Assembly (NCBI RefSeq): GCF_009193175.1
Contig: NZ_VUKE01000005.1
Location: forward strand, 62,001-126,000
Direction of reading: 5' to 3'
Length of the DNA: 64,000 nucleotides
Origin: Georgenia ruanii
GTDB lineage: Bacteria; Actinomycetota; Actinomycetes; Actinomycetales; Actinomycetaceae
Shown here: positions 1 through 64,000 of the stretch, in pieces
How the letters are laid out: each line of letters opens with the position of its first letter
Numbering within the stretch: the stretch's first letter is position 1
Program-made: the position numbers and the translations under genes
The notes under the pieces: generated by a model
The model's input: the letters and a program-made list of their open reading frames with translations, nothing else
Database searches by the model: none
What the model was told of the DNA's origin: nothing

Positions 1-465
1 GAGTCCGACCTGCACATCGCCATGGCCCAGGCCATGGGCGCCGCGGCCACCCCGATGGCCTACGGCGAGCTCTACACCGGCCTGCAGTCCGGGGTCGTCG
101 ACGCCGCCGAGAACAACGAGGTCTCCTACTTCACCCAGAAGCACTACGAGGTGGCCCCCTACTTCTCTTACACCAACCACCTCGTCGGGCTCGACTACCT
201 CGTCGTCAACAGCGACCTGCTCAACGAGATGTCGGAGGAGGACCGGGCCGCCTTCGACAAGGAGTGGACCGCCGCCTACGGGGAGCACACCCAGCTCTGG
301 ACCGAGTCCACCGAGAAGGCCATCGCCGACGCCAAGGCCGGCGGCGCCCAGTTCAGCGAGGTCGACGCCGCCGCGTTCGACCAGGTGCTCACGCCGCTGG
401 CGGACCAGTTCATCAAGACCGACGCCCAGCGCGCCCTCTACGACGCCGCCCGCGACGCGGCGTAG
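1..465 (+). CDS. dctP: TRAP transporter solute-binding protein DctP, C-terminal part
   Basis: The reading frame is open from base 1, so the gene begins upstream of the window and only its last 154 residues are here. They match the C-terminal half of the DctP family: the stretch GELYTGLQSGVVDAAENN is the family's ligand-clamp segment, followed by the long C-terminal helices. The protein is the extracytoplasmic receptor that hands a substrate, usually a carboxylate, to a sodium-driven TRAP permease. dctQ and dctM follow on the same strand, which confirms the system. A strong hairpin directly after the stop probably sets receptor expression apart from the permease genes. The substrate cannot be told from this fragment. 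Confidence 0.93.
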   Translation, partial: ESDLHIAMAQAMGAAATPMAYGELYTGLQSGVVDAAENNEVSYFTQKHYEVAPYFSYTNHLVGLDYLVVNSDLLNEMSEEDRAAFDKEWTAAYGEHTQLWTESTEKAIADAKAGGAQFSEVDAAAFDQVLTPLADQFIKTDAQRALYDAARDAA

Positions 466-476
466 CGAGCGGTTCA

Positions 477-518
477 GGCGGGGAGGCGCACCGTGACATC
501 CCGGTGCGCCTCCCCGCC
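477..518 (+). terminator. Intercistronic hairpin between dctP and dctQ
   Basis: A perfect 17-bp inverted repeat (477-493 with 502-518, loop 494-501) begins 12 bases after the dctP stop. There is no T tract. Hairpins in this place usually protect the receptor mRNA or end most transcripts, so that the binding protein is made in excess over the permease. Either reading fits here. Confidence 0.75.
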
Positions 519-590
519 GCCGCGTGCTCAGGAGGCACGTCATGGCATCAGTGAGCAGCGCGCACGCTGCACCCCACAGGGGAGGAAAGC

Positions 591-1205
591 ATGAGTAGCA
601 ACACAGTGGGCGGCGCCGACGGCGCATCGGTCGTCCCGGAGCAGGGGAGCGGTCCGGCCCGCACGCGCCCCACCGGCGGACCGGTCGTCGCGGCGCTGGA
701 GGCGGTGCGGAAGGTCATCGACCGCATTCTCATCGCCGTCTGCGTCGTCATCTTCGCCGCGCTCGTGGTGATCGTGTCCTGGCAGGTCTTCTCCCGCCAG
801 GTGCTGGACGCCCCGGCGACCTGGACCGAGGAGATGGCCCGGTACGTGTTCGTCGTCCTGGCCCTGCTCGGAGCGGCGCTGGTGTTCTCCGAGCGCGGGC
901 ACATCGCCGTCGAGGTCCTGATCCACAAGCTGCGCGAGCCGGTGCAGAAGGTCGTCGCCGTCGTCGTCGAGGCGACCATCATGTTCTTCGCCGTGTACGT
1001 CATGATCTTCGGCGGCTACGAGGTGGCGCAGAACGCCTGGGGCCAGAACGTCTCGACGCTGCCGCTGACCGTCGGGCAGATCTACATGATCCTGCCGGTC
1101 GCCGGCGTCCTGATCACGTTCTTCTCGCTCTGCCACGTCGTGGGGACGTTCGCCGGCACGGAGGAGCTCGTGCCCTCCGTCGACGAGAACAACCAAGGAA
1201 TCTGA
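591..1205 (+). CDS. dctQ: TRAP transporter small permease DctQ
   Basis: 204 residues. After a polar N-terminal tail of about 40 residues there are four hydrophobic segments, the usual DctQ layout; the family is normally 160-220 residues. The motif WTEEMARYVFVVLALLGAA is typical of DctQ helix 2. The small subunit forms the membrane permease with DctM and docks the DctP receptor. The ATG is preceded by a very good Shine-Dalgarno (GGGGAGGAA, 579-587). The next gene, dctM, starts 7 bases after the stop, so the two are co-translated. Confidence 0.93.
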   Translation: MSSNTVGGADGASVVPEQGSGPARTRPTGGPVVAALEAVRKVIDRILIAVCVVIFAALVVIVSWQVFSRQVLDAPATWTEEMARYVFVVLALLGAALVFSERGHIAVEVLIHKLREPVQKVVAVVVEATIMFFAVYVMIFGGYEVAQNAWGQNVSTLPLTVGQIYMILPVAGVLITFFSLCHVVGTFAGTEELVPSVDENNQGI

Positions 1206-1212
1206 GGCCGCC

Positions 1213-2523
1213 ATGGAACCCGTGACTCTCGCAACGATCGTCCTCCTGGGCGGCATCGTCATCGGCATCCTCATCGGTGTCCCGGTGGCCATCTCGATGG
1301 GCCTGCCCTCCGCGCTGGCCATCGTGGTCCTGCTCGGCTGGGACGGCGCGGCCCTGACCTCCGCCCAGCGGCTGTTCTCCGCCAGCAACTCCTTCGCCCT
1401 GCTGGCCATCCCGTTCTTCATCCTCGCGGGCGGGCTGATGAACACCGGTGGCATCGCCCAACGGCTCATCGACCTGGCGCAGGTGGTCGCCGGGCGGCTG
1501 CCGGCCTCGCTGGCGCAGACCACCGTGGTCGCCAACGCCATGTTCGGCGCCGTGTCGGGCGCGTCCGTCGCCTCGGCCGCCGCCGTCGGCTCGGTGCTCT
1601 CGCCGCCGATGCGCCGGGCCGGCTACGACCCCGCGTTCGCCGCCGCCGTCAACGCCACCTCCTCGCCCGCCGGCATGCTCATCCCGCCGAGCAACACGTT
1701 CATCGTCTACTCGCTCGTGTCGAGCACCTCGATCGCCGCGCTGTTCATGGCCGGCGTCGGCCCGGGCCTGCTGTGGGCGCTGGTGTGCATCGCCATGGTG
1801 GCGTTCTACGCCCGCAAGCACCCCGAGCTCGGGGGTGCCCAGCGGCCCACGCTGCGCCAGGCCGGCATCGTGTTCCTGCGCGCCATCCCCTCGCTGCTCA
1901 TGATCGTCGTCGTCATCGGCGGCATCCTGGCCGGGTACTTCACGGCCACCGAGTCCGCCGTCATCGCGGTGCTCTACGCCCTCGTCCTCGGGCTCATCCA
2001 GCGGACGCTGCCGGTGCGGGAGCTGCCGTCGATCATCCTCGAGGCGGCCAAGACCACGGCGATCGTCATGCTGCTCATCGGGGTCTCGGGCATCCTCGCG
2101 TGGGTCCTGTCCTTCGCGCGGGTGCCCGAGATGGTCGCCGACTCGCTCCTGGACCTGACCGACAACAAGGTGCTCATCCTCATCATCATCATGGTGATCC
2201 TGCTCATCGCGGGCACCGTCATGGACCCGACCCCGGCGATCCTCATCTTCACGCCGATCTTCCTGCCGGTCGTCACCGAGCTCGGCGTCTCGCCGATCCA
2301 CTTCGGCACGATGATGGTCTTCAACATGTGCCTGGGGAACATCTCCCCGCCGGTGGGCAACAACCTCTTCGTCGCCGCACGCGTGGCGAAGGTGCGGATC
2401 GAGCCGATGATCTCCCGGGTCATGCCGATCTTCTGGGCGCTGACCGCGGCGCTGTTCATCGTCGCGTTCGTCCCGCAGCTGTCCCTGTGGCTGCCGGAGC
2501 TCATGGGGCTGATCAAGCCCTAG
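1213..2523 (+). CDS. dctM: TRAP transporter large permease DctM
   Basis: 436 residues, hydrophobic throughout, with about a dozen predicted membrane segments. Family signatures include the AIPFFILAGGLM stretch, the SGASVASAAAVG loop, and near the C-terminus GTVMDPTPAILIFTPIFLPV followed by NISPPVGNNLF. This is the sodium/solute channel subunit of the TRAP transporter and the main transport pore. A GAGG ribosome site lies five bases before the ATG. The gene ends the TRAP operon; a strong terminator hairpin begins 18 bases after its stop. Confidence 0.95.
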   Translation: MEPVTLATIVLLGGIVIGILIGVPVAISMGLPSALAIVVLLGWDGAALTSAQRLFSASNSFALLAIPFFILAGGLMNTGGIAQRLIDLAQVVAGRLPASLAQTTVVANAMFGAVSGASVASAAAVGSVLSPPMRRAGYDPAFAAAVNATSSPAGMLIPPSNTFIVYSLVSSTSIAALFMAGVGPGLLWALVCIAMVAFYARKHPELGGAQRPTLRQAGIVFLRAIPSLLMIVVVIGGILAGYFTATESAVIAVLYALVLGLIQRTLPVRELPSIILEAAKTTAIVMLLIGVSGILAWVLSFARVPEMVADSLLDLTDNKVLILIIIMVILLIAGTVMDPTPAILIFTPIFLPVVTELGVSPIHFGTMMVFNMCLGNISPPVGNNLFVAARVAKVRIEPMISRVMPIFWALTAALFIVAFVPQLSLWLPELMGLIKP

Positions 2524-2541
2524 CCCGACCCCTCCCACCCG

Positions 2542-2580
2542 CGCCGGGCCGGCGCCGCTCCCCGCGGCGCCGGCCCGGCG
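2542..2580 (+). terminator. Terminator hairpin after the TRAP operon
   Basis: A perfect 17-bp GC stem (2542-2558 with 2564-2580) encloses a five-base loop TCCCC. No T run follows, as is common for actinobacterial terminators. It separates the TRAP genes from the LacI-regulated ABC operon. Confidence 0.8.
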
Positions 2581-2619
2581 TTCGTCGTGGCGCTCCCAGC
2601 ACCGGCTTGCGCGACGTGC

Positions 2620-2633
2620 TGCAACCCGTTGCA
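2620..2633 (+). promoter_or_regulatory. LacI-family operator-like palindrome, distal copy
   Basis: TGCAACCCGTTGCA: half-sites TGCAAC and GTTGCA around a CC centre. The same outer half-site TGCAA/TTGCA recurs at 2730-2743, exactly 110 bases away centre to centre, both upstream of the LacI-type gene. LacI-family operators are palindromes of this size. Two copies would allow DNA looping. Confidence 0.5.
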
Positions 2634-2718
2634 CCGCGGACGGGCGCCCGGGATCGACCATGCGTCCGCCGGAGAGCTCCGGCCCCACGGCGTCCGCATC
2701 ACAGCTCGGTAAACTCTC

Positions 2719-2748
2719 TTGACGCGGTCTGCAAGGGCTTGCACAGTA
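2719..2748 (+). promoter_or_regulatory. Promoter with LacI-type operator for the ABC operon
   Basis: A TTGACG -35 box (2719-2724) is followed by the palindrome TGCAAGGGCTTGCA (2730-2743), which fills most of the spacer; the -10 region near 2742-2748 is weak. The palindrome has the half-sites of the copy at 2620-2633. A repressor bound here would block polymerase, so autoregulation by the downstream LacI-family protein is the simplest reading. The operator call is inference; the palindromes are seen directly. Confidence 0.55.
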
Positions 2749-2774
2749 GGGCACCTCCACGAGGGGGTGGGGTT

Positions 2775-3785
2775 ATGCGCTCGACCGCACGCGACGTCGC
2801 CAAGATGGCCGGCGTGTCCATCTCGACGGTCTCCCGCGCGCTCTCCGCCCCGCAGAAGGTCGCCACCGGCACCCGGCAGAAGGTCGAGCAGGCCGCCCGC
2901 ACCCTCGGCTACGACCCCAACCTCGCGGCCCGCGAGCTGGCCACCGGCCGCACGGGCAACCTCGGCCTGGTCATCCCCGACCTCGAGAACCCCTTCTTCG
3001 CCTCGGTCACCAAGGCGGTGCAGGCCCGGGCCCGGGCCGCGGGCCACGCCGTCTTCGTGGCCGACACCGACGAGGACACCCACCAGGAGCCGCGGCTCGT
3101 GCGCAGCCTGGCCCGCCAGGTCGACGGCGTCATCCTGTGCGCCCCGCGTGTCACCGACGCCGAGCTCGCCGCGCTGGAGGCGGCCGCCCACACACGCATG
3201 ATCCTCATCAACCGCACGTGCGGGGACATGCCGTCGGTCACCGCCGACCACGTCGACGGCGTCCGGCAGGCGCTGCGCCACCTGCGCGCCCTGGGGCACC
3301 GGCACATCGCCTACGCCGGCGGGCCGAGCAGGTCCTGGGCCGACCAGCAGCGCCGCGCCGGGCTCACCACCGCGGCCGAGGAGCTCGGCGACGTCACCGT
3401 CGACGACCTCGGCGCCTTCGCGCCGGTCTTCTCCGGGGGCATGGCCGCCGCCGACCTCGTGCTGGCCAGCGGGGCCACGGCGGTGCTCGCCTACAACGAC
3501 CTCATGGCCATCGGACTGCTGGCCCGCGCCCGCGAGCGCGGCGTCGAGGTCCCCGGTGAGCTGAGCGTCGTCTCCTTCGACGACATCCCGCTGGCGGTCG
3601 CCGTCTCCCCGGCGCTGACGACCGTGGCGGTGCCCGTCGGCATGCTCGCGCGCACCGCCGTCGACCTCCTCACGGAGATGATCGACGAGGAGCGCACCGG
3701 TGCCGTCGGGCCGCCCGCCCGCCGCTCCCGCCTCGACCTACCCGTCGAGCTGAAGGTCCGGGGTACCACCGGTCCCCGTCGCTGA
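2775..3785 (+). CDS. LacI-family transcriptional regulator
   Basis: 336 residues. Residues 4-25 form the LacI helix-turn-helix and hinge lead-in (TARDVAKMAGVSISTVSRAL), and residues from about 60 form the periplasmic-binding-protein-like effector domain (GLVIPDLENPFFASV; later SVVSFDDIPLAVAVSPALTT). The frame is open far upstream, but this ATG is chosen because it gives the standard LacI N-terminus and has a G-rich ribosome site. The protein probably represses its own promoter and the ABC genes that start 45 bases downstream. Its inducer is unknown. Confidence 0.93.
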   Translation: MRSTARDVAKMAGVSISTVSRALSAPQKVATGTRQKVEQAARTLGYDPNLAARELATGRTGNLGLVIPDLENPFFASVTKAVQARARAAGHAVFVADTDEDTHQEPRLVRSLARQVDGVILCAPRVTDAELAALEAAAHTRMILINRTCGDMPSVTADHVDGVRQALRHLRALGHRHIAYAGGPSRSWADQQRRAGLTTAAEELGDVTVDDLGAFAPVFSGGMAAADLVLASGATAVLAYNDLMAIGLLARARERGVEVPGELSVVSFDDIPLAVAVSPALTTVAVPVGMLARTAVDLLTEMIDEERTGAVGPPARRSRLDLPVELKVRGTTGPRR

Positions 3786-3790
3786 GCACC

Positions 3791-3810
3791 CGCCGGCGAG
3801 GGCGCCGGCG
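3791..3810 (+). repeat. Inverted repeat between lacI-type gene and ABC genes
   Basis: CGCCGGCG, four bases, then CGCCGGCG: a perfect 8-bp hairpin in the 45-base gap. It may partly terminate transcription or stabilise the mRNA of the abundant binding protein. It is too short to call a full terminator. Confidence 0.45.
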
Positions 3811-3830
3811 GCACACAGAGAGGAAGCGCC

Positions 3831-5084
3831 ATGAGACGCACCACCCTGCAGGTCGCCACCGCCGCCGTGGCCCTGGGCATGCTGCTCGCCGCGTGCTCGC
3901 CGCCGGAGACCGGCGGCGGGGCCACCACCGCCCCGAGCGGGGACGGCACCGCGACCGGCACCGCGGCCGGCGACGTCCCCGACAAGCCGTCCGCGCCGGT
4001 CACGCTCAACATCCTCGACGTGGCGGGCAACAGCAAGCTCACCACGACGATGGTCGACGAGTTCGTCCAGAAGAACCCCGACGTCGTCTCGGCCGTGACG
4101 TGGGAGACCGGCGCCGCGCCGGACCTGGTGGGCACCATCAAGCCGCAGGTCGACTCCGGCAGCCTGCAGGTAGACCTGGTCATGACCGGCACCGACGGCC
4201 TCTCCGCCGGCATCGACCAGGACCTGTGGATCCCGCTGGTCACCGACTACGGCGACCGGCTGAGCAACCAGAAGAACTACCTCGAGCCGGCGGCGAAGAT
4301 GCAGGAGCTGGCTCAGGGCTTCGGCGCCGTGACGACCTACTACCCGTCCGGCCCGCTGCTCCAGTACAACCCGGACGTCGTCAAGGACGGCGACGTGCCG
4401 AAGGACCCCCAGGAGCTGCTCGACTGGGCCAAGGCGAACCCCGGCAAGTTCGGCTACGCCCGCCCGGCCAACTCCGGGCCCGGCCGCACCTTCCTCCAGG
4501 GCCTGCCCTACATGCTCGGCGACAAGGACCCCTCCGACCCGGAGAACGGCTGGGAGAAGACCTGGGCGTACCTCAAGGAGCTCAACCAGGTCATCGACAA
4601 CTACCCGACGGGCACCGGGCAGGTCATCACCAACATGTCCGACGGCACCTGGGCGATGATCCCGACGACGACCGGGTGGGACATCGAGCCGCGCGCGGAC
4701 GGCCGCGAGCCCGAGAACATCCAGGCGGCCGCGTTCGACGACTTCACCTGGGTGACCGACGCGCACTACGCCGTCGTGCCCAAGGGGCAGAGCCCGGACA
4801 AGATCTCCGCCATCCTCCTGCTGCTGCAGGACATGCTCACCCCCGAGCAGAACGCCAAGGCCTACGACAACGGCTACTTCTACCCGGGTCCGTCCATCGA
4901 GGGCGCCACCCTGGACAAGGCCCCGCAGGAGAGCCAGGACGTCATCAAGAAGTTCGGTCGTGACTGGTACGACGACCTCATCGCCTCCAAGCCCACCCAG
5001 TCGCCGCTCCCGGCAGACAAGCTGGTCAAGGCGTTCGACATCTGGGACCGCGAGATCGGCGCCGGCAAGTACGAGAGCAAGTGA
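3831..5084 (+). CDS. ABC transporter substrate-binding lipoprotein
   Basis: 417 residues. The N-terminus is a lipoprotein signal peptide with lipobox LLAAC (cysteine at residue 22), then a low-complexity Gly/Thr/Ala linker to about residue 50. The mature part resembles family 1 extracellular solute-binding proteins of the YnjB/polyamine-iron type: the paired permeases and PotA-like ATPase point the same way. It should sit on the outer face of the membrane and deliver substrate to the permeases encoded next. AGAGGAAG lies nine bases before the ATG. The actual substrate is not readable from the sequence. Confidence 0.9.
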
Positions 5085-5121
5085 CCGCAGCGGCGACGGA
5101 CAGCACCGAGGACGGCACATC

Positions 5122-6258
5122 ATGGCGATCTCAGCGGGTGTCTTCGAGACCCTCGAGCTGCGCGGGGTCGGGCGCAGCTTCGGCGGGCAGGTCGCGCTGG
5201 TCGACCTCGACCTGACGATCCGGGCAGGGGAGTTCATCGCCCTGCTCGGGCCGTCGGGTTGCGGGAAGTCCACCGCGCTCAACTGCCTGGCCGGTCTCCT
5301 GCCGCTCACCCACGGCACGATCACGATCGACGACGAGCGCGTGGACACCGTGCCCTCGGAGCGCCGCGGCTTCGGCATGGTGTTCCAGAACTACGCGCTC
5401 TTCCCACACCTGACGGTGGAGAAGAACATCGCCTTCGGGCTGCAGATGCGCAAGGTGCCCCGCGCCGAGATCCGGCGGCGGGTGGCCGAGGCAGTGGCCC
5501 TGGTCAAGCTCGACGGGCACGAGAAGAAGCTCCCCGGGCAGCTCTCCGGCGGGCAGCAGCAGCGCGTGGCCATCGCCCGGGCGGTCGTGCTCGAGCCCCG
5601 GCTGGTGCTCATGGACGAGCCGCTGTCCAACCTCGACGCCAAGCTGCGCCTGGAGATGCGCATGGAGATCCGGCGGCTGCACCAGAGCCTGGGGCTGACC
5701 ACCGTCTACGTCACCCACGACCAGGAGGAGGCGCTGTCCATGGCGGACCGGCTCGTGGTCCTGCGCGAGGGGCGGGTGCAGCAGGTCGGCACCCCCGAGG
5801 AGCTGCACAACGCCCCGGTGAACTGGCACGTCGCGGACTTCATGGGGTACCGCAACCTCACCGACGTCACCGTGGTCACCGTCGACGGCGGGCAGGCCGT
5901 CGTCGACGGCGGCCTGGGTCGCCTGACCGCCGCGGCGGTGCAGGAGGTGCGGGCCGGCGGGCCGGCGCGCCTGGCCATCCGCCCCGAGGACCTGCGGATC
6001 GTGGCGCCCGGCGCGCAGCCGATGGGCGGCAACGCCGTGCCGGCGCGGGTCGCCGTCGTGGAGTACCACGGGCGGGAGTTCGCCGTCGGCGCCCTCACCG
6101 CCGACGGCACCACCCTCCACGTGCGCAGCGACTACCCGCCCCAGGTGGGGGAGGAGGTCACGCTGACCGTGGACCCGGCGCGGGCGCGGCTGTACCGCGC
6201 GGCCATCGAGGACGGCCTGGACGCCCGGGCGCGCGAGCTCGAGGAGGCCCGGGGATGA
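5122..6258 (+). CDS. ABC transporter ATP-binding protein, PotA/CUT-like
   Basis: 378 residues. Walker [10 protein letters not shown] lies near residues 43-51, the signature [14 protein letters not shown] near 148-161, Walker [13 protein letters not shown] near 168-179, and the H-loop in [14 protein letters not shown]-terminal beta-barrel (TOBE-like) domain follows from about residue 245. This layout is typical of importers in the polyamine/iron/sugar group. The ATG is chosen because it gives a normal N-terminus and follows GAGGACGG; the frame is open further up, inside the previous gene's end. The stop overlaps the next ATG (ATGA), so the two are coupled. Confidence 0.93.
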
Positions 6259-7184
6259 GCGCCGCACCCGGGAGACGACGGGAGCGCGGCTCGGCCAGCC
6301 TGCGCCACCGGCTGGCCGAGCGGGGGATCGACACCGGGCTGCTGCTCCTCGTCCCGGCGGTCGTGTTCGCGGTCGCGCTCTTCATCTACCCGTTCTTCTA
6401 CGGCCTGGGCCTGACGGTCCAGCCCACCGCGCTGACCCAGCAGCGCTGGGGCGGGGGGATCTTCGCCAACTACGTGGCGTTCTTCCGCGACCCGTTCATC
6501 TTCGACAGCGTGTGGATCACCATGCGGCTGGCCCTGCCGGTGGCGCTGTTCAACGTGCTGGCGGCGGTGCCGGTCGCGTTCAAGCTGCGTCACCGCTTCC
6601 GCGGCAAGCGCTTCCTCCAGACCCTGCTGGTGCTGCCCATCGCGCTGGGCACGGTGCTCACCGCGCAGGGGCTGCTCATCTTCGCCGGGCGGCAGGGATG
6701 GCTCAACCGCTTCCTCGTCGACGTGGGCCTCGTCGGCGAGCCGGTGCAGCTGGTGATGAACTACACCGGCGTCTTCCTGTCGCTGGTGATCTCCGGCTTC
6801 CCGTTCGCGTTCCTGCTCATCTCCTCCTACCTCTCGGGCATCGATCCCGCGCTCGAGGCGGCCGCGACGACGCTGGGGGCGAGCTGGTTCCAGCGCTTCC
6901 GCCGGGTGATCCTGCCGCTGCTCGCCCCCGGGCTCGCCACCACGTTCATCCTCACCTTCGTGCTGGCGTTCTCCGTCTTCCCCTCCGCCCGCCTGGTCGG
7001 CGACGCCGGCGGCTCCACCCGCGTCATGGCGCTCATGGCGTACCGGGCCTTCGGGGAGCAGATCGACTACCCGATGGCCTCGACCATCGCGGTGATGATG
7101 GGCGTCGTCGAGCTCGTCGTCATCGCCCTGGTGCTGCTGTGGCGGGCCACGCTCTACAAGGGGACGACCGGAGGGAAGGGCTGA
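6255..7184 (+). CDS. ABC transporter permease, first subunit
   Basis: 309 residues with six predicted membrane helices. The EAA loop that docks the ATPase is seen as [20 protein letters not shown] (about residues 199-218). The N-terminus is short and basic, and helix 1 starts near residue 30. The start codon shares bases with the stop of the ATPase gene, and the stop TGA shares its last base with the next ATG. It forms the transmembrane channel with the following permease. Confidence 0.92.
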
Positions 7185-8065
7185 TGGCCACCACCACCGC
7201 GAACGCGCCGGACACCGCGGCGCCGGTCCGCCGCCTCGTCGCCGCGCCGAGCACCTGGCTCGTGTGGGCGCTGACGGCCGTGTTCTTCGTCTTCCTCGTC
7301 GGGATCCTCGTCTCGGTGGTCATCGACTCCGTCGGCCGGCAGTGGTTCACCGGCTGGCTGCCCGCGGAGTTCACCACCGAGTGGTACAGCCGGGCCTGGG
7401 CGCGTTTCGACCTCACCCACGTCGTCGGCGTCACCGTCGGCGTCGCGCTGACCGTCGTGGTGATCTCCATCCTCATCGGCGTGCCGGCGTCGTACGTGCT
7501 CGCCCGGCGCGACTTCCCCGGCAAGCGGCTGGTCACGCTGCTGTTCCTGCTGCCGATCATCATCCCGCCGATCACCTACGGCATCCCGCTGGCCACGGTG
7601 ATGTACAACGTCGGCCTGGGCCGCACCGTGGTCGCCGTCGTGCTCGTCAACCTGGTGCCCTCGGTGCCGTTCGTCATCCTGACCATGACGCCGTTCATCG
7701 AGCAGATCAACCCGGCGATCGAGAGCGCCGCGCGGATGTCCGGGGCGCGGATGACGGACGTGTTCGTGCGGATCCTCGGGCCGCTCCTGGTGCCGGGCAT
7801 TCTCGCCGCGGGCATCCTCGTCCTCGTCCGCACGGTGGGGATGTTCGAGCTGACCTTCCTCGTCTCCGGGCCGCCGAGCGACACCCTCGTGGTGGCGATC
7901 TACCGCGCCATGACCTCCGCCGGCGGCGGCGAGGCGCGCCAGCTGGTCTCCGCCATGGCGTTCCTCTACACGGCGACGATGCTGGTGATCCTCCTCATCG
8001 CGCTGCGCTTCATCAACCCCACCCAGCTCGTGGCGCGGGTGCGGGAGACCCGGGAGGAGGACTGA
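7184..8065 (+). CDS. ABC transporter permease, second subunit
   Basis: 293 residues, six predicted helices. The EAA-type loop reads ESAARMSGARMTDVFVRIL (about residues 181-199). The ATG overlaps the preceding stop (TGATG), so translation is coupled. The last gene of the LacI-regulated importer; a long GC hairpin follows 36 bases after the stop. Confidence 0.92.
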   Translation: MATTTANAPDTAAPVRRLVAAPSTWLVWALTAVFFVFLVGILVSVVIDSVGRQWFTGWLPAEFTTEWYSRAWARFDLTHVVGVTVGVALTVVVISILIGVPASYVLARRDFPGKRLVTLLFLLPIIIPPITYGIPLATVMYNVGLGRTVVAVVLVNLVPSVPFVILTMTPFIEQINPAIESAARMSGARMTDVFVRILGPLLVPGILAAGILVLVRTVGMFELTFLVSGPPSDTLVVAIYRAMTSAGGGEARQLVSAMAFLYTATMLVILLIALRFINPTQLVARVRETREED

Positions 8066-8101
8066 GCCTGCCCGGCCGGGGCCGGCGCGGGCGGGTCCCG
8101 G

Positions 8102-8140
8102 CCGGCGCCGCGGACGGCGGTCCGCCGCCCGCGGCGCCGG
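8102..8140 (+). terminator. Terminator hairpin after the ABC operon
   Basis: A 12-bp perfect stem (8102-8113 with 8129-8140) with an inner helix at 8111-8115/8120-8124. No T tract. It ends just before the -10 box of the MarR gene. Confidence 0.7.
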
Positions 8141-8159
8141 GGCCCGTAAGGTGAGCCCC

Positions 8160-8630
8160 ATGGAGGAGAGGGCACAGGTCGCGGCGCACGCCCCGGCCGG
8201 TAGCCGCCTGGCCGCCGAGGCCTGGGAATCGCTCTTCCGCACCCAGGTCGCCCTCATGCGCCGGTTCGAGAACGACGGCGACTTCGCCCCGCTGCGCCCG
8301 CGCGAGTACGACGTGCTCTTCACCCTCAGCCGCGCCGAGGACCGGCGCCTGCGGCTGCGCGACCTCAACGACCAGGTCTTCATGAGCCAGCCCAGCCTCA
8401 GCCGGATGGTCGACCGGCTCGAGCTGCGGGGCCTCGTGGCGCGCGAGCCGGCGCCCGACGACGCCCGGGGCGTCCTCGTGGCGCTCACCGAGGACGGGCT
8501 GGCCCTGCAGAAGCAGGTGGGTCGCCAGCACGTGCGCAGCATCGCCCGCTACGTGGGCGGGGCCCTCGACGAGGACGAGCTGCGCGCGCTCGTGGCGCTG
8601 ACGTCGAAGCTGCGCGCCTACCGGCCGTGA
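8160..8630 (+). CDS. MarR-family transcriptional regulator
   Basis: 156 residues. The winged-helix core runs from about residue 50 to 115, with the recognition segment LNDQVFMSQPSLSRMVDRLE and the wing around DDARGVLVALTEDG; flanking helices form the dimer interface. MarR proteins are dimeric repressors that answer to small, often aromatic, ligands. The ATG is preceded by TAAGGT (8147-8152) and seven bases, the layout of a leaderless actinobacterial promoter. A GTG at 8151 in the same frame lies inside that box and is less likely. It stands alone between the ABC operon and nhaA, so its target is unclear. Confidence 0.9.
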   Translation: MEERAQVAAHAPAGSRLAAEAWESLFRTQVALMRRFENDGDFAPLRPREYDVLFTLSRAEDRRLRLRDLNDQVFMSQPSLSRMVDRLELRGLVAREPAPDDARGVLVALTEDGLALQKQVGRQHVRSIARYVGGALDEDELRALVALTSKLRAYRP

Positions 8631-8690
8631 GGCACTGCACCGACCCGGCCTGACGGCCCGGGTGCGCGGGCGGCCACCGCTGTGGCGGAG

Positions 8691-8724
8691 GCCTCGCGGG
8701 CAGGCCCTGCGATCAGGGCGAGGC
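8691..8724 (+). terminator. Possible terminator after the MarR gene
   Basis: GCCTCGC (8691-8697) pairs with GCGAGGC (8718-8724); a smaller inner hairpin competes with it. It lies just upstream of the nhaA promoter. Weak evidence. Confidence 0.4.
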
Positions 8725-8731
8725 CGTCCCG

Positions 8732-8798
8732 TATGCTGGGTGGCAGGTGAGCCGGGAAGTCTGGTCGGCACTGCTGCCGCCGACCCCAGGAGCCTTCC
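8732..8798 (+). promoter_or_regulatory. nhaA promoter and structured leader, possible riboswitch
   Basis: A TATGCT -10 box (8732-8737) has no clear -35. The leader then holds a perfect 7-bp hairpin (8763-8769 with 8779-8785) whose loop contains CTGCC (8774-8778). That pentamer is complementary to GGCAG at 8742-8746, so a pseudoknot can form. GCCG (8751-8754) can instead pair with CGGC (8766-8769), an alternative that would open the hairpin. The ribosome site AGGAG lies right after the structure. Known nhaA leaders include the nhaA-I (lithium) and nhaA-II motifs, and a pseudoknotted ion-sensing leader would fit; class membership is inferred from memory only. Confidence 0.5.
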
Positions 8799-10091
8799 GT
8801 GACGCAGCCGCGTGAGCACCACCACGTCCGCACGAGCCGCCCCCGCCGCGGGCTCGCCGCGCGCCTGCAGGACGAACGCTCCTCGGGGCTGCTCCTGCTC
8901 GTCGCCGCCGTGCTGGCGCTGGTGTGGGCGAACTCGCCGTGGCGGGAGAGCTACTTCGCCCTCGCCGGCACGGTGGTGGGGCCCTCGGGCCTCCACCTGG
9001 ACCTCCCGGTCTCGGCGTGGGCGGCGGACGGGCTGCTGGCCGTCTTCTTCTTCGTCGTCGGGCTCGAGCTCAAGACCGAGTTCGTCACCGGGTCGCTGCG
9101 TCGCCTCAGCGCGGCGCTGCTGCCCATGCTCGCCGCCGTGCTCGGCATGATCGGCCCGGCCGTCCTGTACACCCTCGTCCAGCTGGGCGCCGGCTCCGGG
9201 GCGACCGCGGGCTGGGCGATCCCGACGGCCACGGACATCGCCTTCGCGCTGGCGCTCCTGGGGATCTTCGGCCGGGGCCTGCCGCCCGCACTGCGGGTGT
9301 TCCTCATGACCCTCGCGGTGGTCGACGACCTGCTCGCCATCACCGTCATCGCCGTCTTCTACACCGAGGAGATCCACCTCCTGCCGCTGCTCGGCGCGCT
9401 GGCGGTCGTGGGGCTCTTCGCCGTGCTGGTGCGCCGACGGGTCGGCGCCTGGTGGGTGCTCGTCCCGCTCGCGGTCCTCGCGTGGGGCCTCATGCACGCC
9501 TCGGGCGTGCACGCCACGGTCGCCGGGGTGCTGCTCGGCCTGAGCGTGCCCGCCCGCGCCGGCCGGGGCGAGCGCGAGGCCATGACCCACCGGTTCGTCG
9601 CCCGTGTGCAGCCCTGGTCCGCCGGGCTCGTCCTCCCGGTGTTCGCCTTCTTCGCGGCGGGCGTCGCCGTGGTCGACTCCGGCGGGCTCGGCGAGGTGCT
9701 CGCCGACCCCGTGGCGCTGGGCGTGATGGCCGGCCTGGTGCTCGGCAAGCCGCTGGGCATCTGGGGCGGCGTCGCGGTGCTGGTGCGCACCACCCGCCTG
9801 CGGCTCGGCAACGGGGTGGACCTGGCCGACCTGCTCGGCGTCGCGATGCTCGCCGGGATCGGCTTCACCGTCTCCTTGCTCATCGCGGACCTGTCCTTCG
9901 GTGGCACCGGCCTCGGCAGCTCGGCGAAGCTGGCCGTGATCGTCGGCTCGGTGCTCTCCGCCGTCCTCGGCGGGCTCACCCTGCGGCTGCGCGCCCGGGT
10001 GCGGGTCCGGGGCGCCGGCGCCCGCCGCGCTCCGGCGGGCGGCGGTGCGGCCGGCCCGCGCCCCGAGAGGGTGCGGGCCGGCCGGCGCTGA
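8799..10091 (+). CDS. nhaA: Na+/H+ antiporter NhaA
   Basis: 430 residues. NhaA hallmarks are present: WANSPW in helix 1, FFFVVGLELK, the IPTATDIAFALALL segment, and the ion-binding pair Asp176-Asp177 in LAVVDDLLAI. About 11-12 membrane helices are predicted. The protein exchanges internal sodium (or lithium) for external protons and protects against salt and alkaline stress. The GTG start has CAGGAG six bases before it. The C-terminal 35 residues are rich in Arg, Ala and Gly and are partly shaped by a terminator stem within the coding end. The gene converges on dps with six bases between the stops. Confidence 0.97.
   Translation: MTQPREHHHVRTSRPRRGLAARLQDERSSGLLLLVAAVLALVWANSPWRESYFALAGTVVGPSGLHLDLPVSAWAADGLLAVFFFVVGLELKTEFVTGSLRRLSAALLPMLAAVLGMIGPAVLYTLVQLGAGSGATAGWAIPTATDIAFALALLGIFGRGLPPALRVFLMTLAVVDDLLAITVIAVFYTEEIHLLPLLGALAVVGLFAVLVRRRVGAWWVLVPLAVLAWGLMHASGVHATVAGVLLGLSVPARAGRGEREAMTHRFVARVQPWSAGLVLPVFAFFAAGVAVVDSGGLGEVLADPVALGVMAGLVLGKPLGIWGGVAVLVRTTRLRLGNGVDLADLLGVAMLAGIGFTVSLLIADLSFGGTGLGSSAKLAVIVGSVLSAVLGGLTLRLRARVRVRGAGARRAPAGGGAAGPRPERVRAGRR
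10048..10084. terminator. Bidirectional terminator inside the 3' end of nhaA
   Basis: A 16-bp stem (10048-10063 with 10069-10084, one G-T pair) with loop CGAGA lies within the last codons of nhaA and just after the dps stop on the other strand. It can serve both convergent genes. Confidence 0.75.
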
Positions 10092-10097
10092 GTCCGC

Positions 10098-10553
10098 TCA
10101 GTCGCTGGTGCTGGCGCGCAGCATCCAGGCCTGCTTCTCCAGGCCGCGGGCGATGCCGATGAGCAGGTCGGCGCTGAGGTGGTCGGTCTCGTCGAGCTCG
10201 TCCAGGCGCTCCTTGATCCGGTCGGCCACGCCCTGCAGACGTTCCTCGAACATCCGGATGACCTTGTCGGTGGCCAGCGGGCCGCCGTCGAGCCGGGGCA
10301 GCCCGGAGCCCTCCGCCACGGTCGCGGCGCGGGCGTCCGGCGTCCCGCCGACGGCCACGAGCCGCTCGGCGACCTCGTCGGACCCCGCCCGGACCTCGGC
10401 GATGATCTCGTCGAGCTGCAGGTGCACCGACCGGAAGTGCGGGCCGTGGAGGTTCCAGTGCGCCTGCTTGCCCTGGAGGGCGAGGTCGACCAGGTCGACG
10501 AGCGCCTGCTGCAGGCTCGTCTCGACGATGGCGGGCAGCGTCGTCGTGGGCAT
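10098..10553 (-). CDS. dps: Dps-family DNA-binding ferritin-like protein
   Basis: 151 residues, the normal Dps length. The ferroxidase motif is seen as KQAHWNLHGPHFRSVHLQLD (residues about 29-48) with further acidic residues at LDEIIAE; the rest is the four-helix ferritin bundle. Dps dodecamers oxidise and store iron and shield DNA in stationary phase and oxidative stress. AAGGAG lies eight bases before the ATG on the minus strand. There is no long basic N-terminal tail, so direct DNA binding may be weak. Confidence 0.95.
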   Translation of the reverse strand: MPTTTLPAIVETSLQQALVDLVDLALQGKQAHWNLHGPHFRSVHLQLDEIIAEVRAGSDEVAERLVAVGGTPDARAATVAEGSGLPRLDGGPLATDKVIRMFEERLQGVADRIKERLDELDETDHLSADLLIGIARGLEKQAWMLRASTSD

Positions 10554-10667
10554 GGATACGTGCTCCTTCCTGCCCCTAATGGGGCCACGATGCGGTGCCC
10601 CTCACCCTAGGTACGCCCTCCCGGCGCCGCCCGTCGAGCCGTTCGCTGGGGCACCGGAGCGCTGCGA

Positions 10668-10751
10668 TAGCCTTGGACCATGACGGCCGCGGTGCTCCTT
10701 ACGCAGCCGCGCTGACACCAGCGGGCGCCCTCGGCGCCGCGCCAGCGCGGC
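10668..10751 (+). promoter_or_regulatory. leuS attenuator leader with leaderless start
   Basis: TAGCCT (10668-10673) plus six bases places the transcript start at the ATG of an 11-residue leader peptide (10680). Its two adjacent Leu codons end at 10700. Five bases later begins a perfect 9-bp stem (10706-10714 with 10743-10751) that swallows the leader stop codon. A ribosome stalled on the Leu codons would cover the left arm. The U-tailed hairpin at 10755-10774 follows. This is a ribosome-mediated attenuator by design; the exact switch between structures is not resolved. No T-box consensus is present. Confidence 0.65.
10680..10715 (+). CDS. leuS leader peptide (MTAAVLLTQPR)
   Basis: Eleven codons starting with ATG at the predicted transcript start and ending TGA. 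Residues 6-7 are Leu-Leu (CTC CTT). Tandem codons for the amino acid whose tRNA the downstream enzyme charges are the hallmark of attenuation peptides. The CTT codon is rare in such GC-rich DNA, which would sharpen sensing of leucyl-tRNA. Confidence 0.6.
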   Translation: MTAAVLLTQPR

Positions 10752-10754
10752 TCA

Positions 10755-10774
10755 CCTCCCTGTCGGGAGGTTTT
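10755..10774 (+). terminator. Intrinsic terminator in the leuS leader
   Basis: CCTCCC (10755-10760), loop TGTC, GGGAGG (10765-10770), then TTTT. This is a textbook intrinsic terminator, placed 44 bases before the leuS ATG and after the leader peptide, so it must be read through for leuS to be expressed. Confidence 0.75.
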
Positions 10775-10818
10775 CTCATGTCCGGAGCCCCGAGCATCAC
10801 TGAGCAGGAAGAGCAGCC

Positions 10819-13758
10819 ATGAGCACGCACGACGACGCCACGACCACCGAAGAGCGCGTCCCCGCCGAGGAGACCGGCTACCGCTACACGGCGGCCCTGG
10901 CGAACGAGATCGAGCGGGCCTGGCAGGACCGCTGGGAGGAGCGCGGCACCTTCTGGGCCGACAACCCCACCGGCGACCTCGCCACCGGCGCCCCGGTCCC
11001 CACCGAGAAGTTCTACCTGCTCGACATGTTCCCCTACCCCTCCGGCAAGGGGCTGCACGTCGGCCACCCGCTGGGGTACATCGCCACCGACGTCGTCGGC
11101 CGCTACCAGCGGATGAAGGGCAAGAACGTCCTGCACGCCCTCGGTTACGACGCCTTCGGCCTGCCGGCCGAGCAGTACGCCGTCCAGACCGGCCAGCACC
11201 CTCGGATCACCACCGAGGAGAACATCGCCAACATGCGCTCCCAGCTGCGCCGGCTGGGCCTGGCGCACGACTCGCGCCGCACCTTTGCCACCACGGACCC
11301 GGAGTTCGTGAAGTGGACCCAGTGGATCTTCCTGCAGATCTTCAACTCCTTCTACGACGCCGACGCCGAGCGCCCCGACGGCGGCCTCGGCCGCGCGCGC
11401 CCCATCGCCGAGCTGGAGGCCGAGCTGGCCGCCGGCACCCGGCCCACCCCCGACGGGCGGGCCTGGGCCGAGCTGAGCGCCGACGAGCGGCGCCAGGTCC
11501 TCGACGACCAGCGCCTGGCGTACATCTCCGAGGCGCCCGTGAACTGGTGCCCGGGCCTGGGCACCGTGCTGGCCAACGAGGAGGTCACCTCCGAGGGCCG
11601 GTCCGAGCGCGGGAACTTCCCGGTCTTCAAGCGGAACCTGCGCCAGTGGATGCTGCGCATCACCGCCTACGCCGACCGCCTGGTCGACGACCTCGACACC
11701 ATCGACTGGCCCGAGAAGGTCCGCTCGATGCAGCGCAACTGGATCGGCCGGTCCACCGGCGCGCACGTCGACTTCGCCGTCGCCGGCGCAACCGAGCCGC
11801 TGACCGTCTTCACCACCCGGCCGGACACGCTCTTCGGCGCCACGTTCATGGTGGTCTCCCCGGAGCACCCGCTGCTCGCCGACGGCGTCCCGGCCGCCTG
11901 GCCGGAGGGCACCAAGGCGGCGTGGACCGGCGGGGCGGCCGCCCCGGCCGAGGCGGTGCGCGCGTACCAGGCGGCCGCGGCGGCGAAGACCGACGCCGAG
12001 CGCCAGGACGAGGGCCGCACCAAGACCGGCGTGTTCACGGGTCTGTTCGCCACCAACCCGGTCAACGGCGGTGCCGTCCCGGTGTTCACCGCCGACTACG
12101 TCCTCATGGGCTACGGCACCGGCGCGATCATGGCCGTGCCGGCCGAGGACGAGCGCGACTACGAGTTCGCCCAGGTCTACGACCTGCCCGTCATCCGCAC
12201 CGTCCAGCCCCCGGAGGGCTTCGAGGGCGGGGCGTTCACCGGCGAGGGCCCGACCATCAACTCCGCCAACGAGGAGATCTCCCTCGACGGCATGGGCATG
12301 GACGAGGCCAAGGCCACCATCACCGCCTGGCTCGAGCGGAAGGGCGTCGGACGCGGCGCGACCACCTACCGGCTGCGCGACTGGCTGTTCTCCCGCCAGC
12401 GCTACTGGGGCGAGCCGTTCCCGGTGGTCTACGACGAGCAGGGCCGCGTCCACGCGCTGCCGGCGTCCATGCTGCCGGTGGACCTGCCCGAGGTGCCCGA
12501 CTACTCCCCGCGCACCTTCGACGCCGACGACGCCGAGTCCTCCCCGGAGCCGCCGCTGGGGCGGGTGCCCGAGTGGGTCGAGGTGCAGCTGGACCTCGGC
12601 GACGGGGTCAAGACCTACCACCGCGACACCAACACCATGCCGAACTGGGCGGGCTCGTCCTGGTACGAGCTGCGCTACCTCGACCCCCACAACGACGCCG
12701 CGCCGGTCGACCCGGCGAACGAGCGGTACTGGATGGGCCCGCGCCCGGCGACGACGCTGCCCGACGGCACCGCGGCGCCCGCGAACGTCTCCGGCGGCGC
12801 GGACCTGTACGTCGGCGGCGTCGAGCACGCCGTCCTGCACCTGCTCTACGCCCGCTTCTGGCACAAGGTGCTCCACGACCTGGGGTACATCTCCAGCTCC
12901 GAGCCGTTCCACAAGCTCTTCAACCAGGGCTACATCCAGGCGTACGCCTTCGCCGACGCCCGCGGGCAGTACGTGCCGGCGGAGGAGGTCGTGGAGGGGC
13001 CGGCGGGGGCCGATGGTGAGCCGACCTACACCTGGCAGGGCCAGGAGGTCTTCCGCGAGTACGGGAAGATGGGCAAGTCGCTGAAGAACATCGTCACCCC
13101 CGACGACATGTACGCGACGTACGGCGCCGACACCTTCCGGGTCTACGAGATGTCGATGGGGCCGCTGGACGTCTCCCGGCCCTGGGACACCCGCGCCGTC
13201 GTCGGCTCCCAGCGGTTCCTCCAGCGGCTGTGGCGCAACGTCGTCGACGAGCACACGGGGGAGACGACGGCGGTGGACGCGCCCGCCGACCTCGAGACCC
13301 GCAAGCTCGTCGCCCGCACGGTGGCCGAGGTGGAGACCGAGATGTCGGCGATGCGGGTCAACACCGCCATCGCCCGCATGATCGTGCTGAACAACCACCT
13401 CACGGCGCTGGCGCAGGTGCCGCGCGAGGCCGTCGAGCCGCTCGTGCTCATGGTCGCGCCGGTCGCCCCGCACATCGCCGAGGAGCTGTGGTCCCGCCTC
13501 GGGCACCGCGAGTCCCTGGCCAAGGAGCCGTTCCCGACGGCGGACCCGGCCCTGCTCGTCGAGGACACCGTCACCTGCGTGGTCCAGGTGGCCGGCAAGG
13601 TGCGCGACCGCCTCGAGGTGCCCGCCTCCATCGGCGAGGACGACCTCAAGGCCCTGGCCCTGGGCTCCGCCGCCGTCAAGCGCAGCCTGGGCGACAAGGC
13701 GGTGCGCACGGTGATCGTGCGGGCGCCCAAGCTGGTCAACATCGTCCCGGCGAAGTAG
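10819..13758 (+). CDS. leuS: Leucyl-tRNA synthetase
   Basis: 979 residues, in the range of long actinobacterial LeuRS. The HIGH-type motif HVGH is at residues 80-83 and the KMSKS-type loop KMGKS at 750-754. Between them lies the editing domain with the conserved [19 protein letters not shown] and later [21 protein letters not shown]. The enzyme attaches leucine to tRNA-Leu and hydrolyses mischarged products. A C-terminal anticodon-binding domain with [13 protein letters not shown] ends the protein. GGAAGAG lies seven bases before the ATG. Expression is probably controlled by the leader described upstream, and a long hairpin ends the unit. Confidence 0.98.
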
Positions 13759-13768
13759 CCCCGCTCCG

Positions 13769-13822
13769 CCACCAGCCACGATGCCACTCTGGTCGCGGCC
13801 AGACTGACATCGTGGCTGGTGG
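13769..13822. terminator. Long hairpin after leuS
   Basis: A perfect 15-bp stem (13769-13783 with 13808-13822) plus an inner 5-bp stem (13788-13792 with 13799-13803). It starts 11 bases after the leuS stop. It is likely a terminator, but part of it (13774-13809) recurs at 56640-56675. Confidence 0.7.
13774..13809 (+). repeat. Dispersed intergenic repeat, copy 1
   Basis: 36 bases that match 56640-56675 at 28 positions with no gaps. This copy is inside the hairpin after leuS. Both copies lie between genes. A REP-like or regulatory repeat family is possible. Confidence 0.55.
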
Positions 13823-13909
13823 CTGGGCGACGGTCCGTGGACATCTCGGCACGGCGGGCGCCGATCGGCCACAGTTGGGGGAGAGACCTTCCGACCCTGG
13901 AGCGAACTG

Positions 13910-14932
13910 ATGGCGACTGCGGCACCCGAGAACCGCGCGACCGTGGAGCGCGGCTCCTTCGACGGCGAGCCGACGTGGATCCTCACCCACCCCGACGGCG
14001 CCCGTCTGGTCGTGGCGGAGACCGGGGCGACGCTCCTGGCGTGGCAGGTGCCCGGGCCTGACGGCGGGCCGGTGGACCTGCTCGACGGGTACGCCTCGGC
14101 CGCCGAGCTCGAGGCTCAGGACGGCTACCGCAACGCGGTCCTCGTGCCCTGGTCGAACCGGGTGCACGGCGCGGTGTACACCTTCGCCGGGCAGCGGCAC
14201 GAGCTCGCGGCCGACGCCGACGGCGAGGCGCTGCACGGCCTGGTGGCCGGGACCCGGTTCACCCGGGCGCAGGTCGCCGCCAGCGACAGCGACCGCATGG
14301 TGCGCCTGCGCACCTCCCTCGCCCCCGGCGACCACCCGGGCTACCCGTTCGCGCTCGACGTCACGGTGACCTACTCCCTCGGCGTGGGCTCGGAGGGCGA
14401 GGCCCGTCTCGACGTCGAGATCAGCGTGGTCAACACCGGCGACGACCCGGCGCCGGTGGCCCTCGGCTGGCACCCGTACCTGCGCCTGCCCGGCCACGCC
14501 GCCGTCGACGACCTCGATGTCACCATCCCGGCCCGCGCCCGGGTGCTCACCGACGAGGACCTCATCCCGCTCGCCGGGGAGCAGGCCTACGCGGGCGTCG
14601 CCGCCCCCGCGCGCTACGCCCCCCTCGGCACGGCGGTGCTCGACGACGCCTTCACCCACCTCGTCCCCGACGAGGACGGCGTGGTCGCCACCGTGGTGCG
14701 CTCCCCGCGCACCGGCGCCACCCTCACCGTCGAGCAGGAACCCGATCAGGCCCGGGTGGTGCACGTCTTCACCGGCGACACGCTCGACCGGGACCCACGC
14801 ACCTCGGTGGCCGTCGAGCCGTGCCAGCTGCTCGCCGACGCCTTCAACCGCGCCGACACCGCCAAGGCGATCGCCCTCGCGCCCGGCGCCCGCCGCCAGC
14901 TGGTCAGCGGCATCGTGTACCGCCGCGGCTGA
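13910..14932 (+). CDS. Aldose 1-epimerase (galactose mutarotase) family protein
   Basis: 340 residues. The fold signature of the galactose mutarotase family is seen: NAVLVPWSNRV early, then EALHGLV with the conserved His, and LGWHPYLRLPG with the second His; an acidic residue near TVEQEPDQ is the likely base. The enzyme interconverts alpha and beta anomers of aldoses. It stands alone, with no sugar operon around it, so its substrate is open. CTGGAG lies seven bases before the ATG. A small hairpin separates it from the convergent gene behind it. Confidence 0.9.
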   Translation: MATAAPENRATVERGSFDGEPTWILTHPDGARLVVAETGATLLAWQVPGPDGGPVDLLDGYASAAELEAQDGYRNAVLVPWSNRVHGAVYTFAGQRHELAADADGEALHGLVAGTRFTRAQVAASDSDRMVRLRTSLAPGDHPGYPFALDVTVTYSLGVGSEGEARLDVEISVVNTGDDPAPVALGWHPYLRLPGHAAVDDLDVTIPARARVLTDEDLIPLAGEQAYAGVAAPARYAPLGTAVLDDAFTHLVPDEDGVVATVVRSPRTGATLTVEQEPDQARVVHVFTGDTLDRDPRTSVAVEPCQLLADAFNRADTAKAIALAPGARRQLVSGIVYRRG

Positions 14933-14934
14933 CG

Positions 14935-14950
14935 CCGCGACGCTTCGCGG
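14935..14950. terminator. Small hairpin between convergent genes
   Basis: CCGCGA, loop CGCT, TCGCGG. It lies between the galM-type gene and the minus-strand propeller gene. A weak bidirectional terminator. Confidence 0.4.
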
Positions 14951-14978
14951 TCGCCCGGACCCGGTCGGTCACGCCAGG

Positions 14979-15848
14979 TCAGAGCGGGTACGCGACGAAG
15001 GCGAACCGCCGCGAGTCCGGCGCCCACCCGTTGACGTTGGTGGTGCCCTGGCCGCCGCGCAGCCCGACCAGGTCGCGCGGGGGAGCGGACCGGTCGGCGG
15101 GGACCAGCCGGAGCAGGACGTCGAGGTCGGCCGGGTGCCCCGCGGTCCCGGGCGGGTAGCTGAGGTAGACCACCCACCGCCCGTCCGGGGAGACGTGCGG
15201 GAACCAGTTGACGCGCTCGTCGTCGGTGACCTGCTCGACGGCGCCGCCCGCCCAGCGGAACAGCTGGGCGTGGCCCGGGGAGGCACGCTCGGAGTTGAAC
15301 CACACCGACCCGTCCGGGGCCAGCTCGGCGCCGTCGTCGGGGAAGGGGTCGTCGGTCAGCTGCCGGTCGGGGCCACCGGCCGCGGGGACGGTGTAGACGT
15401 TGGTCACCCACCGGCCCGCGGCGTCCAGGCCGCCGCCGACGTAGCTGAGGGTGCGCCCGTCGGCGGAGATGCCGTGCAGGTAGTGCTTGAACCGGCGCGC
15501 CTCCGGCTGGCCGTTGCCGATGCGACGGCCGGTCCCGCCGGTCCACGGCACGGCGTAGAGGTGGCCGTCGCGACCGGAGACGTAGATCGTCGTGCCGTCG
15601 GGCGCGAGGACGTGGTCGTTGTTGACCGGCGGGAGCCCGGTGGTGACGATCCGCTCGAGGACGGCCGGGCCCGCCCCGGGTGCGGGCAGACGGTAGAGTT
15701 CGCCGTCGCAGTTCACCACGAGCCAGTGCCCGTCCCGGCTCCAGTTCGGCGCCTCGACGTGCCGGTCCGTCCGGAGCACCACCTCGCAGGCGCCGGTGGC
15801 GACGTCGATGACCGTGAGCGCGGCGTGCCGCCCCGGTGCGAGGGTCAC
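14979..15848 (-). CDS. TolB-like beta-propeller protein
   Basis: 289 residues made of WD40/TolB-type blades, each with a pattern such as APDGTTIYVSGRDGHLYAV or SPDGRWVVYLSY. No signal peptide is seen, so it is likely cytoplasmic, unlike secreted TolB. The GTG start shares three bases with the stop of the upstream gene (GTGA), so it is translationally coupled to the HerA-like ATPase. Coupling suggests a common task, but none is known. Related actinobacterial genes are annotated as PD40-repeat or biopolymer-transport-Tol proteins. Confidence 0.75.
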   Translation of the reverse strand: MTLAPGRHAALTVIDVATGACEVVLRTDRHVEAPNWSRDGHWLVVNCDGELYRLPAPGAGPAVLERIVTTGLPPVNNDHVLAPDGTTIYVSGRDGHLYAVPWTGGTGRRIGNGQPEARRFKHYLHGISADGRTLSYVGGGLDAAGRWVTNVYTVPAAGGPDRQLTDDPFPDDGAELAPDGSVWFNSERASPGHAQLFRWAGGAVEQVTDDERVNWFPHVSPDGRWVVYLSYPPGTAGHPADLDVLLRLVPADRSAPPRDLVGLRGGQGTTNVNGWAPDSRRFAFVAYPL

Positions 15849-17677
15849 CGGCGCCGCCTCGTGCCGAAGAGGGAGCGGGTGATCTCCCGGCCGAGCTGGG
15901 TGCCGGCGGAGCGGAGCAGGCTGTCGATCGCGCTCGACCCGGCGCTCCGCGCCCGCCGGGATGCCGCCCGGACGCGGGCCTCGTCCCGCTCGAGCTGCTC
16001 TCGCCGCTCCCTGTCGTGCGCCCGCGCGGCCTTCTCCGCCTCCGCGGCCTGCGCCCGCGCCGCGCGGTCGGCCTCCGCCTTCGCCCTCGCCGCCTGGGCG
16101 GCCGCCTGCTGCTGGGCCACCCGCGCGGTGAGCAGCTCGTAGGCGGACTCGCGGTCCACCGGCTCGCGGTAGCGCGCGGCGAGCGGGGAGGCGGCGGCGA
16201 CCTGCTCGGTGGTGCCCGGCGCGGCCGGGCCCATGGCCGAGCGCGGGGCGCGTACGCGGGTGGGGGCCACCGGCGTGGGCGCGCCCGACTCCGACAGGAC
16301 GGTCACGACCGCCTCGCCCGTGCCCAGGGAGGTAAGCACCTCCTCGAGGTTCAGCGGCGACGTGGGGAAGGTGCGCACGGTGGCGCGCAGCGCGTCGGCG
16401 TCCTCAGGGGTGAACGCGCGCAGGGCGTGCTGGACCCGGGCGCCGAGCTGGGCCAGCACGTCGGCCGGGACGTCCTGCGGGGTCTGGGTGACGAAGAAGA
16501 TCCCGACGCCCCGCGAGCGGATGAGCCGGACGGTCTGCACCACCTGGGTGAGGAACTCCTTCGAGGCGCCGGTGAACAGCAGGTGCGCCTCGTCGAAGAA
16601 GAACACCAGCGTGGGCCGGTCCGCGTCGCCGACCTCCGGGAGGGAGCCGAACAGGTCCGCGAGCAGCCACATCACGAACGTGGAGAACAAGGCGGGACGG
16701 TCCTGCAGGTCGGGAAGCTCGAGCGCGGTGACGACGCCGCGGCCGTCCGCGGCGGTGCGGAGCAGGTCGGTGGTCTCGAACGCCGGCTCGCCGAAGAACG
16801 CGTCGGCGCCCTGGGCCTGCAGGGCGGCGATCTCGCGCAGGATCACCCCGGCGGTGGCGGTCGAGATGCCGCCGATGTCCCGCAGCTCGGGCTTGCCCGC
16901 GTCGCTCGTGAGATAGGCGACGGTGGAGCGCAGGTCCTTCAGGTCGAGCAGGGCGAGCCCCTGGGCGTCGGCCCAGTGGAAGATCAGCTGCAGGCTGGAC
17001 TCCTGGGTGTCGTTGAGCCCGAGGACGCGGCTGAGCAGGAGGGGGCCGAAGTCGGTCACGGTGGTGCGCACCGGCACGCCGGCGCCGGCGCCGCCCAGCG
17101 CGAGCAGCTCGACCGGGAAGGACGACGGCGACCAGTCCTGGCCCAGCGCGCGCGTGCGGGCGAGCAGCTTGTCGCTACGGGCGCCGGGCTGCGCGAGGCC
17201 GGTGAGGTCGCCCTTGATGTCGGTGAGGAACACCGGCACGCCGGCGTCCGAGAGCTCCTCGGCGAGCAGCTGGAGCGTGCGGGTCTTGCCGGTACCGGTG
17301 GCGCCCGCCACCAGACCGTGGCGGTTGAGCATCGCGAGCGGGAGCCGGACCGGGGCGCCGGGGACCGGGGCGCCGCCGTCGAGCAGCGCCCCCAGCGCGA
17401 TGCTGGGCCCGGTGAAGGCGTACCGCTGTGCGACCTCCTGGGCGTAGCCCGTCAGTGCGTCGCCCGGTGCTGGTGCAGGGGCCGCGGGCACGGTTGACGG
17501 TGCCGGTGCCGCGGGCGCCGCCGCTCCCGCCGCAGCCGGAGGATCGCCGCTCGCGGCCAGCGCGGCGTCGAGTGCGGCCTGGGCGGCTGCCGCGCGGGCC
17601 TCGGCCGCCTCGGCGGCCGCCTGGGCGGCCGCGGCGCGCAGGCGGGCGATCTCGGCGGCGTCGGGTGCGTCGGCCAT
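15845..17677 (-). CDS. HerA-like DNA translocase/ATPase, DUF853 family
   Basis: 610 residues. An alanine-rich N-terminal coiled coil (residues 8-45) and an Ala/Pro linker precede the ATPase core: Walker A GATGTGKT at 125-132 and a Walker B ending in DEAHLLF near 350. A second Ala/Glu/Arg coiled coil lies near 530-590. The family (YjgR/DUF853) is related to the HerA/FtsK group of DNA pumps, but its biological role is not settled. The N-terminal coiled coil is an addition compared with the short YjgR form. It forms a two-gene unit with the beta-propeller gene that overlaps it. Confidence 0.85.
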   Translation of the reverse strand: MADAPDAAEIARLRAAAAQAAAEAAEARAAAAQAALDAALAASGDPPAAAGAAAPAAPAPSTVPAAPAPAPGDALTGYAQEVAQRYAFTGPSIALGALLDGGAPVPGAPVRLPLAMLNRHGLVAGATGTGKTRTLQLLAEELSDAGVPVFLTDIKGDLTGLAQPGARSDKLLARTRALGQDWSPSSFPVELLALGGAGAGVPVRTTVTDFGPLLLSRVLGLNDTQESSLQLIFHWADAQGLALLDLKDLRSTVAYLTSDAGKPELRDIGGISTATAGVILREIAALQAQGADAFFGEPAFETTDLLRTAADGRGVVTALELPDLQDRPALFSTFVMWLLADLFGSLPEVGDADRPTLVFFFDEAHLLFTGASKEFLTQVVQTVRLIRSRGVGIFFVTQTPQDVPADVLAQLGARVQHALRAFTPEDADALRATVRTFPTSPLNLEEVLTSLGTGEAVVTVLSESGAPTPVAPTRVRAPRSAMGPAAPGTTEQVAAASPLAARYREPVDRESAYELLTARVAQQQAAAQAARAKAEADRAARAQAAEAEKAARAHDRERREQLERDEARVRAASRRARSAGSSAIDSLLRSAGTQLGREITRSLFGTRRRR

Positions 17678-17742
17678 GGCGGGGATCCTATGTGCGGCGT
17701 CCCACGCGGGCGCCCGGGACGGGCGACCGTAGGGTGAGGGTC

Positions 17743-18636
17743 ATGAATCCGACCGTCGCCGTCGTCACCGACTCGACGGCGAGCCTGCCGCCGCGGGTGG
17801 CGGCGGTGTACGGCATCGGCGTGGCGCCGCTGCACGTCGTGGTCGCCGGTGACGACCGGCTCGACGACGCCGCCTCGAGCGCGGAGCTGGTCGACCGGAT
17901 GCGGGCCGGCGCGGCGGTGACCACCTCCCAGCCGTCGGTCGGCGAGCTCGTCGCGGTGTTCCGCGCGGCCGCGGACGGCGATCGCGAAGTGGTCAGCCTG
18001 CACCTGTCGGGCGAGCTGTCGGGGACGGTGGGTACGGCGCGGCGGGCCGCCGCGCTCCTTGCCGCCGAGGGCCGCCGGGTCCACGTGCTCGACACCCGCA
18101 CGGTCGCCGGCGGCACCGGGCTGGCCGCCCTCGCGGCCGCCGAGGCGGCGGCCGCCGGCCGGCCGGCGGACCAGGTGGTCGCCGTGGCCCGCGAGACAGC
18201 GGCCAAGGCACAGGTCCTCTTCGCCGTGCCGGAGCTCGGCTGGCTCCAGCGCGGCGGGCGGATCGGCCCGGGCGCCGCCCTCGTCGGCTCGGCCCTGGGC
18301 ATCCGCCCCGTCCTCGGCATCGCCGACGGCCGGATCGCCGTGGTGGAGACGGTCCGCGGCCTCGCACGCGCCCGGCGCCGGCTGGTGGCCCGCGCGGTCC
18401 AGGCGGCCGGCGGGCCCGGCGCCCGCGTGCCGCACCCGCCGGCGGTGCGGGTGCGGCTGGCCCTGCACCACTTCGGCGACCCCGCCGAGGCCCGGGAGCT
18501 GCAGGACCAGCTGGCCGCCGCCCTGGCGGAGACGGGGGCACTCGTCGCCGAGACCCTCCGGAGCGAGCTGACCGCCGTGGTGGGCGCGCACACCGGGCCG
18601 GGCGCGCTCGGCGTCGTCGTCGCTCCGGCGGGCTGA
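17743..18636 (+). CDS. DegV family fatty-acid-binding protein
   Basis: 297 residues. The DegV start VAVVTDSTASLP and the SLHLSGELSGTVGTAR motif (the lipid carboxylate-binding Ser) are present, as is a GWLQRGGRI segment. DegV proteins bind fatty acids, and the FakB branch presents them to the kinase FakA. No FakA gene is in the window. The ATG is preceded by TAGGGT (17730-17735) and seven bases, so the transcript is probably leaderless. The frame is open far upstream but those codons lie in the divergent neighbour. Confidence 0.9.
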   Translation: MNPTVAVVTDSTASLPPRVAAVYGIGVAPLHVVVAGDDRLDDAASSAELVDRMRAGAAVTTSQPSVGELVAVFRAAADGDREVVSLHLSGELSGTVGTARRAAALLAAEGRRVHVLDTRTVAGGTGLAALAAAEAAAAGRPADQVVAVARETAAKAQVLFAVPELGWLQRGGRIGPGAALVGSALGIRPVLGIADGRIAVVETVRGLARARRRLVARAVQAAGGPGARVPHPPAVRVRLALHHFGDPAEARELQDQLAAALAETGALVAETLRSELTAVVGAHTGPGALGVVVAPAG

Positions 18637-18749
18637 GTCGCCGCCGCCGCCGCCGCAGCAGCCGGCGCCGGCTGGGCCCGGCGCGGTCCTGCCAGCCCGT
18701 CCACAGCCGCGCCGCCGCGGCTCCGGCCGCGCGGGACGGCCTGCATAAC

Positions 18750-19589
18750 GTGCCGGTCGTGGACAGCTCCCGACTGCACGCCCTGACCCGCGCCGCCTAC
18801 TCGGCCGCGGCCGGGCACCTCGAGGTCACGCCGGAGGACGACGACGTCCCGGCCGCCCGCCGTTGGCTGCCGGGCGGTCGGGCCGCGGCCGCGGCGGCGG
18901 TGGTGCTGCTCCTGCTGGGGCTGGGGTGGGCGGCGTTGTCGTGGGCGCACGCGCCGGCAGCCCCGGTGCCGCTGCCGACGGCCGACAGCGCCGAGCCGGC
19001 GCCCGGCGCGACGGGGCAGGCGCCCGACGGCCCGGCGGGCGCGCCCGCGGAAAGGCCCGGCGCCGGTTCGGCGTCCGCCGGTCCTGTCCCCGCCGCCACC
19101 GCCGGCGCGCAGCGGGTGGTCGTGCACGTGGCCGGCGCGGTCGCGCGTCCCGGCGTCGTCGAGCTGGCGGGCGGCGCCCGCGTGGCGGACGCGGTGGAGG
19201 CGGCCGGCGGGGCCACCGGGGAGGCGGAGCTCGCGGCGGTGAACCTCGCCCGCCTGCTGGTGGACGGCGAGCAGGTCTACCTGCCCCGTCTCGGCGAGGC
19301 CGTCCCCGGCGGGCAGGCGGGATCAGCCGTCCCCGGGGGCCAGGCCGGCCCGACCGGCCCAGACGGCGGACCGGGAACCTCGGGCGCCGGGGCGGGCGGC
19401 CTCGTCAACCTCAACACGGCGACCGCCGCCGACCTCGACGCCCTGCCGGGCGTCGGGCCCGCGATCGCCCAGCGCATCCTCGAGTGGCGCGAGGCCAACG
19501 GGCAGTTCACCTCGGTCGACGACCTCGATTCCGTCCCGGGCATCGGCCCGACGACCATGGAGCGGCTGCGCCCGCTGGTGACGGTGTGA
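18750..19589 (+). CDS. comEA: Competence protein ComEA (helix-hairpin-helix DNA receptor)
   Basis: 279 residues. One membrane helix (about residues 46-66) anchors the protein, followed by a Pro/Ala/Gly linker, an SLBB domain (VVVHVAGAVARPGVVEL onward) and a C-terminal double helix-hairpin-helix (LVNLNTATAADLDALPGVGP). ComEA binds DNA outside the membrane and hands it to ComEC. The start is uncertain: GTG 18750 is used here, but CATAAC directly before it looks like a -10 box, which would make GTG 18759 a leaderless start. The stop overlaps the comEC start. Confidence 0.9.
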   Translation: MPVVDSSRLHALTRAAYSAAAGHLEVTPEDDDVPAARRWLPGGRAAAAAAVVLLLLGLGWAALSWAHAPAAPVPLPTADSAEPAPGATGQAPDGPAGAPAERPGAGSASAGPVPAATAGAQRVVVHVAGAVARPGVVELAGGARVADAVEAAGGATGEAELAAVNLARLLVDGEQVYLPRLGEAVPGGQAGSAVPGGQAGPTGPDGGPGTSGAGAGGLVNLNTATAADLDALPGVGPAIAQRILEWREANGQFTSVDDLDSVPGIGPTTMERLRPLVTV

Positions 19590-22084
19590 CCGGCCCGCCG
19601 GCGGCCGCGGACGCCACGGGACGCCGACACGACCCGGCGGGTCCGCGCGACCGCCCGCCCACCGAGACGGCCGGGCCGCCGCCCGCACCCGTCGACGCCC
19701 GGCTCGTCCCGGCTGCCCTGGCCCTGTGGGCAGCCACCGGGATCGGGGTGGCGGCCGACGCGGCACTGCTCGGCGCGGCCGCGGCTCTGGCGGGCGCCGG
19801 CGCCACCGCGGCCGCCCTGCGGCTACCCCGAGAAGCCCGCGCCCGCGCACGGGGCCGCCACCACGGCGCGCCGACCGCGCGGCCGGCCGCCGCCGTGCTG
19901 CTGGTGCTGACGACGCTGTGCGCCGGGCTCGCCTCCACCGCGGTGCAGGTCCACACCCGGAGCACCGGCCTGCTGGCCGAGCTGGGCGACGGCGCCAGCG
20001 CTGTGCTGGTGGGCCACGTCGCCACCGAGCCGCGGCCGGTGGCGCAGCGGCAGTGGGAGAGCGTCCCGCGCCAGCGGCTCGAGCTGCGCCTCACCGAGGT
20101 CGCCGGCCGGGGGCAGGCCGGCCCCAGCCGGGCGCGGGTCGTGCTGGTCGGCCCACCGGAGTGGGCCGAGGTGGCGCTGGGGGAGCAGGTCCGGGTCCGC
20201 GCCACGGTGCGGGCCACCCCACCGGGCGACGCGGCCGCCGCCCTGGCCACCACCCGCGCGGCGCCGACCATCTTGGCCGGCCCCGGTGGCCACCTGGCGG
20301 TGGTCAACCACCTGCGCCAGGATCTGCGCGCGCTCACCGCCGACCTGCCCCCGCACGCTCGGGGCCTGGTGCCGGGCATCGCCGTCGGGGACGACCGGGC
20401 GCTGCCCGCGGACCTGGCCGCGGCGATGCGGGCGACCTCGCTGACCCACCTCACCGCCGTCTCAGGCGCACACGTCGCCATCGTGCTGGGCGTGGTGCTC
20501 GCCGCCCTGGCCTGGCTGCCGCGGCGGTGGCGGGCGGGGGGCGCCGTCGTCGTGCTGGTCGCGCTCGTGACCCTGGTGCGTCCCGAGGCCAGCGTCCTGC
20601 GGGCCGCCGTCATGGGCGCCGTCGTGGTCGCCGCGCTGGTGCTCGGCCGGCCGGCCCGGGCGCTGCCGGGTCTGTGCACCGCCGTCGTCGTCCTGCTCCT
20701 GGGCGACCCGTGGCTGGCGCGCGCCTACGGGTTCGTGCTGTCGGTGCTCGCCACCGCCGGTCTCGTGCTGCTCGCCCGCCCGTGGACGCGATGGCTCGCG
20801 CGCTGGCTGCCCCGCTGGCTGGCGGCCGCGCTGGCGCTGCCCGCCGCGGCGCAGGCGGCGTGCGCGCCGGTGGTGGTCCTCCTCCAACCCGCCGTGGCGA
20901 CCTACGCCGTGCCCGCGAACCTGCTCGCCGCGCCGGCCGTGCCGCCGGCGACCGTGCTGGGCGTGGCTGCCACGCTGCTGGCGCCGCTGTGGCCGGGCGG
21001 GGCGCACGCGCTCGTGCACGTGGCCGCGGGCTGCACCTGGTGGATCGCGACGGTGGCCCGTGCCCTCGCCGCGGCCCCGGCCGCCCAGCTGCCCTGGCTG
21101 CCCGGGCCGGCCGGCCTCGTCGCCCTGGCGGTCTTGACCGCCGCGGCGGTGGCGCTGCTCGCCCGGGCCGGTCCGCGCGCCCCGCGGTGGGTCGCGGCCC
21201 CGGCGCTCCTGGCCCTGGTGGCGCTCCTGCTGCCCGGGCCGCGGCACCTGGCGAGCGGGCTGCTCCCCGGGCGTGGTCCGCCGCCGGGCTGGCTGGCGGT
21301 CCAGTGCGACGTCGGCCAGGGCGGGGCATTCCTGCTGCGCTCGGGCCCCGGTGCCGCCGTCATGGTCGACGTCGGCCCGGCCGGCGGCGCGGCCGTGACC
21401 TGCCTGCGGGCAGCCGGGGTCAGGCGCCTCGACCTGCTCGTGCTCACCCACGCGCACGCCGACCACGTCGGCGCCCTCGCCGAGGTGCTCGACACCGTCG
21501 ACGTCGCCGGCGTCCTGCTCGGTCCCGGCCCGGAGCCGGCCGCCACGGTCGCCGCGGTCCTCGGTCAGCTCGACGGCGTGCCCGTCGCCCGGCCGGTCGC
21601 CGACGGCGCCGGGACCCAGGGCGTGGCCGGGGACGTCACCTGGGCGGTGCTGTGGCCGCCGGCGGGCGCGGTGCCCGCGCTCTCGGGGCCCGACGACGTC
21701 AACGACCTCTCCCTCGCGCTGGACCTGCGCGCCCCCGGCCTGCACGTCCTGGCCCCCGGGGATCTGGAGCTGGCGGGACAGGCCGGGCTGCTGCGCGCAC
21801 TGCGCCACGGGGGCGCCGGGCCCGGGGCGGCGCCGGTGGACGTCGTCGTCATGGCCCACCACGGGTCGGCACGCCAGGACCGCACCCTCGCGGCGATGCT
21901 CGACCCGCGCCTCGCGGTGGTCAGCGTCGGGGCTGGCAACGACTACGGCCACCCGGCCCCCGCGGCGCTCGAGCTCTACGGCGGCCTCGGCGCCGCGGTG
22001 CTGCGCACCGACCTCTGCGGCACGATCGCCGTGGTCCCCGCGGGCGACGGCCTGGGCGCCGTAGCCAGGTGCCCGCCGCGGTGA
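19586..22084 (+). CDS. comEC: DNA uptake channel ComEC/Rec2
   Basis: 832 residues. An N-terminal soluble part, the Competence membrane domain (SHLTAVSGAH-type motif seen as LTHLTAVSGAHVAIV) with about ten helices, and a C-terminal metallo-beta-lactamase-like domain with CDVGQGGAFLL and LTHAHADHVG (about residues 619-628). ComEC is the pore for single-stranded DNA in natural transformation; the nuclease-like domain is thought to degrade the other strand. The GTG overlaps the comEA stop (GTGA). No pilus genes are nearby, so competence itself cannot be claimed. Confidence 0.95.
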   Translation: MTGPPAAADATGRRHDPAGPRDRPPTETAGPPPAPVDARLVPAALALWAATGIGVAADAALLGAAAALAGAGATAAALRLPREARARARGRHHGAPTARPAAAVLLVLTTLCAGLASTAVQVHTRSTGLLAELGDGASAVLVGHVATEPRPVAQRQWESVPRQRLELRLTEVAGRGQAGPSRARVVLVGPPEWAEVALGEQVRVRATVRATPPGDAAAALATTRAAPTILAGPGGHLAVVNHLRQDLRALTADLPPHARGLVPGIAVGDDRALPADLAAAMRATSLTHLTAVSGAHVAIVLGVVLAALAWLPRRWRAGGAVVVLVALVTLVRPEASVLRAAVMGAVVVAALVLGRPARALPGLCTAVVVLLLGDPWLARAYGFVLSVLATAGLVLLARPWTRWLARWLPRWLAAALALPAAAQAACAPVVVLLQPAVATYAVPANLLAAPAVPPATVLGVAATLLAPLWPGGAHALVHVAAGCTWWIATVARALAAAPAAQLPWLPGPAGLVALAVLTAAAVALLARAGPRAPRWVAAPALLALVALLLPGPRHLASGLLPGRGPPPGWLAVQCDVGQGGAFLLRSGPGAAVMVDVGPAGGAAVTCLRAAGVRRLDLLVLTHAHADHVGALAEVLDTVDVAGVLLGPGPEPAATVAAVLGQLDGVPVARPVADGAGTQGVAGDVTWAVLWPPAGAVPALSGPDDVNDLSLALDLRAPGLHVLAPGDLELAGQAGLLRALRHGGAGPGAAPVDVVVMAHHGSARQDRTLAAMLDPRLAVVSVGAGNDYGHPAPAALELYGGLGAAVLRTDLCGTIAVVPAGDGLGAVARCPPR

Positions 22085-22125
22085 CGGTGCCCGGCGATGT
22101 CGGCGGGTCGTGGCACCCTTGGGGC

Positions 22126-23133
22126 GTGCCTCCCTCCCGCCGCAAGACCCCCAGCCCCGGCCTCACCTGGGACCAGGTCGACCTCGCCCCCGTGGTGCTC
22201 GTTCGCGGCACCGAGGGCCTGCTCGCCGACCGCGCGGTCGACCGGCTGCTCGACCAGGCCCGCGCGATCGACGCAAACGTCGAGGTCACCCGGCTCGAGG
22301 CCGCCGCGTACGAGCACGGCCAGCTCGAGATGGTCGCCAGCCCGTCCCTCTTCGGCGAGCGCCGCTGCGTCGTCGTCGAGGGCGCCGAGGCCATGACCGA
22401 CGCCCTCCTCGACGACGCGCTGGTCTACCTGCGCGCCGCGCCCGACGACGTCTGGCTCGTGGTGCGGCACAACGGCGGCACCCGGGGCAAGAAGCTGCTC
22501 GACGCCGTCGCGGCAGCCGGGTACCCGGTGGTGGCCTGCGAGCAGGTCAAGCGCGACGGCGACAAGGCCGACTTCGTCCGCGCCGACTTCAAGCGCGCCC
22601 GCCGCCGGATCGACGCCGACGCCGTCCAGGCCCTGGTGGAGGCGGTGGGCGCGGACCTGCGCGAGCTCGGCGCGGCCACCACTCAGCTCCTCGCCGACAC
22701 CACCGGGGTCGTCACGGCGGAGGTGGTGCAGCGCTACTACGGCGGGCGCGTGGAGGCCACCGGCTTCAAGGTGGCCGACGCCGCCGTCGCCGGCCACGCC
22801 GGCGACGCCGTGACGCTGCTGCGCCACGCCGTGGCCACCGGCACCGGGCCGGTGCCGCTGGTGGCCGCCCTGGCGATGAAGCTGCGCACGCTCGCCAAGG
22901 TCGCCGCCACCCGGGGACGCTCGGGGGTCTCCGCCGGCGAGCTGGGTCTGGCGCCCTGGCAGATCGACCGGGCCCGCAAGGAGCTGGACGGCTGGACCCC
23001 CGAGGGGCTCGCCGCCGCCATCACCGCCGTCGCCGCGGCCGACGCCGAGGTCAAGGGGCAGGGCCGCGACCCGGTCTTCGCCGTCGAGCGGGCCGTGCTC
23101 AAGGTCGCGGCGGCGCACGGGCGCCGGCACTGA
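22126..23133 (+). CDS. holA: DNA polymerase III delta subunit
   Basis: 335 residues. The delta subunit of the clamp loader opens the beta sliding clamp. The N-terminal AAA-like domain (VVLVRGTEGLLADRAVDRLL) and the segment ASPSLFGERRCVVVEGAE match HolA; the C-terminal part is helical. comEC-holA-rpsT is a widespread bacterial order. The GTG start gives a standard N-terminus; CACCCT (22113-22118) sits seven bases before it, so a leaderless transcript is possible. The frame is open far upstream inside comEC. Confidence 0.92.
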   Translation: MPPSRRKTPSPGLTWDQVDLAPVVLVRGTEGLLADRAVDRLLDQARAIDANVEVTRLEAAAYEHGQLEMVASPSLFGERRCVVVEGAEAMTDALLDDALVYLRAAPDDVWLVVRHNGGTRGKKLLDAVAAAGYPVVACEQVKRDGDKADFVRADFKRARRRIDADAVQALVEAVGADLRELGAATTQLLADTTGVVTAEVVQRYYGGRVEATGFKVADAAVAGHAGDAVTLLRHAVATGTGPVPLVAALAMKLRTLAKVAATRGRSGVSAGELGLAPWQIDRARKELDGWTPEGLAAAITAVAAADAEVKGQGRDPVFAVERAVLKVAAAHGRRH

Positions 23134-23197
23134 GGCGCCGCAGTCGCCGGACGAGACGGCTCGTCCGCCACGCCGGTGAGGTGGCTACGGTCGTGCT

Positions 23198-24622
23198 GTG
23201 ACCGAGCCCCACGCGCGCCCCGCGGCGCCCGCCCTCACCCGCGCCGAGCGGCTGGACCGGCTGCCACTCACCCGCGCGCACGGCCGCCTCCTCGGCGGCT
23301 CGGGCATCGGCTGGGCGCTCGACGCCATGGATGTCGGCCTCATCTCGTTCGTCATGGCGGCGCTGTCCAAGCAGTGGCAGCTCGAGCCGACGACGCTGGG
23401 CTGGATCGGCTCCATCGGCTTCGTCGGCATGGCCCTCGGCGCGACGCTGGGCGGGCTGCTCGCGGACCGGTTCGGCCGGCGCAACGTCTTCGCGCTGACC
23501 CTGTTGGTCTATGGACTCGCCACGGGCGCCTCGGCGCTCGTCAGCTCCGTGGCGGCACTGCTGGTGCTGCGCTTCGTCGTCGGCCTGGGCCTGGGCTCCG
23601 AGCTGCCGGTCGCCTCGACCCTGGTCAGCGAGTACGCGCCCACCCGGGTGCGCGGCCGCCTGGTCGTCATCCTCGAGGCGTTCTGGGCGGTGGGCTGGCT
23701 CGCCGCCGCGCTGGTGGGCTATCTCGTCGTCGCCCCGCACGACGACGGCTGGCGCTGGGCCCTGGCCATCGGCGCCCTGCCCGCGGTGTACGCCCTGTAC
23801 GTGCGCCGCTCCATCCCCGAGTCGGTGCGGTTCCTCGAGGCGGCCGGTCGGCAGGCCGAGGCCGAGGCGGCCGTCCGCACGTTCGAGGACTCCGCTCCGT
23901 TGTTCGGCCAGAGCGCGTCCGCGGCCTCCGCGGGGGGCGCCGCGGCCGCGGCTCACGCGGTCCGCCCGGCGGCGAGCCACCCATCGGCGGACGCGTCCGT
24001 CGCATCAGGCGAGCACGCCGGGCCCACCCGCGGGTTCCGTGCCCTGTGGCGCCCGGACCTGCGCACCCGCACGACCGGCCTGTGGGCGGTGTGGTTCTTC
24101 CTCAACTTCGCGTACTACGGGGCCTTCACCTGGCTGCCCACGCTGCTCGTCGCCGACGGCATGACCATGGTCAGGTCCTTCGCCTACACGGTGATCATCA
24201 CCGCCGCCCAGCTGCCCGGCTACGCCGCCGCGGCCTACCTCATCGAGCGGTGGGGGCGGCGCCCCACCCTGGCCACGTTCCTCCTCGGCGCCGCGGCGGC
24301 CGCGGCCCTCTTCGCCGGCGCGAGCACGCCCGCCGGCGTCGTCGCCGCCGGCTGCCTCCTGTCCTTCTTCGCCCTGGGCGCCTGGGGTGCCCTGTACGCC
24401 GTCACCCCGGAGATGTATCCCACCCCCGTGCGGGGCACCGGCGCCGGCTGGGCCGCCGGCTTCGGCCGCCTCGCCTCGATCTTCGCCCCGCTCGCCGTCC
24501 CGGTGCTCTTGCAGGCCGGGCAGCTGTGGCTGGTCTTCACCGTCTTCGCGGTCGCGTTCGTGCTCGCCGCGGCGGGTGCGCTGCTCCTCAAGGAGCAGCG
24601 CGGGCTGGCGCTCGAGGCCTGA
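23198..24622 (+). CDS. MFS transporter, sugar/aromatic-acid carrier type
   Basis: 474 residues with 12 predicted helices. The MFS loop motif LADRFGRRNVFAL follows helix 2, and SEYAPTRVRGRL with a later EMYPTPVRGTGAGW are typical of the sugar-porter/AAHS group. A low-complexity insert (about residues 235-275, rich in Ala/Ser/Gly) lies in the central loop. TACGGT (23186-23191) sits six bases before the GTG, matching a leaderless promoter. The substrate is not evident. Confidence 0.88.
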   Translation: MTEPHARPAAPALTRAERLDRLPLTRAHGRLLGGSGIGWALDAMDVGLISFVMAALSKQWQLEPTTLGWIGSIGFVGMALGATLGGLLADRFGRRNVFALTLLVYGLATGASALVSSVAALLVLRFVVGLGLGSELPVASTLVSEYAPTRVRGRLVVILEAFWAVGWLAAALVGYLVVAPHDDGWRWALAIGALPAVYALYVRRSIPESVRFLEAAGRQAEAEAAVRTFEDSAPLFGQSASAASAGGAAAAAHAVRPAASHPSADASVASGEHAGPTRGFRALWRPDLRTRTTGLWAVWFFLNFAYYGAFTWLPTLLVADGMTMVRSFAYTVIITAAQLPGYAAAAYLIERWGRRPTLATFLLGAAAAAALFAGASTPAGVVAAGCLLSFFALGAWGALYAVTPEMYPTPVRGTGAGWAAGFGRLASIFAPLAVPVLLQAGQLWLVFTVFAVAFVLAAAGALLLKEQRGLALEA

Positions 24623-24700
24623 CCGAGCGTTCACCGACGCGTCACCGGACACACGGCTTCCGGTTCCCGGGACGCCACCCGGGGCCGCCACGGTGGGCTC

Positions 24701-25840
24701 GTGCGCGTCGCCGTCGTCACCGAGTCCTTCCTGCCCTCCGCGAACGGGGTCACCACCTCGGTGCTGCGGGTCCTCGACCACCTGGCGGGCCGCGGCCACG
24801 AGGCACTGGTCGTGTGTCCTGGCCCCGCGCCAGGCGCCTACGCCGGGTACCCGGTGGTGCAGGTGCCCGGCTTCAGCTATCGCGGCTTCCGCGCCGGTGT
24901 GCCCTCGCCGGCCCTCGTGCGCGCGCTCGACGACTTCCGGCCCGACGTCCTCCACGCCGCCTCGCCGTTCGGCCTGGGCGCCCAGGCGCTGTACGTCGCC
25001 CGGCGCCGGCGCGTGGCCACCGTCGCGGTCTTCCAGACCGACGTCGCGGGGTTCGCCCGCAAGCACGGCCTCGCCGCGACCGCGCCGAGCATCTGGCGCT
25101 GGCTGCGCCACGTGCACTCCTACGCCGACCTCACCCTGGCGCCGTCCTCCGCGTCCCTCGCCGACCTGGCCGCCAACGGCATCGGCCGGACCCGATGGTG
25201 GGGCCGCGGGGTCGACGCCGCCACCTACCACCCTCGGCACCGCACCTCGCCGGCCGGGGCGGCGCTGCGGGCGCGGCTCCTCGCCGGCGCGCCGGCCGGG
25301 ACGGTCCTGGTCGGGTACGTGGGGCGGTTGGCCCCCGAGAAGCGGGTCGAGCGGCTCGCCCGGCTCACCGGGGTGCCCGGGGCGCGGGTGGTCGTCGTGG
25401 GCGACGGGCCCTCGCGGCCGGCGCTGGAGCGCGACCTCGGCGGCGGCGCGGCCTTCCTCGGGCGGCTGGACGGGGAGGACCTCGCCCGCGCCTACGCCGC
25501 GCTGGACGTCTTCGTCCACACCGGCACCACCGAGACCTTCGGGCAGACCCTTCAGGAGGCCATGGCCAGCGGGTTGCCCGTGGTGGCGCCGGCGGCCGGC
25601 GGCCCGCTCGACGTCGTCGCCGAGGGGGAGACGGGCTACCTCTACGCGCCCGAGGACGACGGCGCCCTGGAGCGGGCGGTCCGCGTCCTCGTGGCCGACC
25701 CGGCGATGCGGGCCCGGATGGGCGAGGCCGGCCGGCGCCGGGTGCTGCCGCGCTCGTGGGACGTGCTCGGCGAGGCGATCGTCGGCCACTACGCCGACGC
25801 GATGGCGGTGGCCGGCGCGTCGCGCCGGGCTCGGGTGTGA
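24701..25840 (+). CDS. GT4-type glycosyltransferase, mannosyltransferase-like
   Basis: 379 residues with the GT-B fold. The N-terminal half opens with VAVVTESFLPSANGVTTSV and carries HAASPFGLGAQAL; the C-terminal donor-binding half has VGYVGRLAPEKRV and the EX7E-type motif around TETFGQTLQEAMASGLPVVAP. It resembles the MgtA/PimB group that mannosylates glycolipids in actinobacteria, a match from memory, so no symbol is given. GTG start with CACGGT seven bases upstream. Followed by a bidirectional terminator shared with rpsT. Confidence 0.85.
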   Translation: MRVAVVTESFLPSANGVTTSVLRVLDHLAGRGHEALVVCPGPAPGAYAGYPVVQVPGFSYRGFRAGVPSPALVRALDDFRPDVLHAASPFGLGAQALYVARRRRVATVAVFQTDVAGFARKHGLAATAPSIWRWLRHVHSYADLTLAPSSASLADLAANGIGRTRWWGRGVDAATYHPRHRTSPAGAALRARLLAGAPAGTVLVGYVGRLAPEKRVERLARLTGVPGARVVVVGDGPSRPALERDLGGGAAFLGRLDGEDLARAYAALDVFVHTGTTETFGQTLQEAMASGLPVVAPAAGGPLDVVAEGETGYLYAPEDDGALERAVRVLVADPAMRARMGEAGRRRVLPRSWDVLGEAIVGHYADAMAVAGASRRARV

Positions 25841-25859
25841 GCCGGGCGCGCAGACGGCG

Positions 25860-25889
25860 ACGGCGCCGCCCCCTGGGGGGCGGCGCCGT
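25860..25889. terminator. Bidirectional terminator between glycosyltransferase and rpsT
   Basis: A perfect 13-bp stem (25860-25872 with 25877-25889) with a four-base loop, placed between two convergent genes. Confidence 0.85.
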
Positions 25890-25942
25890 GCGGTGTCGGT
25901 CATGCGGCCGGCGGGCGCGAATCCGGCCCGGCCGGAGCCGGC

Positions 25943-26203
25943 TCAGATTGCGGCGACCTGCTTGGCCAGCTTGGACTTGCGGTTCGCGGCCTGGTTGGCG
26001 TGGATGACGCCCTTGCTGGCCGCCTTGTCGAGCTTGCGGCCGGCAAGCTTCAGCGCCTCGCTGGCCGCGTCCTTGTCACCGGTGGTGACGGCCTCGCGGA
26101 CCCGACGCACGTACGTCTTGAGCTCCGACTTCACAGCCTTGTTGCGCAGCCGCGCCTTCTCGGCGGTGCGGATGCGCTTGATCTGGGACTTGATGTTCGC
26201 CAC
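25943..26203 (-). CDS. rpsT: 30S ribosomal protein S20
   Basis: 86 residues, the normal S20 length. [20 protein letters not shown] at the N-terminus and [18 protein letters not shown] near the end are diagnostic. S20 binds 16S rRNA early in small-subunit assembly. The GTG at 26203 is chosen since it gives the standard N-terminus and follows a GAGAGAG stretch; the frame is open upstream to 26347. A promoter-like TAGGGT lies about 145 bases further up. Confidence 0.97.
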
Positions 26204-26314
26204 GTCTGGACTCTCTCTGCGTTCGCCTGAGCGATCTGTCAACGGTCGGTGAGGGATGTGCCGCGACCGGGACTGGGGCGTGGGGATACCTCGTGGTTGG
26301 TCGGTGGCCGGGCA

Positions 26315-26351
26315 GCCGCCGACCAGGCGGCAAACCCAAGGAAGCACCCTA
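26315..26351 (-). promoter_or_regulatory. rpsT promoter and leader hairpin
   Basis: On the minus strand TAGGGT (26351-26346) is a good actinobacterial -10 box. The start point would be near 26339, and a 6-bp hairpin (26315-26320 with 26326-26331) lies at the 5' end of the roughly 135-base leader. A long structured leader on a ribosomal protein gene suggests translational feedback by S20; this is inference. Confidence 0.5.
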
Positions 26352-26404
26352 GCAGGAGCGCCGGTGGGGCCGCGAGCACGCGCCGTGTGTCCGGCGTCTC
26401 GTCC

Positions 26405-27013
26405 TCAGCCGTGCAGCTCGCGCAGCGCCCGGGTCACCTCGGCGAAACGGGCCGGCGCGAGGGCGGCGCCCTGGCGGCGCACGGCCTCGGGGTCCACCCA
26501 CAGCAGCCGGTCGAGGCGCACCTCGCTCGGGCGGCCGCGGGCGTCCCAGGCCCCGGACCCGACGTCGATCCACCGCCGGCCCCACCGGGCCTCGTCGGCG
26601 GCGTCCTTGTCGTGGTCCTGGGAGGTCATCTGCGCGACCACCAGCCCGGCGCCCTCGCGGGCCAGGACGAGCACGGGCCGGTCCTTGCCCTGGTCGGGGT
26701 CGTCGTCGTAGGGCACCCATGTCCACACGACCTCGCCGGGGTCGGGCTGGTCGTCGTGCCGGGCGGCGTAGGCCAGCGCGGGCAGGCCCAGCCGGGCGAC
26801 GTCGTACTCCACCGTCTCGCGCGAGGCGGCCTGGACCTGGCGCTCGCCCGGGCTGGCCGCGGGTGAGGCGGCGCCGCGGCGGGCGGTGCCGGACCGCTGA
26901 CGGCGCGGGCTCGGTGGGGTGGCCGACCGGTTGCCCCGCAGGCGGGCGGTGACGGCGGACGCGGCCGCGGCGCCGGCCGCCCCCAGGGCGCGGCGCCAGA
27001 TGCTGCTGCTCAT
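26405..27013 (-). CDS. PemK/MazF-like protein with long basic N-terminus
   Basis: 202 residues. Residues from about 90 carry the PemK/MazF fold start GEVVWTWVPYDDDPDQGKDRPVLVL and the later RPSEVRLDRLLWVDPEAV. The first 85 residues are an Arg/Ala/Ser-rich extension absent from ordinary MazF (about 110 residues). No antitoxin-sized gene is next to it, so it is either an orphan or a domesticated member. MazF relatives are mRNA endonucleases; activity here is untested. The neighbour on the same strand is a membrane protein with a 26-base gap. Confidence 0.75.
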   Translation of the reverse strand: MSSSIWRRALGAAGAAAASAVTARLRGNRSATPPSPRRQRSGTARRGAASPAASPGERQVQAASRETVEYDVARLGLPALAYAARHDDQPDPGEVVWTWVPYDDDPDQGKDRPVLVLAREGAGLVVAQMTSQDHDKDAADEARWGRRWIDVGSGAWDARGRPSEVRLDRLLWVDPEAVRRQGAALAPARFAEVTRALRELHG

Positions 27014-27039
27014 CCGGGCAGGCTAGCCGCGGCAGTCGA

Positions 27040-27606
27040 TCAGCGGGCCAGCAGCGCCGCGGCGGTCGCGACGGCGCCGAGCGCGGAGAGCGGCACCGCG
27101 GCCAGCGTGCCGAGCAGCGCGAGCAAGGTCACCCGCAGGTCGTCCTTGAGGTAGGGCGCGAGGACCGGGCCGCCGGCGGCGGCCAGCGCCGCCCGCTGGG
27201 CCGCCTCGACCCGGGGCAGGAACCGCGCGGTGCGCACGGCGTTCTCGGCCATCGCGGCGCTGAGCGCGTCCATCTCGGCCTGCACGGGGTCCGGCACAGC
27301 GCCCGGCTCGACGACCGCGACGTCGCGGGTGGGCTGGTGGACGGTGCGCACGTGCAGGTCACGGGTCTGACGCTGGAGCCGCTCGCGGCGCACCGCGAGG
27401 ACGAGGACCGGCACGGCGAGCACGAGCGCGAGGATCAGGGGCACCCACGCCCCGGTGCCGGTCCCGGTCAGGCCGGCGAGCACGCCGAGGGCGCCGAAGA
27501 CCCCCACACCCAGGCCGGCGGCGGTGAGCAGGAGGCCGCCCGGGCGCCGGGCCAGGCGCACCAGCGTCGGCACCACCTGGTTGAGGAAGTCCCCGGTCGC
27601 GGTCAT
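27040..27606 (-). CDS. Hypothetical membrane protein
   Basis: 188 residues; I do not recognise a family. Two hydrophobic helices lie near residues 25-42 and 50-67, then a charged stretch with [17 protein letters not shown], an amphipathic central helix and a C-terminal hydrophobic segment (about 155-185). ATG 27606 is used; a GTG at 27612 in the same frame is an alternative. It is transcribed towards the PemK/MazF-like gene and probably shares its transcript. Confidence 0.65.
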
Positions 27607-27799
27607 GGGCACCAGGCTCGCACGGGGACGGCGCCGGGGGAGGACGCGTCATCCGTGGGCGAACAGCAACGTTCGGACCCGGCGGCCGGCCCCCGCCCGT
27701 GACCGGGGCGGCCGCCGTCGTCGACCGGCGGCCCGGCGTGGGACCATGGGGCGAGTTCTTGTCCGACGTGCCGCCCGTGCACCACGCGTAGAGGTAGCT

Positions 27800-29659
27800 G
27801 TGTCACCGATCCCCAGCCCGGCCCAGGCCGCGCAGATCCGCCCGGCGGCGACCCCGCCCGCGCTGCTGCGCAACTTCTGCATCATCGCCCACATCGACCA
27901 CGGCAAGTCGACGTTGGCGGACCGCATGCTGCAGCTGACCGGGGTGGTCCAGCCGCGGGACATGCGGGCGCAGTATCTCGACCGGATGGACATCGAGCGC
28001 GAGCGCGGCATCACCATCAAGTCGCAGGCGGTGCGCATGCCCTGGCAGGTCGGCGAGCAGCCGTACGCGCTGAACATGATCGACACCCCCGGCCACGTCG
28101 ACTTCTCCTACGAGGTCAACCGGTCCCTGGCCGCCTGCGAGGGCGCGATCCTCCTCGTCGACGCCGCCCAGGGGATCGAGGCGCAGACCCTGGCGAACCT
28201 GTACATGGCGCTGGAGAACGACCTCACGATCATCCCCGTCCTCAACAAGATCGACCTGCCCGCCGCGCAGCCGGAGAAGTACGCCGAGGAGCTCGCCGGG
28301 CTCATCGGGGGCGACCCCGCGGACTGCCTGAAGGTCTCGGGCAAGACCGGCGAGGGGGTCACCGAGCTGCTCGACCGGATCGTGGCGGACATCCCGGCTC
28401 CCGTCGGGGACGCCGACGCCCCCTCCCGGGCGATGATCTTCGACTCGGTCTACGACACCTATCGCGGCGTCGTCACCTACGTGCGCGTCGTCGACGGCAA
28501 GCTCAGCCCGCGCGAGCGCATCGAGATGATGAGCACCCGGGCCACCCACGAGCTGCTCGAGATCGGCGTGATCTCGCCCGAGCCGACCCCCTCCGACGGC
28601 CTGGGGGTGGGGGAGGTGGGCTACCTCATCACCGGCGTGAAGGACGTGCGCCAGTCGAAGGTCGGCGACACCGTCACCAACATGTCCAAGCCGGCCCCCG
28701 AGGCGCTCGGCGGGTACCGCGAGCCCAAGCCCATGGTCTTCTCGGGCCTGTACCCCATCGACGGCTCCGACTACCCGCTGCTGCGCGACGCCCTGGACAA
28801 GCTCAAGCTCAACGACGCCGCCCTCGTCTACGAGCCCGAGACCTCCGTGGCCCTCGGGTTCGGTTACCGCTGCGGGTTCCTCGGGCTGCTGCACCTGGAG
28901 ATCGTCCGCGAGCGGCTCGAGCGCGAGTTCAACCTCGACCTCATCTCCACCGCGCCGAACGTCTCCTACGACGTGGTCACCGAGGACGGCACGGAGGTCC
29001 ACGTGACCAACCCGAGCGAGTTCCCCGAGGGCAAGATCAGCGCGATCCGCGAGCCGGTGGTGCGCGCGACGATCCTGGCCCCGAGCGAGTTCATCGGCGC
29101 GATCATGGAGCTGAGCCAGGGCCGGCGCGGCGCCCTGCGCGGCATGGACTACCTCTCCGAGGATCGCGTCGAGATCCGCTACACCCTGCCCCTGGCCGAG
29201 ATCGTCGGGGACTTCTTCGACCAGCTGAAGTCCCGCACCCGCGGGTACGCCTCGCTGGACTACGAGGCCGACGGCGACCAGGAGGCCGACCTGGTCAAGG
29301 TCGACATCCTCCTCAACCACGAGAAGGTCGACGCCTTCTCCGCCATCGTCCACAAGGACAAGGCCTACAGCTACGGCGTGACGATGGCCTCCAAGCTCAA
29401 GGAGCTCATCCCGCGCCAGCAGTTCGAGGTGCCGATCCAGGCCGCCATCGGCTCGCGGGTCATCGCCCGCGAGACCATCCGGGCGCTGCGCAAGGACATG
29501 CTCGCCAAGTGCTACGGCGGCGACATCAGCCGCAAGCGCAAGCTGCTCGAGAAGCAGAAGGAGGGCAAGAAGCGCATGAAGAACATCGGTCGGGTCGAGG
29601 TGCCCCAGGAGGCCTTCATCGCCGCGCTGACCTCCGACGCGCCGACCGGGAAGAAGTGA
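27800..29659 (+). CDS. lepA: Elongation factor 4 (LepA)
   Basis: 619 residues. The GTPase G1 motif AHIDHGKST, the switch region RGITIK and G3 DTPGHVDF are present, as are the LepA-specific C-terminal segments [19 protein letters not shown] and [18 protein letters not shown]. The factor remodels stalled or mistranslocated ribosomes. The GTG follows AGAGGTAG; the frame is open upstream but that part does not look coding. The stop overlaps the MOSC gene start. lepA before hemW and hrcA is the classical order. Confidence 0.98.
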
Positions 29660-30321
29660 CGACGCCCGGTTCGGCCGCCGTCACGCACGTGTGCCGGGTC
29701 GCCCGGCTGCGGCCCGACGACGGCACGGTCGGCGTCACCGCCATCGACAAGCACCCGGTGGACGGCCCCCACCGGGTGGGCGCCTACGGGCTGCGCGGGG
29801 ACGTCCAGGCCGACCGCCAGCACCACGGCGGCCGCGAGAAGGCGCTCTACGCCGTCGACCAGGCCGAGGCGGACCACTGGGCCGGCGAGCTGGCCGAGCC
29901 GGTGCCGCCGGGCCGGTTCGGCGAGAACCTGCGGGTGGCGGGCCTGGCGGTCGACGACGCCGAGATCGGCGAGCGCTGGCGCGTCGGGGAGACCCTCGAG
30001 GTGGAGGTGACCGGACCGCGCACGCCGTGCGCGACCTTCGGCCGGTGGCTGGGGCAGGAGCGCTGGGTCCGCCGCTTCACCGACCACGGCCGCACCGGCG
30101 TCTACCTGCGCGTGCTCACCCCCGGTGCGATCCGGGCCGGCGACGGGGTCGAGGTCGCCCACCGGCCCGGGCACGGCGTGTCGGTCACCCGGTGGTTCAC
30201 CGGCCGGCGGCCCGAGGACGCGCGGGCGCTGCTCGCCCACGAGGCGGCGACGGGCTGGGCCATGGCCGAGTACCTGCGCGAGCACGTCGAGCGTGCGCTG
30301 CGGCAGGCGGTGCCGCGCTGA
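29656..30321 (+). CDS. MOSC domain protein, YiiM-like
   Basis: 221 residues. [22 protein letters not shown] and [18 protein letters not shown] are MOSC hallmarks, with the conserved cysteine in RTPCATF. MOSC domains occur in molybdenum-cofactor sulfurases; the YiiM group detoxifies N-hydroxylated purines using molybdenum cofactor, which may apply here. The GTG overlaps the lepA stop (GTGA), giving translational coupling to a translation factor, although no functional link is known. Confidence 0.88.
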
Positions 30322-30365
30322 CGGCCTGACCGGCAGCTCGCCCCGGGGGCGGCGCCGGCGGCCGG

Positions 30366-31166
30366 TCACATCGACGGCATGTCGGTCGGCATCGGCGACG
30401 TCATCGAGCCGGTCCACAGCGCCTGGGCCAGCTCGGGCCGCACCGCCAGCAGCACGGCCACGGCGAGGGCGCCCACGGCGACGAGGCGCGAGGCGGCGAC
30501 ACCGTGGGACCACAGCTTCTCCAGGGCGACGAGCCCGCTGAGCGCCGCCATGGCCACCAGGTTCATGAGCCCGACCGCCATGAGCGCCACGAACAGCGCC
30601 CAGCAGCAGCCGAGGCAGTACAGGCCGTGGTGCACCCCGACCCGGAGGTCCCGCACCGGGCCGGTGACCTGCGCGTACCGCAGGAACTGCCCGAGCGGGG
30701 ACCGGCAGTTGCGCAGGCACACCCGTTTCAACGGGCTGACCTGATAGACGGCGACGGCGACGAACGTCGCCACGGCGAGCGCCTGGGCGGTGCGCGGCTG
30801 GCCGGCGGCGAGCTGGCTGGCCGCCCCGGCCAGGAGGTAGGCGGGCACGCCCGCGGCGGCCCACACGAGGAGGTAGCCGCCGAGGAAGCCGGCGACGCGG
30901 CCGGGCCGAGACGCCCCCAGGGAGCGCAGGTACAGGGCCGCGACCGGCGCCACGGCCGGCAACATCATGGCCGCCATCATCAGCACCCACACCCCGAGGA
31001 AGGGCACGACCGAAAGGCCCATGGTCGCCGGCATGCCGGGAGCGCCCATGCCGCCGAGCGCCAGGGCGGCGGTCACCGCCCACGCCAGGGCGGCGGCGGC
31101 GAGCAGGACGGCGATGACGGTGCTGCGCCGGCCGAGCCACCCGGCGAGCGCGGCCGCGGCGCCCAT
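30366..31166 (-). CDS. DUF2182 integral membrane protein
   Basis: 266 residues with about seven predicted helices. MMAAMMLPAVAPVAALYL and the GLYCLGCCWALFVALM segment, with its clustered cysteines, mark the DUF2182 family, described as predicted metal-binding membrane proteins. The C-terminus is Met-rich (MPTDMPSM), which fits copper or another soft metal. The DUF1326 gene lies 13 bases upstream; the two families often travel together. Function is unknown. Confidence 0.85.
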   Translation of the reverse strand: MGAAAALAGWLGRRSTVIAVLLAAAALAWAVTAALALGGMGAPGMPATMGLSVVPFLGVWVLMMAAMMLPAVAPVAALYLRSLGASRPGRVAGFLGGYLLVWAAAGVPAYLLAGAASQLAAGQPRTAQALAVATFVAVAVYQVSPLKRVCLRNCRSPLGQFLRYAQVTGPVRDLRVGVHHGLYCLGCCWALFVALMAVGLMNLVAMAALSGLVALEKLWSHGVAASRLVAVGALAVAVLLAVRPELAQALWTGSMTSPMPTDMPSM

Positions 31167-31179
31167 CGCGGCGGGTGCC

Positions 31180-31779
31180 TCAGGCCGCCCAGGCGAACGG
31201 CGCCGAGTGCCCGTTGGTCCCCGGGCTGTCCATGCGCACGCCGAAGGCGTCGACGTGCGAGCGGGTGGACCGGGCCATCGTGAGCACGGGCGCGGGGAAG
31301 GTCATCCCCGTCAGCGTGGCCACCTCGTCGGCATTCGGGAGGACCCAGTCCTCGATCTCCATGTCGATGGCGTCGCCCACGCGCACCCGGTGGGTGCGCC
31401 CCTCGTCCGCATAGGTGATCGGCACCCGCTCGGCGCCGAGCATCTCGCCGACGAGGCCCGCCACCGCCGCCCACAGCCCCCCGCGCTGGCCGGAGAACAC
31501 CGCGCCGAGCCCGGCGAACTGCTCGTCGGTGGCGCCGTCGTCGACGTACAGCCCGACCTTCCAGCCGCCCTCGCTCATGAGCCGCGGCGCGTCGGCCACG
31601 ACCACGGCGGTGCGGCCCGCGACGTCCACGCCGTCGATGGTGCCGGCGTCGATGTGGAAGGCCAGGACCACCGTGCACCGCTCCACGGTCGCGGGCAGGG
31701 TCAGCCCCGAGGTCGTGCACGGACAGACCATGCCGCAGGGGCAGTGCTCGAAGTAGGTGCCGGACAGCTCCCAGGCCAT
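31180..31779 (-). CDS. DUF1326 domain protein
   Basis: 199 residues. The N-terminus MAWELSGTYFEHCPCGMVCPC is typical of DUF1326 and carries two CxC pairs that could bind metal. There is no signal peptide. ATG 31779 is preferred over ATG 31785 because GGAGG then sits nine bases away rather than three. It is the first gene of a two-gene unit with DUF2182. The upstream 150 bases hold a TTGACG but no convincing -10 box. Confidence 0.85.
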   Translation of the reverse strand: MAWELSGTYFEHCPCGMVCPCTTSGLTLPATVERCTVVLAFHIDAGTIDGVDVAGRTAVVVADAPRLMSEGGWKVGLYVDDGATDEQFAGLGAVFSGQRGGLWAAVAGLVGEMLGAERVPITYADEGRTHRVRVGDAIDMEIEDWVLPNADEVATLTGMTFPAPVLTMARSTRSHVDAFGVRMDSPGTNGHSAPFAWAA

Positions 31780-31935
31780 GACCATTCGCCTCCCCGGGGG
31801 CCAGGGAGCACGGCGCGGCACCGGTGTGGGGTCAGCATCCGAATCGCCGCGCTGCGCCGCCGGCCCGTCAAACACCGGCAATTCTCGACCCCGACCGGGC
31901 GGGCGGTCAACGACAGGTGCCCACAAGTGGGGGCC

Positions 31936-32490
31936 TCAGCGCACCGCCATGCGCATGACCCGCTGCGGGCCGTGGGAGCCGCCGAGGTACCGGCCGACGT
32001 CCTCCAGTCCGGCGGCGGCGTAGGCACGCACCGCCGCCGGGTTCTTCTCGTTCACGGTGAGGTACAGCCACCGCGCGGCCGGGACGACCTCGCGCACCAG
32101 GTCGGGCAGCAGCCGGACGGCCGCCCGCCCGTACCCGCGCCGCTGCTGGGCATGGTCGATGTAGAACGCCCGCAGCAGCGCCGCCTCCCGGGGGCGGTCG
32201 GTCAGCTGGTCGAGGTAGCCCACGGCGTCGAGGACGCCGTAGCCCACGGCCGCCGCGCCACGGGCGACGACGAACGCGGTGCGGTGCGGCTCGCGGTCCG
32301 CCTCGGGCAGCGTCAGCTCCGCCCGCGAGCTGAAGCGCTCCTGCGCGGCGAGCGGGCGCAGCGCCACGGCCGCCGCGCGCCACGCGAGCGTGGCCAGGTC
32401 GCGCCGGTCGAGGCGGTGCAGGGCCAGGGCCGCCGCGCCGTCCCCGGCGTGACGCATCTCGTGCTCGGCCGCCGGATCGGTGAGGGTCAT
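31936..32490 (-). CDS. GNAT-family N-acetyltransferase
   Basis: 184 residues. The acetyl-CoA loop is seen as HAQQRRGYGRAAVRLL, followed by LTVNEKNPAAVRAYAAAGLEDVGRYLGG, the usual C-terminal GNAT motif. The substrate is unknown. On the minus strand TATCCT lies eight bases before the ATG, so the transcript may be leaderless. Only 20 bases separate it from the divergent hemW. Confidence 0.88.
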   Translation of the reverse strand: MTLTDPAAEHEMRHAGDGAAALALHRLDRRDLATLAWRAAAVALRPLAAQERFSSRAELTLPEADREPHRTAFVVARGAAAVGYGVLDAVGYLDQLTDRPREAALLRAFYIDHAQQRRGYGRAAVRLLPDLVREVVPAARWLYLTVNEKNPAAVRAYAAAGLEDVGRYLGGSHGPQRVMRMAVR

Positions 32491-32510
32491 GGTGGGAGAG
32501 GATAGAGGGC

Positions 32511-33803
32511 ATGCCCGCACTTCCCGACGGCGAGACGCCGCCCGACGACGGCGCCCTCCCGCCCTCGGTCGCGGCCGGCGCCGCCACGCGCGACCTCGGC
32601 GTCTACCTGCACGTGCCGTTCTGCCGGGTGCGCTGCGGGTACTGCGACTTCAACACCTACACCAACGCCGAGCTCGGCGGCGGGGCCGACGCGGCCAGCT
32701 ACGCCGACACCGCGCTGCGCGAGATCGACCTGGCCGCCGGCGTCCTCGCCGACCCGGCGCTGGCGGCCGCCGGGATGCCGGCGCGGCGGGTGTCCACCGT
32801 CTTCGTCGGCGGCGGAACGCCCACCATGCTGCCCGTCGCCGACCTCGCCCGGATGCTCGACGGCGTGCGCCGCACCTGGGGCCTGGCCGACGGCGCCGAG
32901 GTGACCACCGAGGCCAACCCGGACTCCGTCGACGCCGCCGCGCTCGCCGCGCTGGCCGCGGCCGGCTTCACCCGGGTCTCCTTCGGCATGCAGTCCGCGG
33001 TGCCGGCTGTGCTCGCCACCCTGGACCGCACCCACGACCCGCGGCGCCTTCCCGACGTCGTCCGGTGGGCCCGCGAGGCCGGGCTGGACGTCTCGGTGGA
33101 CCTCATCTACGGCACCCCGGGGGAGTCGCTGGAGGACTGGCGCACCAGCGTGGAGGCCGCCGTCGCGCTGGCGCCGGACCACGTCTCGGCCTACGCCCTC
33201 GTCGTCGAGCCGGGCACGAAGATGGGCGCCCAGGTGCGCCGGGGCGAGCTGCCGCTGCCGGACGACGACGACGAGGCCCGCAAGTACGAGCTGGCCGAGG
33301 AGCTGCTCTCGGCCGCGGGGCTGGGCTGGTACGAGGTGAGCAACTTCGCCCGCCGGGAGCCCGGGGAGCCCGGCGGGGACGGCGCGGCCCCGAGCGCCCC
33401 GCGGCACGCCAGCCGGCACAACCTCGCCTACTGGCGCGGGCAGGACTGGTGGGGCGTCGGCCCCGGCGCGCACAGCCACGTCGGCGGCGTGCGGTGGTGG
33501 AACGTCAAGCACCCGCGCACCTACGCCCACCGCCTCGAGCAGGGCCTGAGCCCGGCCGCCGGGCGGGAGGTGCTCGACGACGCCACCCGTGAGCTGGAGC
33601 GCGTCATGCTCGGCGTGCGCCTCGCCGAGGGGCTCCAGCTGGCCCCCGGCACGGGCGCGGTGCCCGAGCACCTGCGTCCCGCCGTCGCCGACCTCATCGG
33701 CCAGGGGCTCGTCGACTTCGCCGCCGCCCGGACCGGCCGCATCGTGCTGACGCTGCGCGGCCGGCTGCTCGCCGACGTCGTCGTGCGCGCGCTGACACCG
33801 TGA
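32511..33803 (+). CDS. hemW: Radical SAM heme chaperone HemW
   Basis: 430 residues. The radical SAM cluster ligands are Cys38, Cys42 and Cys45 in CRVRCGYC, set in VYLHVPFC as in all HemW proteins. FVGGGTPTML, SVDLIYGTPGESLEDW and the C-terminal HemN-type domain (GVGPGAHSHVGGVRWWN) complete the match. HemW, formerly called oxygen-independent coproporphyrinogen oxidase-like, delivers heme to target enzymes. GAGAGGA lies eight bases before the ATG. A Gly/Pro/Ala insert near residues 285-300 is a local oddity. Confidence 0.96.
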   Translation: MPALPDGETPPDDGALPPSVAAGAATRDLGVYLHVPFCRVRCGYCDFNTYTNAELGGGADAASYADTALREIDLAAGVLADPALAAAGMPARRVSTVFVGGGTPTMLPVADLARMLDGVRRTWGLADGAEVTTEANPDSVDAAALAALAAAGFTRVSFGMQSAVPAVLATLDRTHDPRRLPDVVRWAREAGLDVSVDLIYGTPGESLEDWRTSVEAAVALAPDHVSAYALVVEPGTKMGAQVRRGELPLPDDDDEARKYELAEELLSAAGLGWYEVSNFARREPGEPGGDGAAPSAPRHASRHNLAYWRGQDWWGVGPGAHSHVGGVRWWNVKHPRTYAHRLEQGLSPAAGREVLDDATRELERVMLGVRLAEGLQLAPGTGAVPEHLRPAVADLIGQGLVDFAAARTGRIVLTLRGRLLADVVVRALTP

Positions 33804-33830
33804 CGAAGGCGACGACGCGCGGTAACGCAT

Positions 33831-34307
33831 TCAGCCGATGAGGTAGACCAGCCCCCATCCACGTGGCTGCAGCCGGGCGGTGAACGTCTGTGCCTCGTGG
33901 AGGAAATGGTTGACGTATCGCCGTTCGTCGTCGGCGCCGGCGGTCCCGCCGCCGTCCGGGGCGAGGAGCGCGTCGACATCACTGGCGTCGAGCAGTGCCA
34001 GGTCCCGCGCGACCTCGTCGACGGCGGCGGGGGTGAGGACGGCCGTCCACGGCATCCAGCCCTCCGACGTGTGCGTCACGTTCCCCGCGAACAGCGCATG
34101 CGCGGGGCGCGGCGCGCCATCTGGCGGGTGTGTGAGCCGCTGCAACTGGCGCCAGCACTTGTCGAGGTAGAGCATGTCCGCCCGTCTGGGTCGGCCAAGC
34201 CCCCAGGCGTCGGCGAGCGGATCGTCCGAGAGGAAGGAGCGAGGCTCGTCAACTGCGTCGGCCACGACGTCAGGGGCGAGTGGATAGGCGTAGTAGCGGA
34301 TTCCCAT
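33831..34307 (-). CDS. DUF1877 family protein
   Basis: 158 residues. MGIRYYAYPL at the start, LYLDKCWRQLQRLTHP and the ARDLALLDASDVDALL helix are typical of DUF1877. The family is small, cytoplasmic and of unknown function. The ATG gives the family start. GC content is slightly lower than in its neighbours and the gene breaks a core block between hemW and DUF3097, which suggests a later arrival. Confidence 0.8.
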   Translation of the reverse strand: MGIRYYAYPLAPDVVADAVDEPRSFLSDDPLADAWGLGRPRRADMLYLDKCWRQLQRLTHPPDGAPRPAHALFAGNVTHTSEGWMPWTAVLTPAAVDEVARDLALLDASDVDALLAPDGGGTAGADDERRYVNHFLHEAQTFTARLQPRGWGLVYLIG

Positions 34308-34400
34308 GGACCGATGGTGCGCCGGGCTCGACGGCCGGCGCACGCCCCGCGTGACGAATCTGTGGATTGCCCGACCACAACCTGGCTGGACGACCGCGCC

Positions 34401-35288
34401 CTACTCGGGCACCGCGGTGACGAAGTCGATGAGCTCCTCCATCCGGCCCAGCAGCGCGGGGGAGAGGTCCTTGTAGGAGCGCACCGTGCCGAGGATGCGC
34501 TTCCATCCCTGGGCGATGTCGGCCTGGTCCGCGTGGGGCCACCCCAGGGCCGCGAGCGTGCCGACCTTGATGTCCGTGCCGCGGGGGATCTTCGGCCACT
34601 CCCGCAGCCCCAGCCGCTCGGGGCGCACCGCCTGCCACACGTCCACGTACGGGTGGCCCAGCACGAGCACGTGCGCGCCCGCCGCGCCGGCGGTGACCTT
34701 CGCCGCGATCCGCGACTCCTTCGAGCCCGGCACGAGGTGGTCCACCAGCACCCCGGCGCGCCGGGACGGCCCGGGCCGGAAGTCGCGCAGCACCGCCTCG
34801 AGGTTGTCCACGCCGTCGAGCAGCTCGACGACGACGCCCTCCACGCGCAGGTCGTCGCCCCAGACCTTCTCCACCAGCTCGGCGTCGTGGCGGCCCTCGA
34901 CGTAGATCCGCGAGGCGCGCGCCACCCGGGCGCGGCGCTGCTCCACCGCGATCGAGCCCGACGCCGTCAGCCGGCGCCCGCCGGCCGTCGCCGGCCCGCG
35001 CGGCGCGGCCGCCCGGACCGGCGGCACCAGGCGCACCGGCTTGCCGTCCACCCAGAAGCCAGGCCCCAGCGGGAAGGTGCGGGTGCGACCCTGGCGGTCC
35101 TCGAGGACGACGACGTGCATCCCGCCGGACTTCTCCACCCGGACCACCGCCCCGACCCAGCCGGTCTGGACCTCCTCGACCACGAGCCCCTTGTCGGCCG
35201 GCTGGTCGCGGGTGGTCGGCCGGTGGGCGAAGGCGCCGGCGCGGTGCGGGTCGGAGGCGAGGACGTCGGATCCGTAACGGTCGTTCAC
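34401..35288 (-). CDS. DUF3097 protein
   Basis: 295 residues. The start MNDRYGSDVLASD and the block RIYVEGRHDAELVEKVWGDDLR, then GVLVDHLVPGSKESRIA and LVLGHPYVDVWQAV, identify the actinobacterial DUF3097 family. The acidic pattern resembles a Toprim-like fold, but I would not assign a reaction. It is often next to hemW and hrcA in actinobacteria. The GTG start is supported by the conserved N-terminus. Confidence 0.85.
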   Translation of the reverse strand: MNDRYGSDVLASDPHRAGAFAHRPTTRDQPADKGLVVEEVQTGWVGAVVRVEKSGGMHVVVLEDRQGRTRTFPLGPGFWVDGKPVRLVPPVRAAAPRGPATAGGRRLTASGSIAVEQRRARVARASRIYVEGRHDAELVEKVWGDDLRVEGVVVELLDGVDNLEAVLRDFRPGPSRRAGVLVDHLVPGSKESRIAAKVTAGAAGAHVLVLGHPYVDVWQAVRPERLGLREWPKIPRGTDIKVGTLAALGWPHADQADIAQGWKRILGTVRSYKDLSPALLGRMEELIDFVTAVPE

Positions 35289-35344
35289 CCAGGCAGGCTA
35301 GGTCGGTGTGCGGACCGCCACGGCGCGCCCCGCCGCCCGGCGAG

Positions 35345-35376
35345 TAGAATTAGCACTCAGCACCACGGAGTGCTAC
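35345..35376 (+). promoter_or_regulatory. hrcA promoter with CIRCE operator
   Basis: A TAGAAT -10 box (35345-35350) overlaps the first base of the inverted repeat TTAGCACTC (35350-35358), nine bases, GAGTGCTAC (35368-35376). This is the CIRCE consensus with one end mismatch. HrcA dimers bind it and repress until heat shock. The operator covers the expected transcript start. No clear -35 is visible. Confidence 0.95.
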
Positions 35377-35471
35377 GTGCCGACCACCGGCGGCTCGGCG
35401 CCCGCACCCGGGCGTGCCGAGCCCCGCGCGCGCGGCGCGGTGACGCACACTGACCGCGGGAGGAGGAAGAC

Positions 35472-36491
35472 ATGAGCGAGGAGCGCCGCCTGGAGGTCCT
35501 CCAGGCGATCGTGCAGGACTACGTCAGCACGCGTGAGCCGGTCGGTTCCCGCGTGCTCGTCGAGCGCCACGCGCTCGGCGTCTCCCCGGCCACCATCCGC
35601 AACGACATGGCGGCGCTGGAGGACGCCGGCTACATCGCCCAGCCGCACACGTCGGCCGGGCGGGTGCCCACCGACAAGGGCTACCGCGCCTTCGTCGACC
35701 AGATCTCCACCCTCAAGCCGCTCTCGGTCGCCGAGCGGCACGCGATCCAGGAGCTGCTCGACCACGCCGTCGACCTCGACGACGTCGTCGAGCGCACCGT
35801 GCGCCTGCTCGCCCAGCTCACCCACCAGGTCGCCGTCGTGCAGTACCCGTCGCTGAGCCGCTCGGCGCTGCGCCACCTCGAGCTCGTGCCGCTCAGCCCG
35901 CACCGCCTGCTCGTCGTCATCATCACCGACGCCGGCCGGGTCGAGCAGCGCACCGTGGACACCGCCGCGGAGATCGACCCCGGCATCATCGCCGAGCTGC
36001 GCGCCCGGCTCAACGTCGTCAGCGCCGGGCGCCGCCTCAAGGCCATCGTCGGCCCGCTCGCCGGCCTGCCCGAGCAGTTCGCGCCCGAGCACCGCCACCT
36101 CGTGGAGTCCGTGAGCCAGGAGCTGCTCGACACCCTCCGGGAGGAGTCCGAGGAGCGCCTCGTGATGGCCGGCACCGCGAACCTCGCGCGCGCCGACCTC
36201 GACTTCACCCACACCATCGGCCCCGTCCTCGAGGCGCTCGAGGAGCAGGTGGTGCTGCTCAAGCTCTTCTCCGAGATGGAGGAGGACGCCGTCGCCGTCC
36301 GCATCGGGACCGAGAACCACCACGAGGGGCTCGTCGAGGCGTCGATCGTCGCCAGCACCTACGGTGGGACCGGCCCCGAGGAGGGCGTCGCCCGCCTCGG
36401 GATCCTCGGACCCACGCGGATGGACTATCCCGGCACCATGGCCGCCGTGCGGGCCGTGGCCCGGTACCTGTCCCGGATCCTCGCCGGGTGA
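35472..36491 (+). CDS. hrcA: Heat-inducible transcription repressor HrcA
   Basis: 339 residues, normal length. The winged-helix N-terminus has [29 protein letters not shown]; the C-terminal GAF-like domain ends with [22 protein letters not shown]. HrcA represses class I heat-shock genes through CIRCE and is kept active by GroEL. A strong GGAGGA site precedes the ATG. The CIRCE site upstream indicates autoregulation of hrcA-dnaJ. dnaJ follows after 85 bases. Confidence 0.98.
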
Positions 36492-36542
36492 CGGCGCCCG
36501 GCGGGCCGCCACCCCGGCGCCCCGCCCCGCCGCCCCACCGAC

Positions 36543-36555
36543 CTGAAGACTTCAG
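36543..36555 (+). repeat. Short perfect dyad between hrcA and dnaJ
   Basis: CTGAAG A CTTCAG, an AT-richer palindrome in a GC-rich gap, 22-34 bases before dnaJ. It may be an operator or an mRNA hairpin; the one-base centre is too tight for a stable RNA loop, so protein binding is the likelier use. Confidence 0.35.
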
Positions 36556-36576
36556 CCCCCAGCAGAGAGTGACGTG

Positions 36577-37695
36577 GTGAACGACTACTACGAGATCCTC
36601 GGCGTGTCCCGCCAGGCGAGCCAGGAGGAGATCAAGAAGGCCTACCGCAAGCTGGCCCGCAAGCTCCACCCGGACGTCGCCGGCCCCGACGCCGAGGACC
36701 GGTTCAAGGACGTCACCCGCGCCTACGAGGTGCTCTCGAACCCCGAGAAGCGCCAGATGTACGACCTGGGCGGGGAGCAGGCCTTCTCCGGCGCCGGGGG
36801 CGCGGGGGCCGGCTTCGGCTTCCAGGACATCTTCGAGACGTTCTTCGGCGCCGCCGCCGGCGCCCCGCGCGGCCCGGTGCCCCGCGGCCGGCGCGGGCAG
36901 GACGCCCTGGTGCGCCTGGACATCGACCTGTCCGAGGCCGTCTTCGGCGCCACCCGCGAGCTCCAGGTGGACACCGCCGTCATCTGCCCCACCTGCAACG
37001 GCACCTGCTGCCGGCCCGGCACCCACCCGCAGACCTGCGAGGTGTGCCACGGGCGCGGCTCCGTCCAGCGCGTCACCCGCTCCTTCCTCGGGCAGGTCAT
37101 GTCGACGACGGCGTGCTCGGCCTGCCAGGGCCACGGCACGATCATCCCCGAGCCCTGCCAGGACTGCGCCGGCGAGGGCCGCGTGCGCACCCGCCGCACC
37201 GTGCGCGTCGAGGTGCCCGCGGGCGTCGACTCCGGCACCCGCATCCGCATGTCCGGCCAGGGCGAGGTCGGCCCCGGCGGCGGGCCCGCCGGCGACCTGT
37301 ACGTCGAGATCCGCGAGCGGCCGCACCCGGTGTTCGTCCGCCGCGGCGACGACCTGCACTGCACCATGGCCATCCCGATGACCGCCGCCGCCCTGGGCAC
37401 CGTGCTCCCGCTCGACACCCTCGACGGCGCCCGCGAGGTCGACGTCGAGCCCGGCACCCAGCCCGAGCAGGTGATCACCCTGCGCGACCTGGGCGTGGGC
37501 CACCTCAACCGGGCCGGCCGCGGGGACCTGCACGTCCACCTCGACGTCCAGGTGCCCACCCGGCTCGACGACCGCCAGCGCGAGCTGCTCGCCGAGCTCG
37601 CCGCGCTGCGCGGGGAGGAGCAGCCCGAGCCCCGGCTGGCGGCCACCGGCAGCGGGGTGTTCTCCAAGCTCCGCGACAAGCTCGCCGGGCGCTGA
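36577..37695 (+). CDS. dnaJ: Molecular chaperone DnaJ
   Basis: 372 residues. The J domain ([12 protein letters not shown] in KLHPDVAG), a Gly-rich linker, the zinc-binding region and the C-terminal substrate domains are in order. Of the four zinc repeats, three follow CxxCxGxG ([24 protein letters not shown]) but the first reads CPTCNGTC, with Cys instead of the last Gly and another Cys next to it. GTG 36577 gives the usual start and eight bases to AGAGAG; GTG 36574 is an alternative. DnaJ works with DnaK; this second-type copy is linked to hrcA as in most actinobacteria. Confidence 0.96.
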
Positions 37696-37717
37696 GCCGG
37701 ACGGGGACCGCGACGCG

Positions 37718-38554
37718 ATGACCACCGCCGTCTTCCACGCCGCCGGCCTGCTCGACGCTGTGACCCCGGGTGCCGTCGTCACCCTCACCGGCGCCGAGGC
37801 CCGGCACGCCGCCACGGTGCGGCGCCTGCGCCCGGGCGAGGAGATCGACCTCGTCGACGGGGCCGGGCTGCGCGCCGGCGGCACCGTCACCGCGGCGGCC
37901 AAGGACGCGCTGAGCGTCGCGGTCGACCGGGTCACCCGCGAGCCCGCCCCGCCGGTGCGGCTCGTGCTCGCCCAGGCGCTGGCCAAGGGCGGGCGCGACG
38001 AGCAGGCGGTCGAGACCGCCACCGAGCTCGGCGTCGACGCCGTCGTGCCGTGGCAGGCGGACCGGTCCGTCTCCGTCTGGACCGGCGCGAAGGTGGCCCG
38101 CGGCCGGGAGCGGTGGGCCGCCGTCGTCCTGGCCGCCGCCAAGCAGTCCCGCCGCGCCTGGGTGCCCGCGGTGCGCGAGCCGGCGTCGACCCCGGCGCTG
38201 GTGCGGGCCGCGGGGGCGACCGCCGCCGCCGGCGGGGCGGTGCTCGTGCTGCACGAGCAGGCGACCACGCCGCTGGCCGCGGCGCGCCTGCCGGTTGTGT
38301 CGGGCGCGCCGCCGTCCGGCACGGACGGCGCTGCCGCTGCCGCGTCGGACGGCGAGGCCCGCGCCCAGGCCGGCGGCGCGCCCGAGGTGCTCGTGGTGGT
38401 CGGGCCGGAGGGCGGCATCACCGACGCCGAGGTCGCCGCGCTCGAGACCGCCGGCGCGCAGCCGGTGCTCCTCGGCCCGCACGTGCTGCGCACCTCCACC
38501 GCCGGGCCCGCCGCCCTGGCGGTGCTCGCCCAGCGGCTGGGCCGCTGGGGCTGA
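37718..38554 (+). CDS. rsmE: 16S rRNA (uracil1498-N3)-methyltransferase RsmE
   Basis: 278 residues. The PUA-like N-terminus (HAATVRRLRPGEEIDLVDG) and the SPOUT knot (VVVGPEGGITDAEV and LGPHVLRTSTAGPAAL) are clear. It methylates U1498 of 16S rRNA. An insert rich in Ala, Gly and Ser (about residues 190-222) separates the two halves of the SPOUT domain and is longer than usual. It follows dnaJ by 22 bases, the typical order. Confidence 0.95.
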   Translation: MTTAVFHAAGLLDAVTPGAVVTLTGAEARHAATVRRLRPGEEIDLVDGAGLRAGGTVTAAAKDALSVAVDRVTREPAPPVRLVLAQALAKGGRDEQAVETATELGVDAVVPWQADRSVSVWTGAKVARGRERWAAVVLAAAKQSRRAWVPAVREPASTPALVRAAGATAAAGGAVLVLHEQATTPLAAARLPVVSGAPPSGTDGAAAAASDGEARAQAGGAPEVLVVVGPEGGITDAEVAALETAGAQPVLLGPHVLRTSTAGPAALAVLAQRLGRWG

Positions 38555-38610
38555 CCGACCGTCCGGGCCGCCGTCCCACCACCCCGGTGGGGCGGAGCCG
38601 CCCGGACAGA

Positions 38611-38616
38611 TATCCT
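38611..38616 (+). promoter_or_regulatory. Likely -10 box of the phoH-ybeY-era operon
   Basis: TATCCT, a strong actinobacterial -10 hexamer, lies 57 bases before the phoH ATG. A -35 is not clear. An AAGGAGAGA at 38642-38650 is too far from the ATG to be its ribosome site. Confidence 0.5.
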
Positions 38617-38673
38617 GGGGCGGTCCGCCGCCTCGCCGACCAAGGAGAGAAGCAGGGCCCCCGCGCCCGACCC

Positions 38674-39744
38674 ATGTCGCAGAACCCCTCCCCGACCGGT
38701 GACCTCCACGCCGGCCACGTCCAGCACCAGGTCACCGTCCCCGAGGACGTCCCCATGGTCGCCCTTCTCGGGCAGCGCGACGAGGTGCTCCGCGCCATCG
38801 AGCACGGCTTCCCCGCGGTGGACGTCCACGTGCGCGGCAACGTGCTCACCCTGACCGGCCCCGGCGGCGACGTCTCGCTCGCCGAGCGGCTCGTCGACGA
38901 GCTCGCCGAGGTGGCCACCGCCGGCCAGCCGCTCAGCGCCGACGCCGTCCAGCGCGCCATCGGCATGCTCACCGCCCCCTCGGCCGAGCGGCCCGCCGAG
39001 GTGCTCACCACGAACATCCTGTCCACCCGCGGGCGCACCATCCGGCCCAAGACGCTCGGGCAGAAGAAGTACGTCGACGCCATCGACTCCTCGACCATCG
39101 TCTTCGGCATCGGCCCGGCCGGGACGGGCAAGACCTACCTGGCCATGGCCAAGGCGGTCGGCGCCCTGCAGGCCAAGCAGGTCAACCGGATCGTGCTGAC
39201 CCGGCCCGCCGTGGAGGCGGGGGAGCGGCTCGGCTACCTGCCGGGCAGCCTGAGCGACAAGATCGACCCGTACCTGCGCCCGCTCTACGACGCGCTGTAC
39301 GACATGATCGACCCCGAGTCCATCCCCAAGCTCATGGCCGCCGGCACCATCGAGGTCGCGCCGCTGGCCTACATGCGGGGGCGGACCCTCAACGACGCCT
39401 TCATCATCCTCGACGAGGCCCAGAACACCTCGCCCGAGCAGATGAAGATGTTCCTCACCCGCCTGGGGTTCAACTCCCACGTCGTGGTCACCGGCGACGT
39501 CACCCAGGTCGACCTGCCCACCGGCACCCGGTCCGGGCTGCGGGTGGTCCAGGAGATCCTCGCCGACATCGACGACATCACCTTCTGCCGGCTCACCAGC
39601 GCCGACGTCGTCCGCCACCGCCTGGTGGGCGACATCATCGACGCGTACGAGCGCTGGGACGTCACCGCCCGCGCCCGGGCCGAGGGCTCACGCCGACCCG
39701 GCGGCGAGCGGGAGCGCTACGAGCACCGGGGAGGCCAGCGGTGA
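38674..39744 (+). CDS. phoH: PhoH-like ATPase
   Basis: 356 residues. Walker A GPAGTGKT lies near residues 148-155, Walker [14 protein letters not shown] near 245-257, with [12 protein letters not shown] after it. An N-terminal KH-like domain ([18 protein letters not shown]) precedes the ATPase. PhoH proteins are thought to act as RNA helicases or ATPases in RNA metabolism together with YbeY. The only good start in frame is this ATG, though no ribosome site is close to it. The stop overlaps the ybeY GTG. Confidence 0.93.
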
Positions 39745-40193
39745 GCATCGAGATCAACAACGAGTCCGGCTACGACGTCGACGGCGAGGAGTTCGCCGCC
39801 CTGGCGCGCTACGTGCTCGAGGAGATGCGGGTGCACCCGCAGGCGGAGCTGTCCATCCTGTTCGTCGCCTCGGACGTCATGGCGGAGCTGCACGAGCGGT
39901 GGATGGACGAGCCCGGCCCCACCGACGTGCTCTCCTTCCCCATGGACGAGCTGCGCCCGGGCCGCGCCGGGGAGGAGCCGCAGCCGGGCACCCTGGGCGA
40001 CATCGTGCTCTGCCCGGAGGTGGCGGTGAAGCAGGCGCGCGACGCCGGCCACTCCACCGTCGAGGAGCTGTTGCTGCTCACCACGCACGGGATCTTGCAC
40101 CTCCTGGGCTACGACCACGCCGAGCCGGAGGAGGAGAAGGAGATGTTCGCGCTCCAGCGCCGACTGCTCCTGACCTTCCTGGCCCAGCGCTGA
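39741..40193 (+). CDS. ybeY: Endoribonuclease YbeY
   Basis: 150 residues. The zinc motif [11 protein letters not shown] (about residues 115-125) is the family signature; DVLSFPMDE precedes it. YbeY matures 16S rRNA 3' ends and takes part in ribosome quality control. GTG start overlapping phoH (GTGA), so it is coupled. Confidence 0.96.
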
Positions 40194-40200
40194 GGCGGCC

Positions 40201-41523
40201 ATGGACGGCTTGATCGACCAGGTCCCGGTGGGCGCGATGGCGCTGCTGGCGCTGCTCGGCGTCGCGGTGGGCGCCACGCTCAGCGCCGGCGAGAGCGCGC
40301 TCGTGCGCATCACCCGCACCGCCGCCGGGGAGCTGCAGGCCTCCGGGCACCGCAACGGCGACGCCGTCGTCGCGCTCGTGGCGCGGCGCGAGGTCGCCCT
40401 GCGCGCGGTGGCGTTCGTCCGGGTGCTCGCGGACATGACCGCGGCGGCGGCGGTCACCCTCCTCGTCGCCGACCTGCTGCCGCGCTGGTGGCAGGTGCTG
40501 CTGGTGGCGGTCGCCGCGACGGCCCTGCTGCTCGCCGTCGTCGTCGGGGTCAGCCCGCGTCGGCTGGGCCGGCGCAACCCGGGGCGGGTGCTGCTCGTGC
40601 TGGCGCCGGCGATGAACGTGCTCGCCGGGATCGGGACGGCGCTGGGCCGACTCGGCGCCGCCGTCACGCCCGGCTCCCCGCGCACCGACAGCGAGCAGCG
40701 CGAGGAGCACCAGGAGGACCTGCGCGACATGGTCGACCGCGTCAGCGAGTCCGACCAGATCGAGGAGGAGGAACGCGAGCTCCTCCAGTCCGTCTTCGAG
40801 CTCGGCCGCACCCTGACCCGCGAGGTCATGGTCCCGCGCACGGACATGGTCACCATCGACGCCGACGAGCCGCTCGACAGGGCCATCACCCTGTTCACCC
40901 GCTCGGGATACTCCCGGGTGCCGGTGGTGGGCGACTCCACCGACGACCTGCGCGGCGTGCTCTACCTCAAGGACGTCATGCGGCGGGTCCACCACCGCAA
41001 CGACACCGCCGGGCTCACGGTCGCCGACGTCATGCGGGACCCGGTGTTCGTGCCGGAGACCAAGCTCATCGACGACCTGCTGCGCGAGATGCAGGCCGAC
41101 AGCGTCCACATCGCCATGGTGGTCGACGAGTACGGCGGCATCGCCGGCCTGGTCACCATCGAGGACCTGCTCGAGGAGCTGGTCGGGGAGATGGTCGACG
41201 AGCACGACCGGGCCGAGCCCGAGGTCGAGCGCCTCGACGACGGCGTCGTGCGGGTGCCCGCGCGCCTGCCGGTCGACGAGCTCGGCGAGCTGTTCGGCCT
41301 GGAGATCCACGACGACGACGTGGACTCCGCCGGCGGGCTGCTCGCCAAGGCCCTGGGCAAGGTGCCGCTGCCGGGGGCCGAGGTGGACGTGCTCGGCCTG
41401 CACCTGGTCGCCGAGCGGGCCGAGGGCCGCCGGCGCCGCATCTCCACCATCCTGGCCTCCCGCGCGCCCGAGCCCGCGGAGGGCCCCGACTTTTCCGACG
41501 ACGAGGCACAGGTGCACCGATGA
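40201..41523 (+). CDS. CNNM/CBS-domain membrane protein (hemolysin C/CorC-like)
   Basis: 440 residues. A membrane domain of about four helices (residues 10-150), two CBS domains (about 200-330: TREVMVPRTDMVTIDAD, then VADVMRDPVFVPE and VVDEYGGIAGLVTIEDLLEE) and a C-terminal CorC/HlyC domain. Relatives move or sense magnesium. It lies 7 bases after ybeY and shares its last bases with era. The place next to ybeY and era is conserved. Confidence 0.93.
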   Translation: MDGLIDQVPVGAMALLALLGVAVGATLSAGESALVRITRTAAGELQASGHRNGDAVVALVARREVALRAVAFVRVLADMTAAAAVTLLVADLLPRWWQVLLVAVAATALLLAVVVGVSPRRLGRRNPGRVLLVLAPAMNVLAGIGTALGRLGAAVTPGSPRTDSEQREEHQEDLRDMVDRVSESDQIEEEERELLQSVFELGRTLTREVMVPRTDMVTIDADEPLDRAITLFTRSGYSRVPVVGDSTDDLRGVLYLKDVMRRVHHRNDTAGLTVADVMRDPVFVPETKLIDDLLREMQADSVHIAMVVDEYGGIAGLVTIEDLLEELVGEMVDEHDRAEPEVERLDDGVVRVPARLPVDELGELFGLEIHDDDVDSAGGLLAKALGKVPLPGAEVDVLGLHLVAERAEGRRRRISTILASRAPEPAEGPDFSDDEAQVHR

Positions 41524-42500
41524 GCTTCCCCTCCGACGACGAGCTCATGGCCGGGCCCAACGCCCTCGAGCCCGAGCTCATCGACCACGACTGGCCCGAG
41601 GACTTCCGGGCGGGCTTCGCCTGCCTGGTCGGCCGGCCCAACGCCGGCAAGTCCACCCTCACCAACGCCCTGGTCGGCCAGAAGGTGGCGATCACCTCCG
41701 GCCGCCCACAGACCACCCGGCACACTGTGCGCGGCGTGGTGCACCGGGAGCACGGCCAGCTGGTGCTGGTGGACACCCCCGGCCTGCACCGGCCGCGCAC
41801 GCTGCTCGGCCAGCGGCTCAACGACCTCGTGCGCGAGACCCTGGCCGAGGTCGACGTCATCGTCTTCTGCCTGCCCGCGGACGAGAAGATCGGCCCGGGC
41901 GACCGGTTCATCGCCCGCGAGCTGAGCCAGCAGCGCACCCCGGTGATCGCCGTCGCGACCAAGGCCGACAAGGTCTCCCGCGAGGCGCTGGCCGCGCACC
42001 TGCTGGACATCCAGGCGCTTGGGGAGTGGACCGAGATCGTGCCGGTCTCGGCGGTGCGCGGCGAGCAGGTGGACGTCCTCACCGACCTGCTACTGGCCCG
42101 CATGCCGCTGTCCCCGCCGCTGTACCCCTCGGGCGAGCTGACCGACGAGCCGGAGAACGTCATGATCGCCGAGCTCGTCCGCGAGGCGGCGCTGGAGGGC
42201 GTGCGCGACGAGCTGCCGCACTCCCTGGCGGTGGTGGTCGAGGAGGTCATCGAGCGGCCCCGGGAGAAGGGCGACCAGCGCCCGCCGATGCTGGACGTGC
42301 ACGTGAACATCTACGTCGAGCGCGACTCGCAGAAGGCCATCGTCATCGGCCGGGGCGGCGCGCGCCTGCGCGACGTGGGTACCCGGGCCCGCCACGGCAT
42401 CGAGGCGCTGCTCGGCGCGCGGGTGTACCTCGACCTGCACGTGCGGGTGGCGAAGGACTGGCAGCGCGACCCCAAGCTGCTGCAGCGCCTGGGGTTCTGA
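41520..42500 (+). CDS. era: GTPase Era
   Basis: 326 residues. G1 GRPNAGKS near residues 38-45, G3 DTPG in VLVDTPGLHRPR, G4 in VATKADKV, and a C-terminal KH domain with VIVIGRGGARLRDVGTRAR. Era binds 16S rRNA near its 3' end and guides small-subunit maturation. The ATG overlaps the stop of the CBS gene (ATGA). In many actinobacteria leuA or recO follows; here an 18.6-kb cluster comes between. Confidence 0.97.
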   Translation: MSFPSDDELMAGPNALEPELIDHDWPEDFRAGFACLVGRPNAGKSTLTNALVGQKVAITSGRPQTTRHTVRGVVHREHGQLVLVDTPGLHRPRTLLGQRLNDLVRETLAEVDVIVFCLPADEKIGPGDRFIARELSQQRTPVIAVATKADKVSREALAAHLLDIQALGEWTEIVPVSAVRGEQVDVLTDLLLARMPLSPPLYPSGELTDEPENVMIAELVREAALEGVRDELPHSLAVVVEEVIERPREKGDQRPPMLDVHVNIYVERDSQKAIVIGRGGARLRDVGTRARHGIEALLGARVYLDLHVRVAKDWQRDPKLLQRLGF

Positions 42501-42606
42501 CCTCGCAGGACGTCGAGCCGGGCGTCGCGCGCCTCGGCGCGGGTTGTGCGCGGCGCCACGGGCCGGGCGCTCGGACGGTGTGGCGGGACCAACTACCCTT
42601 GCGGGG

Positions 42607-44109
42607 GTGAGATACCGGCGGCTGGCGGCGACGATCGTCGTCGTCCTGCTCCTCGGGCTGGTCGGCACGGTGGCCGGCCCCGGGTGGAGCCCGCGCCCGC
42701 TGGGCCACACGATCGTCCCGGAGACCACGGCCACTGCCATCGGCTCCGACGCGCTCACCCCGCCGGTGGGCACGTTCGAGGTCCGCCGGGAGGTCATCGA
42801 CGTCCGGGTCGAGGACGGCGTGACGGTCAAGGCCACGATCGCCTCGCCGGTCGGCGCGCGCGGCCTGCGCCCCGGCGTGGTCTTCATGCACGGCGCGGGC
42901 ACCGCCACCCACGAGAACTTCGGCGACATCACCACGGACCTGGCCAGCGCCGGCATCGTCACGCTGGTGCCGGACAAGCGCACGGACACCTACACCACCC
43001 GCGACCGCAACTACGTCGCCATGGCCGAGGACTACCTCGACTCCCTCGAGGTGCTGCGCCGGTGGCCCGGCGTCGACCCCGGCCGGGTCGGCGTGTACGG
43101 CGAGAGCGAGGGCGCGATGTCCGCCCCGATCGCGGCCGCCGACAACCCCGACGTCGCCTTCGTGGTCCTGGTCTCCGCCCCGGTGCTGCCCATCCGCGAG
43201 CAGGGCGCCTTCGCCGCCGACACCTACCTGCGCGAGGTCGGCGTGCCCGACCGGCTCCTGCGGGCCATCCCGCGGCTCGTCGGCGGGCAGTTCCCGGGCG
43301 GGGGCTTCGAGTACTTCGACTTCGACGTCTCGCCCTACCAGCAGCACGTGCGGCAGCCCGTCCTCATGGTCTACGGCACCGCGGACGCCTCGATGCCGAT
43401 CGTCCAGGGCGCGGAGCGGCTCCTCGCCGACCTCGCGGCCGCCCAGAACGACCGGTACACGATCCGGTACTACCACGGGGCCAACCACGGCATCCGGGTC
43501 GGCGGCGCGCTGGCCCCGCACTTCACCGAGGACCTGGCCCGGTGGGTGCAGGGGCTGCCGGACACGGCGACCGCCGAGCCCCGGGTGGCCGGGGCGGAGC
43601 CGGTCCAGCAGTTCCGCGCCGGCCCGGTCGCCAACCCGCGGTGGTACGCCAGCGGCGACATGATCGTGCTGACCCTCGTCGCCGGGTTCGGACTGCTCGT
43701 GCTCGCGCTGGTCGCCTGGGCGGGCGGCCAGCTGCCGCGCCTGTGGGGCCGGCCCGCCTCGGCGACGGCGCCGCCCGTGGGGCGTTACACCCTCGCCCTG
43801 GCCCTCGCCACGGTGGCCACATGGGTGATCTTCGTGGCCTACGTCGCCGGGGTCGCCGACCTGGCCCTGAACTATCGCACCAACGCCCTGTTCGTGCAGG
43901 GCGGGTGGATCGCGGTGCAGGCCGTCGGCATCCTCGCCGCGGCGATGCTCGTGCTCTCCGTGACGGCGGCGTGGCGCCAGGGCCGCGCCCGGCGCGGCAG
44001 CGTGGTCATGGGCGGCGCCGGCTGGCTCGCCGTCGTGTGCGCGGTGCTCGGGTGCGTCGTGCTGCTGCTCTCCGCCGCGTACTGGGGCGTCTACCCGGCG
44101 GTGCTCTGA
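42607..44109 (+). CDS. Membrane-anchored alpha/beta hydrolase
   Basis: 500 residues. An N-terminal membrane helix (about 5-24) is followed by an alpha/beta-hydrolase domain on the outer side: VVFMHGAGTATHEN (oxyanion region), nucleophile elbow GESEGA (Ser near residue 165), VYGTADASMP (acid) and HGANHGIR (His). Four helices (about 350-500) form a C-terminal membrane domain. TACCCT (42594-42599) lies seven bases before the GTG, so it is probably leaderless. A gene of this form is an unknown esterase or peptidase; it may or may not belong to the next cluster. Confidence 0.82.
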   Translation: MRYRRLAATIVVVLLLGLVGTVAGPGWSPRPLGHTIVPETTATAIGSDALTPPVGTFEVRREVIDVRVEDGVTVKATIASPVGARGLRPGVVFMHGAGTATHENFGDITTDLASAGIVTLVPDKRTDTYTTRDRNYVAMAEDYLDSLEVLRRWPGVDPGRVGVYGESEGAMSAPIAAADNPDVAFVVLVSAPVLPIREQGAFAADTYLREVGVPDRLLRAIPRLVGGQFPGGGFEYFDFDVSPYQQHVRQPVLMVYGTADASMPIVQGAERLLADLAAAQNDRYTIRYYHGANHGIRVGGALAPHFTEDLARWVQGLPDTATAEPRVAGAEPVQQFRAGPVANPRWYASGDMIVLTLVAGFGLLVLALVAWAGGQLPRLWGRPASATAPPVGRYTLALALATVATWVIFVAYVAGVADLALNYRTNALFVQGGWIAVQAVGILAAAMLVLSVTAAWRQGRARRGSVVMGGAGWLAVVCAVLGCVVLLLSAAYWGVYPAVL

Positions 44110-44240
44110 GGTCGTCGGCCCACGGCCCGTTTCGCCACGTCGCGCGACCGTCGTGGCCTGCGCCCGCACATGGACGGACGGCCGGGGACCGGAGCGACCA
44201 GGCGTGGCACGCTGTGACCCAACCGAGCGAGAGGGAACGG

Positions 44241-45125
44241 ATGTTGACCCAGTGGGGCGTGGCCACCGACACCGGCGGCCGCCGCAGCGTCAACGAGGAC
44301 GCGGCGCTGGCACAGCCGCCCGTCTTCGTCGTCGCCGACGGCATGGGCGGCCACGCCCGCGGGGACATGGCGAGCCGGACCGTCGTCGCGGCCCTCCGTG
44401 AGCTCGCCGAGCGGGGCGGGCCGATCGGGGCGTCCGACATCGAGGCCGCCCTCGAACGGGCCGCGCGCGAGATCCGCACGACGATGGCCGCCGACACCGC
44501 CACGCCGTTCGGCGGCCCCGAGTCCGTCGCCGGCACCACGGTCGCCGGCGCCGTGCGCACCGAGCTCGACGGCGCGGCGCACTGGCTCGTCCTCAACGTC
44601 GGTGACTCTCGGGTGTACCGCTTCGCCGACGGCGAGCTGCACCAGGTCAGCGTCGACCATTCCCTCGTGCAGGAGATGGTCGACGCCGGCACGCTCTCCC
44701 CGGCGGCCGCGCGGACCCACCCGCGACGCAACGTCATCACCCGCGCCGTGGGCACCAGCGACGAGGTCGAGGCCGACTTCTGGGTGCTGCCGATCCGGCC
44801 CGGTGAACGGCTCCTGCTGTGCACGGACGGGCTGATCGGCGAGCTCGAGGACGCCGAGATCGCCGAGGTGCTCCGGACCGCGCCGGACCCCACCCAGGCC
44901 GCCGAGGAGCTGCTGCGCCGCGCCGTGACCGGGGGCGCCAACGACAACGTCACCGTCGTCGTGGTGGACTCCGTGGCCGACGACGCCGATGGGACCGCAC
45001 CCGGGGCGAGCGCCGAGGGAGCCGACGCGCCTACCGAGAGCGCCGCGCCCGCCGAGCCTGCCGAGTCCGCCGCGCCCTCCCAAACCAGCGACAACGACGC
45101 GCCGGGCGGTGGAGCCCGGGCGTGA
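44241..45125 (+). CDS. PP2C-type Ser/Thr phosphatase
   Basis: 294 residues. Motifs: VNEDAA (about 18-23), VVADGMGGHARGD (29-41), NVGDSRVYRF, LLLCTDGL (about 191-198) and GANDNVTVVVV (about 234-244). These give the metal-binding aspartates. A disordered Ala/Glu/Pro tail follows and there is no membrane helix. It should reverse phosphorylation by the kinase two genes on. ATG 44241 follows GAGAGGGA; GTG 44214 in the same frame is an alternative. The stop overlaps the FHA gene (GTGA). Confidence 0.93.
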   Translation: MLTQWGVATDTGGRRSVNEDAALAQPPVFVVADGMGGHARGDMASRTVVAALRELAERGGPIGASDIEAALERAAREIRTTMAADTATPFGGPESVAGTTVAGAVRTELDGAAHWLVLNVGDSRVYRFADGELHQVSVDHSLVQEMVDAGTLSPAAARTHPRRNVITRAVGTSDEVEADFWVLPIRPGERLLLCTDGLIGELEDAEIAEVLRTAPDPTQAAEELLRRAVTGGANDNVTVVVVDSVADDADGTAPGASAEGADAPTESAAPAEPAESAAPSQTSDNDAPGGGARA

Positions 45126-46249
45126 TCGGTCACGAGTACCGACCGGGCAACTGGATCGCCCTGGTCGCCGAGGGCGCCGTCGCGCTGTTGCACCCGATGC
45201 TCGGGGATCGTGCGGCGCGCGAGCTCTGGGAGATCGCCCGCCGGGGCGCGCGCGTGGGCGACCGCGTGGGTCACCTCGCGGCGCGCGCCGCCGCGGAGCT
45301 GCCGGCCTTCGCCGTGGTCGAGGCTGACCCGCGCGGCTTGCGCGTGCTCGTGCGCGGCGACGTGGTCGTCACTGCCGGGTCCGCGCAGGTGACCGGCGCG
45401 GGGCCCGCCACGACGCGCGAGGCCTTGCTGCCGGGCGAGGCACGCTTCGTCCTGGCGGCCGCCTCGACGATGCCGGACGCCGGCCCGGACACCGCCTGGC
45501 TGCCCCTGGTCGGCGGGATGGTCCACGCCGCCCAGGTGCGCGCGTTCGACACGGCCCAGGAGCGACCACTCGGGCTGCACCGGCACGATCGGGACCCCGA
45601 CGTCGACCTCGGGATCATGCACGCGCCCGTCCGCAGCGACCTCGACGACACCGCCATCGAGATGGCCGACGACGACGCTGACCTCACCTGGGCGAGCGAA
45701 CCGGACCCGCCGGCTGCCCACGACCTGCCCGTCGAGGACGGCGCCCCCGGACCGGTCGAGCCTCGTCGGGACACGGCGGCCGGGGTCTTGGCCACACCGG
45801 CCGCATCCATGGCCTCCGCAGTCTCGGAGGTGCTCGCCGCGCCCAGGCATGCCGCAGCGTCCGGGGCGCCGCACACGCCTCCCGGAGCCCGAGCGGCGGA
45901 GCCCCTTCTCGAGCTCGTCCTTCCCACGGGCGCCCGGGTGCCGGTCACCGGCCCGGTGCGCCTCGGCCGGGCCCCGGAGCCAGGGCGCGTTCCCGGCGCC
46001 GAGGTCCCCCGCCTGGTGGCGGTGCCCAACCCGGAGCGCGGGGTCTCGACGACACATGCGGAGGTCCGACCGGCCGGCGACTACGTCGTCGTCACCGATC
46101 TCGGGTCCACCAACGGCACGGTCCTCCACCTGCCCGGCCGGCCGCCGCGACGGCTGCGGCCCGGCACCGGAGTTCCCGTCCCGCCCGGGGGAGTGGTCGA
46201 GCTCGGCGCCGAGGTATCCATTGGCGTCGAACGCGTGGGGCTGACATGA
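45122..46249 (+). CDS. FHA-domain protein
   Basis: 375 residues. A novel-looking N-terminal domain (to about 175) and a disordered acidic linker precede a C-terminal FHA domain: VRLGRAPEPG, RGVSTTHAEV (Ser/His contact), DLGSTNGT. FHA domains bind phosphothreonine, so this is a likely adaptor for the kinase encoded next. The N-terminal part is not one I recognise. GTG and stop overlaps on both sides couple the phosphatase, this protein and the kinase. Confidence 0.88.
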   Translation: MIGHEYRPGNWIALVAEGAVALLHPMLGDRAARELWEIARRGARVGDRVGHLAARAAAELPAFAVVEADPRGLRVLVRGDVVVTAGSAQVTGAGPATTREALLPGEARFVLAAASTMPDAGPDTAWLPLVGGMVHAAQVRAFDTAQERPLGLHRHDRDPDVDLGIMHAPVRSDLDDTAIEMADDDADLTWASEPDPPAAHDLPVEDGAPGPVEPRRDTAAGVLATPAASMASAVSEVLAAPRHAAASGAPHTPPGARAAEPLLELVLPTGARVPVTGPVRLGRAPEPGRVPGAEVPRLVAVPNPERGVSTTHAEVRPAGDYVVVTDLGSTNGTVLHLPGRPPRRLRPGTGVPVPPGGVVELGAEVSIGVERVGLT

Positions 46250-47784
46250 GCCCGAAGCGAGCCCCCGGCCGGCCGCCGGCGCTGCCCGGCTACGCCTTCG
46301 AGCGGGTGCTCGGCTCCGGCGGCTTCGCCGATGTCTACCTCTACACCCAGCTCATGCCGCGGCGTCCGGTCGCGGTCAAGGTGCTCACCACCGAGACGGT
46401 GCACGACCACTCGCCCGAGCAGCTCCTCGCCGAGGCCGACCTCATGGCCCGGCTGTCCTCCCACCCCAGCATCGTGGCCGTCCACGATGCTGGTCGCGCC
46501 CCGGACGGGCGGCCCTTCCTGGTCATGCAGTACTGCCCGCTGCCGAGCCTGGCCGAGCGGATCAAGTCTCGCCCGCTCGGCGTGCCCGAGGCGCTCAGCA
46601 TCGGGGTGCGCCTGGCGAGCGCTGTCGAGACGGCCCACCGGGCGGGCATCGTCCACCGGGACATCAAGCCCGCCAACGTCCTCACCACCGAGTACGGCCG
46701 GCCCGCCCTCACGGACTTCGGCATCGCGGGAGCGGCGGAGCAGACCGTCGGGGACGGCGCCGGCGTCTCCGTCCCGTGGGCGCCGCCGGAGGCGCTCGAC
46801 GGCGAGGGGGCCGTTGGGGTGGCGGGGGACGTGTACTCCCTCGGGGCGACGCTCTACACCCTGCTCGCGGGGCACGCGCCGTACCACCGTGCCGACGGGC
46901 CGAACGCGCGTCTTGACCACATCGCCCGGATCCGCCGCGACCCCGTGCCGCCCCTGGGCCGGCCCGACGTGCCCCGCTCCCTCGAGGCGGTGCTCACCCG
47001 CGCGATGGCCAAGCAGCCGGCCCGGCGTCATGCCTCCGCCCTCGAGTTGGCCCGGGCGCTCCAGGCAGTCGAGCAGGAGCTGCGACTGGCGATGACGGAC
47101 GTCGAGGTGCCGGACGCCTCCTGGATGGAAGCTGCTCCGCGGGCCGACGCGGCCGCGCCCACGGTGGTGCACGGCGTCGTCACGGTGGATCCCGCCGGCG
47201 TCAAGCGGACCAGCGCGGTGGGGACGGACGACGTCGACCACGACCGGCGCCGGCCGGCAGGGCCGGCGCCGGCTCATGGCGGGGGCGCGTTCCGGCCCGG
47301 CGACGAGGGACGCACGGTTCGCCGTCCGACGACCGAGCCGGAGGCGATCGCCGGTCGGCACACGGCCGAACCGGCGCGACGCCGGGTCCGGTGGGTGGTT
47401 GCGGCCGGCCTGGCGGCCGTCGGGCTGCTCGGCGTCGCCGTGGGCACCGATGCCCTGCGCGGAGATCCCCCGGCGGAAGCCACGGCTCGCGCCGACCCCG
47501 CCATCCCGATCCCGGAGCGCGTGGCCGCCCCGGTGGCACTGACCGGCGCCCGCGACGGCGACGCGGTCACCTTCACCTGGGAGGCGCCCCCCGAGCACGC
47601 CGGCCTGGCCGGGGTCAGCTACACCTGGCAGCGCTCCGAGCCGGGCGCCGACGTGCAGGTTCACCTGGTGCGGGACCCGGGCGTCACGCTCGACGACGCC
47701 CCGGGCGAGGTGTGCCTCGCGGTCAAGGTGCGCCTCCCCAACGGCACGACCTCCACCGAGCCGGCCGTGGCATGCGTTCCCTAG
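46246..47784 (+). CDS. Membrane Ser/Thr protein kinase
   Basis: 512 residues. Kinase domain 15-280: glycine loop GSGGFADV, catalytic Lys45, HRDIKPANV with Asp139, DFG Asp157. A linker, one membrane helix (about 380-400) and an outer fibronectin-like domain (about 415-510: VTFTWEAPPEHAG) follow. This is a PknB-type layout with an FN3-like rather than a PASTA sensor. The kinase is probably the Pkb2-type member of the PFNA-like cluster. The ATG overlaps the FHA stop. Confidence 0.93.
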   Translation: MSPKRAPGRPPALPGYAFERVLGSGGFADVYLYTQLMPRRPVAVKVLTTETVHDHSPEQLLAEADLMARLSSHPSIVAVHDAGRAPDGRPFLVMQYCPLPSLAERIKSRPLGVPEALSIGVRLASAVETAHRAGIVHRDIKPANVLTTEYGRPALTDFGIAGAAEQTVGDGAGVSVPWAPPEALDGEGAVGVAGDVYSLGATLYTLLAGHAPYHRADGPNARLDHIARIRRDPVPPLGRPDVPRSLEAVLTRAMAKQPARRHASALELARALQAVEQELRLAMTDVEVPDASWMEAAPRADAAAPTVVHGVVTVDPAGVKRTSAVGTDDVDHDRRRPAGPAPAHGGGAFRPGDEGRTVRRPTTEPEAIAGRHTAEPARRRVRWVVAAGLAAVGLLGVAVGTDALRGDPPAEATARADPAIPIPERVAAPVALTGARDGDAVTFTWEAPPEHAGLAGVSYTWQRSEPGADVQVHLVRDPGVTLDDAPGEVCLAVKVRLPNGTTSTEPAVACVP

Positions 47785-47901
47785 GCGCCTCCGCACGGAA
47801 CCGCGTGGCGTCGGTCACCGCGCGCGGACACGCCGGTGTGGTGGCGGGTGCGAAGGTGCGGAGCCTGATAGGTCCTGTTGTCTGGTCGGGAGGAGGAGCG
47901 C

Positions 47902-48603
47902 ATGGGCATGGAGCTGGAGTTCTGCGGTGAGTGGTTCCCCGTCGCCGAGGACGAACCGTTCCTCATCGGGCGCGAAGGCGTCCTCGAGATCGACGACAAC
48001 CCCTACCTGCACCGACGCTTCCTCACCGTGACCCGGCACGACGACCTGTGGTGGCTCGAGAACGTCGGCTCGCGGCTGTCGGCGACGGTGGCGGACCTGG
48101 AGGGCAACACCCAGGCCTGGCTCGCCCCTGGCGCGCGCCTCCCGCTCGTGTACGCCCGGACCACCGTGCTGTTCACCGCCGGCCCGACGACCTACGAGCT
48201 CACCCTCGTCAACGACGAGCCCGCATACCTGCCCAGCCAGCCGGCCGAGGAGGTCGAGGTGGGGGAGACCACCATCGGCCCGGTCACCCTGACGGAGAGC
48301 CAGCGCCTGCTCATCCTGGCCCTGGCCGAGCCGGTGCTCAGCGGTCGCGGCTCGACGGCGACGATCCCCACCTCCGCCGAGGCCGCGCGGCGGCTCGGCT
48401 GGGCGCTCACCCGCTTCAATCGCAAGCTCGACAACGTCTGCGACAAGCTGCACCGCTACGGCGTGCGGGGCCTGCGCGGTGGACCGAACAAGCTGGCGGT
48501 CAACCGGCGCGCCCGCCTCGTCGAGCACGCCGTCGCCTCCCGGCTCGTCGTCCCCGAGCAACTGCCCCTACTCGACGCGGCACGCGACGTCGCCGACGAC
48601 TAA
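47902..48603 (+). CDS. FHA-like/winged-helix-like protein, possible regulator
   Basis: 233 residues. The N-terminal half resembles an FHA domain (FLIGREGVLEIDDNPYLHRR, WWLENVGS). The C-terminal half has a helix-turn-helix look (LTESQRLLILALAEPVLSG, then RRLGWALTRFNRKLDNVCDKL). Such a chain would couple phosphothreonine sensing to DNA binding, but neither function is shown. GGGAGG lies eight bases before the ATG. A TAGGTC 32 bases upstream could be its own -10. It is the last forward gene before the reversed HNH gene. Confidence 0.7.
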   Translation: MGMELEFCGEWFPVAEDEPFLIGREGVLEIDDNPYLHRRFLTVTRHDDLWWLENVGSRLSATVADLEGNTQAWLAPGARLPLVYARTTVLFTAGPTTYELTLVNDEPAYLPSQPAEEVEVGETTIGPVTLTESQRLLILALAEPVLSGRGSTATIPTSAEAARRLGWALTRFNRKLDNVCDKLHRYGVRGLRGGPNKLAVNRRARLVEHAVASRLVVPEQLPLLDAARDVADD

Positions 48604-48640
48604 GTGCGCGCAGCACGCCAGGTCAGGAGGTCTGGACGGT

Positions 48641-50146
48641 TCAGGCGGTCCAGGCGAAGTCGGCTCGCATGCGGTGTTCGAGGGCGCTGTCGGTGGCGCG
48701 GGCACCTGGTCTGGCCGCCTGTGGACCTGGTGGTGCGGTCGCTCGTTGCGGCCGGCGGCCGGGCAGGGGTGGGGCGTCGGAGGTGTAGCGGTGTCCGGTG
48801 GGGGTGGTGAGCTCGACGACGTGCCCGCCGGGCCCGGCCCGCTGGCCTGCGGTGTTGCCGCCGGTGTTGTCGTCGTTGCTGGTGTCGAGGGTGCGGGCGG
48901 TCCAGCCGGGGGCCTGCCTGGCGTAGTTGCAGCCCTCGCAGGCGCCGCGCAGGTTGTGCGCGGTGGTGGGCCCGCCCTCGGCGGCGGGGACGACGTGGTC
49001 GCGGTGGCGGATCGGGGCGTCGCACCAGTTCGTCCGGCACGCCTGGTCCCGCACGGCGATGAACCGGGCCAGCCCGGGCGGGGCGATGCGGCGGCGGGAG
49101 TCCAGCGCGACCAGCTCGCCGGTGCCCGGGGCGGTGAACAGCCGCCGCAACCACGCCAGCACCTTCCCCGCGTCGGCGTTCGTCTCGCCGCCGGTGCCGG
49201 CTGAGGCGTCGAGGCGGTCGGTGATCAGGTCGCGGGCGAACTGGGCGGGCACGGTCCCGTAGCCGGGGATGACGGCCGGCTCGGTGTCGGCGGCGAGCAG
49301 GGCCTTGTCGGTCATGACCAGCTGGACCTCGATCGGCACCCGCTCCGCGCTCGCCTGGCCGGTGACGCGCTCGACCAGGGTGTCGGCCATGATCTGCCCG
49401 CGGCTCCTGCCGTCGCCCTGGGCGCGCAGCGCGTCCGCCGTCCTCGTCAGGGCCGCCCACACCCCCACGCCTTGGGCCACCGGCAGCAGCCCGGTCAGGT
49501 AGGTCATGGTGTCCGGGGCCGGGCGCAGGCTCACCCCGCGCTCGTGCTCCGCCCGCCGGGCCCGGGCCACCACGGAGGCGGCGTCCAGGCGGTAGGCGAT
49601 CTGCCTGGCCCGGGCCACCAGCGCCCTGGTGCCCAGCCGCCCCACCGCGACCGGGTCGGCCCACAGCGCGGCGTCGAAGGCGGCCCGGGCGGCGGCGTCC
49701 AGGCAGATCGACTCGCGCACCAGCACCGTGGCCCGCCACTCGCTCAACGCCCCGGACTCCAGCGCGGCGTACGTGTGGGGCATCTCCAGCACCAGCGCCT
49801 TCGCCAGGCCCAGCAGCCGCCCGCCCTGGTGCGGAGACTCCCGCCGGGCCAGCGCCACCTGCGCCCCCACCCCCCGACCCCGCCGGACCGCCGGTACCCC
49901 GGCCGCCTCCTGTTCGCGGCGCTGGGAGAGGTCCAGGTCCACCGCGATCCGCGCCTGCGCCGCCGCCGCGGCCGCCTTCAGCTCCTCCAACACCCGCAGC
50001 TGGTCGACCCGCTCGACATCCGACACATCCCGGTCGATCCCGGCGAGCGCCTCGCGCCAGCCGCCGATGTCGGCCGAGGTCGGCGGGGCAGGGTCCGGAC
50101 CGGGCTGCCCCGCACCCCGGTCCCGGCCACCCCGCCTATCGAACAC
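48641..50146 (-). CDS. HNH endonuclease with DUF222 (13E12-like)
   Basis: 501 residues. The DUF222 helical domain occupies about 20-330, and a C-terminal HNH motif reads CRTNWCDAPIRHRDHVVPAAEGGP with CEGCNYAR after it. Members are multi-copy in actinobacteria, including the 13E12 repeat family. GTG 50146 is preferred: TAGTGT (50159-50154) is seven bases upstream on the minus strand, as in a leaderless promoter. ATG 50176 in the same frame is an alternative. It is reversed inside the cluster and separates the kinase block from the surface-protein block. Confidence 0.88.
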   Translation of the reverse strand: MFDRRGGRDRGAGQPGPDPAPPTSADIGGWREALAGIDRDVSDVERVDQLRVLEELKAAAAAAQARIAVDLDLSQRREQEAAGVPAVRRGRGVGAQVALARRESPHQGGRLLGLAKALVLEMPHTYAALESGALSEWRATVLVRESICLDAAARAAFDAALWADPVAVGRLGTRALVARARQIAYRLDAASVVARARRAEHERGVSLRPAPDTMTYLTGLLPVAQGVGVWAALTRTADALRAQGDGRSRGQIMADTLVERVTGQASAERVPIEVQLVMTDKALLAADTEPAVIPGYGTVPAQFARDLITDRLDASAGTGGETNADAGKVLAWLRRLFTAPGTGELVALDSRRRIAPPGLARFIAVRDQACRTNWCDAPIRHRDHVVPAAEGGPTTAHNLRGACEGCNYARQAPGWTARTLDTSNDDNTGGNTAGQRAGPGGHVVELTTPTGHRYTSDAPPLPGRRPQRATAPPGPQAARPGARATDSALEHRMRADFAWTA

Positions 50147-50453
50147 GTGTAGCACACTACCCGCGGGGTGCGACATCCGCCGCGCGCCTGGGGATAAGCA
50201 CGCGAGGCGGCGGGGCCCGACAACGGGGCCAATCGGAAGGCGTCGGGCATCGGCCGCGCAAGAACGGCCGCCGCGTCATGAAGGCGCCGCGCGCGCCCCC
50301 GGCCCCTCGGGCGAGCCCCCAATCCGGACGATATCGGTGCGCTACCATCGCCGTGGCCGCAGCGCGCGCCGTCGCCGCCCTGCTGGGCGCGTCCGCCCGC
50401 GCCCAGGCGCCACGAGCCGAGACGGCACGAGCGGCGCTCGAGGGCCAGCAACC

Positions 50454-53400
50454 ATGCCGCCGGCGGAGGCGGCCGATGCCGGTGGGGGGCATGACGTGGG
50501 ACTGTGGGCGCGCCTGCGACACCCCGCGCCCGCGGGCTCCCGCCGCGCCGCCCGCCGTCGCGCGTCCCGCCGCCGCACCGCGAGCATCGCCACCCTGTCG
50601 CTGGCGCTCTCCGGCGTGGTCGTGGCCGGCGTCCTCTACGACGGCGTCGCCACCGCCGACGTCGACCTCAACGACGGCGGCGTCTGGGTGACCAGCTCCA
50701 GCCAGCTGCGCGTGGGCCGCGTCAACTACCCCGTCCAGCAGCTCGACGGCGCCGTGACGGCCACCAGCCCGGACCTCGACGTCCTGCAGGAGGGGCAGGA
50801 CGTGTTCGTCGTCGACCACGGCGCCGGCGTCCTCCAGCGGCTCGACCCGACCACGGTGTCCACCACCGGCGAGATCACCCTCCCCGCCCGCCGCGTGGTG
50901 GCCCTCGGCGGCGGTGTCGTCGCCGTGCTGGACGTCGGCACGGGTGCCCTCCGCACCGCGCCGGCCGCCGCGGTCGCCGCCCTCGCCGAGCCGGACGCCC
51001 CCGCCCCGGCCTCCCTCGGCCCCGACGCCGTGATGACGGTCGGCAAGGACGGCACCGCGTACGGCGTCTCCATCGCCGAGGCCACCCTCGTCACCGTGCC
51101 CAAGGGCAGCGAGCCGCGCGAGCCCCAGACGGCCGACGAGGACCCGCCCGCACCACCGACCGCGGGCCTCGGGGTCGCCCCCGCCACCCTCGACCGCGCC
51201 GCCACGCAGGTCACGGCCGTCGGCGACGAGCCGGTCGTGCTCGCGCACACCGACAAGGCGCTCCTGCTCCTCCGGCCCGACCGCAAGCCCGTCGACCTCA
51301 CCGGCCTCGGCCTCGACACCACCGCCGTCGCCCTGCAGCTGCCGAGCGGCCCCGGTGACGACGTCGTCCTCGCCACCGCCGACGCCCTGGTGCGCGTGCC
51401 GCTCGACCGCGGCCAGCCCGAGGTCGTGCCGGCCGGCGTCCTCGGCCCGCCCGCCGCGCCGGTGGTCGTGGGCGGCTGCGCCCACGCCGCCTGGGCCGGC
51501 GGGCGCCCGCTCTACCTGCGCCAGTGCGACGGCGCCGCGCCCACCCAGGCGGAGATCCCCACCGCGGCGAGCGCCGCGGAGCTGTCCTTCCGCACCAACC
51601 GCGACCTCGTCGTCCTCAACGACACGCTCAGCGGGTCCGTCTACCTCGTCAACGACGCGATGACCATCGTGGACAACTGGGAGGACGTCACCCCGCCCGA
51701 GGCCGACGACACCCAGGAGCAGGAGTCCCAGCAGAACCTCACCGCCGAGGTCCCGCTGGACCGCGAGGCGGAGAACCGCCCGCCCGTCGCCCAGGACGAC
51801 CGCCTGGGCGTGCGCCCCGGCTCCACCACCGTCCTCGAGCTCCTCGCCAACGACACCGACCCCGACGGCGACCTGCTCACCATCACCGCCTTCGACGACG
51901 CCCCGGCGACCCTCGGGACCGTGCGCTCCGTGCTCGGCGGCCGGGCGCTGCAGGTGGAGGTGCCCGCGGATGCCGCCGGCGGCGCCACCCTCGCGTACAC
52001 CGTCGACGACGGCCGCGGCGGCCAGGCCCAGGCGGTCGCCACCGTCACGGTCGTCCCGCCGGGCGCCAACACCGCCCCGGAGCAGGTCCGGCCCACCACG
52101 CTGACCCTCACCGCCGGCGCCACCGGCAGCCTCAACGTCCTGGCCGACATGCGCGACCCCGACGGCGACCCGCTCGTCGTCACCGGCGCCGCCTGGACCT
52201 CTGACGACGTCGTGCGGCACAGCCCCGATGGCGTGCTCACCTTCGAGGACACGGGCACCGCGCCGGGCCGCAAGGAGGTGGTGGTCACGGTCTCGGACGG
52301 CCGGGCGAGCACCGACGTCGTCGTCGGCGTCGACGTGCGCGCCGACGCCGGGCTGCCCCCGGTGCCGGTCTTCGACTACGTCACGGCGACCGCGGGCCGG
52401 CCGGTCGTCGTCGCGCCGGTGGCCAACGACACCGACCCCGACGGCGAGAGTCTCCGGCTGGCGAACGTCACCGGCGGCGGCGACGTGCGCGTCGTGCCGG
52501 ACTACGACGCGGGTACCTTCCAGTTCACCAGCGACGCGCCCGGCGCGCACTACCTCACCTACGTCGTCGTCGACGACGGCGGCGCGAGCGCGACCGGGCT
52601 CGTGCGGGTGGAGGTCACCGAGGCCGGACAGGGCGCCCCCGTCGCGGTGCGCGACGCCGCCCTGCTGCCCGCGGGCGGCACCGCCCTGGTCGACGTCCTC
52701 GCCAACGACGAGGACCCCGCCGGCGGCCTGCTCGCCGTCCAGCAGGTGGAGGTCCCCGAGGACTCGGGCCTCGCCGTCGCCGTCCTCGAGCACCGCCTCC
52801 TCAAGATCACCGCCCGCCATTCCCTGCCCGCCGCCACCTCCGTGCGCTACACCGTCGCCGGGGAGAACGGGCGGGCACAGGGGGAGGTGGTCGTCCTGCC
52901 GGTCGCGCCGGACCCCGCCGCGCCGCCGGACGCCCAGCCAGACGTCGCCAATGTGCGCGCCGGCGACGTCGTCACCATCCCGGTGCTGCAGAACGACACC
53001 CACCCCGCCGGCCTCGACCTGACCCTCACCGGGCTCACCGAGACCCCCGAGCAGGGCCTGTTCTTCGTCGCCGGCGACACCGTGCGCGTGCGCGCCCCCG
53101 CCCAGCCCGGAACGCTCAGCGCGGTCTACACCGTCACCGACGCCGCCGGCGTGTCCGACTCCGCGCGGATCACCGTCCACGTCCAGGCCGACACCGCGAC
53201 CAACTCCGCGCCGCTGCCCGCGCCGGTGGAGACGCGCGCCTTCGCCGGCGAGCGGGTCCGGATCCCGGTCCCGCTGTACGGCGTCGACCCCGACGGCGAC
53301 TCCGTCCAGCTCCTCGGCACCAACCGCCCGCCCGAGCTCGGCCGCATCGTCGAGGTCGGGCCGAGCTACCTGGACTACGAGGCCTACGGGCACGCGGCCG

Positions 53401-56400
53401 GCACCGACACGTTCAGCTACACCGTGCGCGACCGTCTCGGCCTGGTCGCCACCGCGGACGTGCGGGTGGGCGTCGTGCCCGCGCCGGACACCAACGGCGC
53501 GCCCCAGGCGGCGGACGACCGGGTGGACGTGCGCCCGGGCCGCGCGGTCGAGGTCGACGTCCTCGCCAACGACACCGACCCCGACGGCGACGCCCTCACC
53601 CTCGCCGAGGACGCCCCGGTCGAGCCGGTCGAGGGGCTGGACGTCACCGCCCGCGACGGGCAGGTGCAGGTGACCGCGCCGGACCGGCCGGGCACCTTCC
53701 CCGTGGTCTACCACGTCACCGACGGGCGCGGGGGCCGGGACTCCGGGGTGCTCATCGTCCACGTCGCCCCCGACGCGCCGCTGCGCCCGCCGCTGGCGCG
53801 CGACGACCTCGTCGAGCCCGCCGACATCCTCGAACACGACACCGTCACCGTCCCGGTCCTCGACAACGACGACGACCCCGACGGCACCGCCGCGGCGCTG
53901 GATGTCAGCCTCCCCGACGCCCCCGCCGGCGTGCGCGTGGTCGGCGACCGGGTCCAGGCCCCGGTGCTGCCGGCCCGGCAGCTGCTCACCTACCAGGTCA
54001 CCGACGTCGACGGGAACACCGCCTACGCCTTCGTCGACATCCCGGGCGTCGCCGACACCGGGCCGATCCTGCGCACCGACGCCGACCCGGTCGAGGTGAC
54101 CACCGGGGAGACGGTCCGCCTGTCGCTGGCCGACCACGTCGTCTCGCCCAGCGGCCGGCCGGTCCGGCTCGCGGAGACCGGCCCCGTCACCGCCACCGGC
54201 TCCGACGGCGAGGAGGCACGGGTGGACGGCATCACCCTGGAGTTCACCTCCGCGCCGGGGTTCGCCGGGCCCGCCTCGCTCACCTTCGAGGTCACCGACG
54301 CCCCGGCGGGCGGGGAGGGCCTGTCCTCGGTGCTCACCCTGCCGATCACGGTGATGCCCGACGGCGGCAACACCCCGCCCACCATCCGGGGCACCGCCGT
54401 GCAGGTCGCCCCGGCGGAGGAGCCGACGCCGGTCAACCTCGCCGAGCTCGTCGAGGACCCCGACGCCGGCGACTTCCGCCGCCTGGACTACCGGCTGGAG
54501 TCTGTGCCCGAGGGCTTCGACGCGCGTCTCGAGGGCCCGTTCCTCACCGTCGCCGCGACCGCCGGCGCCGCGGTCGGCACCACGGGCGACGTCGTCGTCT
54601 CCGTCGCCGACCCGGTCAACGCCCCGGTGCTCGGGCGCGTCAGCGCCGAGGTGGTCGCCTCCACGCGGGACCTACCCGTGGCCCCGGACGTGGACCTCGG
54701 CACGGTGGACCAGGGCGAGACGGTCACTGCCGACGTCCTCGTCGGGGCGTTCAACCCCTTCCCGGAGACGCCGCTGCGCGTCGTCGACGCGCGCGTGGAG
54801 GCCGGCGACGCGGGGGTGGCCACCACCGCCGCCGGGGTGCGCGTGACCCCCGACGCGGGCTTCGTCGGCCGCGCGGTGGTCCGCTACACCCTCCAGGACG
54901 CCACGGGCGACCCGCAGCGGCAGGCCGAGGGCCGGGTGACGATGCAGGTCGTCGGCGTCCCGGAGCGGCCGGCCCCGCCGCGGGTGGAGGAGGTGCGCGA
55001 CGGCGCGGCGGTGCTCTCGTGGACCGCCCCGAACGACAACGGCGCCCCGGTCACCGCCTACACCGTCCGCACCAACGGCACCGCCACCCGGTGCGCCTCG
55101 ACCACGTGCACGGTCACCGGGCTGACCAACGGCGTGGCGTACACCTTCACGGTCAGCGCGACCAACGAGGCGGGCGACTCCGCCCCGTCGGCCCCCTCCG
55201 CGCCTGCCCGGCCCGACGTGCGCCCCGAGCGGCCGGCGCCGCCCGTCGTGGCCTTCGGCGACGGCGAGCTGCGGGTGACCTGGCGGGCCCCGGCCAACGC
55301 CGGCTCGCCGGTGGAGAGCTACGACCTGCAGATGTCCCCGGCCGCCGGCGCGGGGCAGGTGCGCGTGAGCGGCACCACCCACACCTGGACCGGACTGACC
55401 AACGGGCAGGAGTACCGGGTGCGGCTGCGCGCCCACAACGCCGCGCCCGAGCCATCCGAGTGGTCCGGCTGGTCGGCCGGGGTGGTGCCCGCCGGCGTGC
55501 CCGCCGCGCCCCAGCCGCCCCGCCTCGACCGCGTCGACAACCCGACGGCGGCGCAGGTCCAGGGCAGCTGGCGGGCGCCGGACGCCCACGGCGCCCCCGT
55601 CTCGGAGTACCGGGCCACGATCTACCGCGACGGCGCGCCGTTCCGCGAGCTCACCGTGCCCGGCACGACGACGTCGGTCACCGCCGACGCCCCGCCGGGC
55701 GCGCACTACACGATGACCGTCGCCGCGCGGAACAAGGCCGGCTGGGGGCCGGCGTCGCAGCCGTCCCAGAAGGTGCGCACCGTCCTGAGGCCCGGCGCCC
55801 CCGGCGCGGTGACCGCGACGCCCACGGGCCAGGACGGCGAGGTCCGGCTGAGCTTCCCCGACGCCGCGGACCACGGCGAGCCCCTCCTCGGCTACCAGGT
55901 CAAGGTCTCCGGCGGCACGCTGAGCCTGTGGCAGCCGCTGGCCCCCGACCGCACGGTCCGCGGCCTGGTCGACGGCGCGAGCTACACCTTCCGGGTCCGC
56001 GCGGTGAACCTGTTCCCCGGGGACGAGTCGGCCCCGTCCAACCCGGCGGTGCCGTTCGGGCCGCTCGCCGACCCGACGCTCACCGCGGCCGGCACCCCCG
56101 GCGCCGTCACCGTCCGGTGGGCCGCGCCGGACCCCAACGGGCGCCGGCTCACCGCCACCGAGCTCCGCGTGCGCGGCGCCGACGGCGGGTGGGGCCCCTG
56201 GCAGGCGGTCGGCGCCATCGGCGAGCGCGCGGTGCCGGCCCCGCCCTCGGCGACCCTGCGCGCCGAGGTGCGGGTGACGCGCGAGGACGGGGCCCGCACC
56301 ACGGCCGCCGCGGAGGCGCGCGCCGGGGACCCGCGGGTCGCGGTCAGCCGCACCCGGACGGCCAGCGGTCAGCCGGGCTGCGCCCACCCCTCGTGCGCCT

Positions 56401-56633
56401 ACCTGGACGCGGAGTACTGGCACCTGCCGGCGGGGGAGTACACCGCCACCTTCTACGCCTCGCGCGAGGGGCTGCGCCCAGTTGCCACCGTCGCGGGGCG
56501 CCTCGAGGGCCACGGCGTCCTCCAGTCCGGCCACTACCGCGGCTACCCGAACGAGACGGTGCGCGTGGAGCTGACCGGCCCGGGCGTCCGCGAGTCCGCC
56601 AGCCTCACCTGGCCGGGCCGACCGGTGTCGTAA
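50454..56633 (+). CDS. Giant Ig-like/FN3 surface protein
   Basis: 2,059 residues. A basic start and one membrane helix (about 40-60, SIATLSLALSGVVVAGVLYD) leave the rest outside. A propeller-like region reaches about 440; then some 11 Ig/cadherin-like repeats with the theme LANDTDPDGD (about 441-1500); then four to five FN3 modules (about 1500-1960, e.g. SWTAPNDNGAPVTAYTV); then a unique end with two cysteines. There is no LPXTG. It is the likely fn3 partner of the PFNA-like cluster. The frame is open up to 49629, but that part runs under the HNH gene. GTG 50496 after GGGGGG is an alternative start. TACCAT (50344-50349) is a possible -10. Confidence 0.88.
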   Translation: MPPAEAADAGGGHDVGLWARLRHPAPAGSRRAARRRASRRRTASIATLSLALSGVVVAGVLYDGVATADVDLNDGGVWVTSSSQLRVGRVNYPVQQLDGAVTATSPDLDVLQEGQDVFVVDHGAGVLQRLDPTTVSTTGEITLPARRVVALGGGVVAVLDVGTGALRTAPAAAVAALAEPDAPAPASLGPDAVMTVGKDGTAYGVSIAEATLVTVPKGSEPREPQTADEDPPAPPTAGLGVAPATLDRAATQVTAVGDEPVVLAHTDKALLLLRPDRKPVDLTGLGLDTTAVALQLPSGPGDDVVLATADALVRVPLDRGQPEVVPAGVLGPPAAPVVVGGCAHAAWAGGRPLYLRQCDGAAPTQAEIPTAASAAELSFRTNRDLVVLNDTLSGSVYLVNDAMTIVDNWEDVTPPEADDTQEQESQQNLTAEVPLDREAENRPPVAQDDRLGVRPGSTTVLELLANDTDPDGDLLTITAFDDAPATLGTVRSVLGGRALQVEVPADAAGGATLAYTVDDGRGGQAQAVATVTVVPPGANTAPEQVRPTTLTLTAGATGSLNVLADMRDPDGDPLVVTGAAWTSDDVVRHSPDGVLTFEDTGTAPGRKEVVVTVSDGRASTDVVVGVDVRADAGLPPVPVFDYVTATAGRPVVVAPVANDTDPDGESLRLANVTGGGDVRVVPDYDAGTFQFTSDAPGAHYLTYVVVDDGGASATGLVRVEVTEAGQGAPVAVRDAALLPAGGTALVDVLANDEDPAGGLLAVQQVEVPEDSGLAVAVLEHRLLKITARHSLPAATSVRYTVAGENGRAQGEVVVLPVAPDPAAPPDAQPDVANVRAGDVVTIPVLQNDTHPAGLDLTLTGLTETPEQGLFFVAGDTVRVRAPAQPGTLSAVYTVTDAAGVSDSARITVHVQADTATNSAPLPAPVETRAFAGERVRIPVPLYGVDPDGDSVQLLGTNRPPELGRIVEVGPSYLDYEAYGHAAGTDTFSYTVRDRLGLVATADVRVGVVPAPDTNGAPQAADDRVDVRPGRAVEVDVLANDTDPDGDALTLAEDAPVEPVEGLDVTARDGQVQVTAPDRPGTFPVVYHVTDGRGGRDSGVLIVHVAPDAPLRPPLARDDLVEPADILEHDTVTVPVLDNDDDPDGTAAALDVSLPDAPAGVRVVGDRVQAPVLPARQLLTYQVTDVDGNTAYAFVDIPGVADTGPILRTDADPVEVTTGETVRLSLADHVVSPSGRPVRLAETGPVTATGSDGEEARVDGITLEFTSAPGFAGPASLTFEVTDAPAGGEGLSSVLTLPITVMPDGGNTPPTIRGTAVQVAPAEEPTPVNLAELVEDPDAGDFRRLDYRLESVPEGFDARLEGPFLTVAATAGAAVGTTGDVVVSVADPVNAPVLGRVSAEVVASTRDLPVAPDVDLGTVDQGETVTADVLVGAFNPFPETPLRVVDARVEAGDAGVATTAAGVRVTPDAGFVGRAVVRYTLQDATGDPQRQAEGRVTMQVVGVPERPAPPRVEEVRDGAAVLSWTAPNDNGAPVTAYTVRTNGTATRCASTTCTVTGLTNGVAYTFTVSATNEAGDSAPSAPSAPARPDVRPERPAPPVVAFGDGELRVTWRAPANAGSPVESYDLQMSPAAGAGQVRVSGTTHTWTGLTNGQEYRVRLRAHNAAPEPSEWSGWSAGVVPAGVPAAPQPPRLDRVDNPTAAQVQGSWRAPDAHGAPVSEYRATIYRDGAPFRELTVPGTTTSVTADAPPGAHYTMTVAARNKAGWGPASQPSQKVRTVLRPGAPGAVTATPTGQDGEVRLSFPDAADHGEPLLGYQVKVSGGTLSLWQPLAPDRTVRGLVDGASYTFRVRAVNLFPGDESAPSNPAVPFGPLADPTLTAAGTPGAVTVRWAAPDPNGRRLTATELRVRGADGGWGPWQAVGAIGERAVPAPPSATLRAEVRVTREDGARTTAAAEARAGDPRVAVSRTRTASGQPGCAHPSCAYLDAEYWHLPAGEYTATFYASREGLRPVATVAGRLEGHGVLQSGHYRGYPNETVRVELTGPGVRESASLTWPGRPVS

Positions 56634-56639
56634 CGTCAC

Positions 56640-56675
56640 AGCCAAGATGGCGGTCCGGTCGCAGCCAGATTGGCA
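56640..56675 (+). repeat. Dispersed intergenic repeat, copy 2
   Basis: 28 of 36 bases match 13774-13809. It lies in the 76-base gap between the giant surface-protein gene and the MoxR gene, inside the likely operon. GGTCGC and GCGACC at its right end can pair. Confidence 0.55.
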
Positions 56676-56709
56676 GCCTGGTCGCGACCCACCCTCCAGG
56701 AAGGACCCG

Positions 56710-57693
56710 ATGACCACGACCACCGCGGCAGCGGTCATGAGCCCGGCCCAGGCCACCGAGTTCCGCGAGGCGTTCGCGCGCATCGTGGACAACGTGGGCC
56801 GTGCCGTCCTCGGCAAGGCCGACGTCGTCCGGCTCGTGGTCACCGCGCTGCTCGCCGGCGGCCACGTGCTGCTCGAGGACTACCCCGGCACCGGCAAGAC
56901 CCAGCTGGCCCGCGCGCTCGGCCAGAGCCTGCGCACGAGCACCAGCCGCATCCAGTTCACCCCCGACCTGCTGCCCTCGGACGTCACCGGGGTCTCGATC
57001 TTCGACCCGCGCACCCAGACCTTCGCCTTCCACCGCGGGCCCGTCTTCGCCGGCGTCGTCCTCGCCGACGAGATCAACCGCGCCTCGCCCAAGACCCAGG
57101 CGGCGCTGCTGGAGGTCATGGAGGAGGGACGGGTCACGGTCGACGGCGTGGCGCACCCGGTCGGCGAGCCGTTCGTCGTCCTCGCCACCCAGAACCCGGT
57201 GGAGCAGGCCGGCACGTACCGCCTGCCCGAGGCCCAGCTGGACCGGTTCCTCGTCAAGACCTCGATCGGCTACCCCGACCACGCCGCCGCCGTCGAGATC
57301 CTCGCCGGCGCCGCCGTGCGCGACCGGGCCGCCGCCGTCGAGCCGGTGGTCACCGGCGAGGAGGTCGCCGAGCTGGTGCGCCTGGCCGGGACCGTGCACG
57401 TCGAGCCCGCCGTGCTCGGCTACGTCGCGACGCTGGCCGAGGAGACCCGGCGCGCGCCCGGCGTCGCGCTCGGGGTGTCCGTGCGCGGGGCCCTCGCGCT
57501 GGTCCGCGCGGCCAAGACCTGGGCGGCGGCGCACGGGCGCGGCTACGTGGTGCCCGACGACGTCAAGGACCTCGCCCACCCCGTGCTCGCCCACCGGCTG
57601 GTGCTCGACCCGGAGGCCGAGTTCGACGGCGCCACCGCCGCCGAGGCCCTCGACGCGGTCCTCGCCGCGGTCCCGGTGCCCACCGAGCGGTGA
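56710..57693 (+). CDS. MoxR-family AAA+ ATPase
   Basis: 327 residues. Walker A DYPGTGKT at about 57-64, FTPDLLPSDVTGVSIFD, Walker B VLADEINRASPKTQAALLEVMEE, and sensor 1 VLATQNPVEQAGTYRLPEAQLDRF. MoxR proteins are chaperone-like ATPases that usually act on a DUF58 or VWA partner, which is the next gene. AGGAAGGA precedes the ATG. The stop overlaps the DUF58 GTG. It corresponds to aaa-atp of the PFNA cluster. Confidence 0.95.
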   Translation: MTTTTAAAVMSPAQATEFREAFARIVDNVGRAVLGKADVVRLVVTALLAGGHVLLEDYPGTGKTQLARALGQSLRTSTSRIQFTPDLLPSDVTGVSIFDPRTQTFAFHRGPVFAGVVLADEINRASPKTQAALLEVMEEGRVTVDGVAHPVGEPFVVLATQNPVEQAGTYRLPEAQLDRFLVKTSIGYPDHAAAVEILAGAAVRDRAAAVEPVVTGEEVAELVRLAGTVHVEPAVLGYVATLAEETRRAPGVALGVSVRGALALVRAAKTWAAAHGRGYVVPDDVKDLAHPVLAHRLVLDPEAEFDGATAAEALDAVLAAVPVPTER

Positions 57694-58895
57694 GCGCGCC
57701 GGGCGCCGCGGCGCGTGAGCTGGGCACCGCCGGGCGTGCTCTGGGGGTCCGGCCCGCGGGCTGGGTGGTCCTCGCGCTCGGCGTCACGGCGACGTCGGCG
57801 GGATGGGCCCTGGGCTGGCTGGAGCTGGTGGCGCTCGGGGCGGCCGTGCTCGCCGTGCTGGCCGCCGCGCTGGCCTTCACGCTGGGGCGCCAGCCCTACG
57901 CGGTCGACCTGCGCCTGTCGGCCCGCCGGGTGGTCGTGGGCGAACGGGCGCTCGGTGCCGTCGTCGTCCGCAACGCCGGGGCCGGGCCGGCGCTGCCGGC
58001 CCGGCTGGAGCTGCCCGTCGGGGCCGCCGAGGCCGCCTTCGTCCTCCCGGCCCTGCCGGGCGGCGGCGAGCACGAGGAGGTCCTCGCGATCCCCACCGCC
58101 CGGCGGGCGGTGATCGCCGTCGGCCCGGTCCGCTCGGTGCGCGGCGATCCGCTCGGCCTCGTGCGGCGGGCCATGACGTGGACCGACGTCCACGAGCTCT
58201 ACGTCCACCCGCGCACCGTGCGTCTGGCCGCGCGCGCCGCCGGCCTGCTGCACGACCTCGAGGGCCGGCCCGCCCGCGACGTCACCACCGCGGACCTGGC
58301 GTTCCACGCGCTGCGCGAGTACCTGCCCGGCGACGACCGCCGCCACGTGCACTGGCGCAGCTCGGCGCGCACCGGCACGCTCATGGTGCGCCAGTACGAG
58401 GAGGCCCGCCGCTCGCACCTCGTCGTGGCGCTCGGCAGCGACGCGCGGGACTACGCCGGCGCCGAGGAGGTCGAGGTGGCGGTCTCGGCGGCGGCCTCCC
58501 TCGCCCTGCAGGCGTTCGCCGAGGACGCCGACCTCACCGCCCTCACCAGCGGCGCGGCGCTGCCCGCCGGGTCGCCCCGGCGCCTGCTCGACGCCCTGAC
58601 CCGGCTGCAGCCGACGCCGGGCGCGGGCGGCGTCGTGGCGCTGGCGCACGCCGCCGCGCAGGTCGAGCGGGCCTCGCTCGTGGTGCTGGTGTGCGGCGCG
58701 GCCGTGCCGGTGCGCGACCTGCGCGCCGCCGGGGCGGTGCTGCCGGTCGGCGTCCGGGCGGTGGCGGTGCGGGTCGCCGGGGACGTGGGAGAGGCGTCCG
58801 CGCGCGCCGACGTCCGCCGGGTCGGGGCGATGACCGTGGCGACCATCGCCGCCCTCGGCGACCTGCCCCGCGCGCTGCGGGCGGCCGCGCGATGA
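57690..58895 (+). CDS. DUF58 domain protein
   Basis: 401 residues. Two hydrophobic helices lie near the N-terminus (about 25-65). The DUF58 core is seen as LREYLPGDDRRHVHWRSSAR (about 209-228) and a following MVRQYE. DUF58 proteins pair with MoxR and often with a transglutaminase. GTG start overlapping moxR, stop overlapping the next ATG. The protein is probably membrane-bound with the DUF58 part inside; its reaction is unknown. Confidence 0.93.
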   Translation: MSAPGAAARELGTAGRALGVRPAGWVVLALGVTATSAGWALGWLELVALGAAVLAVLAAALAFTLGRQPYAVDLRLSARRVVVGERALGAVVVRNAGAGPALPARLELPVGAAEAAFVLPALPGGGEHEEVLAIPTARRAVIAVGPVRSVRGDPLGLVRRAMTWTDVHELYVHPRTVRLAARAAGLLHDLEGRPARDVTTADLAFHALREYLPGDDRRHVHWRSSARTGTLMVRQYEEARRSHLVVALGSDARDYAGAEEVEVAVSAAASLALQAFAEDADLTALTSGAALPAGSPRRLLDALTRLQPTPGAGGVVALAHAAAQVERASLVVLVCGAAVPVRDLRAAGAVLPVGVRAVAVRVAGDVGEASARADVRRVGAMTVATIAALGDLPRALRAAAR

Positions 58896-61174
58896 GCACC
58901 GGTGCGCCCCTGCCCGACCTGCTCCGCCGGCACGGCGCCGACCTGGTCGTGCTGCCGCTCCTGGTCCTGCTCGCCCTTGTCCCGCTCGGTCCGGCCTTCG
59001 GCAGCGGCCACCTCGTCGCGGCGGCGGTCGGCGGGGTGCTCCTCGGCGCCGCCGTCGCGGTGGCCGGGGCGGTGCTGCGCTGGGGCGCGTGGACGGTGCT
59101 CGCGGCCGCGGTCGTCGTCCTCACGCTGGGCGCGGCGCTGGCGGCGCCGACGACGGCGCTGGGCGGGGTGCTCCCCACCCCGGACACCGTGGGCGCCGTC
59201 GGGCGGGGCGTGGTGACCTCCTGGAAGGAAATCGTTACCGTCCTGCCGCCGCTCGGTGCCGGCGGGGCGATGCTCACGGCGCCGTACCTGCTGGCCTTCG
59301 CGGGCACCCTCGTGGCCCTCACGGTGGCGCTGCGCACCGCGCGGCCGGCCTGGGCGCTGCTCGCGCCCGGGCTCGTGCTGCCCGCCGCCATCCTGCTCGG
59401 CACCGCCGACCCCGCCGGCGCCGCGGCCGTGGGCACCGGCGGGGCCCTGGTGGGGCTGGTGTGGGCGCGGTGGCGGACCGGGTGGCTGGACGGCGGCCGG
59501 CTGCGCGCTGCGGCGGTGCTGGTGCTCGTCGGGGCCGTGGCCGGAGGCGGGGTGGCGGCGGTGGCGTCGCCCGGGCCGCGGCTGGTGCTGCGCGACCTCC
59601 TCGAGCCGCCGCCGGACCCGCGGGACTACCCCAGCCCGCTGGCGGGGTTCCGCGGCTACGTCAAGGACCACCGCGACGAGCCGGTGCTCACCGTCGAGGG
59701 GCTGCGTGAGGGGGCCCGGGTGCGCCTGGCGGTGCTCGACGCCTACGACGGCACCGCGTGGGCCGTCTCGGGCGGGTCCGCCGCCGGCACGTTCCAGCGC
59801 GTGGGCGAGCGCATCGAGCCGGACCTGCCTGCCAGCCTCCACCGGCTGCGGGTGACGGTCGGGGAGTACGCCGGCGTGTGGGTGCCCGTGGTGGGCCGGC
59901 CCTACGACGTCGACTTCGCCGACCCCCGGCTCGGCGCGTCCTTCTACGTCAACCGCGGCACCGGCACCGGGCTGGCCGCGGCGGGGTTGCGCCCGGGGGA
60001 CACCTACGACCTGCTCGCCGCGCCGGTGCGAGAGCCGACCGACTCCGAGCTCGAGGGGGCGCCCCTCGGCGAGGTGCCCCTGCCCCCGGCGCGGTACCCC
60101 GAGGTGGCCGGCACCGCCGCCGCCCGCATGCTGGCCGACGCCCGCACCCCGCTCGCGCAGATCCGCGCGATCGAGTCGGGCCTGCAGCAGGGCTACTACT
60201 CCCACGGCCTCGAGGGCGACACGCCGTCGCTGCCCGGCCACGGCGCGGCCCGGATCGACGCGCTGCTCGGGGGCGAGGCCATGGTCGGCGACGAGGAGCA
60301 GTACGCCGCCGCCATGGCGCTCATGCTCCGCGCGATCGGCATCCCCTCCCGCGTGGTCATGGGCTTCGCGCCGGCGGCCGGCGCGGCCGGGACCGTGGCG
60401 CTGACCGGCGACGACGTCACCGCGTGGGTCGAGGTGCCCTTCGAGGGGCACGGCTGGGTGCCGTTCTTCCCCACCCCGGACGAGGACCGCATCTGGCAGC
60501 AGGAGTCCCCGACGCCGCAGAACCGCCCGCAGCCGCAGGTGCTCCAGCCCCCGCCGCCGGCGCCAGAGCCCCCGGACGCCCCGCCGGCGGACCGCCGGGA
60601 GGTCGACACCGACGACGAGCCGGCGGACCACGCCGCCTGGCCGCGGGCGCTGCTCGTCGCCGCCGGGGTTGCCGGCGGGCTCCTCGTCCTCGTCTCCCCG
60701 CTGCTGCTCGTGCTGGCCATCAAGGGGCGCCGGCGCGCCCGCCGCCGAGACGGCGCCACCCCCTCCCAGCGGGTCGCCGGCGGCTGGGCCGAGCTGCTCG
60801 ACGCCGCCGCCGACCTCGGCGTCGTTGTGCGCCGCGGCGCGACGCGGCAGGAGGCCGCCCGGGAGCTGGTCGGCGTCCTGGCGGTGTCGCCCGAGGTCGC
60901 CGCCCGGACGGCGGACCTGGCTGGCCGCGCCGACGCCTGCACGTTCGCCCCGGCCCAGCCGGACGACCCGGCCGTCGCGCGCTACTGGCGCGACGTGGGG
61001 GCGGTGCTCGCCGGCCTGGCGCAGACGGTGGGGCGGCGGCGCTGGTGGCGCGCACGGGTCTCGCCCCGCTCGCTGCGGCCGCCGCGCCCAGCACGGACCG
61101 CCCCGCCGGCGCACGACCGCGGGCCGGGGGACCGACGGCCGCATCGCGTACGTCTTCGCAGGTCAGAGCGGTGA
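58892..61174 (+). CDS. Transglutaminase-like membrane protein with lost triad
   Basis: 760 residues. The N-terminal half has about six helices (residues 15-230); the outer domain holds the transglutaminase-like core (about 455-535); one more helix (about 585-610) and a DUF4129-like cytoplasmic part follow. The usual GDC(x)Q motif reads GDEEQ (Glu468 in the Cys place), HAWVEV reads TAWVEV (Thr510) and FDPTP reads FFPTP (Phe526). The only cysteine in the whole chain is near residue 684. The fold is kept but catalysis of the Cys type is not possible. ATG overlaps the DUF58 stop. It is the tgm member of the PFNA-like cluster. Confidence 0.9.
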   Translation: MSTGAPLPDLLRRHGADLVVLPLLVLLALVPLGPAFGSGHLVAAAVGGVLLGAAVAVAGAVLRWGAWTVLAAAVVVLTLGAALAAPTTALGGVLPTPDTVGAVGRGVVTSWKEIVTVLPPLGAGGAMLTAPYLLAFAGTLVALTVALRTARPAWALLAPGLVLPAAILLGTADPAGAAAVGTGGALVGLVWARWRTGWLDGGRLRAAAVLVLVGAVAGGGVAAVASPGPRLVLRDLLEPPPDPRDYPSPLAGFRGYVKDHRDEPVLTVEGLREGARVRLAVLDAYDGTAWAVSGGSAAGTFQRVGERIEPDLPASLHRLRVTVGEYAGVWVPVVGRPYDVDFADPRLGASFYVNRGTGTGLAAAGLRPGDTYDLLAAPVREPTDSELEGAPLGEVPLPPARYPEVAGTAAARMLADARTPLAQIRAIESGLQQGYYSHGLEGDTPSLPGHGAARIDALLGGEAMVGDEEQYAAAMALMLRAIGIPSRVVMGFAPAAGAAGTVALTGDDVTAWVEVPFEGHGWVPFFPTPDEDRIWQQESPTPQNRPQPQVLQPPPPAPEPPDAPPADRREVDTDDEPADHAAWPRALLVAAGVAGGLLVLVSPLLLVLAIKGRRRARRRDGATPSQRVAGGWAELLDAAADLGVVVRRGATRQEAARELVGVLAVSPEVAARTADLAGRADACTFAPAQPDDPAVARYWRDVGAVLAGLAQTVGRRRWWRARVSPRSLRPPRPARTAPPAHDRGPGDRRPHRVRLRRSER

Positions 61175-61195
61175 TGGGGAGTTGTCCCCATCACC
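61170..61195 (+). terminator. Terminator after the PFNA-like cluster
   Basis: A perfect 10-bp stem (61170-61179 with 61186-61195), loop AGTTGT, overlaps the stop codon of the transglutaminase-like gene. Confidence 0.75.
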
Positions 61196-61270
61196 GAGGG
61201 GCGACAACGGCCGGGTCGCCCAGGTAGGAATGAGGGCAGTGACACCGCGGGCTCCGGCCCGGGGGTCCGC

Positions 61271-61290
61271 CGCCCGCAGGGGGAGCGACG
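61271..61290 (+). repeat. 20-bp direct repeat, copy 1
   Basis: CGCCCGCAGGGGGAGCGACG; the identical 20-mer recurs at 61325-61344, 54 bases on, in the gap before leuA. Confidence 0.8.
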
Positions 61291-61308
61291 GGCCCGGGGG
61301 AGTCCCCG

Positions 61309-61357
61309 ACGGCGGTGGTCACGTCGCCCGCAGGGGGAGCGACGTGCCCACCGCCGT
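61309..61357 (+). repeat. Long hairpin carrying the second 20-bp repeat
   Basis: Outer stem 10 bp (61309-61318 with 61348-61357), then an 8-bp stem (61320-61327 with 61339-61346) around an 11-base loop. The direct repeat copy at 61325-61344 forms the top. Could be a terminator, small RNA or protein site; nothing decides. Confidence 0.65.
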
Positions 61358-61421
61358 TGTGTCTCCGGCGCCGGGTTGGGACGCCGTCGTCCCCGGATGC
61401 TGAGACGGGCCGGACCGGAAC

Positions 61422-61450
61422 GTGACGCGACCCGCCTCGCGCGCTAACCT
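61422..61450 (+). promoter_or_regulatory. leuA promoter
   Basis: GTGACG (-35, 61422-61427), 17 bases, TAACCT (-10, 61445-61450). Seven bases later is the GTG of a leader peptide, so the leader transcript is leaderless. Confidence 0.7.
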
Positions 61451-61457
61451 CACAGAC

Positions 61458-61520
61458 GTGCGCAGGGCTCGCCCCGAGCAGCACCAGCTGCTCCTTCCGT
61501 GCCGCGACGAGGCCTCCTGA
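61458..61520 (+). CDS. leuA leader peptide (20 residues with Leu-Leu-Leu)
   Basis: MRRARPEQHQLLLPCRDEAS, with codons CTG CTC CTT at 61488-61496. Tandem leucine codons before the first enzyme of leucine synthesis are the hallmark of attenuation; leuA leader peptides of this kind are known in actinobacteria. A hairpin (61476-61482 with 61487-61493) can form over these codons in free RNA. Confidence 0.8.
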   Translation: MRRARPEQHQLLLPCRDEAS

Positions 61521-61550
61521 GGCCGGCTCCTCGTCGCGGCGGTTGTTGTG
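61501..61550 (+). terminator. leuA attenuator hairpin
   Basis: A perfect 12-bp stem (61501-61512 with 61529-61540) encloses the leader stop codon; a T-rich GGTTGTTGTG follows. Only four bases separate the last Leu codon from its left arm, so a ribosome stalled for leucyl-tRNA would block the stem. Confidence 0.75.
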
Positions 61551-61587
61551 CCTGGCCACCCGCACAGACGACGAGGAACCCATCACG

Positions 61588-63345
61588 ATGAAGACGCAAG
61601 GCCACATCTACGCACAGCAGCCCTCCGGCATGCCGGTGACGAAGTACCGCCCGTTCCACGAGGTCAACCCGGTCCACCTGCCCGACCGGCAGTGGCCCGC
61701 CCGCCGCACCACGCACGCCCCCCGGTGGCTGTCCACCGACCTGCGCGACGGCAACCAGGCGCTCATCGAGCCGATGAACGCCGAGCGCAAGCGCGCGATG
61801 TTCGACCTCCTGGTGAAGATGGGCTACAAGGAGATCGAGATCGGCTTCCCGGCCGCCTCCCAGACGGACTTCGACTTCGTGCGCTCGCTCGTCGAGGACG
61901 ACGCCGTCCCCGAGGACGTCACCGTCTCCGTGCTCACCCAGTCCCGCCCCGAGCTCATCCACCGCACCATCGACTCGCTCGTCGGCTTCCCGCGGGCCAC
62001 CGTGCACCTGTACAACGCCACCGCGCCGGTCTTCCGCGAGATCGTCTTCCGCAACGACCGCGAGGCCACCAAGGAGCTGGCCGTCGCGGGCACCCGCGAG
62101 GTCATGGCCTACGCAGAGAAGGTCCTCGGCGACGACACCGTCTTCGGGTACCAGTACTCCCCGGAGATCTTCGTCGACACCGAGATCGAGTACGCCCTCG
62201 AGGTCTCCGAGGCGGTCATCGCCACCTGGCAGCCCGACGGCGACCGTGAGCTCATCCTCAACCTGCCCGCCACCGTGGAGCGGGCCACGCCCAACGTCTA
62301 CGCCGACCAGATCGAGTGGATGTGCCGGCACCTGTCGCGCCGGGACGCCGTCGCGGTGTCCCTGCACCCGCACAACGACCGCGGCACCGGCGTCGCCGCC
62401 GCCGAGCTGGGCCTGCTCGCGGGCGCCGACCGGGTGGAGGGCTGCCTGTTCGGCCAGGGCGAGCGCACCGGCAACGTCGACCTCGTCACCCTGGGCCTGA
62501 ACCTGTTCAGCCAGGGCATCGACCCGATGATCGACTTCTCCGACATCGACGAGGTGCGCCGCACCGTCGAGCAGTGCACGCAGATGGACGTCCACCCGCG
62601 CCACCCCTACGGCGGCGACCTCGTCTACACCTCCTTCTCCGGCTCCCACCAGGACGCCATCAAGAAGGGCTTCACGGTGCGCGAGGAGAAGGTGGTCGCC
62701 GCGGGCGGCGAGGAGACCGCCGTCGTCTGGGAGCTGCCCTACCTCCCGATCGACCCCAAGGACGTCGGGCGCAGCTACGAGGCCGTGGTCCGGGTGAACT
62801 CCCAGTCCGGCAAGGGCGGGGTCGCCTACCTGCTGTCCTCCACCCGCCACCTGGACCTGCCGCGCCGGCTGCAGATCGAGCTGTCCGGCATCGTCCAGAA
62901 GCACACCGACGCCTACGGCGGCGAGATCGACGCCGAGCAGCTGTGGTCGATCTTCGCCGACGAGTACCTCCCGCACACCGCCGCCATGGGTCTGAAGCCC
63001 TGGGGCCGCTTCGCGCTCAAGGGCACCACGGTGACCACGGCCGGCGAGGGCACCGACGCGGTGCTCACCGTCACCCTGGTCGACGGCGGAGAGGAGAAGG
63101 TCGTCGCCGCCACCGGCAACGGCCCGATCGACGCCTTCGTCAACGCCCTGACCGAGGTCGGGGTGGACGTGCACGTGCTCGACTACGCCGAGCACGCCCT
63201 GTCCGAGGGCGGGGACGCCACCGCCGCCGCCTACCTCGAGTGCGAGGTGGACGGCCAGGTGCTGTGGGGGGTGGGCATCGACCCGTCCACGATGACCGCC
63301 TCGTTCAAGGCGATCGTCTCCGCAGTCAACCGCGCCGAGCGCTGA
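61588..63345 (+). CDS. leuA: 2-isopropylmalate synthase
   Basis: 585 residues, the long actinobacterial form. The HMGL-like barrel starts at [15 protein letters not shown] and carries metal ligands in [29 protein letters not shown] is diagnostic. The C-terminal regulatory LeuA dimer domain (about 460-585) binds leucine for feedback inhibition. The enzyme joins acetyl-CoA to 2-ketoisovalerate, the first step to leucine. GAGGAA lies nine bases before the ATG; the frame is open to 61543. Expression is probably attenuated by the leader upstream. Confidence 0.98.
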
Positions 63346-63368
63346 CCACGCCGTCGCACGCCACCCGG

Positions 63369-63406
63369 CCCGCACCGTCGTCCCGCACCGGCGACGACGG
63401 CGCGGG
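63369..63406 (+). terminator. Terminator after leuA
   Basis: An 8-bp stem (63375-63382 with 63393-63400) extended by CCCGC/GCGGG (63369-63373 with 63402-63406) across one mismatch. Confidence 0.65.
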
Positions 63407-63445
63407 CTGCGGGCGCCCTGCTCGCGCACCTGGGATGATGGAGCC

Positions 63446-64000
63446 GTGAAGCTCTACCGGGACGAGGCCGTGGTGCTGCGCACCCACAAGCTCGGGGAGG
63501 CCGACCGCATCATCACCCTGCTCACCCGCGAGCACGGCCAGGTCCGTGCGGTGGCCAAGGGGGTGCGGCGCACGACGAGCAAGTTCGGCGCCCGCCTGGA
63601 GCCGTTCGGCATCGTCGACGTCCAGCTCCACCTCGGCCGTGGCCTGGACACCATCACGCAGGTGGACACGCTCGCCCCCTACGGCCGGGCCATCTGCGCG
63701 GACTACTCGCTGTACACCACGGCGACGGCGATGGTGGAGACGGCGGGCCGGCTCACCGAGATCGAGCGCGAGCCCGCCCCGCAGCAGTACCTCCTGCTGG
63801 TCGGGGCGCTGCACGCCCTCGCCACCCGCCGGCACGCCGCCTCGCTGGTGCTCGACTCCTACCTGCTGCGCGCGCTCGCCGTCGCCGGCTGGGCGCCCAG
63901 CTGCTACGACTGCGCCCAGTGCGGGGCGGAGGGCCCGCACCGGGCGTTCAACCCGGCCCTGGGCGGGGCGCTGTGCGACAGCTGCCGCGTGCCCGGCTCG
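63446..64000 (+). CDS. recO: DNA repair protein RecO, N-terminal part
   Basis: The frame runs off the window end, so 185 residues are seen. [31 protein letters not shown] is split here as [18 protein letters not shown], followed by [17 protein letters not shown], the OB-fold of RecO. A zinc cluster (CYDCAQCG and later CDSC) is present. RecO loads RecA onto single-stranded DNA with RecR. The GTG has GATGAT six bases upstream, so it may be leaderless. leuA-recO after era is the common order. Confidence 0.95.

Follow-up and report, generated by a model that had tools for sequence, protein, structure and literature searches.

The LEU element of leuA in Georgenia ruanii as a probable ribosome-read leucine sensor, with related modules before other branched-chain amino acid genes

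A LEU element, consisting of an open reading frame (ORF) with a run of Leu codons and a pseudoknot, was described before leuA in most Actinobacteria, and attenuators were described before leuS in Streptomyces (Seliverstov 2005, PMC1262725). In the available text of that paper, sensing by the codons was judged unlikely and a protein-binding site was preferred; mutations in the S. coelicolor leuA leader (Craster 1999, as cited there) had some effect that was inconsistent with classical attenuation, and according to its conclusion mutations of the Leu codons were without influence on leuA regulation, which counts against codon sensing. The leaders of leuA and leuS in S. lividans, LeuL1 and LeuL2, were found to be leaderless by RNA-seq, according to the part of the article consulted (Droste 2021, PMC8079986). 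Leaderless poly-Cys attenuators of mycobacteria have also been reported (Canestrari 2020, as cited in the portion of PMC13236596 available), and the leuA leaders of C. glutamicum and C. diphtheriae were already published, as far as the sources at hand go.

The window analysed here comprises 64,000 nucleotides of Georgenia ruanii (contig NZ_VUKE01000005.1, positions 62,001 to 126,000, forward strand) with a GC content of 75%. Its leuA leader has the same Leu-run ORF, pseudoknot and position before leuA as the LEU element in the text of PMC1262725 and is a member of that known element; the leaderless design that it shares with the leuS leader is already published for a relative. As described for LeuL1 and LeuL2 in the consulted part of PMC8079986, both leaders of the window carry Leu runs, with a hairpin followed by uridines at leuS and no typical terminator at leuA; however, the S. 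lividans start sites came from RNA-seq whereas those of the window were deduced from the sequence, and the peptides differ in sequence and length. The mycobacterial attenuators, as presented in the available portion of PMC13236596, likewise place a leaderless amino acid sensor ORF before an operon, with cysteine instead. The text consulted of PMC1262725, figures apart, contains none of the terms leaderless, leuB, leuC, ilvE and "rare codon", and the part of PMC8079986 consulted names no pseudoknot, leuB or leuC. No leuB or leuC element appeared among the literature matches listed, which covered few subscription papers and are weak evidence of absence. New in this work are the ending of the sensor in a rare CUU codon at the leuA and leuS leaders, the members of the module at leuB, leuC and bacterial-type leuA, the box spacing, and the competition between the right arm of the P1 stem and the Shine-Dalgarno (SD) region.

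Anatomy and conservation of the leuA leader

All features described for the window lie on the forward strand. A weak -35-like hexamer, GTGACG (61422..61427), is read 17 nt 5' of a -10 box, TAACCT (61445..61450), which is separated by 7 nt from a GTG start codon at 61458. This codon opens a putative leaderless ORF of 20 codons plus stop (61458..61520; stop codon at 61518-61520) encoding VRRARPEQHQLLLPCRDEAS, in which the sensor codons CTG CTC CTT occupy 61488..61496. Five nucleotides 3' of the Leu run begins the left arm of P1, CCGCGACGAGG (61502..61512), whose partner, CCTCGTCGCGG (61529..61539), was delimited by folding, conservation and covariation. The stop codon of the leader sits in the P1 loop, and so does the 5' strand of the pseudoknot, GGCCGG (61521..61526), which was assigned together with its 3' strand, CTGGCC (61552..61557), by pairing search and covariation; in the window all 6 bp can form, one of them G-U, the best pairing having been searched for. 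The SD region of leuA, CGACGAGGA (61569..61577), is complementary over 9 bp to 61528-61536, a segment of the P1 right arm together with the nucleotide on its 5' side. The leader stands directly before leuA, which encodes a 2-isopropylmalate synthase of 585 aa (61588..63345; TIGR00970, 797 bits) whose nearest named proteins, from Georgenia, Oceanitalea and "Actinomycetales bacterium JB111", are 80-81% identical.

A scan with the sigma-70 consensus found no promoter at the leuA or leuS leader, the -35 hexamers being weak, and the leaderless start is thus deduced here from box spacing and conservation. The P1 stem alone was matched in folding by 4 of 200 shuffled sequences; the whole leader, with 24 of 200 shuffles as good, was not clearly better folded than they were. 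Searches of the window revealed no intrinsic terminator in 61300-61700, so that the intrinsic terminator which in a trp-type attenuator lies between leader and gene is missing at leuA. Rfam 15 gave no match at its gathering score anywhere in the window, and 61400-61650 had no match even at E up to 1; no tRNA gene was found in the window.

LeuA scored above the TIGR00970 cut-off in 134 of 148 genomes of the class, and upstream DNA was read in 111 of them, representing 68 genera and 33 families; counts by genome treat related genomes as separate. A Leu-run micro-ORF was present in all 111 upstream regions, with runs of three codons in 78, four in 32 and two in 1. Since our ORF picker favours starts with a TAnnnT box, which biases its figure of 97/111, the boxes were counted by their distance from the Leu run instead: 89 boxes, in 88 of the 111 loci, lay 20-29 nt 5' of the run, as against 16 in the next bin and at most 6 in every other. 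In the set of 80 named loci, all 79 with upstream sequence (L225, which had none, was dropped) showed a Leu-run ORF behind a TAnnnT box, 77 of them as picked automatically. P1 began 5-6 nt past the run in 106 of the 111 leaders (72 of the 79 named ones), and its pairing was complete (11/11 bp) in 100 leaders and 10/11 in the other 11.

Covariation was analysed in an alignment of one genome per genus (66 of the 68 genera; loops longer than 24 nt left out). P1 was paired in 99.0% of cells, with two-sided changes in 7 of its 11 pairs, and the pseudoknot in 79.8%, with two-sided changes in 4 of 5 pairs, while control structures slid by 1-3 columns were paired in 40-63%. Each pseudoknot strand also matched its own partner better than a swapped one (z 3.9 when G-U pairs are counted and 7.0 when they are not; 104 of the 111 loci, loops longer than 24 nt left out). 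A covariance model of the element matched 93 of 98 genomes of the class at E 0.1 and 77 of 89 genomes of the order at E 0.01, training rows being among them in both cases; 12 of the 89, including 2 of 7 from the family of the window, gave no match at E 0.01. The window leader scored 3.5e-11, having itself been in the model. In one family (f17: L075, L083, L088, L094, L099 and L103) the UAG stop codon of the leader falls inside the P1 left arm, and changes on the opposite arm keep P1 paired. On a contig labelled Tissierella (L230), a leuA of actinobacterial type (64% identity) has a leader of its own, MRTFILLLDCRDEVQ; this contig is mislabelled, contaminated or transferred.

The leuS leader and the shared front end

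The second leader of the window has a -10 box, TAGCCT (10668..10673), 6 nt before an ATG codon at 10680, from which a putative leaderless ORF encodes the peptide MTAAVLLTQPR (10680..10715) with the sensor codons CTC CTT at 10695..10700. The left arm of its P1, GCCGCGCTGA (equal to GCCGCGCTG(A); 10706..10715), contains the stop codon, and the right arm, CAGCGCGGC (10743..10751), was likewise placed by folding and conservation. An intrinsic terminator with the stem ACCTCCC-TGTC-GGGAGGT and a T-rich tail (10754..10776) was detected by a terminator tool ahead of leuS, which encodes a leucyl-tRNA synthetase of 979 aa (10819..13758; TIGR00396, 877 bits). Two weak sub-threshold Rfam matches at leuS were judged to be due to chance.

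Matches to leuS were obtained in 108 genomes (L181 was dropped for want of one), and leaderless-looking Leu leaders with a box gap of 6-8 nt were present at 26 of the 70 upstream regions examined. Their peptides ended in PR in 22 of 26 cases, GCCG lay exactly 5 nt after the Leu run in all of them (25 recognised by script, one by eye), and at least 5 T residues within 8 nt after the best post-stem hairpin were found in 22. The leuS leader thus joins a leader peptide with regulatory codons to a T-tract terminator, as in the Streptomyces leuS attenuator described in the available text of PMC1262725. An antiterminator favoured by a stalled ribosome, as in a classical attenuator, did not emerge from nested folding of the 26 leaders; in this equilibrium folding, which included neither kinetics nor pseudoknots, the probability of the terminator was at least 0.78 in every ribosome state of each leader. 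A third leaderless-looking leader was seen before ilvB of the same genome (L202, contig C15), where a TATCGT box stands 7 nt before an ATG codon; its peptide, MQFRVDVLRRRAAAR, contains the rare codons GTA, GTA and CTT and is followed by a hairpin and TTTTTT, a terminator recognised by eye.

The initial annotation had proposed that both leaders carry a TAnCCT box with a start codon 6-7 nt behind it, tandem Leu codons in the peptide and, 4-5 nt later, a stem that includes or surrounds the stop codon. All of this was found at leuA and at leuS, the stop lying in the P1 loop at the former and inside the left arm at the latter. Its further proposal of one shared design held for the front end, the spacing and the position of the stem (111 leuA leaders; 26 of 70 at leuS) but not for the output, a terminator being present at leuS and absent from leuA; moreover, the leuA covariance model gave no match to the leuS leader of the window at E up to 0.1, and at leuS it matched a single genome (G030), weakly (E 0.087). 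That annotation had not included the pseudoknot of leuA, the terminator of leuS or the CTT codon that ends the run.

In a genome so rich in GC, the likeness of the two leaders might be fortuitous, and the bare motif CTCCTTN{5,6}CCGCG was indeed not enriched genome-wide (28 matches against 33 for the reversed control). A strict scan of both strands of the window (TAnnnT box, gap 6-8, 8-30 aa, LL pair) nevertheless returned exactly two micro-ORFs, both before leucine genes (leuA and leuS), where 60 first-order Markov windows contained on average 0.13, none with the stem; with looser limits (gap 5-9, 4-60 aa) four ORFs appeared, three of them with LL. No locus outside the window qualified with promoter box, start codon and frame among the 20 checked of 26 that bore the motif, and the leaders are conserved upstream of leuA and leuS in the numbers given above. 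Chance likeness is rejected by the simulated windows, and we regard it as very improbable.

Sensor codons and the module before other genes

The final Leu codon of the sensor was CTT in 95 of the 111 leuA leaders and in 21 of the 26 leuS leaders, as against 30 of the 1242 Leu codons (2.4%) in 31 leuA coding sequences. This preference fades upstream in the run, the fourth codon from the end being CTG in 26 of 32 leuA leaders.

Second matches of the leuA covariance model led to further members. The first 20 regions comprised 12 leuB, 1 leuC, 1 fungal-type leuA paralogue, 3 bacterial-type leuA and 3 that were unexplained or due to chance (L303, L310 and L311); the next 20 comprised 3 leuC (L382, L384 and L385), 14 leuA by likeness (L383, L386-L391, L394-L398, L400 and L401) and 3 without a leader (L392, L393 and L399). 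A second match in the G. ruanii genome itself (C30, E 0.0097) had no leader and was judged to be due to chance, and strict rules found no leader with Ile, Leu or Val codons at the leuB and leuC genes of that genome. In all, the module was located before leuB in 16 genomes of 7 families, 4 of these genomes being added by scanning 70 leuB upstream regions (leuB was named by HMM for L294, L295 and L302 and by tblastn elsewhere), and before leuC in 4 genomes of one family, three by sequence likeness only. The claim for leuB rests on the matches of the covariance model; the strict-rule scan, which is weak evidence by itself, found 6 of 70 upstream regions against 2 of 70 antisense and 1 of 350 shuffled, and because it omitted most loci already found by the model, 6 of 70 understates the share. 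The suggestion that two copies in the window pointed to a leucine regulon is supported in that a broader regulon is present, with members before leuB, leuC and, in three genomes, bacterial-type leuA.

The leuB elements kept P1 and its spacing (scored as 5 nt in 14 of the 16 and as 4 and 6 nt in the remaining two) behind the sensor triplets LIL, VIL, FVL, VLI, LVV, LVI, VVI or RIL. Their pseudoknot strands, although widely divergent in sequence, fit their own partners (z 5.3 when G-U pairs are counted and 4.1 when they are not; 16 loci). The sensor codons of these 16 loci were GTA (10), CTT (9), ATC (8), CTC (7), ATT (5), CGC (3), GTC (3), TTC (2) and GTG (1), while the 16 leuB coding sequences obtained from 30 loci submitted used GTA for 14 of 604 Val, ATT for 7 of 193 Ile and CTT for 12 of 532 Leu codons. 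Six of the eight leuB loci with downstream frames listed had ilvE 3' of leuB, one of them named by HMM. As the ilvE product works on each of the three branched-chain amino acids, a sensor of Ile, Val and Leu fits a leuB-ilvE operon.

Three loci (L307, L308 and L309, the last by sequence likeness only) carry a LEU element 5' of a bacterial-type leuA, and in these genomes the best TIGR00970 match fell far below the cut-off, as if the control region had outlived the replacement of the gene. With the exception of L302, the leuB loci that carry the module (15 of 16) have a conserved SD-led small ORF between module and leuB, ending like ALQEAMDRRDNGGETGH, with EWGPA...DDN in one family; it was also seen at L332, L361, L364, L366 and L368. 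Its motif occurred in 9 of the 70 leuB upstream regions, some without the module, and the four examples compared with Pfam had no match. At L303 a P1-like element follows a leader with CTT CTA whose frame runs past P1; a ROK-family gene and then leuB come next.

The protein-binding site preferred in the text available of PMC1262725, on the grounds of phylogenetic co-occurrence and earlier mutants, would leave the Leu codons with little part in sensing, and the strong conservation of P1 and the pseudoknot would suit it. However, the sensor codons differ by gene (Ile, Val and Leu at leuB; Leu at leuC and leuA) while P1 stays, and rare synonymous codons are favoured at the sensor positions; we therefore consider this explanation unlikely.

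The Leu run might instead have been kept mainly because CUCCUU is an anti-SD sequence able to pair with the leuA SD, as in the base stem modelled in 2005. CTCCTT was the commonest last pair of Leu codons (60 of 111 leaders), and the run matched the SD better than swapped partners did (z 3.5 in 110 loci and 3.1 at one per genus, control windows reaching 1.6; L097 was dropped for lack of a usable leuA start). On the other hand, z was 1.9 at one per family, the genus and family samples being single random draws; leuB elements carry CTCATCCTT, TTCGTACTT, GTACTCATT and similar runs; three Actinomyces leaders carry CTGCTGCTT; and the final CTT is kept at leuS in spite of the T-rich terminator that 22 of the 26 leaders have there. 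In the window, the base stem amounts to a run of 5 with G-U. We give this explanation little credence. The change of sensor codons with the downstream gene, together with the rare-codon bias, favours sensing of codons over both the protein-binding site and the pairing of the Leu run with the SD, and codon sensing at the LEU element is likely on these sequence comparisons.

Access to the SD and the proposed mechanism

The P1 right arm matched the SD window of its own locus better than swapped partners did (z 4.6 in 110 leaders; three control windows, -1.4 to 0.3), and the left arm did not (z -0.5). The value for the right arm fell to 2.7 at one per genus and 1.5 at one per family (n=33). Four more of the 110 loci, with leaders over 150 nt away, were dropped from folding constrained by an assumed ribosome footprint. 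In this folding, the unpaired value of the SD was highest, at 0.35, for a ribosome on the first sensor codon; it was 0.29 for the last sensor codon, 0.26 for the stop codon and 0.23 for the mRNA free of ribosomes, and a ribosome placed at the 5' end also raised it, to 0.29. Among 106 leaders, the first sensor codon gave better access to the SD than the stop codon in 80 (p 5e-6; 24 of 33 per family, p 0.017) and better access than the 5'-end control in 67 (p 9e-5). The last Leu codon and the stop codon were not distinguishable (62 of 106, p 0.23), and a footprint on the former sequesters the SD in the window. The initial annotation had also suggested that a ribosome stalled by shortage of leucyl-tRNA might block the stem directly. 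On this footprint model, a ribosome with its A site on the last Leu codon should cover about half of the P1 left arm, but one on the first of three codons should not.

We propose that 61445-61590, the LEU element of leuA, probably acts at the 5' end of a leaderless mRNA as a leucine sensor read by the ribosome. Translation would begin directly on the GTG codon at or near the 5' end of the leuA mRNA, and the dwell of ribosomes on CUG CUC CUU, with the rare codon last, would report charged tRNA-Leu. As P1 and the pseudoknot start 5 nt past the sensor, the position of the ribosome would decide whether they form. A ribosome held on the early Leu codons would let P1 form and leave the leuA SD free, while one that had run on to the stop codon would cover the P1 left arm and free the right arm to bind the SD. 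Two pairings would compete for the SD, a stronger one with the P1 right arm and a weaker one with the Leu run. P1 lies at what we take to be the distance of a frameshift stimulator, and a programmed frameshift was considered as well.

Access to the SD is the likelier of two candidate outputs at leuA, and we put it forward tentatively. It cannot be the whole output, given how much the distance from element to start codon varies: the leader ends more than 120 nt before leuA in 13 of 110 loci, and at leuB the end of the sensor lies 95-375 nt before the next conserved SD-led ORF. The same variable and sometimes long distances would suit the other candidate, in which codon sensing leads to premature termination of transcription, by Rho or pausing, between the leader and leuA instead of SD occlusion; the leuS and ilvB leaders of the same genome are moreover followed by terminator hairpins. 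Against it, the search found no intrinsic terminator at leuA, and the covariation of the right arm was specific to the SD window. Termination is possible, but we hold it rather unlikely as the output at leuA. At leuS, a front end similar to that of leuA would act on the intrinsic terminator.

Beyond leuA, we lean slightly towards a regulon of branched-chain amino acid genes in which a single leaderless sensor cassette serves as the module and is re-targeted by swapping three codons. Its pseudoknot would be nearly fixed (P1 about CCGCGRCGRGG) and would lie 5 nt past an exchangeable triplet in which rare codons (CUU, GUA, AUU) abound; this triplet would be Leu-Leu-Leu at leuA, leuC and bacterial-type leuA, and mixtures of Ile, Val and Leu at leuB-ilvE; the fixed spacing would bring the pseudoknot to the ribosome during decoding of the sensor. 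The working of the LEU element was left open in 2005; the gene-dependent sensor codons, together with the bias towards rare codons, speak for its being read by the ribosome, and the extension of the module with other sensor codons is the part that deserves follow-up. Leaderless leaders may be a common front end for the control of amino acids in actinobacteria, amino acid producers among them.
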